Positions 1-64,000 of a DNA stretch of 64,000 nucleotides are shown here, one piece after another. The DNA comes from a virus, in IMG/VR virus record IMGVR_UViG_3300027770_000025, positions 248,001-312,000 of that record, one strand, 5' to 3'. The notes beneath the pieces are model-generated. The model did no database searches, had not been told where the DNA came from, and worked only from the letters and a program-made list of their open reading frames with translations. The first letter of the stretch is position 1; each line of letters starts with the position of its first letter. The position numbers and the translations under genes were made by a program.

Positions 1-1514
1 ATGGCACCACTTGATGACCAAGGTGCATAAGCACGATAGTAAACCGTAGTAACCCCAGTTCCGGTAACCCCTCTGGCAATAGTAAGATCCACTGTTGGTG
101 ATAGGAATGGCAAGGTTACCTTGGTTACACAAGAAGCTGAAGCCCCCGTGCCCACCCCTATAAACTTGAAACCTGAAGCTGATGTTGTTGGAGAATCTGA
201 GCTATTGTGAACTGTTATGTCAATCGATTCACCCATTTGAAGTCCTCCAGATCCGCCCCATCCTAAATTAGAGTCATTATATAGCCCAAGACCAACATGC
301 TGTCCTGAAACTATAGCTGGATTTATTATCATGGTATTTCCGTTATTTAAAGGAGATCCTAGCGTTGCAGAAGTTCTAGAAATAAAATACCAATTTATTG
401 CAGTAGCTCCGGAATAACCAACAGTTCTCTGAGTAGTAGACGGATATGATATACCCTCGACTGTTTTATTCATTTTAAGCTTTCCCTTAGTTGAAAGCCA
501 AACTTGCTTTCCTGTAGAGTTCACTAGTTCCAAATGATAAGTAAATTGGGAAATCGTACTATATGTGTCACCTATTCTGGTTGATCTAAATCCAGCTGTT
601 CCGGATGGGGTTATCTGTGTGTGGGGAGATGCAGATGCTACTGTTGCTATTGATCTAATAGGATCAAGAAAGCCTCCGGATACTCCGGATATATTAAGAT
701 ACTTACTTGTTACATTAAGCTGCCCAGTTAAATTGATATTATATCCGCCTGTTGCATATATTCCTGATGTCGAGTCTACTCCGTAGTTTATATCGGTACC
801 TTTTTGTGATTCCATTCTCAAAGATGAAAACCTCGATTCAAATCCCCCGGAAACCCCAATATCTAAAGTACCACCAGGGACTCTTATACCTAATGAATTG
901 TCGGTTGGTATAGTAGAAGGCCAATAAAAATATGGATGTTGTATATAATCGGTCACACTTCCATCTGCTACATCACTTCTAGAAAATTCTAAAAGTGGGG
1001 AATCATTTACAGCTGAATCGTTGGAAATAGAGAATTTAGAAAGCAATTCATTTATAACACCATTCTCAGGTGTAACATCGCTTAGTATAAACAGATAGTT
1101 CTTAGGTAATGTCTGAGCCATTTGTATAGCAGCACCAGTTCCCCCGTTATATGTAAAATCGTCTATTCTGAATAGATCTCCACCCGATCTTATATTATAT
1201 CCCGTTGGGTTCCACCCAGTTAACTCGAGGGTGTATATGTTACTGGTTATCGAGTCTATCCAATAATCCCCCTCCTGAGCGGATCCAGCAGGAGCTAAGG
1301 AAGAAACAAACCATCTAGTTCCTCTCGCACCATCTAATCCAGTATGGCCAAAAGTTCCAGAATCACCTATTGCTCCTCTGTCACCAGTAGGACCTACCGT
1401 ACCCTGAGTTCCCCCGTGTAGCTCCACTGTTTCGTCGAAGTTATTATTCAGCTTATTTATCAGTTGACTTTGGTTGTCGCTGTAGCTTAAGGCCTGTATA
1501 TTAGTATTTGGCAT
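1..1514 (-). CDS. Tail fibre protein with collagen-like segment (3' end outside window)
   Basis: Open from an ATG at 1514 to the window edge with no stop, so the C-terminus is missing; at least 504 residues are present. The protein starts MPNTNIQALSYSDNQSQLI, a short helical head, followed at about residues 34-66 by a run of Gly-X-Y triplets (GTQGTVGPTGDRGAIGDSGT and onward). Such a collagen-like stretch is typical of trimeric phage fibres. The rest is Gly/Ser/Thr-rich, beta-strand-like sequence without a motif I can name. It starts 3 bp after the stop of the 1848-residue upstream gene and is last in a run of giant tail genes. Inference: a host-binding fibre or fibre connector. Trimerisation is expected from the family, not shown. 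Confidence 0.75.
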   Translation of the reverse strand, partial: MPNTNIQALSYSDNQSQLINKLNNNFDETVELHGGTQGTVGPTGDRGAIGDSGTFGHTGLDGARGTRWFVSSLAPAGSAQEGDYWIDSITSNIYTLELTGWNPTGYNIRSGGDLFRIDDFTYNGGTGAAIQMAQTLPKNYLFILSDVTPENGVINELLSKFSISNDSAVNDSPLLEFSRSDVADGSVTDYIQHPYFYWPSTIPTDNSLGIRVPGGTLDIGVSGGFESRFSSLRMESQKGTDINYGVDSTSGIYATGGYNINLTGQLNVTSKYLNISGVSGGFLDPIRSIATVASASPHTQITPSGTAGFRSTRIGDTYSTISQFTYHLELVNSTGKQVWLSTKGKLKMNKTVEGISYPSTTQRTVGYSGATAINWYFISRTSATLGSPLNNGNTMIINPAIVSGQHVGLGLYNDSNLGWGGSGGLQMGESIDITVHNSSDSPTTSASGFKFIGVGTGASASCVTKVTLPFLSPTVDLTIARGVTGTGVTTVYYRAYAPWSSSGA

Positions 1515-1517
1515 TTT

Positions 1518-4500
1518 TTATATCTTAGCTATTCTTATGTTAAACATTAAAGAGTAATAAAAACCAACTTCTGTTGGATATTCAAACTCGTATATTAAAT
1601 TAGTAATCGGTGTTAATTTATAGTTGTTATTTATAAAATATTCCAATTTATATCTATCGGTAGCAAATAGATCACCTCTAACTATTTCAAGGTTAGGTAT
1701 TGTTGAGTTTGCGATTTTCTTAACATAAAGATCAAATAAGTCACCTCTGTATATAGGGGCAACGTTTAAATCTATATAAGTGTTGATATCGTCATTTATT
1801 GATAAAGGATTGCCTACGCCAAACTGGGATATCATATTATCAATAAAGACTTTTTTTACCCCTGAATTTAACAGGTATCTTCTGAGTATTCTATCTAATC
1901 TTATTATACCTTTTATATTTCCCTGACCCGATCTATCTGAAAAATTCTGCCAAATAACTTCTGCGTTAGTGAATATTTTAAGATCTAGCTTATCGTAATC
2001 TACTCCAGAAAGATATGGGCCAACAGATCCTATTCCAGTACCGGAATTGCTCCTAGTTATTTCTTGGACACTCTTAATATAGCTGTCTATAGTTTCGTTT
2101 ATAATTTTTACATTTTTGCTACCTGTAGTTCTGGAAATTTCAAGAGTTATGTAATTATTAGCCTGGATAGGGTCGGGGGTCTGCATAACTTTAGAACCAA
2201 AGAAAGTTTTATATTCTTTCATAGCTCTTGTTCCTGCAACAGGAGATCCTGAATTAGTACCAATGTATCTGTTATAATATCCGGCATCCCATGAAGAAGA
2301 GAATATATTAAAATCTTTTTTTGCTATCGGGGTTAATCCTATTAATGGATAAACAGGCCCTTCCGGATACGAGCTTGCCGCAGCCAATATATTAGATCCC
2401 TCAGAAACTTTAGTATATCCTAGGTTTCTTGAAATACCGAAATACTCTTTATCGGGAGCAAAATTACAGTTTCTGAAAGAAAGATCTATCGAACTAGATC
2501 CGATTAATGTATCGGTTTTATCCCGATCAAAATGTATAACCTTTCTGAATATAGGCTCATATTCTCCAGAATATCTCGTCAAAATCGAAGGTCTTGTTGG
2601 ATCTGGGGTTCTTATAGCATATCCTGTTTCTACCCTAGAACCCTTTAAAGTTTGTGGTCCATTGAAATCACGAGAAACCAAAGATCCGCTAGGTTTAGTT
2701 ATCCTGGTTGGTCTTTCGAAATAAAGTTCAAATTCGTCAAGGGTTAATATTGTTGAACTTGAATTAGAGTCCCATTCATGAGTTGAATATTTTATGAATG
2801 GAGAGCTTCTGTTGAATTTATCTGCAATATACGAAACAGAGCATCTTGAAAGTAATCCTTTATAATACCTAGATCCACCTCCTATTTGTATAACTGGCTT
2901 GCCCTTATATACAGAAGATGGTCCGATAGGAACTGTAACAGGATTGGCCGTCGAGAAAGGAATAGTAAATAAGTATGCTGATCCGGTAGCGACCTTACCA
3001 AATTCTATAAAACTGGGACCAACCCCGGTTGGCCATGGATAAGTTGTAGACAGAGCTGAAACAATAAAACTTCCGTCCCCAGTAGAACTCGGTCCAGTAA
3101 CACCGTCCACATTGGGAACATATGTCGTATGTATTTCCTCTCTTAAATCTGTATCGTAATCTGGGTTATTTATTATGTTTATTATCCCGGTTTTTCTAGC
3201 TGTATTAACAACGCTACCTGACGGTAGGGAAAGATCTAAAGCAGCACTTAATTTTATATTATCTATAGAACAGAACTTCTGTGAGGAAGCTAAAGGTGAT
3301 CTTAGTTTCTCCTTGTCATTCAGTGTATAAAGTAGGGTGTAATCTAAAACTGGACTTCCCCCCGTTCCTCCAGTATAGCCAAGATTAAATGTTTTTTGAT
3401 CTTTTACAACAACATCGCAAACAAAAAGTATAAACTTCTGCTGGTCGTTTTCTATCACCTGATATTTAACAGGAGACTGTATAATTGTGGTATCCTCGGG
3501 TATTGCCCTTAATATAGCAGAGAATTTATAATCCTCGTAACCCCTATAGTATTTTATGTACCTGTCAGATTCAACAGATCCATCAAAAAAAGTATCTGAT
3601 CTCTTTTTTAATACTATTTTACAACCTCTGAATATTGTCTCATAATATCCTGATGCTTCGCTATAAACAAGAGGAGTAAATAACTCCTTAGTATAGTATG
3701 TCGTATCTCTAAATTCTGAAGTATAGTCGGAAGGTTCAGGGGTAAAGTATGACGCTAAATATAAAGCATCATCGGGATCAGAGCTTTTGGCTTTATCTAA
3801 ATCTATTTTATAAGGTAGATAACTATTCTGATTGTTCATAAACTCCTTAGGAAAATCTCTAGGTGGTTGTTCTAATAGGAACCATTCATGCGTTAGATAT
3901 TTAGGATCAGGAGTCGTTCTTTCAAAACTTGGTGAAAAGTTAGTAGGGGAGAAAGCCGGACTGCTGTTTAGCCTATACCTATTTCCTCTAGAATCTGTAC
4001 CTAAAGAAGATCCCCATTTATTTATATATGGGACTATTCTTGATATATTAGCTCTTTGTGTTGTGTAATTCTCTCTTAAATATTCGTATTCAGTATTAAG
4101 CTTACCATAATAAAATACCTCTTCCTTTGACGGATCTACGTTTTTAGGATCTAGTAGAATTCCCTGAATTCCTATAAACCCATTGAAAGTTTCTAAGTCT
4201 CCTGTGTATCCTATATTAGAATATGATGCAGAGTTAGTAGAATACGTAACGTTAGAATATTGAGCGGGAAATACAACAACATTACCAGAGGAAGAAGTTC
4301 TCGACTGAAGAGTATTTAATACTGCAGATGATGTGCTGAGATTTAAGCTGGGGTCGGAGACGGAGAACGAGGTATATCCGGTAGCCCCATAGAATAAATT
4401 TCCAGCATTATAAATATTGCCAGTCCCACCATAGCTTATTTGGCCTCTTTTTACAAAGTATGGGATGCCTGGTTTTATTACATTATCTGTATCAGGATTT

Positions 4501-7064
4501 ATCTGAAAATACTTGTAAGTCTCGGGGGTTGGTGAATAGCTATAATCAGAACTCCAGAAATCAAAATTGAATTCTTTTACATCAAAGAAAGTAAATACAC
4601 CTAAATTTAAAGAAGCAGAATCGTATACATTGAAAGATTGGTCTGAGCCTAGATTTATCTGAGAATATATGTCTTGTAGATTTAATACAAGCTTATATTC
4701 AAAATCATTAAATCCTATAATCTTTCTTGTAACAGGATCAATTTTTGGATCATCGACATAGCCATTAACAGAATCTATCATAGAAAATCCAGCATCTGTT
4801 TTAATGTAGTATCCGGGTAAAACTTGATTTGAGTATTTACTATCGAAGATTATTCTATTATTTTTATTTACTGTTCCGCCGATAAAATTAATATTCTTTT
4901 TTATACCCGATGCGTCTGTTCCGTTAATCTTAACATATCCCGGATAATTAAATGTTGAATATTCTTCCCAACTGCTAGAAGCGTCAGGCGAATTTGTGAA
5001 TTGCATACCCACTGTCGGACCAGTAGAACCTGCTATTGAATAATAGGTATTATCATAAAGAACTATGTCATCCGATACGTAATTTGTTATATTATCCCAT
5101 GATCCCTTATATTTTTGAATAAATTCTGGGTAGTTATCGAATATTGATATAGAGTAAGAGTTATTACCATATAATCCAGAATTCTTAACTCTAATAATAG
5201 ATGATTCGCCAGAATTACCATAATCCAGTGTTGAAGAATCTACATCGGAAAGAACCGACGAAAAAGCTAAAGCTATCTCATTGGTTGTACCACTAAAAGC
5301 ATTGAAATAATAGGAATTCCCCGTTGAATAATAAGATCCCCCTACCCATACCATCATCGAAGAATAATCAGCAGAGCTTATCAAATCATATCTTCTGGTT
5401 CCATCTTTTCTAGATCCATTTGGCCAATATAATTTTAACGTTAAAGGTATATTATTATCATATGCCTTTAGAAATTCAATCTCCACATAAGCTTTACCTG
5501 CTTCTTTTGCTAGATCCCCTTTGACAGTAACAAGTTTATCGTCACTTCCCGTGAAGTTCAGAAGATCTATCGTTTGATTTTGTATTACAAGTGATCCTGA
5601 AGTTGCTCCAGTTGAACCTGTTGCAGAGAATTCCCCAGTTGTATAATCAAAAGGTCCGTAAGAATACTTAGGCTCTGATCCTCCATATCCCCCGTAATCT
5701 TCAGTCCTTTTTAAGCTATAGAAACTATCATTTTTATCGGTTAAATAAAATAATTTATTAGGATCTAATAGATTAACATTATCGGATCCTGGTAAAAATC
5801 CAGTTGCATTTTCATAGAATAATCTAATACCCGAGGTAGCACCTATATTATATGGTTCATTGTTATAGTAATATCCAACATTATCTCTCGAAGGTATCGG
5901 GGTGTTTTCATTTCCTGATAAATTTCTATATTCGTAGAAAAATTCCCCATTAGTTCTGATTGTTGCAATGTCATTTCGTGAAACATACATACCAACATAT
6001 CTATTTATAGTATATAAATCTGAATCTGCATCATCAAAGAAAAACTCAAGATTTAATAAATTGGGGCACACAATTCCATTTCTAGAAAATCCAGAAGTTA
6101 TATAATCCTCCAAATCGATCATAGGGTCAGACTTAGCAGACGAAAGATATTGATTTAGTAGCTCTCCCTTTCTTGTATAAATACCTTCCGATACGCTAAT
6201 ACCTTTATAATAAGTATATGAATCATATCCCCAACTTACATCTAATGGCGAATTAGAAAACAGTTTATTATTAAATATCGATCTTATATATTTACCAATT
6301 TTTGTATTCTCTCTAAGATCAAAAGTTTTTATAGCGGTTGCGTTATTTAGTATCTTGTTTTTAAAAGTAGTGGATACATCATCTACGAGTGGAAGATTTT
6401 CAAGTTCAGCATAAACCGCAACCTTACCAGTACCACTTATTATACTATATGTTGAATTATTTGTGTTACCTTTAAAGATTTGCCCATCGTAATAATAAAT
6501 ATCATCACCTGAAGTATTCTTACCGTATGCTATCTTAAATTCTGTTGAAGTGTCATAATCAGCAATCACCTTATACCTCTTAGTTGCATCTATTTGGGTA
6601 ACGTTTGTTGAATATGGATAGGACAAAGGATTATCGAGCTTGAATATAACGAAAAAATCTGGTATCTCATTCTTAATCCATATCGGTGCAAAGTAGCTAA
6701 AGTCCTCGGGATAATTTTTATCTATTAATGCGGAGGCACCACTCGCATAGAAGAAATCATACTGGTCAGAAAAATATTGGGCTGGCTCATTTTCACCATT
6801 TGTGAATTTACCAACTTGAAATATTATATCATTTGAAATTTTACCATTTGAAAAGAAAGTAGAGACATCGCTGGCGTATGAATTTTCTCCTGTTACTGTG
6901 TACTTTTTAAATGCGTCGTTACTCAAAGTGTTGTTAACATCCATTGAATTAAACCAAACGCCACCCCCTGAATCTACTGAAATTTTAAAATTTCCAGTCA
7001 ATTTAGGATTTGTTCTAATAACAGAGAAAGAAGAGTTATAATCAAAAAGTCTGGATTGAGACAT
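1518..7064 (-). CDS. Giant virion structural protein (1848 aa), probable baseplate or fibre component
   Basis: The protein starts MSQSRLFDYNSSFSVIRTN at an ATG. It is rich in Ser, Asn, Tyr, Gly and Thr with alternating hydrophobic residues throughout, the look of a long all-beta fibre or baseplate appendage; I recognise no enzymatic motif. Short Gly-X-Thr runs (for example STGATSG and GYTGGTGG) are scattered through it, as in neighbouring tail proteins. No signal peptide or membrane segment is visible. It is followed 3 bp later by the collagen-containing fibre gene and preceded by the 1216-residue structural gene, so all three are probably co-transcribed and co-assembled. Function is inferred from size, composition and position only. 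Confidence 0.6.
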   Translation of the reverse strand: MSQSRLFDYNSSFSVIRTNPKLTGNFKISVDSGGGVWFNSMDVNNTLSNDAFKKYTVTGENSYASDVSTFFSNGKISNDIIFQVGKFTNGENEPAQYFSDQYDFFYASGASALIDKNYPEDFSYFAPIWIKNEIPDFFVIFKLDNPLSYPYSTNVTQIDATKRYKVIADYDTSTEFKIAYGKNTSGDDIYYYDGQIFKGNTNNSTYSIISGTGKVAVYAELENLPLVDDVSTTFKNKILNNATAIKTFDLRENTKIGKYIRSIFNNKLFSNSPLDVSWGYDSYTYYKGISVSEGIYTRKGELLNQYLSSAKSDPMIDLEDYITSGFSRNGIVCPNLLNLEFFFDDADSDLYTINRYVGMYVSRNDIATIRTNGEFFYEYRNLSGNENTPIPSRDNVGYYYNNEPYNIGATSGIRLFYENATGFLPGSDNVNLLDPNKLFYLTDKNDSFYSLKRTEDYGGYGGSEPKYSYGPFDYTTGEFSATGSTGATSGSLVIQNQTIDLLNFTGSDDKLVTVKGDLAKEAGKAYVEIEFLKAYDNNIPLTLKLYWPNGSRKDGTRRYDLISSADYSSMMVWVGGSYYSTGNSYYFNAFSGTTNEIALAFSSVLSDVDSSTLDYGNSGESSIIRVKNSGLYGNNSYSISIFDNYPEFIQKYKGSWDNITNYVSDDIVLYDNTYYSIAGSTGPTVGMQFTNSPDASSSWEEYSTFNYPGYVKINGTDASGIKKNINFIGGTVNKNNRIIFDSKYSNQVLPGYYIKTDAGFSMIDSVNGYVDDPKIDPVTRKIIGFNDFEYKLVLNLQDIYSQINLGSDQSFNVYDSASLNLGVFTFFDVKEFNFDFWSSDYSYSPTPETYKYFQINPDTDNVIKPGIPYFVKRGQISYGGTGNIYNAGNLFYGATGYTSFSVSDPSLNLSTSSAVLNTLQSRTSSSGNVVVFPAQYSNVTYSTNSASYSNIGYTGDLETFNGFIGIQGILLDPKNVDPSKEEVFYYGKLNTEYEYLRENYTTQRANISRIVPYINKWGSSLGTDSRGNRYRLNSSPAFSPTNFSPSFERTTPDPKYLTHEWFLLEQPPRDFPKEFMNNQNSYLPYKIDLDKAKSSDPDDALYLASYFTPEPSDYTSEFRDTTYYTKELFTPLVYSEASGYYETIFRGCKIVLKKRSDTFFDGSVESDRYIKYYRGYEDYKFSAILRAIPEDTTIIQSPVKYQVIENDQQKFILFVCDVVVKDQKTFNLGYTGGTGGSPVLDYTLLYTLNDKEKLRSPLASSQKFCSIDNIKLSAALDLSLPSGSVVNTARKTGIINIINNPDYDTDLREEIHTTYVPNVDGVTGPSSTGDGSFIVSALSTTYPWPTGVGPSFIEFGKVATGSAYLFTIPFSTANPVTVPIGPSSVYKGKPVIQIGGGSRYYKGLLSRCSVSYIADKFNRSSPFIKYSTHEWDSNSSSTILTLDEFELYFERPTRITKPSGSLVSRDFNGPQTLKGSRVETGYAIRTPDPTRPSILTRYSGEYEPIFRKVIHFDRDKTDTLIGSSSIDLSFRNCNFAPDKEYFGISRNLGYTKVSEGSNILAAASSYPEGPVYPLIGLTPIAKKDFNIFSSSWDAGYYNRYIGTNSGSPVAGTRAMKEYKTFFGSKVMQTPDPIQANNYITLEISRTTGSKNVKIINETIDSYIKSVQEITRSNSGTGIGSVGPYLSGVDYDKLDLKIFTNAEVIWQNFSDRSGQGNIKGIIRLDRILRRYLLNSGVKKVFIDNMISQFGVGNPLSINDDINTYIDLNVAPIYRGDLFDLYVKKIANSTIPNLEIVRGDLFATDRYKLEYFINNNYKLTPITNLIYEFEYPTEVGFYYSLMFNIRIAKI

Positions 7065-7088
7065 ATTTTAAGCCCGTATTATGTTTTA

Positions 7089-10000
7089 TTAAAAATTAAG
7101 TGCTTTAACTCCGCTATCAAAATTAGGAGCTACTAAAGTGTCATTTTGATAAGATCCGCTGACCTGAACATCAAAAGAGAATGCGTCATCGTTTCTTATT
7201 TGTATATCTACACCTATTTTTTTAGTGTACGTTATATTGGATAAATTTCCTAGCTTTCTCCATCCTCCTATATAGCCCAATTTATCCACTGCTCTGAATT
7301 GGAATATCAACGGGATGTTTATAGCATTAGTTTCGCCTTCTCCCAGATACGTAACAGATAATGCTGTTGTCCCTGGAACTTGTAATGGGGTATTAGAAAT
7401 TGGTCCAAGATAAAGATAAGCACCACACGAATATTTACCTATTAGATATTGATCATCAGATGAAAATCCTAATTTATTTGCATACATATTATCTTCTCGA
7501 GAAGCAGTTGCTCCAGTAGCAAAATCTATCGGTGTTCTTGATGCTTGCTGAACCCAATATTGGGATAAAGTTGTATCACCCCAGAATGTTTGAGTGTGGC
7601 GGAATGGTGAATAGCTTACTGAAGTTGAGCTAAAAGGTTTAACCATATCAGAGTAGTTAGTGAAAGAATATGCGCTACCAACTGAGATTAAATAAGGGTG
7701 ACTTGTATGAATACAGAATTCTGATAGGTATCCGCTTCCTAGAGGAGATCCCCCAGTCGTACCACTAAATGCGCCATTCCAAACAGCTGCTGCAGTTCCG
7801 CCAATTACTGTAGAATAGTTAGCATATAATGTAGGATCATAAGGGGTAAATATAGTTCCATTCTGAGGATAAGTTCCAGATAAGCCAAAGTTAATCTGTG
7901 CAGAAGGTGAATCCCCATCATATGTATAAGATGAACTATATGAGTTAGTAAAATATTGACCCAAATCACCCACAGATGCATTATAATAAAGTACTTGATT
8001 AAATCCGATATTTCTATATCTAGGATAAATGTATTGTGAATATGCGCTGGAAGAAGCGTAAGGCGGAGCCTGCCTAAAATCAGTTGAGCTCTCAACATCA
8101 TTAGTTACTAGACCTGTTAAAGATATAGGGCCATCCCCATATCTTAGATTAGTATTATATCCTGAAGGAAAGGCAGAAGCTATTGAAGAAGGTGCTTGAA
8201 TTTCTAATCCTCCAGGAATTATCGAAGCAAGTTCAACAGGGGAAGCTTGCTCGTTAAATAACTGGATGCTATAAGATATAGAAGCTATTTTACCTGCGTC
8301 TGTAGTGGTTGCACTAGTAAAGATCTCGTTATAAAATCCTGCATTAAGCTTGATTACAGATCCTTTAGAAACTTTTATCTTGTTATTGTTTGAATCTACG
8401 AGATAAACCTGCAATACACCTTTAGCATTGCTTAATTCAGCTTTCATTAATGTTAACTGATTCTGAAGATCCGTTAGCTTATCGAATAGATTTAAAACAG
8501 TTCCTGAATTATTGTAGAATCCACTGGCAATACCTACTGCATTATGGTAATAAGTGTTATTTCCTGCCGTGTATTGCTCCGATAAATGCAAGTTAAGCCC
8601 CTGTGCATCCAATTGTGCTTGCATTCGAGTAACTGCAGAATCTTCTGTATTTCTTCTTAGTGCTACATCCACCCCGGTAATCGATAGGTTATCAGGAAAA
8701 GAAATTATAACGGTCTGAGAATAATCTGAGGTTAATGGGTTATCAGGCCAGCCTGCTTCAGAAATGGAAGCTATCTGTATTTCTACCTTTTCACCTTTCG
8801 TAATAGCTAGATCTAATTGGTTAATGTTTTGCACATCAGAATTACCTGGATCTTCAGGTGCCCAAACATAAACACCTTTTTGAGGATCGTAAACTTTTTT
8901 TCTAATGTCAGTTTTATATTCCGTCCAGTTTGAGAAAGAAGCATTTTTCTTAGTACCGTCATTATCAAGAAATTCTATTTGATCATTAGGTTGCGCAGAC
9001 CCATTGTCGCTAAGATATCTATATCTAACTTTGAATTGGATAACTTGCTGAGCTCCCGTAGATGGACTAATTTGAGGAGAAGGGAATGCCCAAAATCCTC
9101 TAACCCTATATTTAGGTTGCGTTACTATCTGGGGAACATCAACGCTCAAAGTATTAACCTCAGATACTAAAGATGCGTAAAGTTCTACCTTTTTAATTCT
9201 CTCCTGAATCAGTGAACTTAAGTTTGCTTTAACCGCCTGTACATTAACACCTATTGGTGTTGTTTTTTGTCCAACAACACTAACCGGTGTTATATTGGAA
9301 CCTAAGATAGGACTAGAATTTACGTTTGTTAACTGTAAGGATCCTTCATTTATAGAAGAAAGCCCAGTATTTAATTGAATCTTAGATTGATTGATGGAAT
9401 CATCCAACTGATTTATCTCGCTCTTTAACGAAGACTTCATTGCTAGTTTATCATTAACAACTTTTATTGGAGTTGAATCTGTTATCTGCTTGTTTATCTG
9501 TACTACTCTGAAGTTAGTCTGAGCAATAGTAGGAGCAGTCGGAACTAAACCTTCTATCGCATTGACTTTATTCTCTTTGGCAGCTCCTACAAAAATCTTA
9601 CCCAAATCAGATACCTCAGTTAAATAATAGGTTTCGAGATTTACTATGGTACCACTAGAATTTTTGGTTTGTAGTTCGTTGCTCCAAAATACTATTCCCG
9701 TCGACCAAACTGCTCCAACAATATTAAAGTTATCATCTATAGCTTTAAAGAAAATACCTTGTCTTTCGTTGTATCCAATATTAACTTGTGCATATCTAGG
9801 GCCAAAATCTATCGAAGATATAGAAAGTGTATCTGCACCTATCATGATTGGCTGATATCCAGAAACTCTTTTAGCTTGGATAGATGATTGATCCCTGTCA
9901 ACTGAAGTTACCTGATATTGTGTTCCGTCATTAGTAGAGATCTTATCTCCTACATTAAGTGATCTCCCATCAGTAAATGTACTAAGTGTGTCTGTATAAG

Positions 10001-10739
10001 TGAGATTATCTAATTTATAGTTTCTTCTTGTTTCCTGAAATTGGTTTCCTGCTGCATCAGTAACAGTAACTAAATCATCATAATAAGTCGTTACGCTAAA
10101 TCCACCTACAAATCTTATTGTTCTTAGCGGTAGCTGTTCGATCGATTCGTCTACAAAATAACCTATTCCATTATCGGTTAAATCCTGTATAAATTGATCA
10201 TAAGAAAGGTCGTTTCTGCCCTTTAAACTAGTATCAAAATAGTTTTTTTGAGCATCTGTTGTAGTGTTAGCGATTATTCTCTTAACTACTATTCTATCCG
10301 CTGCATCAGGAACTTGTCCTGTTACGTTTACATTTATGTACAAAAGTGGGGTAAGAAAGCTTTCAAAAAACCAGTTGTCCTTAATATCAAATGTACTAGG
10401 TACCTCTAAATTTGTTAATCTGGCTGGTTCTTTTAATGGTTCACTTTTATAAACCTGTGTGTATGTACCATCAGGATTTCTAACAGTTGCAGAAGATTCA
10501 CTAATACCAGCTAAAGCTTGTATGTTATTATCAATTCTTTGGATTTCTCCTCTCAGAAATCCATAAGAAGGAATGTTTTGATTTTGGGGTAAACCCTGTT
10601 CGTCAAGGTATTCTATCGTAACAGTGTTATTAGTAGATACCGCAACCTCATTTAATCCATTTATGATTTCTAATGAATTTCTTTGGAGTCTCAGAAACTG
10701 AGCTACTAATGAACTTATTGAATTTTGTGTGCCTGCCAT
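7089..10739 (-). CDS. Large virion structural protein (1216 aa) with central coiled coil
   Basis: The protein starts MAGTQNSISSLVAQFLRLQR at an ATG. The N-terminal part is predicted mixed alpha/beta. About residues 435-560 contain two helical stretches with heptad-like spacing (around KSEINQLDDSINQSKIQL and LSSLIQERIKKVELYASL). A fibronectin-III-like segment follows with paired strands around KYRVRGFWAFPSP, and the C-terminal third is beta-rich. I do not recognise a catalytic motif. It lies in the fibre and baseplate-periphery run, between the 734-residue and 1848-residue genes. The layout, globular base then coiled coil then beta-domains, suits a baseplate-attached connector or fibre. What it binds cannot be read from the sequence. 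Confidence 0.55.
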   Translation of the reverse strand: MAGTQNSISSLVAQFLRLQRNSLEIINGLNEVAVSTNNTVTIEYLDEQGLPQNQNIPSYGFLRGEIQRIDNNIQALAGISESSATVRNPDGTYTQVYKSEPLKEPARLTNLEVPSTFDIKDNWFFESFLTPLLYINVNVTGQVPDAADRIVVKRIIANTTTDAQKNYFDTSLKGRNDLSYDQFIQDLTDNGIGYFVDESIEQLPLRTIRFVGGFSVTTYYDDLVTVTDAAGNQFQETRRNYKLDNLTYTDTLSTFTDGRSLNVGDKISTNDGTQYQVTSVDRDQSSIQAKRVSGYQPIMIGADTLSISSIDFGPRYAQVNIGYNERQGIFFKAIDDNFNIVGAVWSTGIVFWSNELQTKNSSGTIVNLETYYLTEVSDLGKIFVGAAKENKVNAIEGLVPTAPTIAQTNFRVVQINKQITDSTPIKVVNDKLAMKSSLKSEINQLDDSINQSKIQLNTGLSSINEGSLQLTNVNSSPILGSNITPVSVVGQKTTPIGVNVQAVKANLSSLIQERIKKVELYASLVSEVNTLSVDVPQIVTQPKYRVRGFWAFPSPQISPSTGAQQVIQFKVRYRYLSDNGSAQPNDQIEFLDNDGTKKNASFSNWTEYKTDIRKKVYDPQKGVYVWAPEDPGNSDVQNINQLDLAITKGEKVEIQIASISEAGWPDNPLTSDYSQTVIISFPDNLSITGVDVALRRNTEDSAVTRMQAQLDAQGLNLHLSEQYTAGNNTYYHNAVGIASGFYNNSGTVLNLFDKLTDLQNQLTLMKAELSNAKGVLQVYLVDSNNNKIKVSKGSVIKLNAGFYNEIFTSATTTDAGKIASISYSIQLFNEQASPVELASIIPGGLEIQAPSSIASAFPSGYNTNLRYGDGPISLTGLVTNDVESSTDFRQAPPYASSSAYSQYIYPRYRNIGFNQVLYYNASVGDLGQYFTNSYSSSYTYDGDSPSAQINFGLSGTYPQNGTIFTPYDPTLYANYSTVIGGTAAAVWNGAFSGTTGGSPLGSGYLSEFCIHTSHPYLISVGSAYSFTNYSDMVKPFSSTSVSYSPFRHTQTFWGDTTLSQYWVQQASRTPIDFATGATASREDNMYANKLGFSSDDQYLIGKYSCGAYLYLGPISNTPLQVPGTTALSVTYLGEGETNAINIPLIFQFRAVDKLGYIGGWRKLGNLSNITYTKKIGVDIQIRNDDAFSFDVQVSGSYQNDTLVAPNFDSGVKALNF

Positions 10740-10752
10740 TTAATTTTTAATA

Positions 10753-12957
10753 TTATTGGTTGTTAGTTAAACTTTTTCCTACTATATCTACTTGAAATTT
10801 TAAATTCTTCTCGTCGATACAAACAATTTCGAAAACTGGCATATAATCATACCCTGAAAATGAGCTATCGTCAAGAGAAATTATCAACGTAGAATAACTA
10901 ACTCCTGAAGGATTGCTTAATGGATATAATCCATCTGCATTTGTTAATATATTTATAATAAAGCCTCCTGGATATACCTGATCTCCAAAAGATATTCTAA
11001 ATCTTTGCCCAGATTTCCATCTAGCATTAGTACTGTCTTTTAATCTTATTGTTAAATCACCAGTTAGAGTTAAGGGTACACCATTATTAACATGCTTAAA
11101 GTAGTTTGAATAAGATACCAAAGGAATCTCATTTAATCCGCTTTGTGTTAATGTACCTTTACTTTGTGTGTCGGATATATTAAAATCCTGAACTGCATTT
11201 ATTACGGAAAGCTGATTGGGTATACTTCTATCTACGATAATACCTGGACCCTGCTTAACTAGGTTAAGATCATATGATATTTCAACGCTAGTTTGATTAT
11301 TTAATATAGCCCTTACTAAATCATAATTTTGATCAATAAGTCCCATTATAGACTGCGTATTGTTAAATAGGGCTTGATTTGCAGCTAATGTTTGTTCTAT
11401 ATTTCCTATCCTTCTATCCATATTGATAGACGTAGGACTGCTTAGTGTTATATTCTCCAAGTTAGTTACCCTATTGCTTAACTCTATGAAATCAGAAGAA
11501 GCGTTATTCAATGTTGAACTTGCATCCTGTAAAACATTCATAGCATCCATGAACATAGAAAGTGAAAAAGGAGAATAGTCATTAATTGCCTGCTCTACTC
11601 CAGTCTGATCGACGTCGGTATCAAATTTAAGATTAATCTTAAATCCGTATGAGTTGCCGTTTAATTTTGTTACTGGATTAGGTCTATATTTCTTTAATCT
11701 AGGAATATAAATGTCCCCACCTTCACTATTTACATCATCTAAGAATAAGACACCATATAGGTTTGTAGCTGACGTAGCAGGATTTGCCGGATCATATACA
11801 TCATAATAGATTAATACTGCGTTAAACTCAAAATCTGCTGCGTCTGCGGTGGCGTTAAACTCCTCCAATGTAGAAATACTGGAGTTGGTTAATATCTCCT
11901 GATATGAGTTTGGATCAAAATCAATACCGATAGAATCCAATTTGCTCCTAGTGTAAACTAGGGTGTTAGAATTATCAGTCTTAGTAAGAATATAGTTAGA
12001 GGGATCTGTAAAAATGTTTTCTGAAAAATAAGTGTTTGCAGTGTCTCTTGGTGAATACCAATTACCAGCTATCGAAGATCCATTTACTCCGGTATCATAA
12101 TAACTAGCAGTAGGTGAACCTAAAACATCATCATCAAAAATTGCTAATGTTGTTAATCCACTAGGATTTGTTTCATCGTAATTTCTACTAAATAGATATT
12201 CATCATTTAAAGGATTACTTGGGTTATTAGTCCATTGATAATCTGGATAGTAATTTTTATCGGTTACGTTCTTAAATAAGACATAGGGTGTATTTCCGTC
12301 CTTAGTAGGAATATAAACATAAACTTCTGAATATGCGTTGGTCGAATTCTTTACAGAGTTAACAATATCTAGATTACCAACATATTGTACAACCCTATTA
12401 TAAGGTGCTCCCGTCATTCCGTAAGCTCCTGTAGTTCCGTAAGGTGCATCGCCTTCAACGTATCTTTTTTGAGTTATAGGAACGTCATTGACAATCGTAA
12501 CAGTATTCTGATCTAACGCAGGGGAAACCTCAGTCGAATCAGCTGCTGAATATCTGATTGCTCCTATTTCTTTTAGCCATTTAAAAAATATTCTTTCCGA
12601 AATATTTTGCTTTAATGAAGAATCGTATTGATCGTCACCTGTTATGGTAGACTCTATGTTTAAACAATAACTCTGAAAACTTTGAGAGAAATCTATATTT
12701 GCATCGCCAGTTATAATTTGCTGAGTGCTATTAGCCCAATCGAGAAATGCGCTATCAGGACCATTCAATCTCACATAGTTGGTTTGGGTAGACGCACTGT
12801 TATCTATATCAGGTATGTTCAATAAGGCAAACTTGGAAAATCTGAATTTACTATCTGAATTATTGAACGTAAATGAAAGATCCTCAGCAGATGAAGAGAA
12901 TGTATAAAATGTTCCGCCTTGTACTTGTAAAGGTCTTATAAATGGTGTCTTTGCCAT
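10753..12957 (-). CDS. Virion structural protein (734 aa) with trimeric-fibre-like coiled coil
   Basis: The protein starts MAKTPFIRPLQVQGGTFYTF at an ATG. The first ~440 residues are mixed, with many aromatic and acidic residues. About residues 465-560 are helical with regular hydrophobic spacing (around ELSNRVTNLENITL and NIEQTLAANQALFNNTQSI), consistent with a trimeric coiled coil. The last ~150 residues form a beta-rich domain (around LTGDLTIRLKDSTNARW). A coiled coil ending in a beta-cap is a common arrangement in phage fibres, so a fibre or whisker role is inferred. It sits 13 bp upstream of the 1216-residue gene and downstream of the 304-residue fibre-like gene. No enzymatic motif is seen. 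Confidence 0.55.
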   Translation of the reverse strand: MAKTPFIRPLQVQGGTFYTFSSSAEDLSFTFNNSDSKFRFSKFALLNIPDIDNSASTQTNYVRLNGPDSAFLDWANSTQQIITGDANIDFSQSFQSYCLNIESTITGDDQYDSSLKQNISERIFFKWLKEIGAIRYSAADSTEVSPALDQNTVTIVNDVPITQKRYVEGDAPYGTTGAYGMTGAPYNRVVQYVGNLDIVNSVKNSTNAYSEVYVYIPTKDGNTPYVLFKNVTDKNYYPDYQWTNNPSNPLNDEYLFSRNYDETNPSGLTTLAIFDDDVLGSPTASYYDTGVNGSSIAGNWYSPRDTANTYFSENIFTDPSNYILTKTDNSNTLVYTRSKLDSIGIDFDPNSYQEILTNSSISTLEEFNATADAADFEFNAVLIYYDVYDPANPATSATNLYGVLFLDDVNSEGGDIYIPRLKKYRPNPVTKLNGNSYGFKINLKFDTDVDQTGVEQAINDYSPFSLSMFMDAMNVLQDASSTLNNASSDFIELSNRVTNLENITLSSPTSINMDRRIGNIEQTLAANQALFNNTQSIMGLIDQNYDLVRAILNNQTSVEISYDLNLVKQGPGIIVDRSIPNQLSVINAVQDFNISDTQSKGTLTQSGLNEIPLVSYSNYFKHVNNGVPLTLTGDLTIRLKDSTNARWKSGQRFRISFGDQVYPGGFIINILTNADGLYPLSNPSGVSYSTLIISLDDSSFSGYDYMPVFEIVCIDEKNLKFQVDIVGKSLTNNQ

Positions 12958-12981
12958 TAAATTTATTTTATTTTTATTCTA

Positions 12982-13896
12982 TTAAACCGTTACGTTGTTA
13001 GCAGATAAAACGATCCAAGAACCGTTTTGGTTTGCTTGTCCCTGTCCAACTCTCGTTTCCCATTGTAGAGTTATTGATGAACGATAGGACTTACTAGCAG
13101 TTACCGTTATACCGGATGTAGAATATCCGCCATAGGCTCCATAGGTATTAAATCCTGTATAGTAACTTGACGATGTACCTGTTATCCCGGTGTAAATAAA
13201 TCCGGCTGCTGCTGAAGTGTTAACGATAGTTACCCTAGTTCCTTGAGGAATATTAGGTAGCGTTCCACCTACTGGTGATGTGCCATCAACAACTTTCATA
13301 AAGAATCCAGTAGGACCGCAGTTTGCGTAGATAACATCTTCTAAACCAGTTATAGCATAAGGTGAGTTTACCGATGTTACATATCCACCGCCACCAATTC
13401 CTGATGTGTTTGCTGCAAATGCTGAACCTGCTGTTAATCCTGTTTTATAAGTTGTATTTGAACTTATAATATGTCCCTGGGTACCTAATTGAAATGCTCC
13501 ATTAGCACTTAGTCTTCCGTTGAAGCTAGAGGTTCCACCTGCTACGAAAATAGAAGATGTTCCTAAAGTTATTGTTCCGTTAAGAACTACCGCTCCTGAA
13601 GCTGTTACGTCTGTTGATTGTAAGCTTACGAACGAAGCTTGACCTAGATTATTTACTGATGCTGTTGGGGTTCCTGTGGAAGGAAGTGATAAAGCATCAA
13701 ATGATCCGATTTTTGCCTGAACCTTACCCGTTGAGGCTCCACTAAGATCTAATATACCATTTACCGTGTCTATACCGAAAACTGTAATGTATCCGTTTAT
13801 CCAGTTCTGTAAGATTAGAAAGTTGGAGTTAATTGTTACTCTTGAGCCTGATATAGAATCAGTGCCTAAAATTTCTGTAATGTTTACTGTTGCCAT
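12982..13896 (-). CDS. Small fibre-like structural protein (304 aa)
   Basis: The protein starts MATVNITEILGTDSISGSRV at an ATG. The N-terminal ~45 residues read as an attachment motif (around INSNFLILQNWINGYI). The remainder is Gly/Ser/Thr-rich with repeated short strands (for example ASGAVVLNGTITLGTSSIF), like a beta-solenoid or knobbed fibre tip. It is the first gene of its transcription unit: the AT-rich promoter-like element at 13,923-13,934 lies about 27 nt upstream of the start codon. Inference: a short fibre or decoration protein of the tail. No ligand-binding residue can be identified. Confidence 0.5.
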   Translation of the reverse strand: MATVNITEILGTDSISGSRVTINSNFLILQNWINGYITVFGIDTVNGILDLSGASTGKVQAKIGSFDALSLPSTGTPTASVNNLGQASFVSLQSTDVTASGAVVLNGTITLGTSSIFVAGGTSSFNGRLSANGAFQLGTQGHIISSNTTYKTGLTAGSAFAANTSGIGGGGYVTSVNSPYAITGLEDVIYANCGPTGFFMKVVDGTSPVGGTLPNIPQGTRVTIVNTSAAAGFIYTGITGTSSSYYTGFNTYGAYGGYSTSGITVTASKSYRSSITLQWETRVGQGQANQNGSWIVLSANNVTV

Positions 13897-13922
13897 TTTA
13901 TTGTTTTATTTCTTTTTGAAGT

Positions 13923-13934
13923 GAAATATATATC
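13923..13934. promoter_or_regulatory. Putative divergent late-type promoter
   Basis: GAAATATATATC on the plus strand reads GATATATATTTC on the minus strand. It lies about 27 nt before the ATG at 13,896 (minus) and about 23 nt before the ATG at 13,958 (plus). The core matches the GATATATA element seen before many operons in this window, and being nearly symmetric it could serve both directions. Confidence 0.5.
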
Positions 13935-13957
13935 TACGTCTCAGACAACACTTAAAT

Positions 13958-14125
13958 ATGGCAATACATAAAAACGAACTTACCATAATGGACACCAAAG
14001 ACATATCTTTAAGTCCAAAACCAGTGATTTATTTCCCTAAAACACTAAAAAATTCAGACAATTTTACTAGCATCAAAAAAACCACTCCGATTGGGAGAAA
14101 TCTGTGCGGTTACACAAAAAAATAA
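13958..14125 (+). CDS. Small protein of unknown function (55 aa) preceding phoH
   Basis: ATG at 13,958 to TAA at 14,123-14,125; 55 codons. The product begins MAIHKNELTIMDTKDISLS and ends IGRNLCGYTKK; it is basic with no recognisable domain. It lies 7 bp upstream of the phoH ATG on the same strand and about 23 nt after a promoter-like element, which is the spacing expected of a first cistron. It could also be leader sequence without a product. Coding potential rests on position and an intact frame only. Confidence 0.4.
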   Translation: MAIHKNELTIMDTKDISLSPKPVIYFPKTLKNSDNFTSIKKTTPIGRNLCGYTKK

Positions 14126-14132
14126 ATATAAT

Positions 14133-14900
14133 ATGGCTAACAGAAAAAAAAGAATTACCGACGAAGAATTTTATGAGGATTTCCCTCCTGGATATCAATC
14201 CCCTAATGCATCCAGATTCGATTTGCAAAAATTAAAGGTTGACTTTAAATTTAAAAACGAGAATCAAAAAAATCTCTCAAATCTTATAAATGACAATAAG
14301 ATCACTATCGTAGCTGGCCCAGCAGGAACAGGTAAAACTTATCTAGCATGTGCTCAAGCTCTAAAGCTCATAAAGAATGATACTAGGTTTAAGAAAATAA
14401 TACTAGTAAAAAGTGTAACTGTTTTAGAAGGGGAAGAGGTAGGATTCCTTAAAGGTGACCTTAAAGAAAAAATGTTACCCTTTACCATATCTTTCCTTGA
14501 TAACTTTCATAAAGTTATTGGAGAGGGGTTAACCCAAATTATGTTGGATCAAGGTTATATCGAGGTATTACCTTTAGCTTTTATTAGGGGTAGATCTATA
14601 GACAACGCAATTATAATAGTAGACGAAGCCCAGAATATAACTCAGAAAAATATGAGATCTACTATGACTAGAATAGGTACAGACACTAAGATGATTATTA
14701 CAGGTGACACCAAACAGATAGACATGAAAAATCCAAAGCTATCGTCTCTTGATTTAGTTGTTAAGATATTTCAAAATAAGGATAATATCGGAACAATGCA
14801 CTTTGGTGTTAACGATATAGTTAGGGATCCAATAGTAAAACTTATAGAGGAAACATTCGATGAATGGGAAGAAAAAAATTCAAAGCCAAATAAGGGATAA
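14133..14900 (+). CDS. phoH: PhoH-like P-loop ATPase
   Basis: 255 residues from the ATG at 14,133. A TTG farther upstream (14,091) is in frame but overlaps the preceding small ORF, so the ATG is preferred. Walker A is GPAGTGKT (residues 62-69) and Walker B with the PhoH signature is VDEAQN (163-168). A further conserved motif, GDTKQID, lies at 191-197. PhoH proteins are cytoplasmic ATPases related to superfamily-1 helicases. They are very common in phages, where their role is unsettled: RNA-linked or phosphate-starvation functions have been proposed. This is one of only three plus-strand genes in the window and faces the 1344-residue tail gene end to end. Confidence 0.93.
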   Translation: MANRKKRITDEEFYEDFPPGYQSPNASRFDLQKLKVDFKFKNENQKNLSNLINDNKITIVAGPAGTGKTYLACAQALKLIKNDTRFKKIILVKSVTVLEGEEVGFLKGDLKEKMLPFTISFLDNFHKVIGEGLTQIMLDQGYIEVLPLAFIRGRSIDNAIIIVDEAQNITQKNMRSTMTRIGTDTKMIITGDTKQIDMKNPKLSSLDLVVKIFQNKDNIGTMHFGVNDIVRDPIVKLIEETFDEWEEKNSKPNKG

Positions 14901-14918
14901 TCCGAAGATTTATTCCCT
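14893..14918. terminator. Possible terminator hairpin between convergent genes
   Basis: An imperfect inverted repeat (AGGGA/TCCCT plus AATC/GATT around a four-base loop that reads TTCG on the minus strand) covers the phoH stop codon and the 9-bp gap to the convergent gene. There is no strong T-run, so the call is weak. Confidence 0.35.
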
Positions 14919-17900
14919 ATTGAATGTTGAATCTGGGTTATTTGGAATAACTATAGCAGATCCAAATTGACCTTTATTAGCTTGTAATATTTCCATTTCC
15001 TGATACATTAGATCCTTACCTAATCTCATTGCTTGATAATCCCTTGCAAGGAAAGGTGGATTAGGATATCCATAATCGCTGGAGTCAACAAAATCAGGTC
15101 TAGTGTCATCCGGTCTTTTATCCTTGTGATCTATTACTTTTATGAATCCTGGCTTAGAAACCTCGTAGATGTTTCCTGCAGAATCTTCTACCTGATTGTA
15201 TATCGTATAATATCCAGCATCTACAAAAGTGTAGATAAAGTATGGACTGCCCTTTATGTTAAGAAGCTCGTCTTTTGTTTCGGAGTTACTTAGTATCCAC
15301 TTATTGTTTTTCTTACCGTAAATATTAGAAGCATAGTTATTAAAAACCACGGTGGATAATAACGGAATCTCCATATAGTTATCTGTCGAATGAACATCGC
15401 ACCAGGTCCAAGCTCCTGACCCAGGCCTAGAAATAATATTTCCCAGATTTATACCTAACTCAGGATAGTATTGTTCAGACAGGGTAGAAAATCCTCCTGT
15501 TGAACCAAATGATATAAAACTTCCGGTACCCCCAGTAGAGCCACTAGTATTAACTCCGAAAATAAATACGTTTGAAGAAGTATCCTTAGAGAATGTTAGG
15601 TCGCCTTCAAAAGTACCTAAATTTTGTAGATCTAAATTTTTATTAGCATTATTCGTCTTGAGTAGTGCGACACTATATCCTGTTAATCCTGGTGTGTTTA
15701 TTTGATATGACGTAAAAAATTGGGATTCGTTGATTTTATCAAAAGCTAAAAATCCCATATCCCTATCAAGAACGCCAGTAGAATTATATGAAATATCCCT
15801 TAATGTTCCCTGATCTGTTATTTCAGCTGTGTATAAATAGTTCTGTCCTGTAGAGCCCAATACTATTTGGCTCCCGAAATAAGTACCAGTTACACCCTGA
15901 CCATAGTCTCCCCTAATGGTATTAACATAATAACCCGAATTATCCTTAGCTGTAATTATTTTCTTAATGCCGTTATAAGAGGAAGTACCGCCTATATCTA
16001 CGATTCCCCCAGTTATCCCGTTAGCTGTGGGACCTGAAATTATATAGAATGGATAATTTTTAGAAGCTGAGGGGGATGGATGCAGAATATTAAGCCCCAT
16101 CATATTAAAAGTACCAGATGATTGTCCAGTTATAATAAAGCCATTTTCGTTATTTGATGATTTTATATCTTCTATAGAAAATCCACCAGTTGAACCTGAA
16201 GTGCTTTTTATTTCAACTAAATCTAGATTATCTGAATCAAGTTTAATGTATGCACCAAATTCATTAGAAGCAAGGTCTCCGATATAATAAGGAACCGTCG
16301 ATATATCTCCCGTTCTATCCCATTCATTTTTTAAAGAGCTGAAAATGACAGGTGTGTTTGATGTGTGGGTAATCGCAAGATTCACATGATACCTAGAAGA
16401 ATCTATTTTAGTGCTTACAGTCCCACCTGGATAAGGTAATGCTACGGTTGAAACGGGAGGGAAATATCTAAACGAATTAATTCTATATTTTTTTCTTATG
16501 TTGCTTTCATAATCACCAGTAACCCCGTTTATATCGGTAAATGTAGAGGAACTTCCTAGATCTCTTCCTATTTTAACCACGTACGCTGCATTTGAATCAG
16601 TCTTTGATCCAGCATTAGCTATAGTGTATGGATAAACTGAAGGAGTCCATTGGCAAACTTGAATAGTAATAGATGTTCCGTTTGTATATGGAAATGCTGC
16701 TGTTGCCCCGCTCTGATAAGTTGTACGTATTCCGAATGAATTTGTATCCCTATAAATCTGATCTATTCTATAGTAAGCAGTGTTACCGCCCTGTACGATT
16801 ATTAAACTTTGTCCAGTCAGTCTGTTGTTAATAGATGAAAATTCATTGCCTCCTATTCCGTTTATAAAACTAAGATAGACCAAATTTACATTATCGTAGC
16901 TACCCCCAGTTCCTGCGGGGAATCCGGTAAACCCAAAGTCACAGTAAGTGTTTGCAACCGAATCACCGCTACCTACTGAAACCCTCCATGGGCTATTTAT
17001 GACCACCGTGCCAAATGAGGGTACACCTATCCCAGGATATGTCCCTGCAGTAGCACCGGGAACATTAGGATTGGTAATACCCACCGGTGCCCCAGTTGCA
17101 CCCCCCGTTGTAATTGGAAATCCGTATGCCCCCCAGACAAATTCGCCAACCTCAATAAATCTATTAAAAGTACCGGAAGCATATAAATATAATCCATCCT
17201 CGCTTGAGCAAAGACTTTGAACTTCGGTGCTAAATCCTTTAAATGGAAGTATCGATTCGACATTACCTCTCTCTGAATAAGAAACTATAAACCCGGTTTT
17301 TCCGTTATTAACTGAATTATAAGTTGATAGTGTGCCTGAATTTAAACTAGGTCCATAGTCAGATAATATTGCTGGGGTATTGTCCGCATAATATCCAAAC
17401 TGGATCGAATAATTTCCGGTATAAATATCGGGCTGAATGTAGCCTCCAACATAATATTTCTTCTCTCCTAGAAAAGTCTGTGTTGTCGAAGAGGTTACTC
17501 TAAACATTCCTATGTTACCAGATGCTCCTGAAATATATGAAATAGATTTCTCCCATTCGGAAGCTTGTATAGATTCCGAGATCTGATCTTGCTCAAATGA
17601 AGGCAAAGCCCAATTGTTCCAATATGGTTGTTTACCTGCTCTACCATCAGCTATATCACTTAATTTTGCGGTCAGAAATAAATTACGTGGATCCAGCCCA
17701 GGGTGCTTATATTCAAGGAAAGAGCTATCATAAACCATCCACTCCGGATAAGTCCATGTGTATTTATTTACTTTAGGTAAAGGTGAACCCCCGCCAGTGG
17801 CAGTATGGTAAGTGAAATTCCATCCCGTTGCTCCTGCATATTTAGAAGATCCATAAACGTGGGGCAAATCATAAGCGAAAAGCGAAAGTTGATTATATCC

Positions 17901-18944
17901 AAGAATCCATAAATCATTCGCGTGGATAGTTAGTCCATCCTGATTCGTATTGTGTCCTATTAGCTCTATACCAAGCACAGCATTTGAATTCAATGATGAA
18001 TTTGCTGTATTGAATTGCGTGTGTGATGTTCCATTAAAATGCCAAAGACCGGTTCCATCTCCAAGTTCCCCGTCTCCCATTGAATAAAAAACATGTCCAT
18101 TATCTCTTGCTTTCACACAAGTTATTGGTCCCCCACTAACCCCATAATTCCAGAATTCAAAACCATCAAAATACGAAATACCTATGTCAGTTCCGATCCA
18201 TAGGTTTCCATTCTCGTCAAAGTCTAAACAATATACGTTATCTGATATTATTCCGCTTGTGCTAGTGTTGTAAACTTTTGCCTGCTGGATATATTTTGAT
18301 CCGTTTGTTAAAGTTATGGTTTGTAATTTTCCTTGCGGAACAACAAAAAGTCCTTCCGAAGTTCCCATATAGTAAAGATAATCCTTACCGTCATACCCTT
18401 TAGTTTCTATATCATAGATATGCGGCCAAGTATAATCATCAACGGTTTCATCCCATTGATCTGTTTCTTTAAAATAATAAAATAATCTTCCACCGGTGGC
18501 TCCATTTATTCTTGTATAATCAGATGCACCGGTTCCTCCTACCCCGTTAAGTGGATTGATAAAAGCTAAAATATCGTCACCAAAGGGGCAAGCGTATATT
18601 AATGAAACTTCCTGAGGCTGATTAAAAGTTCCCAAAGCCTGGAATGTCCAGCTATCACCCTCGTCAACTTTATTAGTATTGATCCAAAAAACTGCAACCT
18701 GATTTATGTTAGCATTTCCTGCTGTTGGTCCTTGTGCTACTCCAACCCAGGCTTTATCCTCCGGATCTATTGATATACATCTGGTATCCAGATAGTATGG
18801 TGAAACCTGGGGAACTGCGGAGTTTGTGCTGTCGTAATATTCCCAGATTGACCCGTTGAATCTTCTAACATCCTGACCTGAAGCCCAAGCGTAAAATTCT
18901 TGATCTAGATCTATCTGATTAATATAAAGGGATGAATTAGGCAT
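14910..18944 (-). CDS. Tail protein with beta-propeller repeats and C-terminal PKD-like domain (1344 aa)
   Basis: The protein starts MPNSSLYINQIDLDQEFYAW. Residues ~236-267 carry a textbook propeller blade (VYCLDFDENGNLWIGTDIG, then ISYFDG), the repeat found in sensor propellers of Bacteroidota two-component proteins. Weaker copies surround it (CISIDPEDKAWVGVA near residue 57). Near the C-terminus (~1230-1290) a PKD-like segment is seen (YFIYTFVDAGYYTIYNQVED). There is no kinase, signal peptide or membrane segment, so this is a virion adhesin rather than a sensor. It lies between the PKD-bearing fibre gene and phoH, in the peripheral baseplate region. Inference: receptor-binding or spacer protein, possibly with domains acquired from host genes. 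Confidence 0.65.
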   Translation of the reverse strand: MPNSSLYINQIDLDQEFYAWASGQDVRRFNGSIWEYYDSTNSAVPQVSPYYLDTRCISIDPEDKAWVGVAQGPTAGNANINQVAVFWINTNKVDEGDSWTFQALGTFNQPQEVSLIYACPFGDDILAFINPLNGVGGTGASDYTRINGATGGRLFYYFKETDQWDETVDDYTWPHIYDIETKGYDGKDYLYYMGTSEGLFVVPQGKLQTITLTNGSKYIQQAKVYNTSTSGIISDNVYCLDFDENGNLWIGTDIGISYFDGFEFWNYGVSGGPITCVKARDNGHVFYSMGDGELGDGTGLWHFNGTSHTQFNTANSSLNSNAVLGIELIGHNTNQDGLTIHANDLWILGYNQLSLFAYDLPHVYGSSKYAGATGWNFTYHTATGGGSPLPKVNKYTWTYPEWMVYDSSFLEYKHPGLDPRNLFLTAKLSDIADGRAGKQPYWNNWALPSFEQDQISESIQASEWEKSISYISGASGNIGMFRVTSSTTQTFLGEKKYYVGGYIQPDIYTGNYSIQFGYYADNTPAILSDYGPSLNSGTLSTYNSVNNGKTGFIVSYSERGNVESILPFKGFSTEVQSLCSSEDGLYLYASGTFNRFIEVGEFVWGAYGFPITTGGATGAPVGITNPNVPGATAGTYPGIGVPSFGTVVINSPWRVSVGSGDSVANTYCDFGFTGFPAGTGGSYDNVNLVYLSFINGIGGNEFSSINNRLTGQSLIIVQGGNTAYYRIDQIYRDTNSFGIRTTYQSGATAAFPYTNGTSITIQVCQWTPSVYPYTIANAGSKTDSNAAYVVKIGRDLGSSSTFTDINGVTGDYESNIRKKYRINSFRYFPPVSTVALPYPGGTVSTKIDSSRYHVNLAITHTSNTPVIFSSLKNEWDRTGDISTVPYYIGDLASNEFGAYIKLDSDNLDLVEIKSTSGSTGGFSIEDIKSSNNENGFIITGQSSGTFNMMGLNILHPSPSASKNYPFYIISGPTANGITGGIVDIGGTSSYNGIKKIITAKDNSGYYVNTIRGDYGQGVTGTYFGSQIVLGSTGQNYLYTAEITDQGTLRDISYNSTGVLDRDMGFLAFDKINESQFFTSYQINTPGLTGYSVALLKTNNANKNLDLQNLGTFEGDLTFSKDTSSNVFIFGVNTSGSTGGTGSFISFGSTGGFSTLSEQYYPELGINLGNIISRPGSGAWTWCDVHSTDNYMEIPLLSTVVFNNYASNIYGKKNNKWILSNSETKDELLNIKGSPYFIYTFVDAGYYTIYNQVEDSAGNIYEVSKPGFIKVIDHKDKRPDDTRPDFVDSSDYGYPNPPFLARDYQAMRLGKDLMYQEMEILQANKGQFGSAIVIPNNPDSTFNRE

Positions 18945-18966
18945 CTATCTTTTTTTAAATTGTATT

Positions 18967-18976
18967 GTATATATTT
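18967..18976 (-). promoter_or_regulatory. Putative late-type promoter
   Basis: Minus-strand AAATATATAC lies about 22 nt before the ATG at 18,944. It is a weaker match to the recurrent GATATATA element because the leading G is missing. Confidence 0.4.
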
Positions 18977-19001
18977 GAATTTTAATAACAGGGATATTAA
19001 A

Positions 19002-20732
19002 TTATGGACTGCCGAAATACCATCCTCTTACAGGACCAGTAGATCCGGGGTTGGCTATCTGATATGGGTTGGCTATTCTATTTGTATTGAAAGAAATCCA
19101 ATTTGTTTTACCTATGGTTGCTGTTGTAGGAACTCCTCGCCTCCCAGCCCAAGGACCGTTGTCGCTTAGATCTACTGCAGCTAGAAAAAGGCCCGAACCC
19201 CCCCAGTCGTTATCTATAATTGAAATTTTAAGGCCATTAAAAGTATTTGGATCTACTAATCCTATATTATACATCCATGCATAATCGGGAGAAGCCGAAG
19301 CAACAATGTTATTTTCAAACCCGTTTCCATTACTAACTAAAGCAGCATTTATTAGACTTGCAACACCTAATCCTGCTCCTGTATCCTGCATAAATACCAA
19401 TGTACCATCGGGGGAATTTCCCACACCCCCTGAAATTAATATATCAGATATTGTAACATCAACAGTCATATCATAGCCAGATTCGATATTATTTATACAA
19501 GGTGAAACCGTGCTAAATCTCAGGGTTAAATATAGTGTAACAGTACCTGATACATACGATGCAGAGGGAAGACAAGCCCCACCGTATCCCCCACTAGCAC
19601 CTCCTGCGCCATCAAGTTCATATTCATAAGCTACAGGATATTCACCGCTATAAAAGGCTACCTCTAATGCTTTAGAAGACTGGTACCCTATGGAAAATTC
19701 ATTAAAAATTAGATTCGATACCTGTGTACTTGTCCAATACCTGTTACTAACTAAAGATTTTCCATAGCCTTGTATATCAGCAAAATAAAATATATTACTG
19801 AAATAAGTACCAAGATCACCAGGAAGCATATAATTACCCAGTGTGTACCTTGTTAATGATCCCCATCCGGTTGCCCCAGGTACACCAAGAGCATTAAAAG
19901 CAAGACTGGAAGCAATATATTGTCCAGTAAACAAACCATAATTTAAACTGCTGGGCATTGTTATATCTTGCGAAGAAGACCAATATGATGTAATTTCTCC
20001 CTGAGCTCTGAATTGAGTGTTATTTATAGGAATAGGTACCGCAGAACTACCAGTGGTATTTACAGAATATGCATTACCAGAACCTGATATACCTAATGCT
20101 GTTAATAGAATTCCCGTGTCTGCCACGGATTGATAATGCAGGCCTAATGTAAAGGGAGATGCTAAATAATTATAACGCTCAAATAAGCCATTTTTGCTAT
20201 ATGTCACAGTCACGGAAGAAGATGCAGTGTTACCCAAAAGGCTAGTTAAAATAACAGAGGATGTTGATACGTAAGTTGAATATGTAGCACCAGACTCAGA
20301 TCCGGTTAAATCCAACCAGCTGTAAATTAGAGCACCCGTTTGGTTGTTTATCGTGGTAAGATTTGGGTTATTTAAACCAGCAAGGTTCCATGTATAGTAG
20401 GCAGCACTAGCTGTAGATCCTACTGCAGTATATGATACTGTGGTTCCCATAGGGACAACAGTGGTCTGGTTGCTGATCATTGTCATTGAGATATTCTCAG
20501 GGACTACAACAATTATGTTTGACTTCTCGTTGGAAGAACTGATGCTTCCGATGCTTACTGTCAATTTAGCACTAAATCCAGTATTTGATGGAGAAACATA
20601 TCTAACAATAGGATTAGTTGCTGTTGCCCCAGTAGGTGTTCCGCCGGGAAAATTCCAGATCCTTCCAGTAGGTGATCCCTCTGAGATGTCCTGATATAAA
20701 ATGTAATCCCCTTGGCTTATTGATATTGACAT
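19002..20732 (-). CDS. PKD-domain fibre or adhesin protein (576 aa)
   Basis: The protein starts MSISISQGDYILYQDISEGS. Residues ~5-65 match the PKD fold pattern: the W-x-F-x-G-G core (RIWNFPGGTP) is followed by a conserved Pro/Tyr (NPIVRYVSP) and a final strand (FSAKLTVS). A second Ig/PKD-like unit follows at ~85-175. The C-terminal half is Gly/Ser/Tyr-rich beta sequence with no motif I can name. PKD domains are extracellular beta-sandwich spacers, here probably on the virion surface. The gene has its own promoter-like element at 20,755-20,763 and follows the 1396-residue baseplate gene. Inference: part of the host-recognition set together with the propeller protein. Confidence 0.65.
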   Translation of the reverse strand: MSISISQGDYILYQDISEGSPTGRIWNFPGGTPTGATATNPIVRYVSPSNTGFSAKLTVSIGSISSSNEKSNIIVVVPENISMTMISNQTTVVPMGTTVSYTAVGSTASAAYYTWNLAGLNNPNLTTINNQTGALIYSWLDLTGSESGATYSTYVSTSSVILTSLLGNTASSSVTVTYSKNGLFERYNYLASPFTLGLHYQSVADTGILLTALGISGSGNAYSVNTTGSSAVPIPINNTQFRAQGEITSYWSSSQDITMPSSLNYGLFTGQYIASSLAFNALGVPGATGWGSLTRYTLGNYMLPGDLGTYFSNIFYFADIQGYGKSLVSNRYWTSTQVSNLIFNEFSIGYQSSKALEVAFYSGEYPVAYEYELDGAGGASGGYGGACLPSASYVSGTVTLYLTLRFSTVSPCINNIESGYDMTVDVTISDILISGGVGNSPDGTLVFMQDTGAGLGVASLINAALVSNGNGFENNIVASASPDYAWMYNIGLVDPNTFNGLKISIIDNDWGGSGLFLAAVDLSDNGPWAGRRGVPTTATIGKTNWISFNTNRIANPYQIANPGSTGPVRGWYFGSP

Positions 20733-20754
20733 TAAAGAATAAGATAGTTTGATT

Positions 20755-20763
20755 TATATATCC
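20755..20763 (-). promoter_or_regulatory. Putative late promoter
   Basis: Minus-strand GGATATATA lies 22 nt upstream of the ATG at 20,732. It is an exact match to the consensus shared by several operons here. Confidence 0.6.
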
Positions 20764-20775
20764 AGATTAATATGA

Positions 20776-23700
20776 TCATGGATAAAGTTGGTATGTGAAT
20801 TCGGCAACCAATAATCCGCTACCACCTATTTGTGAAGGTGGCGGAGCACTCTGAGAATTGGATACCCCCGAATCATTTACAGAAACATTTATTGGCGGGG
20901 TATTTAAAGGTAAATTACCGCTTTCATTAGGAATCGGTCTATAATAAAAATTCTGAATATTAGGATCCGCTGAATTATTTAGCTGATCTGCTAATTCCCC
21001 TATAGTCAAAGAAGCCGATCCTGGCTGTATAGTCATTCCCGTAGGAAATGGATAAAATTCGTTACCCGTGCTAATCTTTAAGAAATCACCTGGTGTTATG
21101 TTATGTAGTTCATATCCGCCAAGCCAATCGTTATTAAACTCATAATCAAACCATGTATGGGCATAGCCTTCGTCCCATCCATTATCCGTGAATATGTCCC
21201 AATTTATCTTTTTAGTCCCCCAATATTTTAAATTTGCATTGGGTAGAGCTGAACTAGATTCAGACCAATAAACGTATGTTTCGGCAGAACTAGATCCACC
21301 TGATAATCCCACAGAATCTGAAATTACAGAAATAGATCCAGTAGCTTCATATGTTAGTAATACACCATTTTGATCCGCACCTAGTTCATCGGGTGCACTG
21401 ATAACCAAAGTAACGGGATCGTTACTTGGATCCGTGCAAGAAGCAAAATAATCGGGATAGGTTCTAAGCGAATTAACAGAAGATGCTATAGCATTTACCG
21501 TTCTGTATAGGGAATCTCCAGATTCACTAGAACCTACTAATCTTCCACCTACATAGACAGAAATGCTTCCTGCCCCGGTAACATATTGGTTGGTAAATAC
21601 AGCGGAATCTACAGATAATCTGGAAGGTCCGGTTAAGCCTACTGTATTGCTCCACGAAGAACTGATTATTGTGGATACAGTAAAGGTATTATTAGATCCA
21701 GAAGGAACGGTTATTATCCATCTCCCTAGTAATTCCGGTATAGTATCAAATAAGGTTACTTCTTCGCCTGTGCTAAGATTATGTGGGGTAGCACATATCA
21801 CTGTGGCAAAACTATATTGTCCAGATATAATTAGATATGATGTTATCTCCGTTATAGCTATATTCGATTGGGTAAACGAAATATACCCAGTTGCTCCTAT
21901 AGGATCAGTGTTTACCTTAACATAAGCATCTTGTCCCTCTTCTGATTTATTTCCATAGGTAGCAAAATCTAGGATTTCGCTAGGTATGGTCTTTTCTAAA
22001 ACCTCTATCGTCTCACCCTCAGCAGGATATTCCCATATTGAATTATAATCTTCCCATCCCTTAAATACATTTCTCCATGTGTAATCCTCTACCTCTCTAT
22101 ATCTGGTCCACGCATCAATATCTATAATCTTTGGACTCACCGTTATAGCTCCATTCTTTATCGCTACTGTTTTAGCGTTAAAGGCGTCATAGACGTTGCA
22201 TGTTACCTGATAAACCCCAGTGTATGGTACAAAGTGGGCTAAGGTATAAAAGTCCAGTATAGACCCTCTAAATTGGAAATTATAAGGGCTTCCTTGTTGT
22301 GTTGCTGGTTTATTTATTATCCACTCAATATCAACCATGTTAGAGAAATCTACGTTTCTCCAGTTAAGCAAAGAATAATTCTGTATGGTTGAGAATAATG
22401 ATGCTTCGTCTGTGTTTACTGTCGTTGAGTTATCAAGGAAAACAGTATAGATCCCAGTGGAATAACTAACAGCTGTTACTTTACCGAATATGTTTGTTGG
22501 CTTGTATAAAACTCTGCTACCAACTTTAAATACAGGAATAAGAATGGATGACCAATTTATATTCAGCTCGTCCCAAGTCCATCTATCTAAAATAAGCTCC
22601 AATACTATTGGCATACCCAAAGGTGTATCGTAGATTAATCCTGTTGTTGGATCGGTATAAGCTGGTGGATCATATTTTCCATCACCTAATTCAAGCAATT
22701 CGTCATTCTGTTTAAGATCATAGAAATTAGTGATTGCATTCAATAAAGAATCATTCTGGGTAACCGTGTATAATTGCTGATTGGATAAAGGATCTATTAT
22801 ATTTCCCAAATCCGAAATCTCCGCCGGTGCAACTTCTATTATCCCATTAAGTAGGATTTTATTGGGGGAAGAATAATAATATACAGGTGATGTCTGCTGT
22901 GGTGTTACATTCCAAATTAAGCTAGGACCCCCTGAGGTAACTCCGTTATTAATTATACCTAATGGATCTATCTGGGAAAGTCCCGGATCGGTTGTTATAT
23001 AAAAATCAAATTCTGCTGTGGAAATACTAAATTCATAGGTATTACCAGCATTAATATTTAATACCGGGTTAGGTCCATTTAATCCAGTTGGTCCAGTAAG
23101 TCCAGCTATATAAAGCGCACTTCCTGTTCCCCCCGACACCTCCACGTAAGCATCAAACTTATTATAATATGAAGAAGGTGTCTGTATAGAAGTGCTTAAA
23201 GGTCTAGTAGAAAAATTTCTAAGATCCTCGATAAATCCAAAATCCGGGGTAACCTTAATGTCAGTATAAAACCCCGATTCAATATCAGGTCTTTGCATGA
23301 CATCTGTCCATGCCTTAGTATTATAAACGTTGAAATAAATACCCTCACCAGTTATATCAATGATTCTTGCATTAAGTGGTAAATAATCTCTCTTAAGCCT
23401 TTCCTTAAGGGCAAACATTTTTATAAGAACTTCCTCTTGAGTAAATTTAAAATTATCAACAACTTCAGGATACCCGTAATCTGAATCATTTCCCGTGGTT
23501 TTATTTATATCATAATATAGACCGAATAAAGAGGTTTTTTTATACGTTCTGCTAGGTAGAATTGTGGTATCAGAGGAAACATCAAGAACATATTGTCCAT
23601 CAGCATTTGGTCCATAAGTTTGAACCAATTTATATTTACCCGAATTTGGATTGTCTAAAACATCTCCTATCGAATAACTCTGGGTATATCCTCCAGATTG

Positions 23701-24966
23701 CTGTCTTTTTATCGCATTGAGGAATTGCTTATTCTGTTGTAGTGGTGATTCTAATCTTGCACTCCGGTATTGTAGGTTTAGCCAATATTCTTTTATTCTT
23801 AAATCCTGATATCCAAAGAATCTGATTGCATTGATTAGACCCTTGTAACTTCCTATGTAAGGAAATATCTCCTCTCCTGCTATTAATAACTCTTTCCTCT
23901 TATCATTTATTTCTAGGTAATTTGGAAGGGGTTCAGAAGGATCATGATCTCTTAGTATAATTGAATCGTCCTGGTAAAAAGCTCTACCCATGTTTTTTAA
24001 CATGACACTAAATCTCTCATCCTCACCGACTATTTCACCATAAAAATCCATCTCGATTATTTTCACAGGCGTGCCTGTACTAATATCCTCTATGATTAAT
24101 TTTCTCTCATAGATATTAGATGCTAAGTCAGTTGCATTAATAGCAACATTTATGGATAAAGCCTCCGAATTTATTAAAGATGTTGAAACATAACCATTAC
24201 CAGAAAGACTGTCAGTAGGACTGGCATCCACATTATAGACCAAGTTGGGATAGCTAACTATTAAAGGCTGCCCGTCACCCCCTTCAAGTTGGTCTTCTAT
24301 TTTGTATGTGAATATAATTTCAGATACGTCAGTTTCACCATAGCTATCATTATACCATCTGGATCTCCATTTACCAGCAGTAGCTCCAGTGGCTCCCGTA
24401 TGAGGGAGTCCATATTCTAGATTGCCTGAGTTATTAAGCGTCTGAACTATGAATATCTGCTGGTTCTCGTAAAGTCCGGAGGAAACCGGATCAAAATATA
24501 TGTTACCCTTAAAATATCCGCCAGGTCTGTTAGAATAAGTTGCATTAAAATAAATTTGATTATTTAGACTTATCAATCTTTGCCCATTAATAGTATCGAC
24601 TTCAAAGTTAACCCTTAAATATGTTGAATTATTTACAACAGATGATATCTTAGCTTCAAATTCCCCCTGGTTTGCTATTCTACCTTCAATGTATACATCT
24701 GCACCATTAAGTATAGCGCTGTTTATCGAATCACCCCAAGCTACAATGTTAAATCCATTTACATCAGCTATATTCAAATCGATATAAGATGGATTACTGT
24801 CCAGCTGACTAACTGATATCTGGCCCTCTGAAGAAACCGATGATGAAGTTACGTACGTAAACTTTTGATCAAGTTCACTAGGACCTGTTGCCCCAATGTA
24901 GTCAAAGTTTAGCGGACTTCCAGCCTTATCATAAAAATTAAGCCTTCTATAGAAAAATTCTGACAT
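20776..24966 (-). CDS. Large baseplate protein (1396 aa), in the position of T4 gp7
   Basis: The protein starts MSEFFYRRLNFYDKAGSPLN. It is mostly beta-rich, with a more helical, charged portion at about residues 330-540 that includes EVLIKMFALKERLKRDYLPL. PKD/Ig-like strands appear in the middle (around YTGVYQVTCNVYDAFNAKTV), and Gly-X-Thr loops such as TGATGATAG are scattered through it. In T4 the gene after gp6 encodes gp7, the large wedge subunit. Here the gp25-like and gp6-like genes are followed by a 176-residue protein and then this one, so a gp7-like wedge role is inferred from synteny. I cannot show homology to gp7 directly, and the extra length suggests added peripheral domains. Confidence 0.5.
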   Translation of the reverse strand: MSEFFYRRLNFYDKAGSPLNFDYIGATGPSELDQKFTYVTSSSVSSEGQISVSQLDSNPSYIDLNIADVNGFNIVAWGDSINSAILNGADVYIEGRIANQGEFEAKISSVVNNSTYLRVNFEVDTINGQRLISLNNQIYFNATYSNRPGGYFKGNIYFDPVSSGLYENQQIFIVQTLNNSGNLEYGLPHTGATGATAGKWRSRWYNDSYGETDVSEIIFTYKIEDQLEGGDGQPLIVSYPNLVYNVDASPTDSLSGNGYVSTSLINSEALSINVAINATDLASNIYERKLIIEDISTGTPVKIIEMDFYGEIVGEDERFSVMLKNMGRAFYQDDSIILRDHDPSEPLPNYLEINDKRKELLIAGEEIFPYIGSYKGLINAIRFFGYQDLRIKEYWLNLQYRSARLESPLQQNKQFLNAIKRQQSGGYTQSYSIGDVLDNPNSGKYKLVQTYGPNADGQYVLDVSSDTTILPSRTYKKTSLFGLYYDINKTTGNDSDYGYPEVVDNFKFTQEEVLIKMFALKERLKRDYLPLNARIIDITGEGIYFNVYNTKAWTDVMQRPDIESGFYTDIKVTPDFGFIEDLRNFSTRPLSTSIQTPSSYYNKFDAYVEVSGGTGSALYIAGLTGPTGLNGPNPVLNINAGNTYEFSISTAEFDFYITTDPGLSQIDPLGIINNGVTSGGPSLIWNVTPQQTSPVYYYSSPNKILLNGIIEVAPAEISDLGNIIDPLSNQQLYTVTQNDSLLNAITNFYDLKQNDELLELGDGKYDPPAYTDPTTGLIYDTPLGMPIVLELILDRWTWDELNINWSSILIPVFKVGSRVLYKPTNIFGKVTAVSYSTGIYTVFLDNSTTVNTDEASLFSTIQNYSLLNWRNVDFSNMVDIEWIINKPATQQGSPYNFQFRGSILDFYTLAHFVPYTGVYQVTCNVYDAFNAKTVAIKNGAITVSPKIIDIDAWTRYREVEDYTWRNVFKGWEDYNSIWEYPAEGETIEVLEKTIPSEILDFATYGNKSEEGQDAYVKVNTDPIGATGYISFTQSNIAITEITSYLIISGQYSFATVICATPHNLSTGEEVTLFDTIPELLGRWIITVPSGSNNTFTVSTIISSSWSNTVGLTGPSRLSVDSAVFTNQYVTGAGSISVYVGGRLVGSSESGDSLYRTVNAIASSVNSLRTYPDYFASCTDPSNDPVTLVISAPDELGADQNGVLLTYEATGSISVISDSVGLSGGSSSAETYVYWSESSSALPNANLKYWGTKKINWDIFTDNGWDEGYAHTWFDYEFNNDWLGGYELHNITPGDFLKISTGNEFYPFPTGMTIQPGSASLTIGELADQLNNSADPNIQNFYYRPIPNESGNLPLNTPPINVSVNDSGVSNSQSAPPPSQIGGSGLLVAEFTYQLYP

Positions 24967-24969
24967 ATT

Positions 24970-25500
24970 TTAAAAAACCCTTTTATTATTTTTTTTAACC
25001 GTGTAATTAATAAAATTCTTAATCTGTTTGGTCGTTTCAACTAGACCAAAAACTACCCTATTAAAATATCCGAGTATTCCCTCTTTGATCGGATCTCTAT
25101 AAAGAACGTTAGATAAAGATCTTTTTAATAACTGGTCTTTATAATCAAATCCGTTATAGAGATTGTCATTAAAGCTATCCCTTATATCATAGATATTCTG
25201 TGTGGGATCAAATTCATAGTACCTTCTTTCTACTGGAATTTTTGGCATTAATTTCATAATAGTTTTATATTGCAGCATATCAGAGCAAGGTGCATATTTA
25301 TATTCTCCTAAACCGCTAGAAAGAATTCTTCTATATCCAGAGCATCCTATATTATAAGATCTTTCGGAAGCAAGTTCTGCTGTTGGGTATAAATCCTTAG
25401 CATCGTAGAAAGTAGTGTTATTCGTTTGCGGTTTTATCCCAGCAACGGTATAGTTTATTCCTTTCTTAAGGTCCGGAAAAAATGGTGAATAGTTATCCAT
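24970..25500 (-). CDS. Baseplate-operon protein of unknown function (176 aa)
   Basis: The protein starts MDNYSPFFPDLKKGINYTVA. It overlaps the upstream gp6-like gene by one base (TAATG) and ends 3 bp before the 1396-residue gene, so it is translationally linked to the wedge genes. It is rich in Tyr, Asp and Asn, with a basic C-terminus (INYTVKKNNKRVF), and contains three Cys residues without a clear metal-binding spacing. I recognise no domain. Position suggests a small wedge or wedge-to-periphery adaptor. Confidence 0.5.
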   Translation of the reverse strand: MDNYSPFFPDLKKGINYTVAGIKPQTNNTTFYDAKDLYPTAELASERSYNIGCSGYRRILSSGLGEYKYAPCSDMLQYKTIMKLMPKIPVERRYYEFDPTQNIYDIRDSFNDNLYNGFDYKDQLLKRSLSNVLYRDPIKEGILGYFNRVVFGLVETTKQIKNFINYTVKKNNKRVF

Positions 25501-27224
25501 TAGTTATTTTTTATAAGTTGAGATTTCATTTCAGCATTTAGAGACATGTTAAAATTCATGGGTATTATTTTAGCAATACTTACATTAAGAGCTCCAGGTT
25601 TACCCTGAATGATTCCCTGTTGATAATCTGTACCATTTCTATCGGTCCATCCTCCTCTTAAAACAACCAAGTCATTTCTACCTATTACAATATCTCCAAA
25701 TTCATTAAGTCCAACCTGGTTTTGTAACTGAGCAGCTGAAACGTTGGTTAAACTTCTAACTAGAGTTTGATTTTTTTCATTAGCTTCACCTACAAAATAG
25801 AAAGAAACCGAATCGACTCCATCAACAGATTCAACTAACGCTATTATATCAGATTTAGGAATGAAATCTCTTCTTTTTAGGTTTAGCATATACTCGGAAA
25901 TTTTCTTTCTTATAGCTTGTCTTATTGTCTCCGGATCATACCCTTCAAACATAGTAATTACCACGTTTGCAACATATCTTTTAATTCGAGGTTCAACTAT
26001 TCTAACAACAGTTGTTGCGATCATAGACCCTGAATCCTCAATAAGATTTATTATTTTATTTTTCTGGTTAGTGCTAAGTAAAAAGTCTGATACTGGAATA
26101 TCGAAATAATCCTCATTAGAAGAGATATTTAAAGTTATATCGGGAACTAAGAAAATATAAACAACGTTATCATCATCAAGATAATCATCATCAAATGTGG
26201 AAAATGCTTGAATCTGAGAGAATATACCAAGTTTATTTAGAAAAACTTCGTAATTTTGCGCATTGGCAAAAACAAAAGATCTGCTGGTCTTTGGTGCAAC
26301 CAATCTTATTAGATTTGTAGTTTCTGGATTGGTTCCGAAAGAAGGATCTATAGCATTAAGAGCATCTATATACTCATTTAGATCTACCTCAGCTCCAAAT
26401 AAATCTGTTCCGCTGGTAACCAATTTATAAGTTAGAGGTTTTTCCTTAGTGGAAATAGCGTTTCCTGATCCTCCTGATGTCTGAAGATATTCTATTCTTA
26501 TTCTCGAGCCTCTTTGCGGAACCATACCAAAATTAGAATTTCCAAAATAAACATCCAGTCCTTCCTGTATTCCCGTTCTAACAATAAATCCCTTTCCATT
26601 TAAAGGAATATCATATAATGAATCATATCTTCTCCATTTTTCCTCGTTAACATAAACATCAACATAGAACTGGTCAAGGTAAGATCCAGCGGAAGACGGA
26701 AGATTAAAACTTTGCAAAGCGTTTCCAGTTCCGGTTACTACAGAACTAATAAAATCCCCCTGTGCTACTTTAACTCTAAGCGGGCTTGGACTACCACTAA
26801 GTTGAATAGTTACCCTTGAAGATCCAAAAACTAAAGAATATAATTTACCATTTTCCTGACATCTTATTTGTGCATGGTTGTTGATTATAACCGCGCTTCC
26901 CCCTATATCTGATTGTCTTCTATTCCAGGATAATGTTACTTCACCTTGTGCAGTACTTGCTCTTCCGGGATCATAGCCGGCTATTCTAGCTAAACTCCTA
27001 ACAGAATAATCTCTAGTTGCTTGTTCTATATTTAATTCCGTTATTGAATCCTCTATAAAATACAGAATCATCTGCGAAAGGTTTTGCAAAACGAAAAGAA
27101 TCTGTCCCCAAGCAGATGCTACGGTAAAGAGATTTGTTGTTTGGTTATACGTGTCCTGCAGGAAAGAAAACGTGTCGTTTAATAGACCGTTAATAAGGAT
27201 ATTATTTTTCTTAAAAATATTCAT
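25500..27224 (-). CDS. Baseplate wedge protein, gp6/J-like
   Basis: 574 residues starting MNIFKKNNILINGLLNDTFS. The features fit the gp6/baseplate J family. There is an N-terminal helical part (~1-80); a central beta domain with the typical motif around FGNSNFGMVPQRGSRIRIEY (~228-247) followed by a Gly/Ser-rich turn and GNAIS; and a C-terminal alpha/beta part (~395-480) with VANVVITMFEGYDPETIRQA and DIIALVESVDGVDSV. In T4, gp6 dimers form the inner ring joining the wedges around the hub. It directly follows the gp25-like gene (gap 9 bp), the T4 order. Family assignment is firm; exact stoichiometry is not knowable here. Confidence 0.85.
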   Translation of the reverse strand: MNIFKKNNILINGLLNDTFSFLQDTYNQTTNLFTVASAWGQILFVLQNLSQMILYFIEDSITELNIEQATRDYSVRSLARIAGYDPGRASTAQGEVTLSWNRRQSDIGGSAVIINNHAQIRCQENGKLYSLVFGSSRVTIQLSGSPSPLRVKVAQGDFISSVVTGTGNALQSFNLPSSAGSYLDQFYVDVYVNEEKWRRYDSLYDIPLNGKGFIVRTGIQEGLDVYFGNSNFGMVPQRGSRIRIEYLQTSGGSGNAISTKEKPLTYKLVTSGTDLFGAEVDLNEYIDALNAIDPSFGTNPETTNLIRLVAPKTSRSFVFANAQNYEVFLNKLGIFSQIQAFSTFDDDYLDDDNVVYIFLVPDITLNISSNEDYFDIPVSDFLLSTNQKNKIINLIEDSGSMIATTVVRIVEPRIKRYVANVVITMFEGYDPETIRQAIRKKISEYMLNLKRRDFIPKSDIIALVESVDGVDSVSFYFVGEANEKNQTLVRSLTNVSAAQLQNQVGLNEFGDIVIGRNDLVVLRGGWTDRNGTDYQQGIIQGKPGALNVSIAKIIPMNFNMSLNAEMKSQLIKNN

Positions 27225-27233
27225 TTCTGTATA

Positions 27234-27605
27234 TTAGGTTATTCTTAATGTAACTAGAGGACTTAAACCCCCGTTAGCTGGTATTTTAAAATCTATAGTT
27301 GCTATGTCTCTCTCTGTTCCCTGATAAAATTTAAGGTCATAAGATCCACCTAGCTTTCTGAAAAGAGGAATATATGTTTTTAAAAACAAATCCAATTCAT
27401 TTCTAATGCTAGATTCGGAAAGATTTAAACTAAATATAAGCTCCTCCAGATTAAGTCCAAATTTAGTGTCGCCAAGTACTTCACCTTTATTAGTAAGAAG
27501 TATCATTTTTAATTGGCCAACGCAAATTTCTACCGGATCGGTTGTTTCGATCTGGTAGGGGTTGTAGCTTGGGTCTAGTGGATCCCTGTTATAAATCTCT
27601 CTCAT
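27234..27605 (-). CDS. Baseplate wedge protein, gp25-like
   Basis: 123 residues starting MREIYNRDPLDPSYNPYQIE. It carries the conserved gp25 pattern: a central helix and strand QLKMILLTNKGEVLGDTKFG (~32-51) followed by LNLEELIF, then a C-terminal strand pair ending PLVTLRIT. In T4, gp25 contacts gp6 and nucleates the sheath, and this family is one of the best conserved in contractile tails. It begins its own transcription unit with a GATATATA element 16 nt upstream and is followed by the gp6-like gene. Confidence 0.88.
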   Translation of the reverse strand: MREIYNRDPLDPSYNPYQIETTDPVEICVGQLKMILLTNKGEVLGDTKFGLNLEELIFSLNLSESSIRNELDLFLKTYIPLFRKLGGSYDLKFYQGTERDIATIDFKIPANGGLSPLVTLRIT

Positions 27606-27621
27606 AGAAAATTTTTCATAT

Positions 27622-27629
27622 TATATATC
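27622..27629 (-). promoter_or_regulatory. Putative late promoter
   Basis: Minus-strand GATATATA lies 16 nt upstream of the gp25-like ATG (27,605) and just downstream of the terminator of the previous unit. Confidence 0.6.
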
Positions 27630-27657
27630 TCTGGTTTTAAACACGACGAACGTAAAC

Positions 27658-27693
27658 AAAAAACCCCCAATTTATAAAAAATTAGGGGTTTTT
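27658..27693 (-). terminator. Rho-independent terminator
   Basis: Inverted repeat AAACCCC...TTT/AAA...GGGGTTT with flanking A and T runs, 16 bp after the stop of the 258-residue gene. T-runs on both sides would let it work in either direction, but only minus-strand genes flank it. Confidence 0.85.
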
Positions 27694-27708
27694 CTGTTAA
27701 TGTTTATT

Positions 27709-28485
27709 TTAATTCCACTGTAAAAAATAGGAAGGAGTGTTCTCACCATTAATCATATCCATAACTTCTTGTAATTCAGCTTCTCCTGTTGTTCTGATAT
27801 CAGAAGCGTTTATCTGAACACCACCAGGTAAATTATAGGTAAATACAGAAAGCATGTTTGCTAATGCTATTTTAGATTTAGCAATGCAATATCTAACAAA
27901 AAGCTCATCTGCAAAAAGATCATCGTCATTTAGTGCAACAAAGCATCTAACAGATACATCAGTACCACCAACCCCAAACCCCTGAGCAAGTTGGCCTTTA
28001 CCGGATCTACCAGGATCCCTACCCAGAATGGTTAATTTTTTGCTATTTTTATTCCATTTAAAAGCAAAAGTCTCTAATAAATATGCTTTAGCTAAATCGA
28101 AATATGAGTACATGACAGTACGATAAACTAGGTTATCCCCAACAAAAGGAGAAAGTAATAATTCAGATCCAAGCAATTTAGAATCACCAAAATCCCTATC
28201 TGGATTACCTGATATACCAGAGCCCCCAACTTCTCTAACATCATATATGCTAATAATTGATTCTGGTAATTTTATTTGTCTGGTTGCTCTAAATTCAGGA
28301 TGTCTGAATATTTCATTTTGTAAAATAAAAACTCTATCCTCAACAGCATATTGATAATTATCGAAAAACCATGCTTTGGCCCTTTTGATTATTCTTTTTG
28401 TTTCTTGCTGATTTAGATTATATGGAAGGGCACAGCTAAAAGAAAGTGCGTCTTCTATTTCTTGTATTAATTCTTCTTCTGTCAT
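27709..28485 (-). CDS. Conserved phage structural protein, probable neck or baseplate (258 aa)
   Basis: The protein starts MTEEELIQEIEDALSFSCAL and is mainly helical. The C-terminal region (VRYCIAKSKIALANMLSVFT, then YNLPGGVQINASDI) has the helix-LPGGV-x-hN pattern I associate with an uncharacterised structural family of marine T4-like phages; this is recollection, not a search result. It is the last gene of the unit that starts with the S1-domain gene and is followed by a strong terminator. A role in the neck or as a wedge accessory is possible. No catalytic residues are recognised. Confidence 0.5.
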   Translation of the reverse strand: MTEEELIQEIEDALSFSCALPYNLNQQETKRIIKRAKAWFFDNYQYAVEDRVFILQNEIFRHPEFRATRQIKLPESIISIYDVREVGGSGISGNPDRDFGDSKLLGSELLLSPFVGDNLVYRTVMYSYFDLAKAYLLETFAFKWNKNSKKLTILGRDPGRSGKGQLAQGFGVGGTDVSVRCFVALNDDDLFADELFVRYCIAKSKIALANMLSVFTYNLPGGVQINASDIRTTGEAELQEVMDMINGENTPSYFLQWN

Positions 28486-28501
28486 CTTTTAGCGGTTATT
28501 T

Positions 28502-29908
28502 TTAAAAGTTCATGTTACCAAATCTTAAATTATTGTATCTATCATTTAGATCTTTTAATCTCTTATCAGTAACGAACCTTTCCTTTCTGAAATCTTCCCA
28601 GCCTTTAACTTTCAGCGTCTCCTTACTTACGTCAGCATTTTCACCAATCTCACCAGCCCTTAGAACTCCATCTTTTATCTTACAGTTAATACTTTTGCCT
28701 TCGCAATCAATAAAGCAATCTTCAAGTTCGTTTCCAAAATCAACAACGCAGTCTTTGATCTTCGAAGATGTAACTATAGTATCATTAACTATATAGCATT
28801 CCTCTATTGAGGATTTTTTTATCTTGGAGCTGTAAATATTACAGTTTTTTATTATACCATTCTTTATGTCGCAAAGGATCAAATCAATATCTTTGAGTTC
28901 CAAAGCCTCTCTACTTCTAGCGTCTTTTAATTGGCATCTTCCTGTGGTAGTGTCATAATTAAAATACCCAGAGGTAACGTTACCCTCAACGATTATATCA
29001 AATATTTTATCCCTGATAACAGACCAGTATGTTTTTATGTTCTCGTCCCATCCTTTAAGATCTACAAAAATATGGAAATCGGGGTAATTTCTAAAGAAGA
29101 AATCAGGATCACTAAAAGATCTAACAACCTTAGTATACTGATTCATCATACTCTGAAGCTTAGCAAGGTCATCTTTTGAGTATCCTGATATTCTGTGGCT
29201 AAGCAAGTCATAAAGGTAAAGAATCACATAATCTATAATCTCTCTTATGTCTTTGCTTTTCTTTTGGTAATCACGATTACCAAGATATCTAAATTCTAAA
29301 TATCCCTTGGGTATTTTTGTGAAGTTTACCCCGTAGTATTTGTCTTCTGGAACTTTAAACATTTTGGGATCAATAGTAGTTAGATTTTCGATCATAGAAA
29401 ATCTATTCCTAGGAACCACTCTTTTTATAGATTTAGCATAAACATTTTTAGATCTATCTCCAAATTTAGAATAGATGAAATTCTCATCAAATCCTAATAT
29501 AAATTTTAACTTGTCTAGATTTTCTATCCTATCCTTAACTTCTTTCCTGAACTTGTCAAAGCTAACAGAGAATTGGAATGCACATCTATCTGTCGTCCAA
29601 CCATTTTCGTCTATCCAATTAAGGACTTTAATTAATATAGTAATAGCTTCATTATAGGGTAGTGGACCAGTAATGAACTCCATCATTTTGCTCCCTCCAG
29701 AATAATCTGGTTCTAGCTTACATGTGCTGGCATCCACAACAATATTAGAGTGGTACCTTTCGGATACCACTACTTTTTTGTTTATTAGCTTGGAAAGGGA
29801 TTCAGCTGTTCTGCCCTTTAGCATATTGGTATAGAATTCAAACTCGAATCCTATTACCGAAGAGCTAAGAGCATGGAGCTTATCAAAATGTGTTCTATTA
29901 TCGCTCAT
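28502..29908 (-). CDS. Putative amidoligase (glutamine-synthetase-like fold) with pentapeptide-repeat tail
   Basis: 468 residues. The N-terminal ~300 residues fit the putative amidoligase family (COOH-NH2 ligases of the glutamine synthetase superfamily): an early acidic strand IGFEFEFY (~19-26), a second acidic motif SGGSKMMEFITGPLPY (~71-86), a strand in the usual His/Ser position CAFQFSVSFD (~109-118), and the late E-x-R motif GYLEFRYLGNRD. Residues ~346-415 form five-residue repeats with Ile in the core and Cys/Ser/Asp two positions before (IKNCNIYSSKIKKSSIEECY), a pentapeptide-type beta-solenoid. The family is thought to join amino groups to carboxylates using ATP; its substrate here is unknown. 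It overlaps the S1-domain gene by 11 bp and lies in a baseplate operon, so both may be expressed late. Whether it is packaged or acts in the cell is open. Confidence 0.6.
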   Translation of the reverse strand: MSDNRTHFDKLHALSSSVIGFEFEFYTNMLKGRTAESLSKLINKKVVVSERYHSNIVVDASTCKLEPDYSGGSKMMEFITGPLPYNEAITILIKVLNWIDENGWTTDRCAFQFSVSFDKFRKEVKDRIENLDKLKFILGFDENFIYSKFGDRSKNVYAKSIKRVVPRNRFSMIENLTTIDPKMFKVPEDKYYGVNFTKIPKGYLEFRYLGNRDYQKKSKDIREIIDYVILYLYDLLSHRISGYSKDDLAKLQSMMNQYTKVVRSFSDPDFFFRNYPDFHIFVDLKGWDENIKTYWSVIRDKIFDIIVEGNVTSGYFNYDTTTGRCQLKDARSREALELKDIDLILCDIKNGIIKNCNIYSSKIKKSSIEECYIVNDTIVTSSKIKDCVVDFGNELEDCFIDCEGKSINCKIKDGVLRAGEIGENADVSKETLKVKGWEDFRKERFVTDKRLKDLNDRYNNLRFGNMNF

Positions 29909-31088
29909 TTACCGGCTCTGCGAAAATTTTTCCGCTAGCGGGTTCAACTTGATAAACCGTAACTAGTAGATCGTCCCCGGGTTTAAGATTATTGGTTTTT
30001 TTACCAATTCTCTCCTGAGGGATAAGAGCCATAAGACCAAATGCTACAAGATCAATAAGAATACCATTTTTTCTCTTGTGTTTAATTTTTGCTTCAATTG
30101 GCTCGCATGTTCCGTCCTTGATTTGTTTATCAAGATCGTGTATAATAACGTTTCTTTCTAGAGGTTTCTCTAGGGTTAATGTTAATCTGTTATTGTCTTT
30201 AATCTCCTTAACGTAAAATTCGATCTCATCACCAGGATTTACACTAGTAATTGAGTTATCCTCGCTGAATTCAGTTTTATGTATAAGTCCAGTATAAACC
30301 TCTTCCCATTCAACAAATACGCCAAAGTTGCTTGTTCCAGTAACATATCCTTTATATTTCTTAGTAAGATCCAATTCCTGAATCTTGCTTTCCATAATTT
30401 TATTAAGATATTTCTTATAAGAAACGATAAAGATGTCCTTAGCTTCAATGTATCCTTCAATCATTACATGTAATTCTTTACCTATATAAGATTCAAAATC
30501 AGTAATTCTATTAGCAGCAGCCAAAGATCCAGGTAAGAAACATTTAATACCAGATAGATCAACAATATATCCACCCTTATTAATGCTCTCTATCTTAACC
30601 AGGTATGCACTAGACTCCTTCTTAATCTGTTCGAATAATTCAACTCTAAGGCTGTGTATGTAATATTCAACAACAGAACCTGAGTATACTCCCCCGCTTT
30701 TTCTAATCTTAGCCTGTAATACATCTCCTGGATTGAAAGATATGTCAGTTATTTTTAATTTGTCAGCGTCTTTTCTCTCCTTCTTAAGATCTATGTAAAT
30801 TGTTTGCCCTGTGCTTGTTTGTGCTAGTGCTTCTGTCTCGGTAACACTAACGACCTTACATGGGTAAATGCTACCCTCGTCAAGATCTTTAGATAAACTC
30901 ACATTTCCAGAAACCTCTCCGAAATAATTATTATAAGCATCTAATAGTTCCTGAGCATAAGGCTCATGACAATAGACTTTAGATCCACTAGGAATCCTTT
31001 TTAGTTTAGTGTTTGGTTTTCTGCCATTCTCTACGTCCCAGTTAAAATCGTCCGGGTTGTGTGTTTTATTTGATGATAAATCGATCAT
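29898..31088 (-). CDS. S1-domain RNA-binding protein, ribosomal protein S1-like
   Basis: 396 residues. At least three OB-fold S1 repeats are readable: ~160-220 (NKGGYIVDLSGIKCFLPGSL), ~245-308 (KGYVTGTSNFGVFVEWEEVY then GLIHKTE, and a closing VKEIKDNNRLTLTLE), and ~325-392 (RKNGILIDLVAFGLMALIP). A more divergent one lies at ~75-150. In bacteria S1 binds AU-rich mRNA leaders on the 30S subunit. Cellular S1 usually has four to six repeats, so this is a compact version. The first ~60 residues are unlike S1. The phage leaders are A-rich without Shine-Dalgarno sequences, so a role in mRNA recruitment is attractive, but this is inference. It is the first gene of a unit with a GATATATA element ~32 nt upstream and overlaps the amidoligase gene by 11 bp. 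Confidence 0.8.
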   Translation of the reverse strand: MIDLSSNKTHNPDDFNWDVENGRKPNTKLKRIPSGSKVYCHEPYAQELLDAYNNYFGEVSGNVSLSKDLDEGSIYPCKVVSVTETEALAQTSTGQTIYIDLKKERKDADKLKITDISFNPGDVLQAKIRKSGGVYSGSVVEYYIHSLRVELFEQIKKESSAYLVKIESINKGGYIVDLSGIKCFLPGSLAAANRITDFESYIGKELHVMIEGYIEAKDIFIVSYKKYLNKIMESKIQELDLTKKYKGYVTGTSNFGVFVEWEEVYTGLIHKTEFSEDNSITSVNPGDEIEFYVKEIKDNNRLTLTLEKPLERNVIIHDLDKQIKDGTCEPIEAKIKHKRKNGILIDLVAFGLMALIPQERIGKKTNNLKPGDDLLVTVYQVEPASGKIFAEPVNER

Positions 31089-31120
31089 GTTTTTTTTGTT
31101 TAAGAAGTTATTAATCTTAG

Positions 31121-31128
31121 TATATATC
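31121..31128 (-). promoter_or_regulatory. Putative late promoter
   Basis: Minus-strand GGATATATA, with the core at these positions, lies about 32 nt before the S1-domain gene ATG, in the 73-bp gap after the 511-residue gene. Confidence 0.55.
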
Positions 31129-31161
31129 CAAGCTTAAGTTCCTTTAAAAGTCCGTAATTTT

Positions 31162-32697
31162 TTAAAAAACTACAGGAACAAAACCTACCATAGGAGCAGG
31201 CCCACCAGGGGTTGGTACACCTCCGTTATAAATTAGCTTAAACTCAAGCATATTGGCTGCAAAGGAGAAAGCTAGAGCACTAGAAACTGCGATAGCACTG
31301 ATTCTTCTTTCTGGTATTGTTTTAAAAATTTTTCCTGTATTAAATGCTCTTCTGAGATAATCAGCAAGTCTTTTTCGACTTCCGTAATAAATCGGTGTAT
31401 AGAAACCACCTAAGGGTGGAGGGATTACACAAGGGGGTACAGGGGGAGTTGTAGCAAATGGCTGTAGTATTGTAGATACCCAATAATCTGAAATCCCCTT
31501 AGCCATGATATTATAAGGATCATTAGGATTAGCCTCATCTTCCACCGAAGATCTATCTGCATCAGCAATTGCAGCATCTATTAATTCCTGTACGTATCTT
31601 CTTTTTAGCTCCAAGAATCTTTCTGCCTCTGCTTTATATTCTATAGCCTTAGATTCAGATATACCATCAGATGTGTTTACTATTTCCGAATAAAGCTCAG
31701 ATCCTGTAGATAACCCTTTAACTAGATAATCTAACTGGCCTACTCCAAAAGCATCAATCTCACCACCAAAGAGATTGTCTAGATTAGCATTAGTTAGTAT
31801 ATTGCTTACTTTAAAAGCCTCATCTATATTGGCATCTATCTCGTCATCAGTATCATAATATTCATCTCCAGAATTTATCTCTTCATCAGTATAATAATCG
31901 CTGCTCAAGATTTTTAATTTTTTGAATAGCCCACTATCATACCTTTTATCATAAGTGAACTTAGTTATAAAATCCATTACCATATAATTAGGAATCCTCT
32001 GCGGATCATTAATATGCTCCTCCTGAAATAGCTCCTTAGATATGTTAATATTACGAAGATTCTTAAAATCCTCTATTTTTTTATCGCTGCTAGTTCCTAT
32101 GCTTTTTATAATCTCTATAGATTTATCTACAACTTCCTTTGTCCAATCAGAATAGCTAGGATCGAATCCTATTACATATAACCATTGTATATAATCTGAT
32201 GTTCCGTCATATTTTTGAACTATTCTTCTAGCTATTTCTAAAACTTGCCCACTCCTTGTCTTTGGAAAATTTGGAAATTGTGAGAAAAATATTGAATATG
32301 TAAAATCAGGTATACTTGCCCCGTTTAACTCTGCCCATGCTAAAAATTCAAGATCAAATTTATCCCGATACTCCTCAATATCAATGAGCGGAATTGGCTC
32401 TTTTAGATCCTCATATTTAGGATCTTTTAATTTCTTCTCTAATGTAGGTGATTTTTCGCTCTCAAGCAATTTAAAAGCTTTCGAAAATGCAGTCTTTAAT
32501 AATTCTGAATTCCCCTTCCGGTGTAAGTTACCAAACGGTGTTTGTGCGTTATTGTTTACAGCTAAAACATATTGATCCGCAAGATATGTTGCAAAATCAT
32601 CGACATCCTTTCCTGCAGGATCATAAGGTCCCTGAATCGATTGTCCAGAAAGCTTATTAGAAACATTAGTTATAAAAGAACTCCAATTTGCTGGCAT
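31162..32697 (-). CDS. Probable tail or baseplate structural protein (511 aa)
   Basis: The protein starts MPANWSSFITNVSNKLSGQS. The first ~60 residues read as an assembly domain (around DVDDFATYLADQYVLAVNNN). The middle is helical and charged (around TKEVVDKSIEIIKSIGTSSD), with an acidic run near 276-292 (DEEINSGDEYYDTDDEID). The C-terminus is hydrophobic and Pro/Gly-rich (VPTPGGPAPMVGFVPVVF). I recognise no known family. It starts 2 bp after the gp5-like spike gene and belongs to the hub operon, so a hub-associated or assembly role is likely. Confidence 0.5.
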   Translation of the reverse strand: MPANWSSFITNVSNKLSGQSIQGPYDPAGKDVDDFATYLADQYVLAVNNNAQTPFGNLHRKGNSELLKTAFSKAFKLLESEKSPTLEKKLKDPKYEDLKEPIPLIDIEEYRDKFDLEFLAWAELNGASIPDFTYSIFFSQFPNFPKTRSGQVLEIARRIVQKYDGTSDYIQWLYVIGFDPSYSDWTKEVVDKSIEIIKSIGTSSDKKIEDFKNLRNINISKELFQEEHINDPQRIPNYMVMDFITKFTYDKRYDSGLFKKLKILSSDYYTDEEINSGDEYYDTDDEIDANIDEAFKVSNILTNANLDNLFGGEIDAFGVGQLDYLVKGLSTGSELYSEIVNTSDGISESKAIEYKAEAERFLELKRRYVQELIDAAIADADRSSVEDEANPNDPYNIMAKGISDYWVSTILQPFATTPPVPPCVIPPPLGGFYTPIYYGSRKRLADYLRRAFNTGKIFKTIPERRISAIAVSSALAFSFAANMLEFKLIYNGGVPTPGGPAPMVGFVPVVF

Positions 32698-32699
32698 CG

Positions 32700-33401
32700 T
32701 TATTTGGTTTTAGATACTTGACTTAAATGCTGAGGATCTGTCATAGGTACAATAGGTACACCAGAAGGTCCTACCCCAGTTGGGTGTGTATGGGCATTAA
32801 AGAAAGTTAGAAAGGTGCTTCCTAAAACTAGTTTCTCTATAGCGGCTTCCCCCAGCTCTATATTTTGAGATTTTACAATCACTTTTTGCTTTGCCCCTTG
32901 TTTTTCCATTCTAACCTCGTCATCATTCAGTTTTAAAACTATTCTAAGTTTCTCTTTATCCGTTCCAGCATTTTGTGTATCAAGTTGAATAGTTGCATCA
33001 CCGAGTTGAAAAACAAGACCTTTTTTTCTTGTGTATATCATCTTCAGAGTTCCTGGTTGAGCCTCCGAGTCATAAATTAAAGCATGTGTACCCTCATATG
33101 AATTATCCTCCTTGAGTTCTGTCATAAGATCCTTAGAAATCTCCTTAATATAGTGATAGCTTATCTTGTAATAATTATTATCCTCAAAATGAACTGCTAC
33201 GACAGAGCCTACTCTAGGTATGCTTATGTTGCCTCCGCCGAAATCTCCGCCAAAAGATAAACCTGCAATCTGTTCTGCCCAGGGCAAATCATCAGAAGGA
33301 ATACCGTCAAATATACCAAAAACTTCTATTTTTGCTCTTCCTTGGTAAAGTGGATCTTCAATATCAACCACCTTACCAAGGTATGTTTTTTCACTTGGCA
33401 T
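32700..33401 (-). CDS. Baseplate spike/hub OB-fold protein, gp5-like, without lysozyme domain
   Basis: 233 residues. The N-terminus (LGKVVDIEDPLYQGRAKIEV, ~8-27) and IPRVGSVVAVHFEDNNYYKI (~61-80) match the OB-fold of T4 gp5 and related spike proteins. The C-terminal region has short alternating strands and the signature FFNAHTHPTGVGPSGVP, which is common at the end of gp5/VgrG-type spikes. T4 gp5 is 575 residues with an internal lysozyme domain; here there is no room for one, so wall penetration must rely on another protein. It sits 2 bp after the repeat-bearing 846-residue gene and downstream of the gp27-like hub, the expected partner. Confidence 0.8.
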   Translation of the reverse strand: MPSEKTYLGKVVDIEDPLYQGRAKIEVFGIFDGIPSDDLPWAEQIAGLSFGGDFGGGNISIPRVGSVVAVHFEDNNYYKISYHYIKEISKDLMTELKEDNSYEGTHALIYDSEAQPGTLKMIYTRKKGLVFQLGDATIQLDTQNAGTDKEKLRIVLKLNDDEVRMEKQGAKQKVIVKSQNIELGEAAIEKLVLGSTFLTFFNAHTHPTGVGPSGVPIVPMTDPQHLSQVSKTK

Positions 33402-33403
33402 AA

Positions 33404-35944
33404 TTATTCAAATTTTTCAGGACTAGGATTCATCCCACCTGTGCTAATATTATACTTATCTTTCGATTTTAAATTTCCCATATCTAAAGGGTTTTCGACT
33501 ATAAAATCTCCGCTCGTGTTCGGATAAGCTTTTCCTATATCTCCCCTTGATTTTCTACTCTCCATTTCAGATTTTTGATAAACTGCATTAGGCTTTGTAG
33601 TGAATGTGTTTACTGCATCTCTAAGTTCCCCATTAGAAGCAATTTTTTGTGTTTGTGCATAAACAGGTCCTGCTTCTATAGTTGTTTGATTTGCATTTTT
33701 TACAGCATCAGGATAAACCTTTTGTTCAGTGAGTGGTATTGGATTTTGATTAGGTGGATATACATCGTCTGATATTTGGGGATAAACTCTATCAGGTACA
33801 CCTAGATCAGATCCAGGAACGTTGGAATAAGCATCACCTCCTGGATTAGTGTAAACCCTATCGGGTACACCTAGGTCAGATCCGGGAACGTTGGAATAAG
33901 CATCACCTACTGGATTAGTGTAAACCCTATCGGGTACACCTAGAGCAGTTCCTGGTACATCACTATAAACGTCTCCACCGGGATTAGTGTAAACCCTATC
34001 GGGAACACCTAGAGCAGTTCCTGGTACATCACTATAAACGTCTCCACCAGGATTAGTATAAACCCTATCTGGTACACCTAAGTCTGTTCCAGGTACGCTA
34101 GTGTACGCGTCCCCGCCAGGTGCGGGATATACCCTATCGGGGACTCCTAAGTCTGCTCCAGGCACAGTAGCATAGACGTCACCAGTGGGAACAGGATATA
34201 CCCTATCAGGAACACCTAAATCAGTCCCAGGCACAGTAGCATAGACGTCACCCGTGGGAACAGGATATACCCTTCCAGGTACACCCAAATCTGTACCAGG
34301 TACTTCGTTGTAAGCATCACCCACTGGTGCGGTATAAACTCTATCAGGAACTCCTAAATCAGGTCCGGGTACACTCGTGTATGAGTCTCCCCCGGGTGCA
34401 GGGTAAACCCTACCTTGAATACCAGATACGCTGCTAACACCTAAATCTTGACCCGGTACTTTACCATATACGTCATCTGATACTTTTTTATAAACTCTCT
34501 GTGGCGGACCACCTAAACCTGCTGTTTGTGGATTAGGTAGCTCTGTCTTTTTGAATCCAGCATTAACATTACCTAGTTGATCCAAGAATTGCTGAGCACT
34601 GTTAAATGATAATTTACCTAATACCTGGGAAGGATTCAAGCTATATATGTTACCAAGGGCTAGTGAGTCTAAGCCAGCAACATTAGGTTTTATGAAGCTT
34701 GCAACTCCTTCGTTAATAAGATCATTTAGTGAATTACTTAAAAAGTTAGTTAATAGCTCACCCCCCATAGAAAGAATATCACTACCTAAATTACTAGGAT
34801 TTCTCTGAACCGATGATCTAGCTCCGTCCCAACTATCACCAAGAATCATCGGCTTACCGTCTTGTCTGATATTTGGATATTGGTTTCTCATTCTGACCCT
34901 GCCTACTATAATTCTGAATTTCTGTCCTACTGGTGTTGCTATGTCTGAACCCGCACTGATCTCAGTTGGAATTGCTGTGCTCTCGCTGAAATCGAATTCA
35001 CAATTTCTGCACTCAAAAACTATAACCGGCTTTATGCCTGATTGATCTTGTTGATTTCTAAACATAGACAAATCGTTATCAACACCAGCCCCACCTAAGA
35101 CATTACCTACAAACGAATTAAATCCGCTTGCAGGATTTGTGTCTGATGATCCCCCGTTATTTTCGCTATTCTGTTCACCCGCAACATCTCCTATGTTTGT
35201 CCCTGGGTTATTGCCGGATCCAAGCATCGATGTTAAATTGTCTATCGTAGTTAAAGCAGCAGAAGATCCTATAAGTCTAGATGTCTTGAAAAAATTACGT
35301 ATTTCAGAAACGAAAATATACATAGTAAATTTTCTAAGGTTTCTTGGAACTAACTCTCTCATATTATCATAGTCAAAAGTTGCCTGATTATATAGATCTG
35401 CAAGAGCACTCATTCTCAAATTTAGAGACTCCAATGTGGTAAACTCTAAAGCCTTACTTGCAGTTCTTTGTGAGTTAAATTCACTACCAGACTCAGCAGC
35501 AAATCCCTTTCTTGATACCAAAGATAATTGATCTAATCCTGATATTGTCTGTAAAAACCAAGGTGAATTATTAAGTAAGTCAGTTAAACTATTTTTAAAC
35601 TGTATAAGCATATCTGATCTTTTTCCTCCCCTAGGAAATTGTGCCTCCCTTTCTCTTAGATATGATGTTGCAGAATAAAAATTGATAGCTCCATTTGGTG
35701 TAGTCCTGTAGGAATACTGCGGTTGGCCGAAAGGATTATTTGAGCTAAATCCACTAGGAATATATGATGTTTCTCTAAAAAGAGGACTGGGAGGAAGACC
35801 GTCGTCATCTCTTATTGGGAGTGTACCGAAATCTATCACTATTTTAAATCCAAGATATGTTGGATCCTCGTACTTTCCTTGTTTGGATAGCTTAAAGCCT
35901 TTTAAAAATAGACTCCTTAATTTATCTGTTGCTCCTAGTGACAT
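33404..35944 (-). CDS. Hub-operon structural protein with nine 23-residue repeats (846 aa)
   Basis: The protein starts MSLGATDKLRSLFLKGFKLS. Residues 1-~500 are a mixed domain that includes a Cys-bearing beta segment (PVIVFECRNCEFDFSES). Residues 512-718 are nine tandem 23-residue repeats with consensus RVYxxPxGDxYxxVPGxDLGVPD, flanked by one degenerate copy on each side. The tail is polar. The repeat has a fixed Tyr/Pro/Gly spacing and no helix signal, suggesting an extended or beta-turn rod. Copies differ little and two adjacent ones encode identical residues, so copy number probably changes by recombination. It lies between the gp27-like hub and the gp5-like spike. I do not recognise the globular domain. 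Confidence 0.6.
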   Translation of the reverse strand: MSLGATDKLRSLFLKGFKLSKQGKYEDPTYLGFKIVIDFGTLPIRDDDGLPPSPLFRETSYIPSGFSSNNPFGQPQYSYRTTPNGAINFYSATSYLREREAQFPRGGKRSDMLIQFKNSLTDLLNNSPWFLQTISGLDQLSLVSRKGFAAESGSEFNSQRTASKALEFTTLESLNLRMSALADLYNQATFDYDNMRELVPRNLRKFTMYIFVSEIRNFFKTSRLIGSSAALTTIDNLTSMLGSGNNPGTNIGDVAGEQNSENNGGSSDTNPASGFNSFVGNVLGGAGVDNDLSMFRNQQDQSGIKPVIVFECRNCEFDFSESTAIPTEISAGSDIATPVGQKFRIIVGRVRMRNQYPNIRQDGKPMILGDSWDGARSSVQRNPSNLGSDILSMGGELLTNFLSNSLNDLINEGVASFIKPNVAGLDSLALGNIYSLNPSQVLGKLSFNSAQQFLDQLGNVNAGFKKTELPNPQTAGLGGPPQRVYKKVSDDVYGKVPGQDLGVSSVSGIQGRVYPAPGGDSYTSVPGPDLGVPDRVYTAPVGDAYNEVPGTDLGVPGRVYPVPTGDVYATVPGTDLGVPDRVYPVPTGDVYATVPGADLGVPDRVYPAPGGDAYTSVPGTDLGVPDRVYTNPGGDVYSDVPGTALGVPDRVYTNPGGDVYSDVPGTALGVPDRVYTNPVGDAYSNVPGSDLGVPDRVYTNPGGDAYSNVPGSDLGVPDRVYPQISDDVYPPNQNPIPLTEQKVYPDAVKNANQTTIEAGPVYAQTQKIASNGELRDAVNTFTTKPNAVYQKSEMESRKSRGDIGKAYPNTSGDFIVENPLDMGNLKSKDKYNISTGGMNPSPEKFE
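33791..34411 (-). repeat. Nine tandem 69-bp coding repeats
   Basis: Nine head-to-tail 69-bp units with no spacers, each encoding 23 residues of the 846-residue protein. Several neighbouring units are almost identical at the DNA level; those encoding TNPGGDVYSDVPGTALGVPD are the closest. The frame is kept throughout. Confidence 0.95.
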
Positions 35945-35960
35945 TAATAGATTTAATTTT

Positions 35961-35970
35961 TATATTTATC
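35961..35970 (-). promoter_or_regulatory. Putative late promoter (TATAAATA-like variant)
   Basis: Minus-strand GATAAATATA lies 16 nt before the ATG at 35,944, in the 33-bp gap after the hub gene. It resembles the T4 late -10 element TATAAATA even more than the other copies do. Confidence 0.45.
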
Positions 35971-35977
35971 TTATTTT

Positions 35978-37537
35978 TTAAACTTCATTTTTAAGAATAG
36001 AAATAGGGAATGCCTTAGGAGCAGCTCCCGAAGAGTTAGCTTTCCATGTTCTTTTAGCTAATACTAAATGTTGCTTCATTCCCGCACTTCCTCTGTTCCA
36101 ATATATTGACATAGAGAAAACGACATAATTACCAGACAAAAACTCATCTTTAGTTGGGCTCATTGAGGTATTATTTTCTTTATTAGGTAGATCTCCAACA
36201 TTCTGTTGTCTTATGCCTCCGCTCGAAACGTAAATAGCTACAGGGATAACCTGACCCCTATAGATTCCAGGAAAGAAATCAGTAAGCTCCACTTCTAGTG
36301 TTAGCTTTGTGCAATCGTTTATATTTATAAGATTCTGATATTTAGCATGAAGGTAATTCTTATGAACACCACCATTATCAGAAACCTGGGTATTTAATAC
36401 TCCAAGCCATTCTCTTCTTTTTTCTTCCTTGTATTCATTTCCTCTGGCTCTACCTTTTTGTAGAATAGCTCCTACACCAACATGCTCAGCTGTAATTGAC
36501 TCTATTGGATAGCTAACATATTTTTGACCAGGATCATCATTTTCTGTATTTTCGTCATAGAATCCTATGTCGGTAATATAACCACTCTGATTTACATTAT
36601 TACCTGCCCTAGAGGTTAAGGTATATCCATTTATAAAATAAGGCACTAAGCCAAATCCTACCCTATTAGTTATAACCAAAGGTACAGTTTGAGCTGTTGG
36701 TGCGGTTCCCTCCGGAAGAGCAGCATCTATTTTATTACCCGCCGAGGTATATCCAGGTAAAATCCTAGCCTCTGCTTTAGGATCTTTATCAAATGCAAAT
36801 TGAGATCCAAGGTTAACAAAATTAAGATTATAATAAGGATCTATCCAGCAATCATAAAAGCTAGTATCGTCGTCTTTATAAGATCTAAGTGAAACCTCCT
36901 GTATGAAATCATAATAAGAATAATTTGGACATATCCAAGTCATTTTATCCGCTAGCGATTTATCATTAGAAGAAAATCCCAGATTCAAATCTTGCGAGAC
37001 CTCAAGCAGAGTATCGTGTGAATTTAAACTACTGAATGATTTTATTCGGTTTGTGTAAATTCCGGGTATTCTGCATTCTGCAACTATATTAAATCTTAAA
37101 TTAATACCCTTCCCCTCAGGATCACTTCCAGATTCAGAGTATTTACTCGATACATCACTAGCAACATTTAGTATATTAAAATCCATTCTTATTGGCTTAT
37201 AGTAATCACCAGGTGCTCTCATGTAGAGAGAAACTATGTCTCCATCTTTAGGGTAATTCACTGATATAAATATGCTTTCAGCTGCAATAAAAGAAAATCT
37301 GATGACTGGCATAAACCCACCAAGATCCATGTCAAATTTAGTAAGATATAGCGAAATATTATAACCATTAATCGAAATAAACGGCACATTTAATCCCGTA
37401 GATTTTTCTGCAGTTTCCCCTGAACTTCTTAATGAATTAACATCACTAGCTCCGTTAGCAAGGTCAGTCTGAACTAGCTCGTCCAGCTTCATGTTGTTTA
37501 GTGCTGAACTAGATATAATTATAGAATCTCTTTCCAT
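35978..37537 (-). CDS. Baseplate hub protein, gp27-like
   Basis: 519 residues. Features typical of gp27/gpD-type hubs are a first beta-barrel (~60-110) with GGFMPVIRFSFIAAESIF followed by the strand pair GDIVSLYMRAPGDYY, and a middle domain with HDTLLEVSQDLNLGFSSNDK, then DKMTWICPNYSYYDFIQEV and the strand FYDCWIDPYYNLNFVN (~175-240). This Leu-Gly-Phe-x-x-Asn ... Trp-Ile ... Asp-Phe-Ile pattern is shared by hub proteins of contractile tails. In T4, gp27 trimers form the central cylinder that carries gp5, and here the gp5-like gene lies downstream in the same direction. It is preceded by the LysM/gp53-like gene (gap 6 bp). Confidence 0.75.
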   Translation of the reverse strand: MERDSIIISSSALNNMKLDELVQTDLANGASDVNSLRSSGETAEKSTGLNVPFISINGYNISLYLTKFDMDLGGFMPVIRFSFIAAESIFISVNYPKDGDIVSLYMRAPGDYYKPIRMDFNILNVASDVSSKYSESGSDPEGKGINLRFNIVAECRIPGIYTNRIKSFSSLNSHDTLLEVSQDLNLGFSSNDKSLADKMTWICPNYSYYDFIQEVSLRSYKDDDTSFYDCWIDPYYNLNFVNLGSQFAFDKDPKAEARILPGYTSAGNKIDAALPEGTAPTAQTVPLVITNRVGFGLVPYFINGYTLTSRAGNNVNQSGYITDIGFYDENTENDDPGQKYVSYPIESITAEHVGVGAILQKGRARGNEYKEEKRREWLGVLNTQVSDNGGVHKNYLHAKYQNLININDCTKLTLEVELTDFFPGIYRGQVIPVAIYVSSGGIRQQNVGDLPNKENNTSMSPTKDEFLSGNYVVFSMSIYWNRGSAGMKQHLVLAKRTWKANSSGAAPKAFPISILKNEV

Positions 37538-37543
37538 TTATCT

Positions 37544-38134
37544 TTAGCTTGTCTGCGGTGTATTGAATCCTCCTCCGCCAGCATTCGGAGCGAATACAAA
37601 GAATCCTTTTTTCTTTAATATTGTCTTTTCCCCTGGTTGTAATACATTAGGTGGAAGATTAAGCTCGGGCTTATTTTTTATTTTATCCTGTAAAAATTTC
37701 TTTCTGCCGTCACTCACTTTAAATTTTTTCTGCTCCTGATTTTTCTTGAATACGTTATTAGGATTTGTATTTGTATTAGAAGTAACCTGCTGATTCTGTA
37801 TTTTCTTAACCCTAAAAGTTTCCTTTACCGTACTGGCATCAGGGATTGCTAAAGCCATACCCTCCTTTAAAGCAAAGGGATTACCTATTGCATTAAACTT
37901 TAATAGCGACCCAACCATACCGGGATCTCCCAGTTTAATAGCTGCTATTAGATCTGGTCTCATTTGATAATACTCGGTAACAATAAAGAAAGAAGCTATC
38001 GATACAGGTAAGTTTTTATATGTTATAGAAGCTTTAGTTAAATCCCATATACCATAGGTTCCCGTTGTATTCAAATCAGTTTGAGGATTGAATACTGATT
38101 TATTCTGGGTGATGGTGTCTATTATTAATGCCAT
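37544..38134 (-). CDS. gp53-like baseplate protein with LysM-type fold
   Basis: 196 residues. Residues ~48-100 follow the LysM/gp53 pattern: YYQMRPDLIAAIKLGDPGMV, then LLKFNAIGNPFALKEGMALA ending in IPD, in which a Tyr-Arg-Pro-Asp-Leu-Ile helix is followed by an Asn-x-Ile ... Leu-x-x-Gly ... Ile-Pro turn. In T4, gp53 clamps neighbouring wedges together. The remainder is a low-complexity linker rich in Asn, Gln and Lys (ending ANAGGGGFNTPQTS), probably disordered. It lies 6 bp before the hub gene. Confidence 0.65.
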   Translation of the reverse strand: MALIIDTITQNKSVFNPQTDLNTTGTYGIWDLTKASITYKNLPVSIASFFIVTEYYQMRPDLIAAIKLGDPGMVGSLLKFNAIGNPFALKEGMALAIPDASTVKETFRVKKIQNQQVTSNTNTNPNNVFKKNQEQKKFKVSDGRKKFLQDKIKNKPELNLPPNVLQPGEKTILKKKGFFVFAPNAGGGGFNTPQTS

Positions 38135-38144
38135 TTTATATTAA

Positions 38145-40016
38145 TTAATTTCCTTCCGGACCTAAAGTATCAGGTAAATCGTCAATCTGGCTATTCCATA
38201 AGCCGGTCGATAATGCTTGATCCGGGGTATCCTCGCTAAGTACGTTTCCTGCTACATCAGCAAATGCACCAAAGCTTTGTAAGTTAGCAGATGTTTTTTG
38301 AGTGCTATGATAAAGTCTTCCGTCCCCTCTATTGAATATGCTTTCAATCTCACCCCTTTCCCTGCTTCTTGCGTGTTTGAGTGTGAATGTTGCTTTCATA
38401 GTAGTTGGAAAATCATCAGGTCCTAGCGTGTCACCAAATCCAATAGTAACACCATCACATATTAAATTTCCAATCATTGCAATAGGATTACATGGATTGC
38501 CTATAACTACATGCCATTCTCCTATTGGTGCTCCTGTTAAAAAGCTTAAAGGTGCTTGGTACTTCTCTATAAATTCACCAGTCATAGCTGTTTTCAAGAA
38601 TCTAGAAGCATCGTCGCCTAAAGCATTTGTTATTTCTGCTAGTGTATCTGATATATTATTTCCTGAATTTTTACCCAATCTTGTATAGATCTCCTTTATC
38701 TTAGCAATCGATGCCTCGTCGGTTCCCCCCTGGTCTCCACCTACAGTTTCTGGTGTCTCCGATGAATCGCTACCCCCTGTGACGTTAGCTATCTTGGATC
38801 CATAGGTAAGTAACCATCCCATAGGATCTTTATAGTATTCTTGAAGCCCCTCATCTCCACCAGGAAATCCTATGGCAGGAAAGTTGCTGTTATATCTAAT
38901 ATCCGGAGTTAAAAAATTACCATAATTTGTACCGATCGATAAAAGATTACCCATTAAATCCAAAAAAGCAGCTTTACTATTAACCTCACCAACTGAGCTT
39001 AATTCATATTCAAATATTAGACTTAATCCCTCCCATGTAAAACTAAGACCTGTACCTCTGGTATATCCATCGGTAACAACATCAACAGGGGTCCAGATAT
39101 ATTCCCCCATTATACCAGCTCTTTCCTTAGCAAGATCTCTTAGCCCCTTAGCTCTTATACCCTTAGATATTGTTTCATCCTCGTCAGTTGCAATCATGAT
39201 TCCTTCAGAAAGAGCTGCAGTCGCATCAAAAGCATTACCCATGTCTTCAGATATTTTCTGCATAGCGCCGCCAAAAAATTTAATTGGGCCATCCTGGAAA
39301 AATCCCTTAGAAAAAGCTTCCTGTACTAAAGTAGCTCCCTGAGAACTTGTGCTCCATACTATGCCTGTACTAAATGTAATAAGCTCGGTTAGAGCATTTC
39401 CCGTATTACCTCCAAACCAGGTAACTGCCTGTGCAACAGGTCTTCCTGCTCCCCCTGCATGATATGATTCGCTGCTTTTAATACTATTCTTTTCGCCAGG
39501 TACAGAAAGATTATCCAAAACTGGTGTGGGAAATCTTCTCAGGGTTATCATATAGTTATTCGGGATAGTACCATAGTATTTACAGTACAAGAAGTCTTTC
39601 CAGTAGTAAGGTGCAGAAAGTCCGCCTATTATTGATCCCTCAACGCTACCAAGAAGACCACTTAATATTCCAGTGTTCACGTCGGCTACTGATTCGAATG
39701 TTGCAGTTTCTCTAACAAGAAAACCCGCTGTTGGATTTTTAGATTGTATTGAAGATACCCTAGTGTTATAGTCGGAAGATTCTGATCTGTAATAAGCATC
39801 AATGAAATCGTTTCCCCCGCTTCCTAGCGAATAAAAAAGATATTGCCCATATTTTCCAGGATTCCTCTTAGAAGCCTCGTAGAATAAACTCCTGGCAGTT
39901 GGACCCTTATATGGATTATTAGAACCTAGATTGCTTGCTTCCGATATAATATCATTAGCAGTACCCTGAAGCGTTGCTTCATAGAGTAAACCAATCTTTT
40001 GCTTATCTGCTGGCAT
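38145..40016 (-). CDS. Tail or baseplate structural protein (623 aa)
   Basis: The protein starts MPADKQKIGLLYEATLQGTA. A recognisable core lies at ~140-170 (YYWKDFLYCKYYGTIPNNYM, then ITLRRFPTPVLDN), followed by Gly-rich loops and, near the end, LSFLTGAPIGEWHVVIGNPC and PDDFPTTMKATFTLKHARSR. The latter resembles the beta-strands of tail-tube-type domains (position and pattern only). It leads the hub operon and could be a tail-tube cap or hub-tube adaptor like T4 gp48/gp54. I cannot demonstrate that homology. No enzymatic motif. Confidence 0.5.
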   Translation of the reverse strand: MPADKQKIGLLYEATLQGTANDIISEASNLGSNNPYKGPTARSLFYEASKRNPGKYGQYLFYSLGSGGNDFIDAYYRSESSDYNTRVSSIQSKNPTAGFLVRETATFESVADVNTGILSGLLGSVEGSIIGGLSAPYYWKDFLYCKYYGTIPNNYMITLRRFPTPVLDNLSVPGEKNSIKSSESYHAGGAGRPVAQAVTWFGGNTGNALTELITFSTGIVWSTSSQGATLVQEAFSKGFFQDGPIKFFGGAMQKISEDMGNAFDATAALSEGIMIATDEDETISKGIRAKGLRDLAKERAGIMGEYIWTPVDVVTDGYTRGTGLSFTWEGLSLIFEYELSSVGEVNSKAAFLDLMGNLLSIGTNYGNFLTPDIRYNSNFPAIGFPGGDEGLQEYYKDPMGWLLTYGSKIANVTGGSDSSETPETVGGDQGGTDEASIAKIKEIYTRLGKNSGNNISDTLAEITNALGDDASRFLKTAMTGEFIEKYQAPLSFLTGAPIGEWHVVIGNPCNPIAMIGNLICDGVTIGFGDTLGPDDFPTTMKATFTLKHARSRERGEIESIFNRGDGRLYHSTQKTSANLQSFGAFADVAGNVLSEDTPDQALSTGLWNSQIDDLPDTLGPEGN

Positions 40017-40036
40017 TTTTAGCTATCACTATTTTT

Positions 40037-40366
40037 TTACAAATTGTGGATAGCATAATCTATTGTTTCTGGGAATTCCTCAAGAAACTCCTCCAAATTT
40101 GATTTAAAGTCAGGAGGCATGTTTCTATAGCAAACAAGTATACTATCACACTTGTTACTATATATTCCTTGAGTTATTTTATTACGAATTGAATGATTTA
40201 GTATAAATTCTGATTCTGGATTTAGATTAATCGTCTCATACCCAAGATCCCTTATTATTTTGGTTATGTCTATAACATAGAAATCGCAAGAAAAATTTGA
40301 TCTTTTCCTTGCTTCTTTTGGAGAGTTCTTGGAGATATAAAAATTAACATTAGTTCCTTTATCCAT
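40037..40366 (-). CDS. Hypothetical protein (109 aa)
   Basis: The protein starts MDKGTNVNFYISKNSPKEAR. It is a small alpha/beta protein with two plausible beta strands (CDFYVIDITKII and CDSILVCYRNMP), and I do not recognise the family. It lies 20 bp upstream of the 623-residue tail gene and 2 bp after a 92-residue gene. T4 has small assembly chaperones for the hub (gp26, gp28, gp51) at comparable positions, but I see no sequence support for equating them. Confidence 0.45.
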   Translation of the reverse strand: MDKGTNVNFYISKNSPKEARKRSNFSCDFYVIDITKIIRDLGYETINLNPESEFILNHSIRNKITQGIYSNKCDSILVCYRNMPPDFKSNLEEFLEEFPETIDYAIHNL

Positions 40367-40368
40367 TA

Positions 40369-40647
40369 TTAACTATTTTCTATTTTGTCCCAATCTTTGC
40401 TTAATAGCATCGAATGAAAGCTATCATATTCGTTGGATTCGTTTCGGTAGGTAAATATTTCGTTATCTACAATGCTATTAGGTGTTTCTTTCTTCTGATT
40501 GATTATCTGTTGATTCTTCATATCCTGTAAATTTTGTCTATGAATCTCGTTTCCTGCCTCTATGCTGGAAAAATGTGAAAATTGTTTATTTGGCTTAAGT
40601 AAACCAAACTGTCTGAGTAGCTTTCTTCTCTCTCTTCTATTTTCCAT
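40369..40647 (-). CDS. Hypothetical small basic protein (92 aa)
   Basis: The protein starts MENRRERRKLLRQFGLLKPN, with a strongly basic N-terminus followed by a polar, Gln/Asn-rich, probably disordered part and an acidic C-terminus (LLSKDWDKIENS). This could be an RNA-binding or assembly-chaperone peptide. It is 2 bp upstream of the 109-residue gene and 16 bp downstream of the Nudix gene. No family recognised. Confidence 0.45.
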   Translation of the reverse strand: MENRRERRKLLRQFGLLKPNKQFSHFSSIEAGNEIHRQNLQDMKNQQIINQKKETPNSIVDNEIFTYRNESNEYDSFHSMLLSKDWDKIENS

Positions 40648-40663
40648 TTATAATTTATTTATT

Positions 40664-41251
40664 TTAGATATCTACGCTAAATCCTTTTGATTTACCAAAA
40701 GTTGAATCGTCTCTATTATAAAGATCCATGCCAACTACAAACTTAAAAAGTTTTAAAAATATTGCAGGGACAAATACGTCTTTTGCTTTAACCACGTCGT
40801 TAGCAGGAATGAAAATGAACTCTGATAATCTTTCCGATTCTGTCCCATCTGTCGTAGGAGTACCCCTTTCTATTCCAGTGACATCAACACCAAAGCAAGG
40901 ATGCTCCGCATCCACCATTTTAGAGGCCGTTACCGTGCCTAAAAAGTGCCACTTAGTGTTATCATCAATATCAAATCCTGACTCTTCTTTTAGCTCTCTT
41001 TTAGCTGTTTCTAGGAAGTCCGGATCTTCGTCTTCTGCGGTACCTGATATTAGGCTAATCGAATATCCACCTTCCCTAAAAGGATTTTTTTCTTTAAGAA
41101 CTCCTAGCATTAAGGGTAGTCCTTGATCGTCAGTAATAAAAGGTAAAATCACTACAGATTCTACTGTTGATCTTATTCCTATTTTACCGTCTATCTCAAC
41201 AACATCGAATCTTGGGGTTGTTAAAAGTATTTTTTCCTCAGGGTTATTCAT
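40664..41251 (-). CDS. Nudix hydrolase
   Basis: 195 residues. The Nudix helix is seen at ~70-94, with the REL-x-EE-x-G core in AKRELKEESGF preceded by the usual Gly (ISGTAEDEDP); the first Glu of the classic box is displaced by a short insertion. A strand VVILPFITDDQGLPLMLGVL precedes it as in ADP-ribose/NDP-sugar-type Nudix folds. Such enzymes cleave nucleoside diphosphates linked to another moiety. The substrate cannot be told from the sequence. It overlaps the next upstream gene (41,244-41,912) by 8 bp, so it is expressed with it. Confidence 0.8.
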   Translation of the reverse strand: MNNPEEKILLTTPRFDVVEIDGKIGIRSTVESVVILPFITDDQGLPLMLGVLKEKNPFREGGYSISLISGTAEDEDPDFLETAKRELKEESGFDIDDNTKWHFLGTVTASKMVDAEHPCFGVDVTGIERGTPTTDGTESERLSEFIFIPANDVVKAKDVFVPAIFLKLFKFVVGMDLYNRDDSTFGKSKGFSVDI

Positions 41252-41912
41252 TGTCAGTTTCTTTATTATTTGTTACTAATGTTCTTTTATCTGATGCTCC
41301 AGGAGAAGGAGATTTAGATTTTTCCACCTTTTCGTAATAAGACTTTTTAATAGAATCAGCCAGAGAAGCTTTAATATCCTCTATATCTACTCCATCTAAA
41401 ACAAAGTCTATAATTTCTCTTTCCGCATCTTCAAAAGAACCTGATAAAACTGTATAAAGATCCTTAGGAGGAAGATTCAATTTTATTTTAATTGAAACAT
41501 CAACCATGTTCTTTTTCTGTTTCTTCAGTAGCTTATATATCGGAGAATCGTTTTGTGAGATTTTAGAATCTTCGTATATGATGGATGTAACCGTTGTCTG
41601 CTCATTCGGTCTCGTATGAATCTGCTGATTATTAACGGGAATGACCTGTGCAAGTTGTGCGGGTAGCATAATCACATACTCATTAAGAAGCTCTGAATTT
41701 ATTCTTTTCCCGCTCTGAAATTCTATAAATGAAATATCTCCATTTAATACGATGTCCTTGTATTTTTCATCGATTCCAATGTCATCCCCTTTGATCCACT
41801 GGTAATCAAATGAGCTATAATGTGAGCGAGCATCATTTATTGTTTGTTCACTTATTTCCATTTTTTTCTTTTTTTTATTCCCCTTATTAAATAATGAAGA
41901 TAATATCCCCAT
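41244..41912 (-). CDS. Hypothetical protein (222 aa)
   Basis: The protein starts MGILSSLFNKGNKKKKKMEI, a short hydrophobic stretch and a basic run. A helix-rich region follows, then ~130-165 with MVDVSIKIKLNLPPKDLYTV and a helical segment SFEDAEREIIDFVLDGVDIE, and a polar tail. I recognise no family. It overlaps the Nudix gene by 8 bp and starts 4 bp after the 89-residue gene; all belong to one minus-strand unit. An ATG within the N-terminus (MEISEQTIND) is a possible alternative start. Confidence 0.5.
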   Translation of the reverse strand: MGILSSLFNKGNKKKKKMEISEQTINDARSHYSSFDYQWIKGDDIGIDEKYKDIVLNGDISFIEFQSGKRINSELLNEYVIMLPAQLAQVIPVNNQQIHTRPNEQTTVTSIIYEDSKISQNDSPIYKLLKKQKKNMVDVSIKIKLNLPPKDLYTVLSGSFEDAEREIIDFVLDGVDIEDIKASLADSIKKSYYEKVEKSKSPSPGASDKRTLVTNNKETDNE

Positions 41913-41916
41913 AGCT

Positions 41917-42186
41917 TTACTTTTTATCAGATTTTTTAGTAATTGTTTCTAAAGTACTTTGGTTATATAATTCACCGAGGGATCTTATGTTGCTATAAAG
42001 ATCTCCGGTGGTTATCCAGGAGGACTCACCTTTTTTACTTTTTCTCTTATCATATTTCCAGACCTCTATTATATTATCTAGATCCTTATCTGGATGCCGG
42101 GAATACTCTACCGCAGAATACCCTGGAATCTTACTTAAAGTAAGTCTTTCCCCATAGGGTAAAACAAAATTCTCATCTATCTCCAT
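41917..42186 (-). CDS. Hypothetical protein (89 aa)
   Basis: The protein starts MEIDENFVLPYGERLTLSKI. It is small, with a basic centre (VWKYDKRKSKKGESSW), and no recognised motif. It lies 4 bp upstream of the 222-residue gene and 45 bp downstream of the 305-residue gene. Probably a genuine gene because its frame is intact and its flanks are tightly packed. Confidence 0.45.
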   Translation of the reverse strand: MEIDENFVLPYGERLTLSKIPGYSAVEYSRHPDKDLDNIIEVWKYDKRKSKKGESSWITTGDLYSNIRSLGELYNQSTLETITKKSDKK

Positions 42187-42231
42187 ACCTAATTGTAGAA
42201 ATCAGAAGAGCCTTTGTTTCGGTTTACGTAT

Positions 42232-43149
42232 TTATTCTTCTGGCATTTTTGCAGAGATCTCTTCAACTTTTCTTTTGTCGATGAATTCGGAAAGTAATGA
42301 AGCTATATTTTTTAGCATCTCTCTGTCTTGAGATCCTGAATCTACGGATCTTTTATAGTGGTTAAGTAAAGACTCCTCATCAGAATTGCTCTGTATATCC
42401 ATTGCTCTCCTAGTTAAATATTTAATATAAGGATCTGGATTTTTTACATCGCTAAAACCACAGGGAACTGTAATTATACCCATATCTTGAATTTTAAAAG
42501 AGGTTTTTTTATTTAGAGAATCGTTGTTTATATAAACACAAGGATGATGATCGCTAGAATTTAGATATATTTTAAATTCAGATAAAAGATCATCTTTAGA
42601 TCTCTTTGATATCTCGATAAGCATTCCATTATCTAGTGTAGCATCCCAAATATAATCACCGCAGGATTCAAATGATTCTATGGAACCAGGTATACCTATC
42701 AGATCCATAAGCAATTCTACATCGTCTTGTGCATTTTGTTTTATTCTATCTTGTCCTGTGGTTTTTGAATATTCTAAGTGATTTGCAAATTCCTCGATAA
42801 AGTCATCCATTCTTGATTTGTTATCTTCTTTTGATATCCACTTCTTATTCGGATCTAAGTCTAATTCTATTATAGCGCCATCAGCATCTTTTTTAAATGA
42901 AATTGCGTCATTGGGTATCCAAACGTGATCAGATTCTTTGCCATCTGAATCGACATAGCATATAGCTATAGATGTTCCATTTTTCTTAGGAATTATTATT
43001 TTATCTGAGGGTACTTCCTTTTCTCCAGCTGTTAAATCAATTGCGGATATAATATAACCACCGTCCCACGAATCTTTAATCCCGGGGATCTGGTAAGATT
43101 GACTCTCGTTAATTTTATTCTTCTGAAAATCTTTAAATCCTAATACCAT
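42232..43149 (-). CDS. Putative prohead-core (internal) protein with N-terminal targeting motif (305 aa)
   Basis: I place the start at the ATG at 43,149; an in-frame TTG 24 bp upstream overlaps the previous gene. With that start the N-terminus is MVLGFKDFQKNKINESQSYQ. An aromatic/basic helix ends in INE-S, the form of T4 capsid-targeting peptides and of the gp21 cut site, with predicted cleavage after Glu15. The remaining ~290 residues are hydrophilic alpha/beta with no recognised fold (for example SIESFESCGDYIWDATLDNG). It starts 4 bp after the stop of the 146-residue gene. Internal-protein status is inferred from the motif only. Confidence 0.5.
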   Translation of the reverse strand: MVLGFKDFQKNKINESQSYQIPGIKDSWDGGYIISAIDLTAGEKEVPSDKIIIPKKNGTSIAICYVDSDGKESDHVWIPNDAISFKKDADGAIIELDLDPNKKWISKEDNKSRMDDFIEEFANHLEYSKTTGQDRIKQNAQDDVELLMDLIGIPGSIESFESCGDYIWDATLDNGMLIEISKRSKDDLLSEFKIYLNSSDHHPCVYINNDSLNKKTSFKIQDMGIITVPCGFSDVKNPDPYIKYLTRRAMDIQSNSDEESLLNHYKRSVDSGSQDREMLKNIASLLSEFIDKRKVEEISAKMPEE

Positions 43150-43153
43150 ATTA

Positions 43154-43594
43154 TTATACGTTATCGTTTCCAAAAGAAACCGTGATTTTAAAATTCTTTG
43201 GATCCGTAGATTTATTCATATCAATGGATAAATTACTGGGATAAGTAGGCATTACACTAGCAAGCTTTTCCACATTAAGTTGGCTATAATCTATTGTTTT
43301 GCCCGGTATCAAATCTATATCAAATTGTTTATGCTCGTTCGGATAATCATCCACGCTAAACTCTAGCTCTATTAGATCGATATTAAATACGAAATCATCA
43401 ATACCTGATTTTTTAATTATCAGATCAATGCTATATTCAATAAAAGCTTTAGAATCGTCAATGTCGCTATATTCCTCTGGTCTGTTAAAAAGATCGATTT
43501 CAATATATTTTAGTTCCGTGCCAAATGAGTAATCACCTCTAGAACTACCCTTCTTAGAAGAGCTAAATGCAGAATAGTCGTAAATTCTTCCCAC
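43154..43594 (-). CDS. Hypothetical protein (146 aa), GTG start
   Basis: Reads from a GTG at 43,594; no ATG lies near the start and a GATATATA element is 19 nt upstream, which supports this start. N-terminus MGRIYDYSAFSSSKKGSSRG; the rest is acidic, with regular beta strands (KFIEYSIDLIIKK-like and FNIDLIELEFSVDDY), and ends FKITVSFGNDNV. No family recognised. First gene of the unit that continues with the 305-residue core-protein candidate. Confidence 0.55.
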   Translation of the reverse strand: MGRIYDYSAFSSSKKGSSRGDYSFGTELKYIEIDLFNRPEEYSDIDDSKAFIEYSIDLIIKKSGIDDFVFNIDLIELEFSVDDYPNEHKQFDIDLIPGKTIDYSQLNVEKLASVMPTYPSNLSIDMNKSTDPKNFKITVSFGNDNV

Positions 43595-43613
43595 TTTTGT
43601 TAGATTTTTCTTC

Positions 43614-43622
43614 TATATATCC
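43614..43622 (-). promoter_or_regulatory. Putative late promoter (minus strand)
   Basis: GGATATATA lies 19 nt upstream of the GTG at 43,594, in an 88-bp divergent intergenic region. Confidence 0.6.
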
Positions 43623-43643
43623 AATTTACTATTTTTAATAGCA

Positions 43644-43654
43644 GGAATATATAA
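43644..43654 (+). promoter_or_regulatory. Putative promoter (plus strand)
   Basis: GGAATATATAA on the plus strand lies about 28 nt upstream of the ATG at 43,683. It is similar to the minus-strand consensus and is the only candidate for this plus-strand gene. Confidence 0.45.
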
Positions 43655-43682
43655 TTAAGTATACTAACTAAATAATAAGGGT

Positions 43683-44411
43683 ATGTCAAAGAGCATAAGT
43701 CCTATATGGTTCCTTAGAGAGCCTATAGATCCGGAGCACAAAGAGTATGTGCTATTAGATTACTTAAAAGAAACGAGTAAGGGGTTAAACAAGGAAAATT
43801 GTTACCCTATAATGAAAGAAATATCACGGATTGTAAAAATACTAAACGAATTTAGAAAGGATAAGATAATTAGTGAATCAGTCAAGAAGTCTCTAGGAAA
43901 AGAGGACAGAGAATATATCAATTCTTTTGTCCTTATTAATCTTCTACCAGAGCAAAGGGAAACACTAAATATTATAATAGAAGACTCACTGGATACATTA
44001 TATGATTATTCGGAGATATGTCTGGACATTTTAAAAGAAGAAGAATCTAAAATAAAAATATTTAGAATTCAATCAAAATTTGATGACGCGGATAATCTAG
44101 TAAATTCAGGGATAGTTATTATCAGAAATATGGTAACAGATAAACTACTTAATTATTTCTTTAAATCAAACGTTAGAATGGAAACGCCAGATGGAGAAAA
44201 GGAGGTTTCAATTTTAAAAAAAATACACCTAAAAAATTCATTCTTCTCATTGAACTATGAGTATATCTACCATGAGATACTAAATGAAATAAACACAGAT
44301 AATAAATACTCGCCTAAATTCTATGTTGTTGAAATATACGAGAACTTTGAAGAAACATCAGAGATCTATAAGTTAGCTAAAGAGAAATTCATAGAACATA
44401 TAGGGATATAA
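43683..44411 (+). CDS. Conserved phage protein of unknown function (242 aa)
   Basis: The protein starts MSKSISPIWFLREPIDPEHK. The N-terminal phrase PIWFLREPIDPEHKEYVLLD is one I associate with an uncharacterised family in large marine phages (recollection, not searched). The protein is helical and charged, with alternating acidic and basic stretches (LEILKEEESKIKIF-like) and no membrane segment. It is one of three plus-strand genes and stands alone, with its own promoter-like element and a terminator shared with the convergent genes. Its orientation suggests regulation apart from the structural genes. Confidence 0.55.
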   Translation: MSKSISPIWFLREPIDPEHKEYVLLDYLKETSKGLNKENCYPIMKEISRIVKILNEFRKDKIISESVKKSLGKEDREYINSFVLINLLPEQRETLNIIIEDSLDTLYDYSEICLDILKEEESKIKIFRIQSKFDDADNLVNSGIVIIRNMVTDKLLNYFFKSNVRMETPDGEKEVSILKKIHLKNSFFSLNYEYIYHEILNEINTDNKYSPKFYVVEIYENFEETSEIYKLAKEKFIEHIGI

Positions 44412-44420
44412 AGATCACAA

Positions 44421-44444
44421 AAAAAGAGCCTATTGGCTCTTTTT
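44421..44444. terminator. Bidirectional rho-independent terminator
   Basis: Perfect 10-bp inverted repeat AAAAAGAGCC/GGCTCTTTTT with a 4-base loop, 9 bp after the plus-strand stop and 18 bp beyond the minus-strand stop at 44,463. It separates convergent genes. Confidence 0.9.
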
Positions 44445-44462
44445 ATTATAGAGTTATTCTTT

Positions 44463-44807
44463 TTAAAAATTATTTAGTCTTTTAATAAAAGAATTGTTAT
44501 CTAAAGACTCATTAGTATCCATATTAGCAATATTACCAAATCCTGCTACATCCATCATACCGGGTTTCCCGTTGAGATCTATTCTATAACCAGGTGAATC
44601 TATTTTAGATTGCTTAGCAAAAACTGCATCTGCATATCCTGCATAATCGTATGCTGGTTCTCTTTTTATTTCGGATTGTCCCGATTTTGAAGATATCTCT
44701 CCTGTCTGATTTTCACCAGAAAGAGGTTTGTATGTGTTATCATGCACTTTTGAAAGAAACTTCTTAAAATCTAAGATTTCCCTTTGTGTTACGTTTTGTA
44801 TATTCAT
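44463..44807 (-). CDS. Small probable virion protein (114 aa)
   Basis: The protein starts MNIQNVTQREILDFKKFLSK, an amphipathic N-terminal helix resembling the targeting helices of neighbouring core proteins but without a clear N-E cleavage site. The rest is polar and Gly/Asp/Asn-rich, probably disordered. It follows the 220-residue core-protein candidate by 17 bp and precedes the terminator. Function unknown. Confidence 0.45.
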   Translation of the reverse strand: MNIQNVTQREILDFKKFLSKVHDNTYKPLSGENQTGEISSKSGQSEIKREPAYDYAGYADAVFAKQSKIDSPGYRIDLNGKPGMMDVAGFGNIANMDTNESLDNNSFIKRLNNF

Positions 44808-44824
44808 GTTTTTAGTTTTTAATA

Positions 44825-45487
44825 TTAAGCTTCTTTTTTTCCAGTCAAAGAATTCCAGAAAGTTGAAAGATAATCCATTGCTCCTTTATCAGAATTCGAT
44901 TGTGATGCAGAGCTAGGGTTTCCGTAGAATTGTGATGCCTTATCTCTTGCAATACTAGAAAGCTGATTTTTGTCGGTATCACTTAGTGATGCTAAAGCAT
45001 CTCTTCCGACAGATCCTTTTGCTCCTGGTCCTCCGAATGCTTCTATTAATGCGTTCTCAATTATAGCTTTTCCTTTTTCTGATTGTAATCCTTCTCTCAA
45101 TGTTGAGTAAAGCCATCCGGTAGGTTTTATACCCATTTGGGTAGCTAAACTATCCAAACCTTTTCTTTGTATAAACTCTTGTAAAGCTTTTGCCATTAGC
45201 GGAGCAAGATAATCAACGTTAGCTTTTTCCCCTGTTAATAATTCAGGGTAATCCTCAATCGGAATCTGATCTACAACTTCCTGTACTATAACGGACATAT
45301 TGGAGTTTTCTTCAACACCAATCTGTTCCATTAACTTAGCAGCAACCTTTTGCTTTATAGTTTTTCTTAGACCCTCTCCGGCAAATCCAAGTAAGCCATT
45401 AAAGAATCCGCCTAAATCGCTAAACTGGAATGATTCGTTTGTTTCTCCATCCGAAAATGAATCAAAATTTTTAATAATTCTAGACAT
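44825..45487 (-). CDS. Putative internal virion protein (220 aa)
   Basis: The protein starts MSRIIKNFDSFSDGETNESF: an aromatic/basic helix, then TNE-S with predicted cleavage after Glu18, and a downstream SFQFSDLGGFFNGLLGF that resembles the segment after the cleavage motif in the 311- and 382-residue proteins. A hydrophobic amphipathic stretch (~25-45) is followed by a helical region with QKVAAKLMEQIGVEENSNMS and a Gly/Ser-rich C-terminus. It has its own GATATATA element 20 nt upstream. Inference: a prohead-core protein, perhaps ejected with DNA. Confidence 0.5.
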   Translation of the reverse strand: MSRIIKNFDSFSDGETNESFQFSDLGGFFNGLLGFAGEGLRKTIKQKVAAKLMEQIGVEENSNMSVIVQEVVDQIPIEDYPELLTGEKANVDYLAPLMAKALQEFIQRKGLDSLATQMGIKPTGWLYSTLREGLQSEKGKAIIENALIEAFGGPGAKGSVGRDALASLSDTDKNQLSSIARDKASQFYGNPSSASQSNSDKGAMDYLSTFWNSLTGKKEA

Positions 45488-45507
45488 CTATATTCTTTTA
45501 TTTTATC

Positions 45508-45516
45508 TATATATCC
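45508..45516 (-). promoter_or_regulatory. Putative late promoter
   Basis: Minus-strand GGATATATA lies 20 nt upstream of the ATG at 45,487. Confidence 0.6.
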
Positions 45517-45545
45517 ACAGAAGAATTATTAATCCAAGGGGTATG

Positions 45546-46952
45546 CTATATGTTGTCCAGAAAAAGATCCACAGCTTTTTGTCTGTATTTAAGCTTATCC
45601 TCCTTGATCTCTGGATTTTTTAATGCCTCTTTCTTCCTATTGACAACAGAGTCGGGAAGCATTGGTCCGAATGTGTCTTTTAGAATCTTTTTATCAGTTC
45701 TCCATTCGAGCGGAAGATGTAAAGCAAATCTAACTATATCAAGGTTTAAGAAGGGGCTTCTTAGCTCTAGAGTATGAGCCATAGACATCTTATCCAATCT
45801 AGGTAAATGATAATAAGACAGTTCATCAAATACATCAGATTGCTGGGAGTCATATTCATGTATTCTTGAATATCCTCCAAATAGCTCATCAGATCCATCA
45901 CCACTTAAAACTATTCTATAACCAGATTCTTTCTTAACTGCCTCAAATAAATGATACTGCGGGATCACTGATCCTAAATCCACCGGTGTTTCATTCCATA
46001 GCGTGTATATAAGAGCATTCTTACTTGAATCCATACTATAGTCTAGAAAATTGACAGAAGTGCTTAAATGTGCGCTTAAATCGTTTACAAACGGTGTTTC
46101 CCCATTCTCTATAGTAAACCACGTAACCTTGGCATTCATTTCTTTTAGTACCCCTGCTATAATCGAAGAATCAAGACCCCCTGATACCAAAAGTGATATT
46201 GGGTAGTTCTTAGAGACAAGTCTATTTTTTACGCTCTCAAACATCTTATCCCACAGCCAACTCATGTGTGTCTCGTAATCTGCACCTTCTAGTTCGGATA
46301 TTGGTGATTCCCATGTTCTGTAATAAGGACCATATGTTTGTTCAAATAGAGGAGACGCTATATTATAAAAATAAAACGTATTAGGTAGAATCCTTTTAAT
46401 CGATTTAATCGGTGTTCTGTTGTCCTTATTGTAACCCCATTTTCTGATAGCACTTATATAGGTTTCGTCTAGCTCATCCAATACAGTGGTAAGACCCTTG
46501 ATCTCCGAACAAATCTCACCAAGATCATTCTTATAAAGGCATTTCTTTCCCAATGGATCAGTAAATGCGATTACACTTCCTTTATTAGAATCGTATATTA
46601 CTACCGCCCAAAATCCATCCCATGTTTGTATATGGGGTAAATATGCAGCAGCAAAGAATTCTAGATTTCCCCCTTTATATCCGCTGAATAAACTGCATAA
46701 ATATTCCGTATCAGAAGAAAATGTATTCCTGTCATAATTAAATATTTCCCCATTGAACATCAAATACACCCCGGGAGAAACTTCTCTTGGCTGATTCCAT
46801 TCGTCACCATCGGATGTTTGTATAGGCAATCTATGATGACATAATGTAATCTTATCAAGTTCCTCTACAGATCTTTCAATTCCCCTATGTTTTATCGTAT
46901 CTAAAATTTCAGGATGTTTATCCGCTCTAGTTGTTAATAATATTCCGCACAT
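45546..46952 (-). CDS. asnB: Glutamine-hydrolysing asparagine synthetase (AsnB-like)
   Basis: 468 residues, shorter than the ~550 usual for AsnB. The N-terminal class-II glutaminase has its nucleophile Cys2 (MCGIL), RLPI at 41-44 with QP at 54-55, and FNGEIFNYD at 66-74. The synthetase domain has the PPi loop SGGLDSS (257-263), SGDGSDELFGGY (350-361) and the C-terminal LELRSPFLNLDIV (395-407). All catalytic motifs I know are present, so the enzyme should make asparagine, or amidate another carboxylate, from glutamine, aspartate and ATP in the cytoplasm. It is embedded with a nucleotide kinase between head-core genes. Phage homologues exist, but their role is not settled. Relation to the amidoligase at 28,502 is discussed under findings. 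Confidence 0.92.
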   Translation of the reverse strand: MCGILLTTRADKHPEILDTIKHRGIERSVEELDKITLCHHRLPIQTSDGDEWNQPREVSPGVYLMFNGEIFNYDRNTFSSDTEYLCSLFSGYKGGNLEFFAAAYLPHIQTWDGFWAVVIYDSNKGSVIAFTDPLGKKCLYKNDLGEICSEIKGLTTVLDELDETYISAIRKWGYNKDNRTPIKSIKRILPNTFYFYNIASPLFEQTYGPYYRTWESPISELEGADYETHMSWLWDKMFESVKNRLVSKNYPISLLVSGGLDSSIIAGVLKEMNAKVTWFTIENGETPFVNDLSAHLSTSVNFLDYSMDSSKNALIYTLWNETPVDLGSVIPQYHLFEAVKKESGYRIVLSGDGSDELFGGYSRIHEYDSQQSDVFDELSYYHLPRLDKMSMAHTLELRSPFLNLDIVRFALHLPLEWRTDKKILKDTFGPMLPDSVVNRKKEALKNPEIKEDKLKYRQKAVDLFLDNI

Positions 46953-46958
46953 GTTTTT

Positions 46959-47519
46959 TTAATTAAAAAGTATATCCTCAAACATTGAACTAATATTGCT
47001 CACTGATTGATCGTCAAATTTATTTGTAATTGTCCATATTTTATGAAGTCCAGCTTCCTGAAACATAGATATTACTTTCTCATAAGTGTCTCTTTCTCTT
47101 GTATCTCCATCAATGTGATCCCACTGATCTTTGCTTCTATCGGACTTATCCGGATTTTCACCATTTATATAGATTATAGTTATCTCGTCAAGAAGTGAGT
47201 ATTTCTTAACTATCCCTATTTGATCCCTAGCTTCGTCTTCTGTTATTCTACCCTCAAGCAATCCCCACACTAAGACAGTTAATATTCCTCTATCATGTAT
47301 GAATGATTCCCCGGGGATGTCCTTTGCTAACTGCATAAGCATAAACTCTTTACCTAATGAAAATGCATGTGCTTCTTTGCTATCCTCACTTTTTAGATTT
47401 AAGTCGGCAAAGAAATTGGCAAACTTAAACTGAAATCTTGGGATGCTAAAAGATTCTGAGATATATTCAGATAAAAATGTCTTGCCTGAATTTCTTGGGC
47501 CTTCGAATACGTATACCAT
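46959..47519 (-). CDS. P-loop nucleotide kinase, thymidylate-kinase-like
   Basis: 186 residues from the ATG at 47,519. Two upstream in-frame candidates (a TTG, and an ATG lying inside a strong hairpin) are less likely, since MVYVFEGPRNSGKTFLSEYI begins as such kinases normally do. Walker A is GPRNSGKT (~7-14), and FIHDRG carries the DR motif of dNMP kinases. The C-terminal part has a strand (LDEITIIYINGEN) and a lid-like basic segment (DKSDRSKDQW). Expected to phosphorylate a (deoxy)nucleoside or its monophosphate; the acceptor is unknown. It lies 6 bp upstream of asnB and is preceded by the hairpin at 47,534-47,558. Confidence 0.65.
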   Translation of the reverse strand: MVYVFEGPRNSGKTFLSEYISESFSIPRFQFKFANFFADLNLKSEDSKEAHAFSLGKEFMLMQLAKDIPGESFIHDRGILTVLVWGLLEGRITEDEARDQIGIVKKYSLLDEITIIYINGENPDKSDRSKDQWDHIDGDTRERDTYEKVISMFQEAGLHKIWTITNKFDDQSVSNISSMFEDILFN

Positions 47520-47533
47520 ATATTTCTTTTTAT

Positions 47534-47558
47534 GGTGGAACATCGCACATGTTCCACC
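47534..47558 (-). other. Perfect 10-bp hairpin in the kinase leader
   Basis: GGTGGAACAT/ATGTTCCACC with a 5-nt loop, about 15 nt before the kinase ATG. There is no T-run on the minus-strand side, so it is not a classic terminator. It could be an RNA processing or translation-control element, or an operator. Confidence 0.6.
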
Positions 47559-47594
47559 TAGCAAATATAATAAATTAGTACGGGGAAAGCACGA

Positions 47595-47626
47595 AAAACC
47601 CCGATCTTTATTAAAATCGGGGTTTT
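47595..47626 (-). terminator. Rho-independent terminator
   Basis: AAAACCCCGAT/ATCGGGGTTTT inverted repeat beginning 3 bp past the stop of the 825-residue gene and followed by a run of T on the minus strand. It ends the core-protein operon before the kinase gene. Confidence 0.88.
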
Positions 47627-47628
47627 AT

Positions 47629-50106
47629 TTATTTTGCGTCAATGTTGACGCATTTAAAAGGTGATTGCTGGGGTATCTCATCGAATGAAGTTGAATTCAT
47701 TCTTTTAACGTGTGTTGCTATGCTAGGATAAATGTCAGCAGCTATATAATAGCAGTTATTACCTAGGATGTTTTTTATTCCACTATCAGACCCTTTCATG
47801 TTACTCAATGTACCAATTCCCTCAAGTGCAGATGACACCTGTCTTTTTGAAGTTGTTTTCCTTTTCTTAATATCATCATACTCACCTACAATGATTTTAG
47901 ATCCTTCATAAGTTAATAAAGGTCCGCTGTCCGAGTCATCTTCAGTTAGACCAAATATACTATCCTTAGATATTCTTTTAGCTGTAGAAGATCCTAAAAC
48001 ATTATCATTAATCCATTTTATACAGCTTACAAATTTGCTTCCATCGAAGGTAACACAGTTAGCTATCATTACGAGGAAGTTGTTGATAGCAACAAATTCT
48101 TCCTTACCTAAATCTGGGCTTCTGTCACTTTTTTGTAAAGCAATATTGAAAGCTCTAGATATATCGCTCTTAAGATTATCATAATCAATAAAAGGAATTT
48201 CTTTATTCTTGATAGACGATTCCATCATTTCAAAAGGTCCGGAAAGATCTAGATCATCATTATCTGAATTTTTATTAATTAATTGTTTTATACCATCATA
48301 TCTAAACTGGGGTCTAATCATACCAAATGTTGTCCAGCCTTTAAGATAATTTCTAAGAAATTCCGTTGCGTCTTCGTTACCTAGTGTTTTAATCTGTCTA
48401 GTCTCTGCCCATTTATTCCAGTTGCATGGGGTTTTTAATGACGATGACCCTAGGTTGATATTATAAACTGCACCTTTAGCAAAAAAGTATGAAAATTCTT
48501 CCGCTGGTTTAGCTTTATCTAAAGCTAAATTCCAATCTTTTATAAATTCTGTGCTGTAGGATGATTTAAGAGATCCGTCCTGCTTAACAAAATCCTCAGA
48601 CTCCACTTTTATATTATACTCAGATCTAAGCTTTTTAGCTAATCCCCGTACTCCTGACGCTGATTTTGCATCAGATGATCCAGATGATTTTTCTGGAGAT
48701 GCTATTGCTCCTTGAGCTTTGTATTGAACAGCTAGCTCCTTTTCGAAGTCAGAATTGTTGATAATAATTTTACCCTCATTAACACTAGAGAATAATTCAG
48801 AAATACTTTTAACATATCCTGAATTAGATGTGCTCTCATGCATTTTTGTTCCTATCATGTGCAAAGCTGCATTAATGGCTTTCCTATTCTTAGCTGAAAC
48901 CCAATCAGAAGCAATTATATCAGTTAACAATGCTTGGTCTATCTGACCACTTGCATTTTTATTACCTGATAATTTTTGGATAGTTGAGATAACAGAAGTT
49001 GTAGCTGGGCCATATTTTCCATTAGGACCTCCTTTAGATTTTATCAGCTTACCTGCAGAAGTTATACCGTCACAAAGTGCAGTTTGAATAGCAAAGATTA
49101 ATCCGCTTCCTTTTATCTTCTTATCAGAATCTGAATCCCCTCTTTTTAAAGGAAAAATAGCTTTAGCAGTTTCTACTTCTTTAACCTCATTTTCATCCTT
49201 GATAACCCTAACCGCTATTCCATACTGTGTCTTTGCTCTAGTCATAAGATCTAGTGCTTGACTAACTAAATTAGTAACATCAGAATATGTTGTATAAACT
49301 TCTTCATCATCCTCTAATTTTTGTAAAGACCTATTTGCTGTTTGGATCATAGTGTTGTTAAATTCTTCTTGAAATTTATCAACTTGCTTTTCTAATTCTT
49401 CAAGCATTTTTCTATCCTTGTCGCCACCATCTGTATTATCTAAAGTCTTTCTCTTCTCGTCAAGATCTAAAAATGTTCTTTTCCAATCCCTTCCGTATCC
49501 TGATTTTTGATCTTTACCCTCAGAAGAACTTATTAAATTAGTAAGTAATTTTTTTAGATTATCAACTCTTCTTTTATACCCAGTGAAAATAGATTCATTT
49601 AGTATATCATCAAATTCAAATCCTTCGCTGTCATTTAGCTTTTCAGCTTCTTCTTCTGCTTGTTTAGCTATATTGTCTATCGAATTCTGAAGTTTAGTTG
49701 TAGCCATCTTAAACTGCTTAAATATAACATCATCTTTAGATTTAGAAATTTCCGAAGTCCTATCAAGTGCTTCAGCAAATTTATATAAGCTCTCTAGATA
49801 CAGTCTTTTAGCTTCAGCATATTTAGAATTTGCTAGATCATTATCGTCTGCGTAGTCGATCAATTTAGCGGTTAAAGATTTTACAGTTTTAGAACTTGCA
49901 ACATCAGAAAGCTTAAGTCTAATAACATCGGGATTTCTATCTCTCTTAGGAGCTAGGTCAAAGGTTAATATCTTGAAAGCATTCAAAGCATTATCGCAAA
50001 CCTTAACAAGCAAAGAATCTACTTGTTCATTTTCTAATAGCTTACTATAATACCCTTCTAATAGCTGTTTAGCTACCTGATTGTGAATATATGGATTATT
50101 GTTCAT
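47629..50106 (-). CDS. Large core/internal protein with candidate cleavage sites and a peptidoglycan-binding-like segment (825 aa)
   Basis: The protein starts MNNNPYIHNQVAKQLLEGYY. It is very hydrophilic and helical; coiled-coil character at ~215-275 (KTLDNTDGGDKDRKMLEELE and onward). Two gp21-type sites are seen: LNE171-S (DDILNESIFTGYK) and VNE444-G (SSVNEGKII). Between them, ~340-400, is a run matching the peptidoglycan-binding fold (ALCDGITSAGKLIKSKGGPN, then GKYGPATTSVISTIQKL and GQIDQALLTDI). It lies downstream of the 94-residue gene by 14 bp, in the core-protein cluster, and has a terminator right after it. Inference: a core protein whose fragments may be ejected and act at the host wall. 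Confidence 0.5.
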   Translation of the reverse strand: MNNNPYIHNQVAKQLLEGYYSKLLENEQVDSLLVKVCDNALNAFKILTFDLAPKRDRNPDVIRLKLSDVASSKTVKSLTAKLIDYADDNDLANSKYAEAKRLYLESLYKFAEALDRTSEISKSKDDVIFKQFKMATTKLQNSIDNIAKQAEEEAEKLNDSEGFEFDDILNESIFTGYKRRVDNLKKLLTNLISSSEGKDQKSGYGRDWKRTFLDLDEKRKTLDNTDGGDKDRKMLEELEKQVDKFQEEFNNTMIQTANRSLQKLEDDEEVYTTYSDVTNLVSQALDLMTRAKTQYGIAVRVIKDENEVKEVETAKAIFPLKRGDSDSDKKIKGSGLIFAIQTALCDGITSAGKLIKSKGGPNGKYGPATTSVISTIQKLSGNKNASGQIDQALLTDIIASDWVSAKNRKAINAALHMIGTKMHESTSNSGYVKSISELFSSVNEGKIIINNSDFEKELAVQYKAQGAIASPEKSSGSSDAKSASGVRGLAKKLRSEYNIKVESEDFVKQDGSLKSSYSTEFIKDWNLALDKAKPAEEFSYFFAKGAVYNINLGSSSLKTPCNWNKWAETRQIKTLGNEDATEFLRNYLKGWTTFGMIRPQFRYDGIKQLINKNSDNDDLDLSGPFEMMESSIKNKEIPFIDYDNLKSDISRAFNIALQKSDRSPDLGKEEFVAINNFLVMIANCVTFDGSKFVSCIKWINDNVLGSSTAKRISKDSIFGLTEDDSDSGPLLTYEGSKIIVGEYDDIKKRKTTSKRQVSSALEGIGTLSNMKGSDSGIKNILGNNCYYIAADIYPSIATHVKRMNSTSFDEIPQQSPFKCVNIDAK

Positions 50107-50120
50107 AATTTATTAATCTT

Positions 50121-50393
50121 TTAGTATATATTTTCTTTAGGCCCAGCAGCATCCTTACCCGTATTGTTCTTTTGTATTTCAGCTGAAAGCGTTTTCATCA
50201 AAACCGATATTTCCTGATATATTCCAGCCTGTTGGTTTATACTTGCTATCTCTGAAGCAGTATCTCCAGGTTTTTTAGAATTCTTAGCATTTTTAATTGC
50301 ATCAAATTTTTGGGAAAGAGTTGTTTTTATTCCCTGTATTTTGGTCTCCCCGCTGTCTTCCTCGTTAATAACGAATTCTCTATATTTAAGCAT
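50121..50393 (-). CDS. Small core-protein candidate (90 aa)
   Basis: Start taken at the ATG at 50,393, which overlaps the upstream stop by 8 bp (ATGCTTAA); a TTG 12 bp earlier is in frame but weaker. N-terminus MLKYREFVINEEDSGETK: helix with an INE-E site, close to the targeting motif of its neighbours. The rest is one polar helix (TASEIASINQQAGIYQEISV). T4 small core proteins (gp67, gp68) are of similar size and place, but I see no direct homology. Translationally coupled to the 311-residue gene. Confidence 0.5.
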   Translation of the reverse strand: MLKYREFVINEEDSGETKIQGIKTTLSQKFDAIKNAKNSKKPGDTASEIASINQQAGIYQEISVLMKTLSAEIQKNNTGKDAAGPKENIY

Positions 50394-51321
50394 ACTTTCT
50401 AGCAATTGTTATTTTAGATCTTAGATCTCTTATCTCATCCATATACTTCTCTCTAATCTCCTTTATTCTTTTAGAAGCTAGTTCTCTTGCTCGATCCGGA
50501 CTGGCTGAATTTTCAACTTCTTTATTTAGGATGTCCCTTTCCATATCCATAGCAACATATCTGTCGTTCCTCTCTTTTAAAAGGAAAGAAACAAGTTTTT
50601 TTCCTTGAGCTGGAACGTATTCTTTTATAGCATTTGTAAATTCGACTAAAGGAAGTTTAGCTACGAATTCAAACGAGGCATCGCTTTCATTCCCTGATTT
50701 AGTATAATTATCTGGACCTGATGTTGATTTAGTTGATCCTGATTTATCCTTAAATCTCTCCCCTGCTTCAATGTCTTTAGTCATCAGGTTTCCGTACTTA
50801 TTTCTGAAGTCAATATCTTTCTGCTTAGCTTTTAATAATGCTGCTTTATATTTAGAGTATAATGATCCAGAAAGCGAAGAATCTGCTAGGTTTTTAGCTC
50901 TCTTATACATCTCCTCAGCTATATCAGCATCAACTTTTGTTTTAAGCTTTTCCCAATATATTCTAACTCTTTTATTATCGCTTATGACATCTCTAACCTT
51001 AGTGAATATGCTTTCCGTCTTCTTCTCGTGAGATCTAGACTGAGCATCCATTAACTCATTATTTCTTTGAATCAAACGATCGATTCTTTTTATCTCTGCA
51101 GGATCGCTTTTGGTTTGGGATCTTTCTAGATCTAACTTATCGATCTCAACATTAATATCTTCCCATTTTTCAACATATTCAAGCTCTGCTGATCTGTACT
51201 CATTAGCTAATTTATCTAGTGATTCTATACTGCCACCAAAAGTTCCACTTAGCCAGTTTTTTATAGTGTCGAATATGCCAGCTTCATTTAAGCTGTCCCA
51301 TTCTTTAAATTTTAAAGTCAT
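50386..51321 (-). CDS. Coiled-coil prohead-core protein (311 aa)
   Basis: The protein starts MTLKFKEWDSLNEAGIFDTI. An aromatic/basic helix ends in LNE-A with predicted cleavage after Glu13, exactly the T4 rule (L/I)-x-E before a small residue. After it, the hydrophobic segment AGIFDTIKNWLSGTFGG is very like that of the 382-residue neighbour (GIFGDYLKNSLSKFF). The remainder is long charged coiled coil with Lys/Glu/Asp (VEKWEDINVEIDKLDLERSQ). The two neighbours look like paralogues that diverged after duplication. It sits two genes after the major capsid gene. Inference: core filler or ejected internal protein. Confidence 0.6.
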   Translation of the reverse strand: MTLKFKEWDSLNEAGIFDTIKNWLSGTFGGSIESLDKLANEYRSAELEYVEKWEDINVEIDKLDLERSQTKSDPAEIKRIDRLIQRNNELMDAQSRSHEKKTESIFTKVRDVISDNKRVRIYWEKLKTKVDADIAEEMYKRAKNLADSSLSGSLYSKYKAALLKAKQKDIDFRNKYGNLMTKDIEAGERFKDKSGSTKSTSGPDNYTKSGNESDASFEFVAKLPLVEFTNAIKEYVPAQGKKLVSFLLKERNDRYVAMDMERDILNKEVENSASPDRARELASKRIKEIREKYMDEIRDLRSKITIARKYA

Positions 51322-51323
51322 AC

Positions 51324-52472
51324 CTAGTTGTTTAGTTTATCTTTTGCAGTTCTTAATTTACTGGCGTCAATATTACCTGAAGGAGTAACGAATACATCAG
51401 AAATTATTTTCTTAGTTCCTGAGTTTGCATCTTCACCATCAGCTATTCCTTGATTTATCATATTAGTTAACTTTGTGAACTCTTGCTCCTTGCTTAATGT
51501 CTTATCTATATCAGATTCAGTTTTGCCTAGATTCCTGAATAATTTTAATAGATTTTTCTTAGAATCCAAAGCTGAGCTAAGTTCAAGTAATTCAATCTTA
51601 GATTTTTCTATGTAAGATTTGCTAACCTTATCTGGATTAGCACCTATTCTTTTCTCCAATACTGTTAACTTTCTCTCGATATTTGCTCTTAAATCAGCAA
51701 TATCTTTTTCAAGTTCCTTTTTTCTCTCGATGATATCTTTTCCTCTTCTCCCCGCAACCTTTTTCTTTTCCTTTTCCGAATCTAAGGAAAGGTCCTCCGT
51801 ATCGGGTCCATTATCCTTCTTTTCTTCTTCCGATTTTTTATCCATTTGATCTTTCAGATTCTGAGCTTTCTCTTCTGCTTCTTTCTTTTTAGCATTAATC
51901 TTATCCTGAAACTTCTTGATGTCTACGTCGTCAGCTTTATCCCTAGCCAATTTATATTCAAGTTCAGCTAATGCAATTTCATCGTCTGCTCTTCCTGCCT
52001 CGTAATACTCTCTTCTTCTAGTGTTATTATCAATAACCTTAGAGACGAAATCTTTTGCTTTTTTTATCTTAAGTGAATGCGACTTAATGAAAGTTTCAAA
52101 CTCTTTCGTTTTAACGTCTCTTTCTCTTTCAACAGAGCTTATTTTTCCCTTGTCGTTTATTGAACTTAAACCATCTATTTCAGATTCCAGTTTTTCGATA
52201 TTTTCTTCGAAATTTGCTCTTTTCTCGATAGCATCAATTTCTAAATCTACAAGAAGCTTTCTTGCCTTATCGATCATTCCTACCCTAGATAAAGAGCCTA
52301 AGAAAAACTTAGAAAGTGAATTTTTAAGGTAGTCACCAAAGATGCCTTCGTTTACTGTGTGATTGGGTTCTGATCTCTCTAGGGAAGCAAACTCCTCACT
52401 AAGTTCACGGTCTACAGTTTCTATCAGAGACTCGTATTTTTTAAAATCATTAAAAGATGGTAGATTCTTCAT
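51324..52472 (-). CDS. Coiled-coil prohead-core protein (382 aa)
   Basis: The protein starts MKNLPSFNDFKKYESLIETV. The candidate cleavage site is VNE42-G (EPNHTVNEGIFGDYLKNSLS), a longer propeptide than in its paralogue. The rest is highly charged coiled coil (KKFQDKINAKKKEAEEKAQN; KKELEKDIADLRANIERKLT). First gene of its unit, with GGATATATA 26 nt upstream and the capsid-gene terminator between. Sharing the post-cleavage segment with the 311-residue gene supports the core-protein assignment. Confidence 0.6.
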   Translation of the reverse strand: MKNLPSFNDFKKYESLIETVDRELSEEFASLERSEPNHTVNEGIFGDYLKNSLSKFFLGSLSRVGMIDKARKLLVDLEIDAIEKRANFEENIEKLESEIDGLSSINDKGKISSVERERDVKTKEFETFIKSHSLKIKKAKDFVSKVIDNNTRRREYYEAGRADDEIALAELEYKLARDKADDVDIKKFQDKINAKKKEAEEKAQNLKDQMDKKSEEEKKDNGPDTEDLSLDSEKEKKKVAGRRGKDIIERKKELEKDIADLRANIERKLTVLEKRIGANPDKVSKSYIEKSKIELLELSSALDSKKNLLKLFRNLGKTESDIDKTLSKEQEFTKLTNMINQGIADGEDANSGTKKIISDVFVTPSGNIDASKLRTAKDKLNN

Positions 52473-52498
52473 TACAAAACAATACTTTTTTTATATTG

Positions 52499-52507
52499 TA
52501 TATATCC
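52499..52507 (-). promoter_or_regulatory. Putative late promoter
   Basis: Minus-strand GGATATATA lies about 26 nt upstream of the 382-residue gene ATG and downstream of the capsid-gene terminator. Confidence 0.6.
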
Positions 52508-52542
52508 AATTGGAATTTTTATTCTTAACCAGGAAGCACAAA

Positions 52543-52570
52543 AAAACCCTAGGATAAATCCTAGGGTTTT
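52543..52570 (-). terminator. Rho-independent terminator of the capsid gene
   Basis: AAAACCCTAGGAT/ATCCTAGGGTTTT, a perfect 13-bp inverted repeat with a 2-base loop, 18 bp after the capsid stop and followed on the minus strand by a T-run. Confidence 0.92.
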
Positions 52571-52588
52571 AATTATGCGTGAGTTAGA

Positions 52589-54319
52589 TTATGCTAAACC
52601 ACCAGCAGGTACGTTAACAAAGAATGTTAAGTACATAGTTTCTGGTAAGAAACCAGCTTCTACTAATGCGTATCTAGATTTAACTGCGATCTTAGGTGAC
52701 ATTGTTCCTTCAGAGATAGTCTGAATAGACTCTGCCATCATGTAAGGCATAAATTTGATACCTGGTTCATCGTCTCCACCTTTTCTTCCAACTAATACTC
52801 TTGTATCACCGTAGCTCATGTTTTGATCAACATATACAGTCATACCAGCAAGCGAACCTACAGGGTATAAAGTACCATTGTTTTGAGTTAAAGTGTTAGA
52901 GAATGGTGCGAAAGTGAATTGAGAGATATCTTGAAGTGCACTTGCAACTGCAGCGTTTGTAACGATGAAGTTAGCAGGACCTCTTCTACCTCTGTTAGCT
53001 ACCACGTTACCAGCTGCAAGAATTCTTGAGAATAATCTTCTTTGTAAAGTTGATAAGTTCTCATATCCTCCTGATGAAGGACCTGCAGGGATTACCATTG
53101 TAGATGTAGTGTCGTCTTTCTTAACATAAGCAGATGTAGTTGAAACACTACCGTTAATAATTAAGTTTAAGTTAAGGTTTTGGCTTTCTACGTTTAAGAA
53201 TTGTACGTGGTTAGACCATCCTAAAGCAAATGCTCTTGAAAGGATGTGTTTGTTGATTGCTTGAGAAACCTCATTAACCAATGCGTTCTCGATCATTGAA
53301 ATAACATCGATACCGAATTGTTTGTTAAGATCCTGAATTTGCTCAGTTGTAACTGAAGCAGCAACTTGGAAAGTTTCAGCTTCTACGAACTTAGTGAAAG
53401 TCGAAAGACCCATTGAGTTGTAGTAAGTAGATTCTCCAACACCTCTTAACATTGGGTTGTAAGTTTTAGTACCATCAACGTAAGGACCTTGGTAAGCTTG
53501 GTCGTTGTTGAAACCAGCACCAGAATAACCTTGGATGTGATCTTCTAAAGCTTTAACTAATTGTGCAGTTCCAGCTGAGTTTTGAGTGTAGAATCCTGAT
53601 CCACCAGCTCCAGTAACTACTTGATAAGGAGTACCGTTGAAATAAGTAGCAACGGGAGTACCTGATGCAATACCTGTGATTTGGAAGATAGGGAAACCAT
53701 CAATTCTTGATAGACCTACGAAAGTTAAAAGTAAAGTGGTGTTTATAGAAGCTGTAGCACCTACTGTGAAAGTTGTAGCATTAGCACCAGTAGCACCAGT
53801 AGCACCAGGGATACCTGAAGCAATTTGGTAAACTGGGAATTTAATCATTGAAGGAGCAGTAGCTAACTGATCAGCAGCTGAACTAGCAGCAGCAGCACCT
53901 ACTTTACCACCTGCGTATACGTAGTCTAAGTAAGACAGAATACCAGTTGGACCTGACATAGGGATAACAGGAACGATATCAAAACCTACAGTCTTCGCAG
54001 CTACCTGAATAGCTAATGGAAGTAATGAAGGGAATTTATCGCCTGAACCTTGCCAAGTGTTGTTATAAAAACCAGCGTTTGCGCCAGTTGTTAAAGCAGC
54101 AGCACCACCAAATGATGCTCCTGGGAATGCTGGAGGAGCAACAGTACCCATACCGTTTACTACGCCTAGTGAGTTGTATGCACCAGCAGATTCATTTAAT
54201 GAATGGTAATGACAATATTTAGTCAACCACCCTTTTTTGTTCTCGTCTGTGATACCAGCCTTGCTCTCAATAAGAGGTGACCAGGTTTCATAGATTTCTT
54301 GTTCGTTTATCAATTTCAT
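52589..54319 (-). CDS. Major capsid protein, gp23-like, with N-terminal propeptide
   Basis: 576 residues from the ATG at 54,319; a longer reading upstream has no ATG-like context and would overlap the protease gene. N-terminus MKLINEQEIYETWSPLIESK resembles T4 gp23. The fold landmarks PVIPMSGPTGILSYLDYVYA, RGRRGPANFIVTNAAVASAL, GMTVYVDQN and MSPKIAVKSRYAL align with T4 gp23 in order. HSLNE43-SAGAY is a gp21-type cleavage site, comparable to T4 cleavage after residue 65. Residues ~180-290 are an inserted loop region with collagen-like triplets (GIPGATGATGANATT), probably on the capsid surface. The gene follows the protease-scaffold gene by 25 bp and ends at a strong terminator. Confidence 0.93.
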   Translation of the reverse strand: MKLINEQEIYETWSPLIESKAGITDENKKGWLTKYCHYHSLNESAGAYNSLGVVNGMGTVAPPAFPGASFGGAAALTTGANAGFYNNTWQGSGDKFPSLLPLAIQVAAKTVGFDIVPVIPMSGPTGILSYLDYVYAGGKVGAAAASSAADQLATAPSMIKFPVYQIASGIPGATGATGANATTFTVGATASINTTLLLTFVGLSRIDGFPIFQITGIASGTPVATYFNGTPYQVVTGAGGSGFYTQNSAGTAQLVKALEDHIQGYSGAGFNNDQAYQGPYVDGTKTYNPMLRGVGESTYYNSMGLSTFTKFVEAETFQVAASVTTEQIQDLNKQFGIDVISMIENALVNEVSQAINKHILSRAFALGWSNHVQFLNVESQNLNLNLIINGSVSTTSAYVKKDDTTSTMVIPAGPSSGGYENLSTLQRRLFSRILAAGNVVANRGRRGPANFIVTNAAVASALQDISQFTFAPFSNTLTQNNGTLYPVGSLAGMTVYVDQNMSYGDTRVLVGRKGGDDEPGIKFMPYMMAESIQTISEGTMSPKIAVKSRYALVEAGFLPETMYLTFFVNVPAGGLA

Positions 54320-54344
54320 GATTTTAGTTGTTTTTTTTTGTTTT

Positions 54345-56309
54345 TTATCTTTTTGGAAATTTTTGCTCAAGTGCAGAAGCAATATAATTCATATAATCTG
54401 AAGAATATCCTTGTGGTTTTGCAGTCTCGGCTACATTTTCACTCTCGTCAAGTTTTTGTACTCCAACTGTTTTAGCTCCAAGCTGACGTGTTGACCAGAA
54501 ATTTTTGATCTGATAAGGTGTATCTAAATTATAGAAGTTTGACTGAGCAACAATTGATTGCTGATGTCCTTCAGATAAAGATTCCCATACCGGAGCATAT
54601 TCTGCTGGCATTTGGTCAATAAACTTAAGACCTGTTTTAGAGGTGTCTTCTGACTCGTTAAGAGTTGTTTCGTTAGCCTTTTGTGTTTCGGCTGATGTTC
54701 TTACTGCTTTAGCAGCTTCGTTGATATTTGAAGCGGTTTTTTGTGTCTTAACCGATTCTATTAATGAATCAATCTGTGAAGTTAGGTTCTCGTAGTTTCC
54801 AGCAAAGCCAGATTCGTTAAGACCTGCTTCTGCAGATAGATTTACATTTTCTATTAATGATTGCGTAGATCCTATAGGCAATTTGTTAGCAACTGATTCT
54901 GCAATATACTCACTGTAAGCAATACCTTTGTTTAATTTCTCCGCAATGTATTCTGAATAATCTAATCCTTTATTAACATTCTCTGCTAAATAATCAGAAT
55001 ACTCAATGTTTTTGTTTAGATTCTCTGCAATGTATTCAGTGTATTCGATTCCGTTGTTTAATTTTTCTGCAACGTACTCAGTGTAAGCAATACCTTTATC
55101 TAAGCTTTCGCCAAGATATTCTGAATAAGCAATACCTTTATCTACGTTTTCTGCTAGATACTCAGAATATTGAACGCTTTGATCTAATTTTTCTGCTAGG
55201 TATTTAGAATACTCGATGTTCTTATCTACGCTCTCAGCTACATACTCTGAATAAGAAATAGATTTGTCAACATTCTCAGCTAGATATTTAGCATAAGAAA
55301 TATTTTTGTCTAGATTTTCAGCTAAATATTTACTGTAGCTAATATTGCTATCTAAGTTTTCTGCAAGATATTCGCCATACTTAATAGAATCTTCTAAATT
55401 CTCAGCTAAATATTCTGCATATTTTTCAAGCTTAGCAACTCTTTCCTCAAGAGCATCATTAGCTTTACTTAAATCTTCGGATTCGCTTAGCGATGTTTTT
55501 TGGGTTTTAGCCTCTGCGATAGCTGCTTTCATCGAATCCATTTCTTTTTTCAAGAATACTGAATACTGATTAAGCTCCTCCGCAGTAACAAATTCATTGT
55601 TCTCCATAAGGACTGATTTATTTTTATTGTCTGATTTATTCACGATTTTGTTGAATTCTTCGTTATTTTCAACTTTATATATCTTCAGTGAAGATTCTTT
55701 TTCGATACCTAAAGATTCATTTAAGCATTCTAATGAATTTAATATGCTATTATTTTTCATTGCTTGAAAATATTGAGATGTAAACCCTTCACTCTCATAT
55801 ACTCTTTCAAGCTGAGCATCCTTAAATCCAGGATCTGCTACTAGATCATAGGTAAAAATTTTCTTAATCGCCACCTTCTTATCGTTGCCAACGGATCCAG
55901 CTGCTCTTGAAGAAATAGAAAGAGGAACACCAGCATCTACTAGATTCTTAGCTATTCTACCCGCTGGGGTATCAAGAAGCTTAACCTTAATTTTAAGATC
56001 CCTATTGCTTTTGTCGTAGTTAAGATCTGTCACCATATGTGAGATATTCTTAAGTGATACGTCAAATTTCTCCGGGTGATCTAATTCTCCAACTAGTCTA
56101 TTCTGAGATATCTTATCTTTTAAATAATCTAGGTGAGGTAGATATTCGCTCTCTTCGTAAATTCTATTGTTGTTGTTCTCTTTACCGAAAACAGCAGCAA
56201 TACCTTCCAGAACGTAATCATCTTTATCAGACTTTTTAGCTTCTAGAACGGAATTCTGTCTTTCGAGGATGAATACCATGTTTTCGTTTATTGATTGCAG
56301 TTGTGGCAT
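54345..56309 (-). CDS. Prohead protease fused to a repeat-rich scaffold
   Basis: 654 residues. About 1-180 form the gp21-like serine protease: GELDHPE with the predicted catalytic His78, and VPLSISSRAAGS with the Ser in the 131-134 region. Residues 297-476 are thirteen 14-residue repeats (YSEYLAENLDKGIA type). The end (~565-615) is a separate domain, QMPAEYAPVWESLSEGHQQS followed by YQIKNFWSTRQLG. Cleavage-type sites (LNE or INE before S/A) occur at 198, 499, 531 and 552. In T4, protease gp21 and scaffold gp22 are separate genes just before gp23; here they appear joined, and no other scaffold gene lies between. It has its own promoter-like element. Confidence 0.82.
   Translation of the reverse strand: MPQLQSINENMVFILERQNSVLEAKKSDKDDYVLEGIAAVFGKENNNNRIYEESEYLPHLDYLKDKISQNRLVGELDHPEKFDVSLKNISHMVTDLNYDKSNRDLKIKVKLLDTPAGRIAKNLVDAGVPLSISSRAAGSVGNDKKVAIKKIFTYDLVADPGFKDAQLERVYESEGFTSQYFQAMKNNSILNSLECLNESLGIEKESSLKIYKVENNEEFNKIVNKSDNKNKSVLMENNEFVTAEELNQYSVFLKKEMDSMKAAIAEAKTQKTSLSESEDLSKANDALEERVAKLEKYAEYLAENLEDSIKYGEYLAENLDSNISYSKYLAENLDKNISYAKYLAENVDKSISYSEYVAESVDKNIEYSKYLAEKLDQSVQYSEYLAENVDKGIAYSEYLGESLDKGIAYTEYVAEKLNNGIEYTEYIAENLNKNIEYSDYLAENVNKGLDYSEYIAEKLNKGIAYSEYIAESVANKLPIGSTQSLIENVNLSAEAGLNESGFAGNYENLTSQIDSLIESVKTQKTASNINEAAKAVRTSAETQKANETTLNESEDTSKTGLKFIDQMPAEYAPVWESLSEGHQQSIVAQSNFYNLDTPYQIKNFWSTRQLGAKTVGVQKLDESENVAETAKPQGYSSDYMNYIASALEQKFPKR
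54882..55421 (-). repeat. Tandem 42-bp coding repeats (about 13)
   Basis: Thirteen in-frame 42-bp units encode 14-residue helical repeats in the protease-scaffold gene. The protein consensus is Y-[ST]-[EKD]-Y-[LVI]-A-E-[NKS]-[LV]-[DN]-[KN]-x-I-x. The DNA copies have diverged more than the protein pattern, suggesting selection on the repeat itself. Confidence 0.95.
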
Positions 56310-56336
56310 GTTTTTATACTACTTTTTTATGTTTAT

Positions 56337-56344
56337 TATATATC
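56337..56344 (-). promoter_or_regulatory. Putative late promoter
   Basis: Minus-strand GATATATA lies 27 nt upstream of the protease-scaffold ATG (56,309), in the gap after the 874-residue gene. Confidence 0.55.
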
Positions 56345-56367
56345 GACAGAAAAAATTATTTTTTTGC

Positions 56368-58992
56368 TTATTCATATTTTATTCTATCCTTTGTCTGCTC
56401 AACAAATCTTTTAGCAAGTTCAAAGGCTTCACCATCTGTCACCCTATATTTTCTTGTTTTATCTCCAAAAGCAGCATATCTGTTTTTAAACTTAACCTCT
56501 GTAGTATCCCCCTTATCATCAAAAAATTCTTTTGCAAAAGTTATTGTTTTCCAATTTTCTATCTTAAGTGCCTCCTTATCCCTTGTGGTTAATATGGTAT
56601 CGAAGAGATTGACACCTCCAGGCAATTGTGTGTCTTTTATAACTGTAGAATTTTTTCTATCCTTAATATCAACGTCTTTGGCATTAGTTTTTATATAATA
56701 ATCATCCGCCTTGATATCTACATCTTTTTCCTTATCCTTATCCTTATCCTTATCATTATTAGAGTCATCAGCATCTTGAACCTCATCTTTGACAACTGGT
56801 TTAATCTCTTCTTTCTTTTCTACGTAATTATAAAGTCCTCTTTTAGTTTCTTCCAGCATCTCATCGGTATTAGGTTCAATCTCAATTGAATCACCATTTC
56901 TAGCCTCCCAGTCGATAGGATCTAATAAGAAGTTGGTAAAATCACCAGTCTCATATTTTCCTCTAAGCTTAGGATCTGCATAATCCCTCTCTACAACAAT
57001 ATAGATTGCTATTTCTGCAGGTCCGCTTTTTTGTTCAGAAGTTAGATCTATCATTTGTGATCCTTTAGAATCCATATCATCCTTTCCTTCTACCGAATTT
57101 CCACTTACTGTTTTAGTCTGAACGTTTTCGTCTTCTAATACAGGATACCCCTGTTTCTTAAAGTCAGAGAATTTAGTTATTACCTGAGACGATGTATTTA
57201 AGTTATCGTTAACCTCTACCTCTACCTTCTCTTCATCCTCAACAGGTTTTTGTTCAGCAGTTTCTATTTTATTTTCAGTCTCTCTTGATAAGGTAACCCC
57301 AAAAATCCTATCAAGATCAGCAGAAGAATATTTAGATAATTCCTCAGTGGTTACTTTTTTACCAACAACATTTATTATATTATCCTCAGAGTCACTGAAA
57401 TGAAACTCATACGATTCTGGTGCATCCGGATCAGATATCAATAATGTTCCAGACGAATTATCAAACTCGGACTCAAATAATTCCCAATCACATGAACCTT
57501 GGTAATTAAACAGAGCATTAAGATCATTCTCGATAGATAACATTTTAAAATCAAGATCTTCATTATCGAAATAGCCTCTTTCTACCACATCACTATTATC
57601 AAATGAGATTAAAGTTAGATCATACTTTGATATTTGCTTCTGTACTTCTTTCGAGTTGATCTGGCTTAATATGAATACTGATTCGGATCCTGTATCTGCA
57701 ACCTTTACTATCTCCATCGTTGTTCTAGTCTCATTGCTGAATAAGAATGAAACAGCCATTCCCCATCCTCCAGCAGGTTGTGACCAACATACGGTGATAG
57801 GCACACCAATCTTTATTGATTTTGGATCGAATGATTCTTTAGCAAAATCATCAACGTTTCCTAATCTAGGAGCTTGATTTCCACTATACCAATTCCAAGT
57901 TGATCCGACAGCATTAATAGCTAAAAGTGCCCAACCTATCGGATTTGTCCATTCTGCTGCTTTAACAATACTGCCTGCGGCTTTAGCTCCAGTAACAAAT
58001 CCTTTGACCATACCTAAAGATTTTGCTGCTATACCTGCATTCTGCATTCTGCCCAATGATCTCTGGAGTTTAGCTCCTTCTACCCCGGCCTTTCCTATCT
58101 TACTCCAGAATGAAACTGCTTTCATTGGATTTACTGCGCTCCAAATTCCCTTTATACCTTTACTGGCTTTAGTAAGCAGGCTAGCTGATTTTACTGCAGT
58201 CTTTCCTGTTCTTAGAAACTTTATTGCTTTCCAACCTCTTCTTAGAACAATTGCACCACCTAAATATTTAAGGCTAGCAAATATTGCGGTTCCTGCTACA
58301 GCATAAGTAGCTACTTTAATACCAGTATTAAGTGCGTCCTTTGCTAAACCAGGTCCAGTAGAATCTTCATCTACTTTTCCAGCTAGTTTTCTGTCACTGA
58401 TGTCAAATAACATAAACTTAGAGTTTTTGTTATTTGTCTCTAGAGGCATCATCTTATAGGCATCCAATGTCTCAATTAGATTAGCCCCAGACTCCTGATC
58501 TTCCAGACAAAGAAAAACAGCTTTTGGATTTCCTGGTGTCTGGCTCTTAACAATAAATTCATTATCCAATTTTCCGTCCGCCTCTAATTTATTATAGGCA
58601 AAGTGGAATTTTACAACCTTTTCCTCTTCTGACTTAGTATTGGCAGCATCTTCAAATACTGAATTGGAAATGAAATCACCAAATTTAGATACCCTTCCTT
58701 CTGGCTGAAATTCATTAGATTCCCTTAATGCTTTTTGCATAGAGTAACCGCTGCCTCCTAAAGATTCCCTAATTATCTCAGAAATATCCCCGTAGTTTGG
58801 TATTTCTTCGGAATCAGCAACCCATTCGCTAGGGTTTTTATCCAACCAATTTTTAAAGTCTGATGAGTATGCCCACCACTGAAAGTCTTCGAGTGATTGA
58901 CTTGTTGCTCCCTCCATTTTAATAGGTATAGTAAACATGGGGAAATCGTTTCCCCTAGCATATTTACCGTCTGTTGCTAATAATATTATCAT
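56368..58992 (-). CDS. Large internal-protein candidate with a hydrophobic Gly/Ala-rich middle (874 aa)
   Basis: The protein starts MIILLATDGKYARGNDFPMF. The N-terminus (~1-100) has Trp-rich and helical regions. Residues ~226-250 (VATYAVAGTAIFASLKYLGG) and ~349-366 (TNPIGWALLAINAVGSTW) are membrane-like segments. The stretch between is basic and amphipathic (RRGWKAIKFLRTGKTAVKSA). The C-terminal half is acidic and polar, with a run of Lys-Asp repeats near residue 750 and a final small domain (GDKTRKYRVTDGEAFELAKR). It lies upstream of the protease, in the place of head genes. The pattern, soluble ends with a hydrophobic middle, is seen in virion proteins that insert into membranes on ejection. 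Function is inferred. Confidence 0.5.
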   Translation of the reverse strand: MIILLATDGKYARGNDFPMFTIPIKMEGATSQSLEDFQWWAYSSDFKNWLDKNPSEWVADSEEIPNYGDISEIIRESLGGSGYSMQKALRESNEFQPEGRVSKFGDFISNSVFEDAANTKSEEEKVVKFHFAYNKLEADGKLDNEFIVKSQTPGNPKAVFLCLEDQESGANLIETLDAYKMMPLETNNKNSKFMLFDISDRKLAGKVDEDSTGPGLAKDALNTGIKVATYAVAGTAIFASLKYLGGAIVLRRGWKAIKFLRTGKTAVKSASLLTKASKGIKGIWSAVNPMKAVSFWSKIGKAGVEGAKLQRSLGRMQNAGIAAKSLGMVKGFVTGAKAAGSIVKAAEWTNPIGWALLAINAVGSTWNWYSGNQAPRLGNVDDFAKESFDPKSIKIGVPITVCWSQPAGGWGMAVSFLFSNETRTTMEIVKVADTGSESVFILSQINSKEVQKQISKYDLTLISFDNSDVVERGYFDNEDLDFKMLSIENDLNALFNYQGSCDWELFESEFDNSSGTLLISDPDAPESYEFHFSDSEDNIINVVGKKVTTEELSKYSSADLDRIFGVTLSRETENKIETAEQKPVEDEEKVEVEVNDNLNTSSQVITKFSDFKKQGYPVLEDENVQTKTVSGNSVEGKDDMDSKGSQMIDLTSEQKSGPAEIAIYIVVERDYADPKLRGKYETGDFTNFLLDPIDWEARNGDSIEIEPNTDEMLEETKRGLYNYVEKKEEIKPVVKDEVQDADDSNNDKDKDKDKEKDVDIKADDYYIKTNAKDVDIKDRKNSTVIKDTQLPGGVNLFDTILTTRDKEALKIENWKTITFAKEFFDDKGDTTEVKFKNRYAAFGDKTRKYRVTDGEAFELAKRFVEQTKDRIKYE
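56730..56753 (-). repeat. Hexanucleotide repeat (four CCTTAT units)
   Basis: Four CCTTAT units (plus strand) encode alternating Lys-Asp residues in the acidic linker of the 874-residue gene. They keep the frame, so changes by whole units would only change linker length. Confidence 0.85.
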
Positions 58993-58999
58993 TGTATTT

Positions 59000-59809
59000 T
59001 TATTTTTCTGTGTATATTTTATCGTAAGACTCGGAATTTACATCTATTAACTTTTCTATATATCCCTCGTTTCTAAGCTTCTTAAATGTTAAATTCCCTA
59101 TAGAGAACTCACCATCTTTACTTAATCCCTCTTTTCTCATCTTCATAATTTTCTCTTTCAGCTTAGTACTTCTCTTATAAAGCTCTTTTGCATTGTGTGG
59201 TAGAACTGAAGAAGCTACTAGTCTAGTGTGAAGCTGCTCAATCTCGTATGCCATAGCCTCGAATTTTTTATTCACATCCTTCTCGTCTATCTCTGGCGGA
59301 TCAAATACTGGGTTCTTTATCCATTCGTTATTCAGTAGAGAAAATAATCCAGATGAGTTATGGGGGAATTTAGCATCCTGTATATAAAGCTCGACGTCAT
59401 ATCCTCGAATAGCTACATTATGTCTTAGATTCCATATGAATCTAATACCATCTAAAGCTGATTTAAGTATCTGAGGATTTTCATCATCAATCCCCTCAAG
59501 ATTAACTATAACATGAACGTCAAGATCTGATAGATTTGTGTAATTGAAATTGGCTAGTGATCCGGTTAATTGGATATCGACTATATCTTTCTCTTTAAGT
59601 ATTTCGCCGAACTTTTTAAAAAAATCACCTGCTATCCTAAGAAGTTTTTTTCTAACCCTCTGGTCTAATGTCCATTCAATATCATCTCCCTTGGTTTTCT
59701 TAGTCCAAAAAATAGGGTTTAGCTCATCGTGATAGAATGGATTTACCTGTCTCTCTAGTATAGGAGAAGATAAGTTAATGTAATTTTTATAAGATAATAC
59801 TGAACCCAC
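59000..59809 (-). CDS. Nucleotidyltransferase-superfamily protein (269 aa)
   Basis: The frame runs back to a TTG at 59,836, but that codon overlaps the GATATATA element. I prefer the GTG at 59,809, 17 nt after the element, the spacing seen elsewhere. The polymerase-beta-type motif is present: Gly-Ser at 83-84 followed by Asp95 and Asp97 (LTGSLANFNYTNLSDLDVHV). The third carboxylate fits Glu140 in RGYDVELYIQD. It carries the LDQRVRKKLLRIAGDFFKKF helix before it, seen in phage members of the superfamily as I recall them. Such enzymes add a nucleotide to nucleic acid, protein or small molecule; the acceptor is unknown. It precedes the 874-residue gene by 7 bp. Confidence 0.75.
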   Translation of the reverse strand: MGSVLSYKNYINLSSPILERQVNPFYHDELNPIFWTKKTKGDDIEWTLDQRVRKKLLRIAGDFFKKFGEILKEKDIVDIQLTGSLANFNYTNLSDLDVHVIVNLEGIDDENPQILKSALDGIRFIWNLRHNVAIRGYDVELYIQDAKFPHNSSGLFSLLNNEWIKNPVFDPPEIDEKDVNKKFEAMAYEIEQLHTRLVASSVLPHNAKELYKRSTKLKEKIMKMRKEGLSKDGEFSIGNLTFKKLRNEGYIEKLIDVNSESYDKIYTEK

Positions 59810-59813
59810 AAAA

Positions 59814-59847
59814 AAAGCTTTTCTTGTATATATCAAAGAAAAGCTTT
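59814..59847 (-). terminator. Hairpin with T-run in front of the nucleotidyltransferase
   Basis: Perfect 12-bp inverted repeat AAAGCTTTTCTT/AAGAAAAGCTTT with a 10-nt loop, followed on the minus strand by six or seven T, the form of a rho-independent terminator. The loop contains the GATATATA element. The left arm lies outside the 92-bp repeat, so the second copy at 60,595 has no such hairpin. Confidence 0.65.
59827..59834 (-). promoter_or_regulatory. Putative late promoter inside the hairpin loop
   Basis: Minus-strand GATATATA, 17 nt upstream of the GTG at 59,809. It is identical in both copies of the 92-bp repeat. Confidence 0.5.
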
Positions 59848-59918
59848 AGATGTTATTATAAACTGAATATTTAGCTAGGGAAGCATACCTTTAGCATAAC
59901 TTCCATTACTGTACTAAC
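59827..59918 (-). repeat. 92-bp direct repeat, copy A (3' end of exonuclease gene plus promoter)
   Basis: Identical over 92 bp to 60,595-60,686. It contains the last ~15 codons of the exonuclease (STVMEVMLKVCFPS) with the stop, a short spacer and the GATATATA element. Only the copy at 60,595 belongs to an intact exonuclease gene. Confidence 0.95.
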
Positions 59919-59985
59919 TCGAGAAGATAGTAGGGAAAGAGCTGTTAACTAATTCTCTTGCTTGGTCTAATGTGCGTTTTTCCAT
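59914..59985 (-). pseudogene. Truncated 23-codon ORF cut by the 92-bp duplication
   Basis: ATG at 59,985 reads MEKRTLDQARELVNSSFPTI FSS and then hits TAG just inside the duplicated segment. The leader looks like the start of a small phage gene (helix followed by a Phe-Pro motif), which was probably cut off when the repeat was inserted. It might still be translated as a short peptide. Confidence 0.4.
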
Positions 59986-60059
59986 TTTGTATATAGTTTT
60001 AATTGGTTATGAAGTAAATGTACAAATCCCCTACGTAGGAAAAAACCCTAGGCACAAAA

Positions 60060-60087
60060 AAAATCCCTGGGGGTTACCAGGGATTTT
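60060..60087 (-). terminator. Rho-independent terminator
   Basis: AAAATCCCTGG/CCAGGGATTTT with a 6-base loop, 17 bp after the stop of the 156-residue gene; T-run follows on the minus strand. Confidence 0.9.
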
Positions 60088-60104
60088 AATTTAATTTATT
60101 GGAA

Positions 60105-60575
60105 TTATCTCCCGAAATAATCTTTAACCTCTTTTGCGGTAAGAAGTTCATATTCAGCATAACCATTCGTTAAAACTAGAAATTTTCCGTTTGGTATGGT
60201 GAAGACAAAACTATCGTCCAGTACTTTAAAATTATCACCTATTTTATAAAGATCGAAAACCCCCTCGCTAAAGCAAGCGAATTCAAAAGTATCCCCCAAA
60301 GATGGAAATACCTGTATACTTATTTGACTGGCGTAATCGGCTCCATATACATCGTCTTTCGATACAAATTGTTCTAACTCTCGTAGGTAAGCTGCCTCTG
60401 ATAGGCTATTTATGGTACCAACTGCTAATCCGCCACCGCCCATATCGGCTATACAAATTACCCCGTTCCTGTAATCATTAGAACCTTCTCTAAAACCTGC
60501 ATTAGGGTTAGGTGTTCCAATTCTTGGATCTTCTCTGAAAGATTCAAATTGTGCAATGTGTTTTGTTCTGTTCAT
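60105..60575 (-). CDS. Hypothetical protein (156 aa) with core-targeting-like N-terminus
   Basis: The protein starts MNRTKHIAQFESFREDPRIG, an aromatic/basic helix similar in style to the targeting peptides of nearby proteins but lacking the N-E-S/A site. The body is a beta-rich domain (FEFACFSEGVFDLYKIGDNF; GKFLVLTNGYAEYELL). It lies between a GATATATA element at 60,595 and a strong terminator, so it is expressed alone. Function unknown. Confidence 0.5.
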   Translation of the reverse strand: MNRTKHIAQFESFREDPRIGTPNPNAGFREGSNDYRNGVICIADMGGGGLAVGTINSLSEAAYLRELEQFVSKDDVYGADYASQISIQVFPSLGDTFEFACFSEGVFDLYKIGDNFKVLDDSFVFTIPNGKFLVLTNGYAEYELLTAKEVKDYFGR

Positions 60576-60594
60576 TTTTAGTTATTATTTTACC

Positions 60595-60602
60595 TATATA
60601 TC
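60595..60602 (-). promoter_or_regulatory. Putative late promoter
   Basis: Minus-strand GATATATA, 19 nt upstream of the ATG at 60,575. Part of the 92-bp repeat copy B. Confidence 0.55.
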
Positions 60603-60686
60603 AAAGAAAAGCTTTAGATGTTATTATAAACTGAATATTTAGCTAGGGAAGCATACCTTTAGCATAACTTCCATTACTGTACTAAC
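60595..60686 (-). repeat. 92-bp direct repeat, copy B (original site)
   Basis: Identical to 59,827-59,918. Here it is the natural 3' end of the exonuclease gene together with the promoter of the next gene, so this is likely the parent copy. Confidence 0.95.
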
Positions 60687-61346
60687 ATCGAGTTCACAGT
60701 ACGTTTTAATGTTTTCATAGTCTTTATCAATCCAGAATGAATCATTTACTTTGGATCCGTCCATTATTCCCTTAGGCGATTCTATACCAAGAGAACAAGA
60801 AAGAAGATCCAGGCTTAAGTATTTTTGATGTGTCCAGCTACCGAAAGCAAACACGTCTGATGTATCAACATACGGAATCTCCCATGGCTTCTTGTCCCAG
60901 ATTCTAATATTTGCTGGCGGATTGATTCCATTATAGACCATTCTTTTACCTAAGCAGGGAACGTCAAATCCTTTTATATTATGACCGCACAACTTCCAAT
61001 TTTTTGAAGCTGCATTATTAAGCACCTTAGCTGTTTTAGTTAGAATGTCATGCTCATCGTCCCCGTAGAAAGATGCGAATCTCACCTCTCCTATATCAGT
61101 AAATGATCCAAAAGAAACACACACAACTCTGGAAAATTCAGGCTCTAATCCAGCCTTTTGTTTATAAATAGTTTCAGGATCTTCAGCAGATAATGACGGA
61201 TATGCTCCAAGATAATATGCTTCCCTCTTTTTCCATAGCTGCCATAAACGGGGATTAGCATCATGTAATGTTTCGAGATCCTTATAAAGAGCTGCGGTCT
61301 CAACATCAAAATAAAGATATTTATAAATGTCTTCTTTTTTAAACAT
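60639..61346 (-). CDS. 3'-5' exonuclease, DnaQ/PolB-proofreading type
   Basis: 235 residues. Exo I is YFDVETA with Asp14 and Glu16, Exo II is GHNIKGFDVP with Asn123 and Asp128, and Exo III is YCELDV (Tyr216, Asp220). This set is that of the ribonuclease-H-fold exonuclease seen in family-B polymerases, here without a polymerase domain. Such free-standing enzymes trim 3' ends in replication or recombination. It lies downstream of the UvdE-like gene by 45 bp. The last ~15 codons are duplicated at 59,827 (see repeat entries). Confidence 0.88.
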   Translation of the reverse strand: MFKKEDIYKYLYFDVETAALYKDLETLHDANPRLWQLWKKREAYYLGAYPSLSAEDPETIYKQKAGLEPEFSRVVCVSFGSFTDIGEVRFASFYGDDEHDILTKTAKVLNNAASKNWKLCGHNIKGFDVPCLGKRMVYNGINPPANIRIWDKKPWEIPYVDTSDVFAFGSWTHQKYLSLDLLSCSLGIESPKGIMDGSKVNDSFWIDKDYENIKTYCELDVSTVMEVMLKVCFPS

Positions 61347-61391
61347 AATTTGGTTTTTTACAAAGATAATAGAATATCGCGGGAATAAAAA

Positions 61392-62291
61392 TTATTTCTT
61401 CGAATTTTTATTTATTACTATAGGGGGAAGAGATTTATGATCCATTCTGTATTTTAAGCATGCATCTTCTCTTGCTGGGGATTCTATGATTACGTCTATA
61501 TCCAAGCCGAATGTTGGTATCCTTCTTTTGAGGTATTCTGATTGCTTTGGTATAGATGGTATTCCATAAGCATCACATTCTTGTGACTCTGAATGTATAA
61601 ATACAGGTTTTTGCCCAGCCTTCCAGGTTGAGCAGGAAAGAAAAAGGGCTTCTCTTATACTAAGTCCACCATCATTAAACTGATGTGGCAATAGCCTAAA
61701 ACATATTGGAATATTAGATCTGTAGTAAATACCAGATAGAAGATCAGTAACTGAGAAAAGACTGGGTTTGTCATCATTAACAACACAAAGTTTAGAAACG
61801 ACTGTACTGTCCATCTCCGATAATCTCTCACAAAAGAGATCCATAGTATTTCTTCTATTTCCATAAGCTGATCCAACTCTAACCATTATAGACGGGTAGT
61901 TAATCCCAATTAAATCCAGAATGCTAGATAGTCTGGATAGTAACGATATTGTAGAGCTCTTAATATTATCCAATTGCGTACCTAAGAAATATTCCCTGTT
62001 TATACATAGAAATATTCTGAGATCATTTTTAGTTATTGCCGAATTTATCTCATCGATTATATTCGATACAGGGGATTCTTCCTCTATTACCTCATTAAAG
62101 AAATTTGGTGAAAATTTAAAATTACATACATCTATACATGTGATCTCTATATCGAGCTCAAGATTTAATTTTATATTATCTCTAATTACACAGAGAAACT
62201 CCTCATATGAATTTATCGGGTAGTTTATATCATATGATTCAGAGTGTGGACCTATATAAGATAATTTCGGTGGCGTTTGTCCTAATATCAT
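61392..62291 (-). CDS. UvdE-like TIM-barrel protein with changed metal-site residues
   Basis: 299 residues. Residues ~110-240 follow the UV-damage endonuclease (UvdE/UvsE) pattern: a helix SLLSRLSSILDLIGI, then PSIMVRVGSAYGNRRNTMDL, then SKLCVVNDDKPSLFSVTDLL, and GQKPVFIHSESQ. UvdE cuts 5' to UV photoproducts using a manganese cluster. Here positions that are normally metal ligands differ: the His before Gly-Gly/Ser-x-Tyr-Gly is Arg138, the Glu of E-N-D-D is Val171, and the Asp-x-His-His region reads RLLPHQF. Either the enzyme uses other ligands or it is not an active nuclease. It is expressed upstream of the exonuclease. Confidence 0.6.
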   Translation of the reverse strand: MILGQTPPKLSYIGPHSESYDINYPINSYEEFLCVIRDNIKLNLELDIEITCIDVCNFKFSPNFFNEVIEEESPVSNIIDEINSAITKNDLRIFLCINREYFLGTQLDNIKSSTISLLSRLSSILDLIGINYPSIMVRVGSAYGNRRNTMDLFCERLSEMDSTVVSKLCVVNDDKPSLFSVTDLLSGIYYRSNIPICFRLLPHQFNDGGLSIREALFLSCSTWKAGQKPVFIHSESQECDAYGIPSIPKQSEYLKRRIPTFGLDIDVIIESPAREDACLKYRMDHKSLPPIVINKNSKK

Positions 62292-62341
62292 TTAATCTTT
62301 TTAAGATTGTACTGATAAAAGTATTTTTAGTTTCTGTTAAA

Positions 62342-62830
62342 TTAGCCCCCTGTTGTTTCCAGTCCTAACTCGGACGAATTATAAACAGTTTTAGAATTAT
62401 ATCCTTTATCAACGATTTCGCTGTTTTTGTATTTGGTTTTTGTGGAAATGTTACCGTGTTCACCACCTTCTGCAAACTTAACGGTATTACCCTTAATCTC
62501 TATAACTCTTTCAGTCTTTTTACCTTTATTATAAACTTGAATGAAATATCTATAGCCTATATTATTAGGATTTCTGAATGCTCTAACAATAACACCAGTT
62601 ACTTTATCCTTTGAATCTAACGGTTCAGCTATTACCACATCACCTATCTTATATTCATCACCCTTTACATTGGTTGGCATATTGGGATCAGTACCGACAG
62701 AAATTGATAAATCGCTAAAAGGTTTATAGTTTATTTTTAGGACGCCATTAGCTCCTCCATAACCATAGGTATCACCAAAAGCTCCGCTTTCTCCACCAAA
62801 GTCCTCGTTTATTGATTTAATATACTTCAT
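62342..62830 (-). CDS. Hypothetical protein (162 aa) with core-targeting-like N-terminus
   Basis: I choose the ATG at 62,830, which follows the upstream stop by 4 bp and begins MKYIKSINEDFGGESGAFGD. An earlier ATG at 62,860 overlaps the upstream gene by 26 bp. The short basic helix followed by INE resembles the capsid-targeting/cleavage motif of the core proteins, with cleavage predicted after Glu9 (an Asp follows, less ideal). The middle is a small beta-barrel-like domain (YKIGDVVIAEPLDSKDKVTG; GYRYFIQVYNKGKKTERVIE). No family recognised. Confidence 0.5.
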   Translation of the reverse strand: MKYIKSINEDFGGESGAFGDTYGYGGANGVLKINYKPFSDLSISVGTDPNMPTNVKGDEYKIGDVVIAEPLDSKDKVTGVIVRAFRNPNNIGYRYFIQVYNKGKKTERVIEIKGNTVKFAEGGEHGNISTKTKYKNSEIVDKGYNSKTVYNSSELGLETTGG

Positions 62831-62834
62831 TATG

Positions 62835-63392
62835 CTATTTATCTTCGGAGGCCTCACCATTCTGAAGCGCTAGTAGATCTTTTATTTTTGTAGCTAATTC
62901 AAAATTCTCTGTATCGATTGCTTTTTTAAGCATTGCTTCCAGTCTGATAATATCGGATTCATCCTTTGCTATATCATTTTTTTCTGTATTGCCTATTACA
63001 TGAATTCTTTGTGGCGAATAAATAACTTCCAAGCTAGAATCAAATCTTATATTTAATCCCGCTTTTATATCACCTCTAGAAGGTTCATCGTCTTCATCAT
63101 CATAGTCGTCATCACTTAATTCTACCCATTCCCCATTAACCCAGAATATCATCCAAGGTCCATAGAAAAGCTCGGCCACATCATTATCGATAGCATAGTT
63201 AAGCAACATCTTCAGCTCAGATTTAATGTCATTTTTATTTAAAGTATCTGAAAATACCTTTCTCTTAATACCAGGGATTACTGATGTTCCCTCGCCTACC
63301 CCTATCTTAAAGCATTTATTAACCCCGATAATAGAGTCCCAATCCAAGCTGGAAATAACCTTGTCAATTAGTTTGTTATTCGGTTTCTTCAT
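62835..63392 (-). CDS. Hypothetical protein (185 aa) with C-terminal UVR-like helix
   Basis: The protein starts MKKPNNKLIDKVISSLDWDS. Body alpha/beta with an acidic loop (ELSDDDYDDEDDEPSRGD). The C-terminal helix pair (IIRLEAMLKKAIDTENFELA, then TKIKDLL) fits the UVR/B-C motif used by UvrB and UvrC for contacts, although it is short. It precedes the 162-residue gene (4 bp). A DNA-repair-related or protein-interaction role is possible in view of the UvdE-like neighbour, but this is inference. Confidence 0.5.
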   Translation of the reverse strand: MKKPNNKLIDKVISSLDWDSIIGVNKCFKIGVGEGTSVIPGIKRKVFSDTLNKNDIKSELKMLLNYAIDNDVAELFYGPWMIFWVNGEWVELSDDDYDDEDDEPSRGDIKAGLNIRFDSSLEVIYSPQRIHVIGNTEKNDIAKDESDIIRLEAMLKKAIDTENFELATKIKDLLALQNGEASEDK

Positions 63393-63405
63393 TTCTTATA
63401 TATTT

Positions 63406-63825
63406 CTATTTTTGAAGCCCTGCCTGGTCTGATATATCAGATACCCAAGAAGCATATTTAGCTGGATAAAAATTCTTAATAGTTTCTATGTCTCTTTTGG
63501 ATACCCTATATTTATCTCTTATGAAAGATTCTATTAATTCTGACGCTTTAACCTCCTCTATCTTAATTCCTTCAGATTTCTTAGTCTTTGTATATAACCA
63601 AACTGGGGGTTTGGAAAACCTTGCTGAAAGAGTTCCGTGCCACCAATCTACCACCGGTGCGGGTACGATTTTCATCTTATTGAACTGATTTGCTTGAACG
63701 GGGAATTGTATAGACATTATCCTGTTGATCATAAAAAAGTTTCTGGACTTATCTATTTTACCAACAGCTTTCCATTCGTTTGCTTTGTTATTAAAAATAA
63801 GTTTTATAATATCAAATAATTGCAT
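63406..63825 (-). CDS. Conserved phage protein of unknown function (139 aa)
   Basis: The protein starts MQLFDIIKLIFNNKANEWKA. The middle segment (MSIQFPVQANQFNKMKIVPA, then WWHGTLSARFSKPPVWLYTK) looks like an uncharacterised protein family of T4-like phages, by recollection only. The C-terminus is helical and basic (DKYRVSKRDIETIKNFYPAK). No catalytic motif. It ends 13 bp before the 185-residue gene start. Confidence 0.5.
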   Translation of the reverse strand: MQLFDIIKLIFNNKANEWKAVGKIDKSRNFFMINRIMSIQFPVQANQFNKMKIVPAPVVDWWHGTLSARFSKPPVWLYTKTKKSEGIKIEEVKASELIESFIRDKYRVSKRDIETIKNFYPAKYASWVSDISDQAGLQK

Positions 63826-63831
63826 AGTGTA

Positions 63832-64000
63832 TTATTTTAAGAAATTTTCAAATGGATCAAATCCTTTAGGCTGGACTGGGGTAACTATCCATTCTGTTCC
63901 GTCTAATATTTTTATTCTATCCAGGGTTACTGATTTTTTTTCTAGCTTAATCCCTCTTGTTGTTTCCATTTTACATGAGAAAGAAACATTCTCCGGTATC
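63832..64000 (-). CDS. C-terminal fragment of a gene running off the window
   Basis: A minus-strand frame is open from the window end to TAA at 63,832-63,834 (about 55 residues, ending KGFDPFENFLK). There is no start within the fragment that must be used, and sequence upstream of the internal ATG (63,969) is also open, so this is probably the end of a larger gene outside the window. No function can be given. Confidence 0.6.
   Translation of the reverse strand, partial: IPENVSFSCKMETTRGIKLEKKSVTLDRIKILDGTEWIVTPVQPKGFDPFENFLK

Follow-up and report, generated by a model that had tools for sequence, protein, structure and literature searches.

A gene of the neck/baseplate cluster in a group of huge phages encodes a protein of two-domain architecture, in which a glutamine synthetase (GS)-like fold with invariant ligase residues is joined to a pentapeptide-repeat solenoid; the gene is under purifying selection, is restricted to phages, is linked to neck and baseplate genes, and is retained after rearrangement. 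These observations suggest that very large phages may chemically modify or stitch a protein during tail building. The best explanation, to which we assign a little under an even chance, is that the protein would dock by its solenoid and act, as an ATP-dependent amide ligase, on a structural or assembly protein of the phage.

The window analyzed here is a stretch of 64,000 nucleotides, positions 248001-312000 of a virus record of 348.6 kb. The boundaries that an earlier note on this DNA had given the gene (28502-29908) proved exact, and the three motifs that it quoted are all present in the translation: IGFEFEFY at residues 19-26, MMEFITGPLPY at 75-85, and GYLEFRYL at 202-209. A whole-protein AlphaFold2 model, built with 40 relatives, has a pLDDT of 86.4 and a pTM of 0.80, and a domain model of the first 309 residues reaches 90.4 and 0.87; beyond the C-terminal beta cap the tail is of low confidence, with pLDDT <50 at residues 437-448 and 454-468. 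The gene and its parts are as follows.

28502..29908, minus strand: whole gene of the amidoligase-pentapeptide protein, an ORF of 468 aa with an ATG start
29264..29863, minus strand: GS-fold amidoligase domain, residues about 16-215 (conservation, AlphaFold2, Foldseek)
29831..29854, minus strand: IGFEFEFY with the ExE acid pair (E22, E24; motif residues 19-26), 192/192 relatives
29693..29713, minus strand: EPDYSGG motif (D68, S70), 193/193 relatives
29663..29686, minus strand: MMEFITGP motif (E77), 193/193 relatives
29558..29584, minus strand: CAFQFSVSF, the HxH metal-site strand, with Q112 in place of His (alignment of 193 relatives)
29324..29341, minus strand: KYYGVN motif (K190, N195), 193/193 relatives
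29285..29305, minus strand: GYLEFRY motif (E205, R207), 193/193 relatives
28979..29263, minus strand: helical bridge, residues about 216-310 (AlphaFold2 helices 218-236, 245-265, 268-274, 288-308)
28730..28918, minus strand: pentapeptide-repeat solenoid, residues about 331-393 (AlphaFold2 strands; Pentapeptide_4 in relatives; PDB pentapeptide matches)
28619..28729, minus strand: C-terminal beta cap, residues 394-430 (AlphaFold2 strands 394-407, 410-421)

The assignment of the window protein as an amidoligase rests on its relatives, its conserved residues, and its fold. Taken alone, the protein scores 14.6 bits (E 0.032) against Pfam Amidoligase_2 (PF12224), under the curated cut-off of 22 bits; homologues with the same architecture score 22.8 (two of them), 24.8, and 26.1 bits, the last two being roughly 75% identical to the window protein, and another of these homologues, the more distant L285, reaches 38.6 bits across nearly the whole profile. 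In profile-profile comparison with hhalign, the family aligns with the amidoligases of LUZ24, phiEco32, and Porphyromonas and Christensenellales phages at an E of 5e-6, and with the homologues from Atu_ph07 and SCTP-2 at 6e-15. The similarity to Amidoligase_2 that the earlier note had expected is therefore found in relatives over the cut-off and in profile-profile matches, the window protein itself being sub-threshold. No named PHROG family was matched by the window protein. Three further matches were set aside as chance: the NCBIfam DNA polymerase III epsilon model for the ligase domain (22.8 bits against a cut-off of 245), Chordopox_A35R for the tail (E 0.12), and an actin-depolymerizing factor (E 0.13).

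The earlier note had named the lack of a GS-like fold as what would tell against its reading; AlphaFold2 and Foldseek find that fold. Glutamine synthetases are the top Foldseek matches in the PDB for both the whole and the domain models (E about 3e-5, probability 1.00; for the domain model, E 3.6e-5 and probability 1.00), and YbdK and E. coli gamma-glutamylcysteine synthetase stand lower among them; TM-scores are 0.24-0.38 and the rmsd is high, so the fold match is at the superfamily level. A PDB sequence search with the ligase-domain profile returned nothing relevant, and the link to glutamine synthetase thus comes from fold and not from sequence. Among BFVD models the best match is an uncharacterized phage protein, A0A6J5PQ40, over its full length (TM 0.83), followed mainly by phage entries named 'amidoligase enzyme'.

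Conservation was counted over 193 distinct full-length relatives. Invariant among them are E22 and E24 (192/192), D68, S70, E77, E142, R152, K162, K190, N195, E205, and R207; columns conserved at ≥95% number 38/200 in the ligase and 2/83 in the solenoid, and dN/dS between close relatives is ~0.03 in every domain. The ExE, D.S, E, KY..N, and E.R motifs align with known Amidoligase_2 members: the GxExE motif also occurs in the LUZ24 and phiEco32 amidoligases, D68/S70 align with D53/S55 and E205/R207 with E190/R192 of LUZ24 gp18, and KYYGVN corresponds to KY..LN in known amidoligases. From what is known of glutamine synthetase, we take the metal/ATP site to be held by the ExE pair together with the His and ExR strands, and from the invariant E22, E24, and E205 we infer a putative two-acid metal/ATP site. 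The His strand is the variable element: the first His of HxH is H in 118/193 relatives and Q in 75/193, the window clade having Q, and the second is N, S, or G throughout the 193, so that the window protein reads QxS; on the tree, two independent H/Q changes are needed at residue 112. We know of nothing that makes the HxH of LUZ24/phiEco32-type amidoligases obligatory for Amidoligase_2.

Between residues 342 and 385 of the tail, AlphaFold2 places three-residue strands at a spacing of about 5 residues, followed by two long cap strands. Pentapeptide_4 is matched in relatives (best 5.6e-6), the family profile matches solved pentapeptide proteins at 3.8e-5, and the in-register hydrophobic pattern was equalled by 85 of 20,000 shuffles, with the caveat that the region had been picked beforehand. 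Unlike the invariant ligase motif positions, the solenoid varies among the 193 relatives.

The family is phage-borne and occurs on hundreds of viral contigs. Three overlapping scans of IMG/VR gave 567, 326, and 421 confirmed stretches. By tblastn against deposited phage genomes, full-length relatives (29-36% identity) were found only in unannotated metagenomic phages of 462-735 kb, and in Agrobacterium phage Atu_ph07 and Salicola phage SCTP-2 the matches are partial and fall in the ligase half. When 84,980 prokaryote genomes were scanned twice, the first scan returned none and the second a single locus (L285), which encodes a relative 35% identical to the window protein, lies on a contig binned in a Bacteroidetes MAG, and adjoins a weak match to a T4 neck protein (E 0.001) and a DUF285 protein. 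This contig is probably phage, and with one such relative in 84,980 genomes a cellular origin was rejected.

The baseplate setting that the earlier note had proposed is upheld by the neighbors, which match gp5-like, gp25-like, and gp6-like proteins and a head-tail adaptor.

25500..27224, minus strand: gp6-like baseplate wedge protein (phrog_219, E 7.2e-33)
27234..27605, minus strand: gp25-like baseplate wedge protein (phrog_120, E 1.1e-4)
27709..28485, minus strand: head-tail adaptor / neck-like protein, 258 aa (phrog_211)
29898..31088, minus strand: S1-domain protein, 396 aa (Pfam S1, E 1.7e-17, 64 bits)
32700..33401, minus strand: gp5-like baseplate hub/spike OB-fold protein (phrog_430, E 4.8e-15; Phage_base_V under cut-off)
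37544..38134, minus strand: small cluster protein, 196 aa (conserved neighbor family c1; LysM-like by eye)

At its 3' end the S1 gene runs 11 nt into the start of the ligase gene, and the adaptor gene lies 16 nt downstream of the ligase gene; its product's match to the phrog_211 head-tail adaptor recurs in 11/11 relatives. The c1 protein has no match in Pfam. Taken together, the relatives, conserved residues, fold, and neighbors bear out the earlier note's overall picture of a GS-like ligase domain and a five-residue-period solenoid within a baseplate cluster.

Gene order was compared among 41 representatives clustered at 70%, some of whose contigs stop short of the outer genes. About half of them, comprising the window clade and a second clade (L196-L275), share the order c3-c1-c2-c14/c11-gp5-like-variable gene-S1 protein-ligase-adaptor-gp25-like-gp6-like. 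The adaptor gene is directly downstream of the ligase gene in every syntenic representative, and the gene immediately upstream is S1 in all of them except L031 and L201. In the megaphage clade, the third of the three, this order is broken and the genes are often hundreds of kb apart; in the clade genomes checked, ligase and adaptor are nonetheless present in 11/11 and S1 in 10/11, even when unlinked. The ligase gene thus leaves the baseplate cluster in rearranged huge phages, and the linkage is not absolute.

Several other features of the region were recorded. The variable gene between the gp5-like and S1 genes (31162-32697, minus strand) ranges from about 95 to 1700 aa among phages that keep the order. 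An ORF in the baseplate cluster (33404-35944, minus strand) contains, at 33782-34372, a 69-nt unit repeated in tandem 8.6 times, which codes for a repeat of 23 residues resembling VPGxDLGVPDRVYxxPxGDxY. A strong-looking terminator-like hairpin lies between the adaptor and gp25-like genes (27658-27694, minus strand); matching gaps in relatives were folded and gave no clear common hairpin, and a conserved terminator behind the adaptor gene was dropped. A PhoH-like ATPase gene (14091-14900, plus strand) is on the strand opposite to the tail genes.

For Amidoligase_2, a glutamine amidotransferase neighbor is common but not universal. The partner that the earlier note had called frequent is lacking in its usual form: the only class-II amidotransferase domain found sits ~16 kb upstream of the ligase, in a candidate gene at 45546-46952 (minus strand) that was identified as an asparagine synthetase. 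This asparagine synthetase-like gene, in the late region, has an intact Cys2 and SGGLDSS; four related genomes also have it and the five 462-735 kb relatives do not, no amidotransferase domain having been found in them. COOH-NH2 ligase (PF14395) and cyclotransferase (PF06094) were not found in the window's genome. A RimK-type protein is encoded there, outside the window and about 73 kb from the ligase; it is an ATP-grasp protein of ~485 aa (L286:2078-3535, minus strand, about G000:C1:202577-204034), with a C-terminal stretch that by eye resembles a retropepsin/RimB-type domain.

In the mechanism that we propose, the protein would work as a GS-fold Amidoligase_2 enzyme, joining carboxylate to amine in an ATP-dependent amide ligation, and would probably be made late in infection alongside the tail proteins. 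Its pentapeptide solenoid would hold it on an assembling baseplate or neck protein, and the ligase would install an amide or isopeptide bond on one of the phage's structural or assembly proteins; first among the candidate substrates are the adjoining adaptor, the S1-domain protein, and the hub/spike proteins. No substrate with a recognizable acceptor signature was found, and a place among structural genes is no proof that the enzyme acts on their products; the exchange of a presumed metal-ligand His for Gln in the window clade counts against the proposal. Extended to huge contractile-tailed phages at large, the idea that a solenoid-docked GS-fold ligase puts amide or isopeptide bonds on neck/baseplate proteins during tail assembly is a tentative one, to which we give clearly less than an even chance; a covalent amide-ligase step in myovirus tail maturation is, to our knowledge, known in no described phage.

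The main rival to a docked amide ligase, as we judge it, is that the protein serves baseplate/neck assembly or structure through its pentapeptide tail, the GS-like domain having lost catalysis. The position of the gene beside hub and neck genes, its status as a core gene in the clade, and the His-to-Gln exchange at the metal site in the window clade all speak for this, as does the occurrence of pentapeptide accessory proteins for contractile-injection spikes (PMC13373197, PMC11883445). If the tail alone were important, however, the solenoid should be more conserved than the ligase, and the reverse is found: apart from the exchanged His, the ligase positions do not vary, and no part of the protein is better conserved than the ligase half. 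Conservation that peaks at the ligase site therefore disfavors a purely structural role, which we regard as rather unlikely, though the Gln at the metal site allows for it. A host-directed or small-molecule amidoligase riding in the late operon, with the cell wall, a superinfection block, or a metabolite as its business (compare the suggestion for phiEco32), would be in keeping with the metabolic partners around known phage amidoligases (PMC10580990), and the window's genome does encode a RimK protein and an asparagine synthetase elsewhere. We consider it unlikely, since the COOH-NH2 ligase and the cyclotransferase were not found, the amidotransferase domain is part of the asparagine synthetase and is missing from the 462-735 kb relatives, and a gene tied so closely to adaptor and baseplate genes does not resemble the early-gene cluster of LUZ24 and phiEco32.

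It is improbable, in our view, that the baseplate setting is incidental and that the ligase steers late translation by modifying either the adjoining S1-domain protein or S1/S6-like ribosomal proteins of the host. RimK-type ligases do act on ribosomal proteins, the S1 gene overlaps the ligase start and is directly upstream in nearly all syntenic representatives, and S1 persists in 10/11 clade genomes even where unlinked; Atu_ph07 and SCTP-2, whose homologues have no pentapeptide tail, carry ligase and adaptor with no S1 match found, although two genomes are a hint at most. Against these points, no direct link connects the two proteins, the adaptor gene is an even more constant neighbor, and the one genome that lacks S1 still has the ligase. 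Least probable of all, and very doubtful, is a tail that mimics DNA in the manner of Qnr, MfpA, or AlbG and acts on topoisomerases: the PDB matches do include all three, but these are generic pentapeptide proteins in the PDB, and the solenoid here is short, at ~10 strands, and is joined to a ligase encoded in a tail operon.

Amidoligase_2 enzymes are already known in phages. In a literature search that fell short of most subscription journals, we found no report of the fused pentapeptide tail, the neck/baseplate placement, or the status as a huge-phage core gene, and no paper treating amidoligases and baseplates as one system. Should the substrate be structural, tail building in huge phages would include a covalent step carried out by an enzyme, and the family would supply protein-ligating enzymes other than those of the PafA and transglutaminase kinds; should the domain be catalytically dead, it would show cleanly how tail assembly can take over an enzyme fold. 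A concrete, testable function is also gained for a core gene that lacks annotation in a widespread group of huge phages.

Among the closest known systems, A0A6J5PQ40 and the proteins of LR756500, LR745206, LR756501, LR756502, and LR756504 have the same architecture over their full length; they are unannotated, and in the largest genomes the ligase gene lies away from baseplate genes. The nearest relatives of the ligase domain in cultured phages, both jumbo phages, are Atu_ph07 AUZ94978, whose gene is near a portal gene, and SCTP-2 gp125; these lack the pentapeptide tail and were not seen in a gp25/gp6 cluster. Virion mass spectrometry has been published for Atu_ph07 (PMC6102473), and 'glutamine synthetase' genes have been reported in moraphages (PMC12619734). 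Among solved structures, glutamine synthetase, YbdK, and gamma-glutamylcysteine synthetase are closest to the ligase model, at ~10% identity and low TM, a likeness at the superfamily level only. For the tail, and for a non-catalytic assembly factor, the precedent is type VI secretion, where VgrG-PAAR spikes are chaperoned by DUF2169 proteins bearing a pentapeptide extension at the C terminus (PMC13373197, PMC11883445); in TvpAB/TvpB, as here, a pentapeptide extension is carried by an accessory protein encoded beside a contractile-injection spike, but there is no ligase domain, and the likeness to the phage protein is one of functional analogy only.

Known phage amidoligases are encoded beside a glutamine amidotransferase, a COOH-NH2 ligase, RimK, and a gamma-glutamyl cyclotransferase (PMC10580990), and in both LUZ24 and phiEco32 we find the COOH-NH2 ligase, amidotransferase, RimK, and cyclotransferase genes adjoining the amidoligase. 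LUZ24 gp18 and phiEco32 gp84 are phage-borne proteins of GS-like fold, as here, and their GxExE, D.S, E..(S/T)P, H position, KY..N, and EFR align with the ligase. They differ from it in that they belong to an early metabolic cluster and no pentapeptide tail is seen on them, whereas the ligase described here sits in a late neck/baseplate cluster and carries a solenoid tail.
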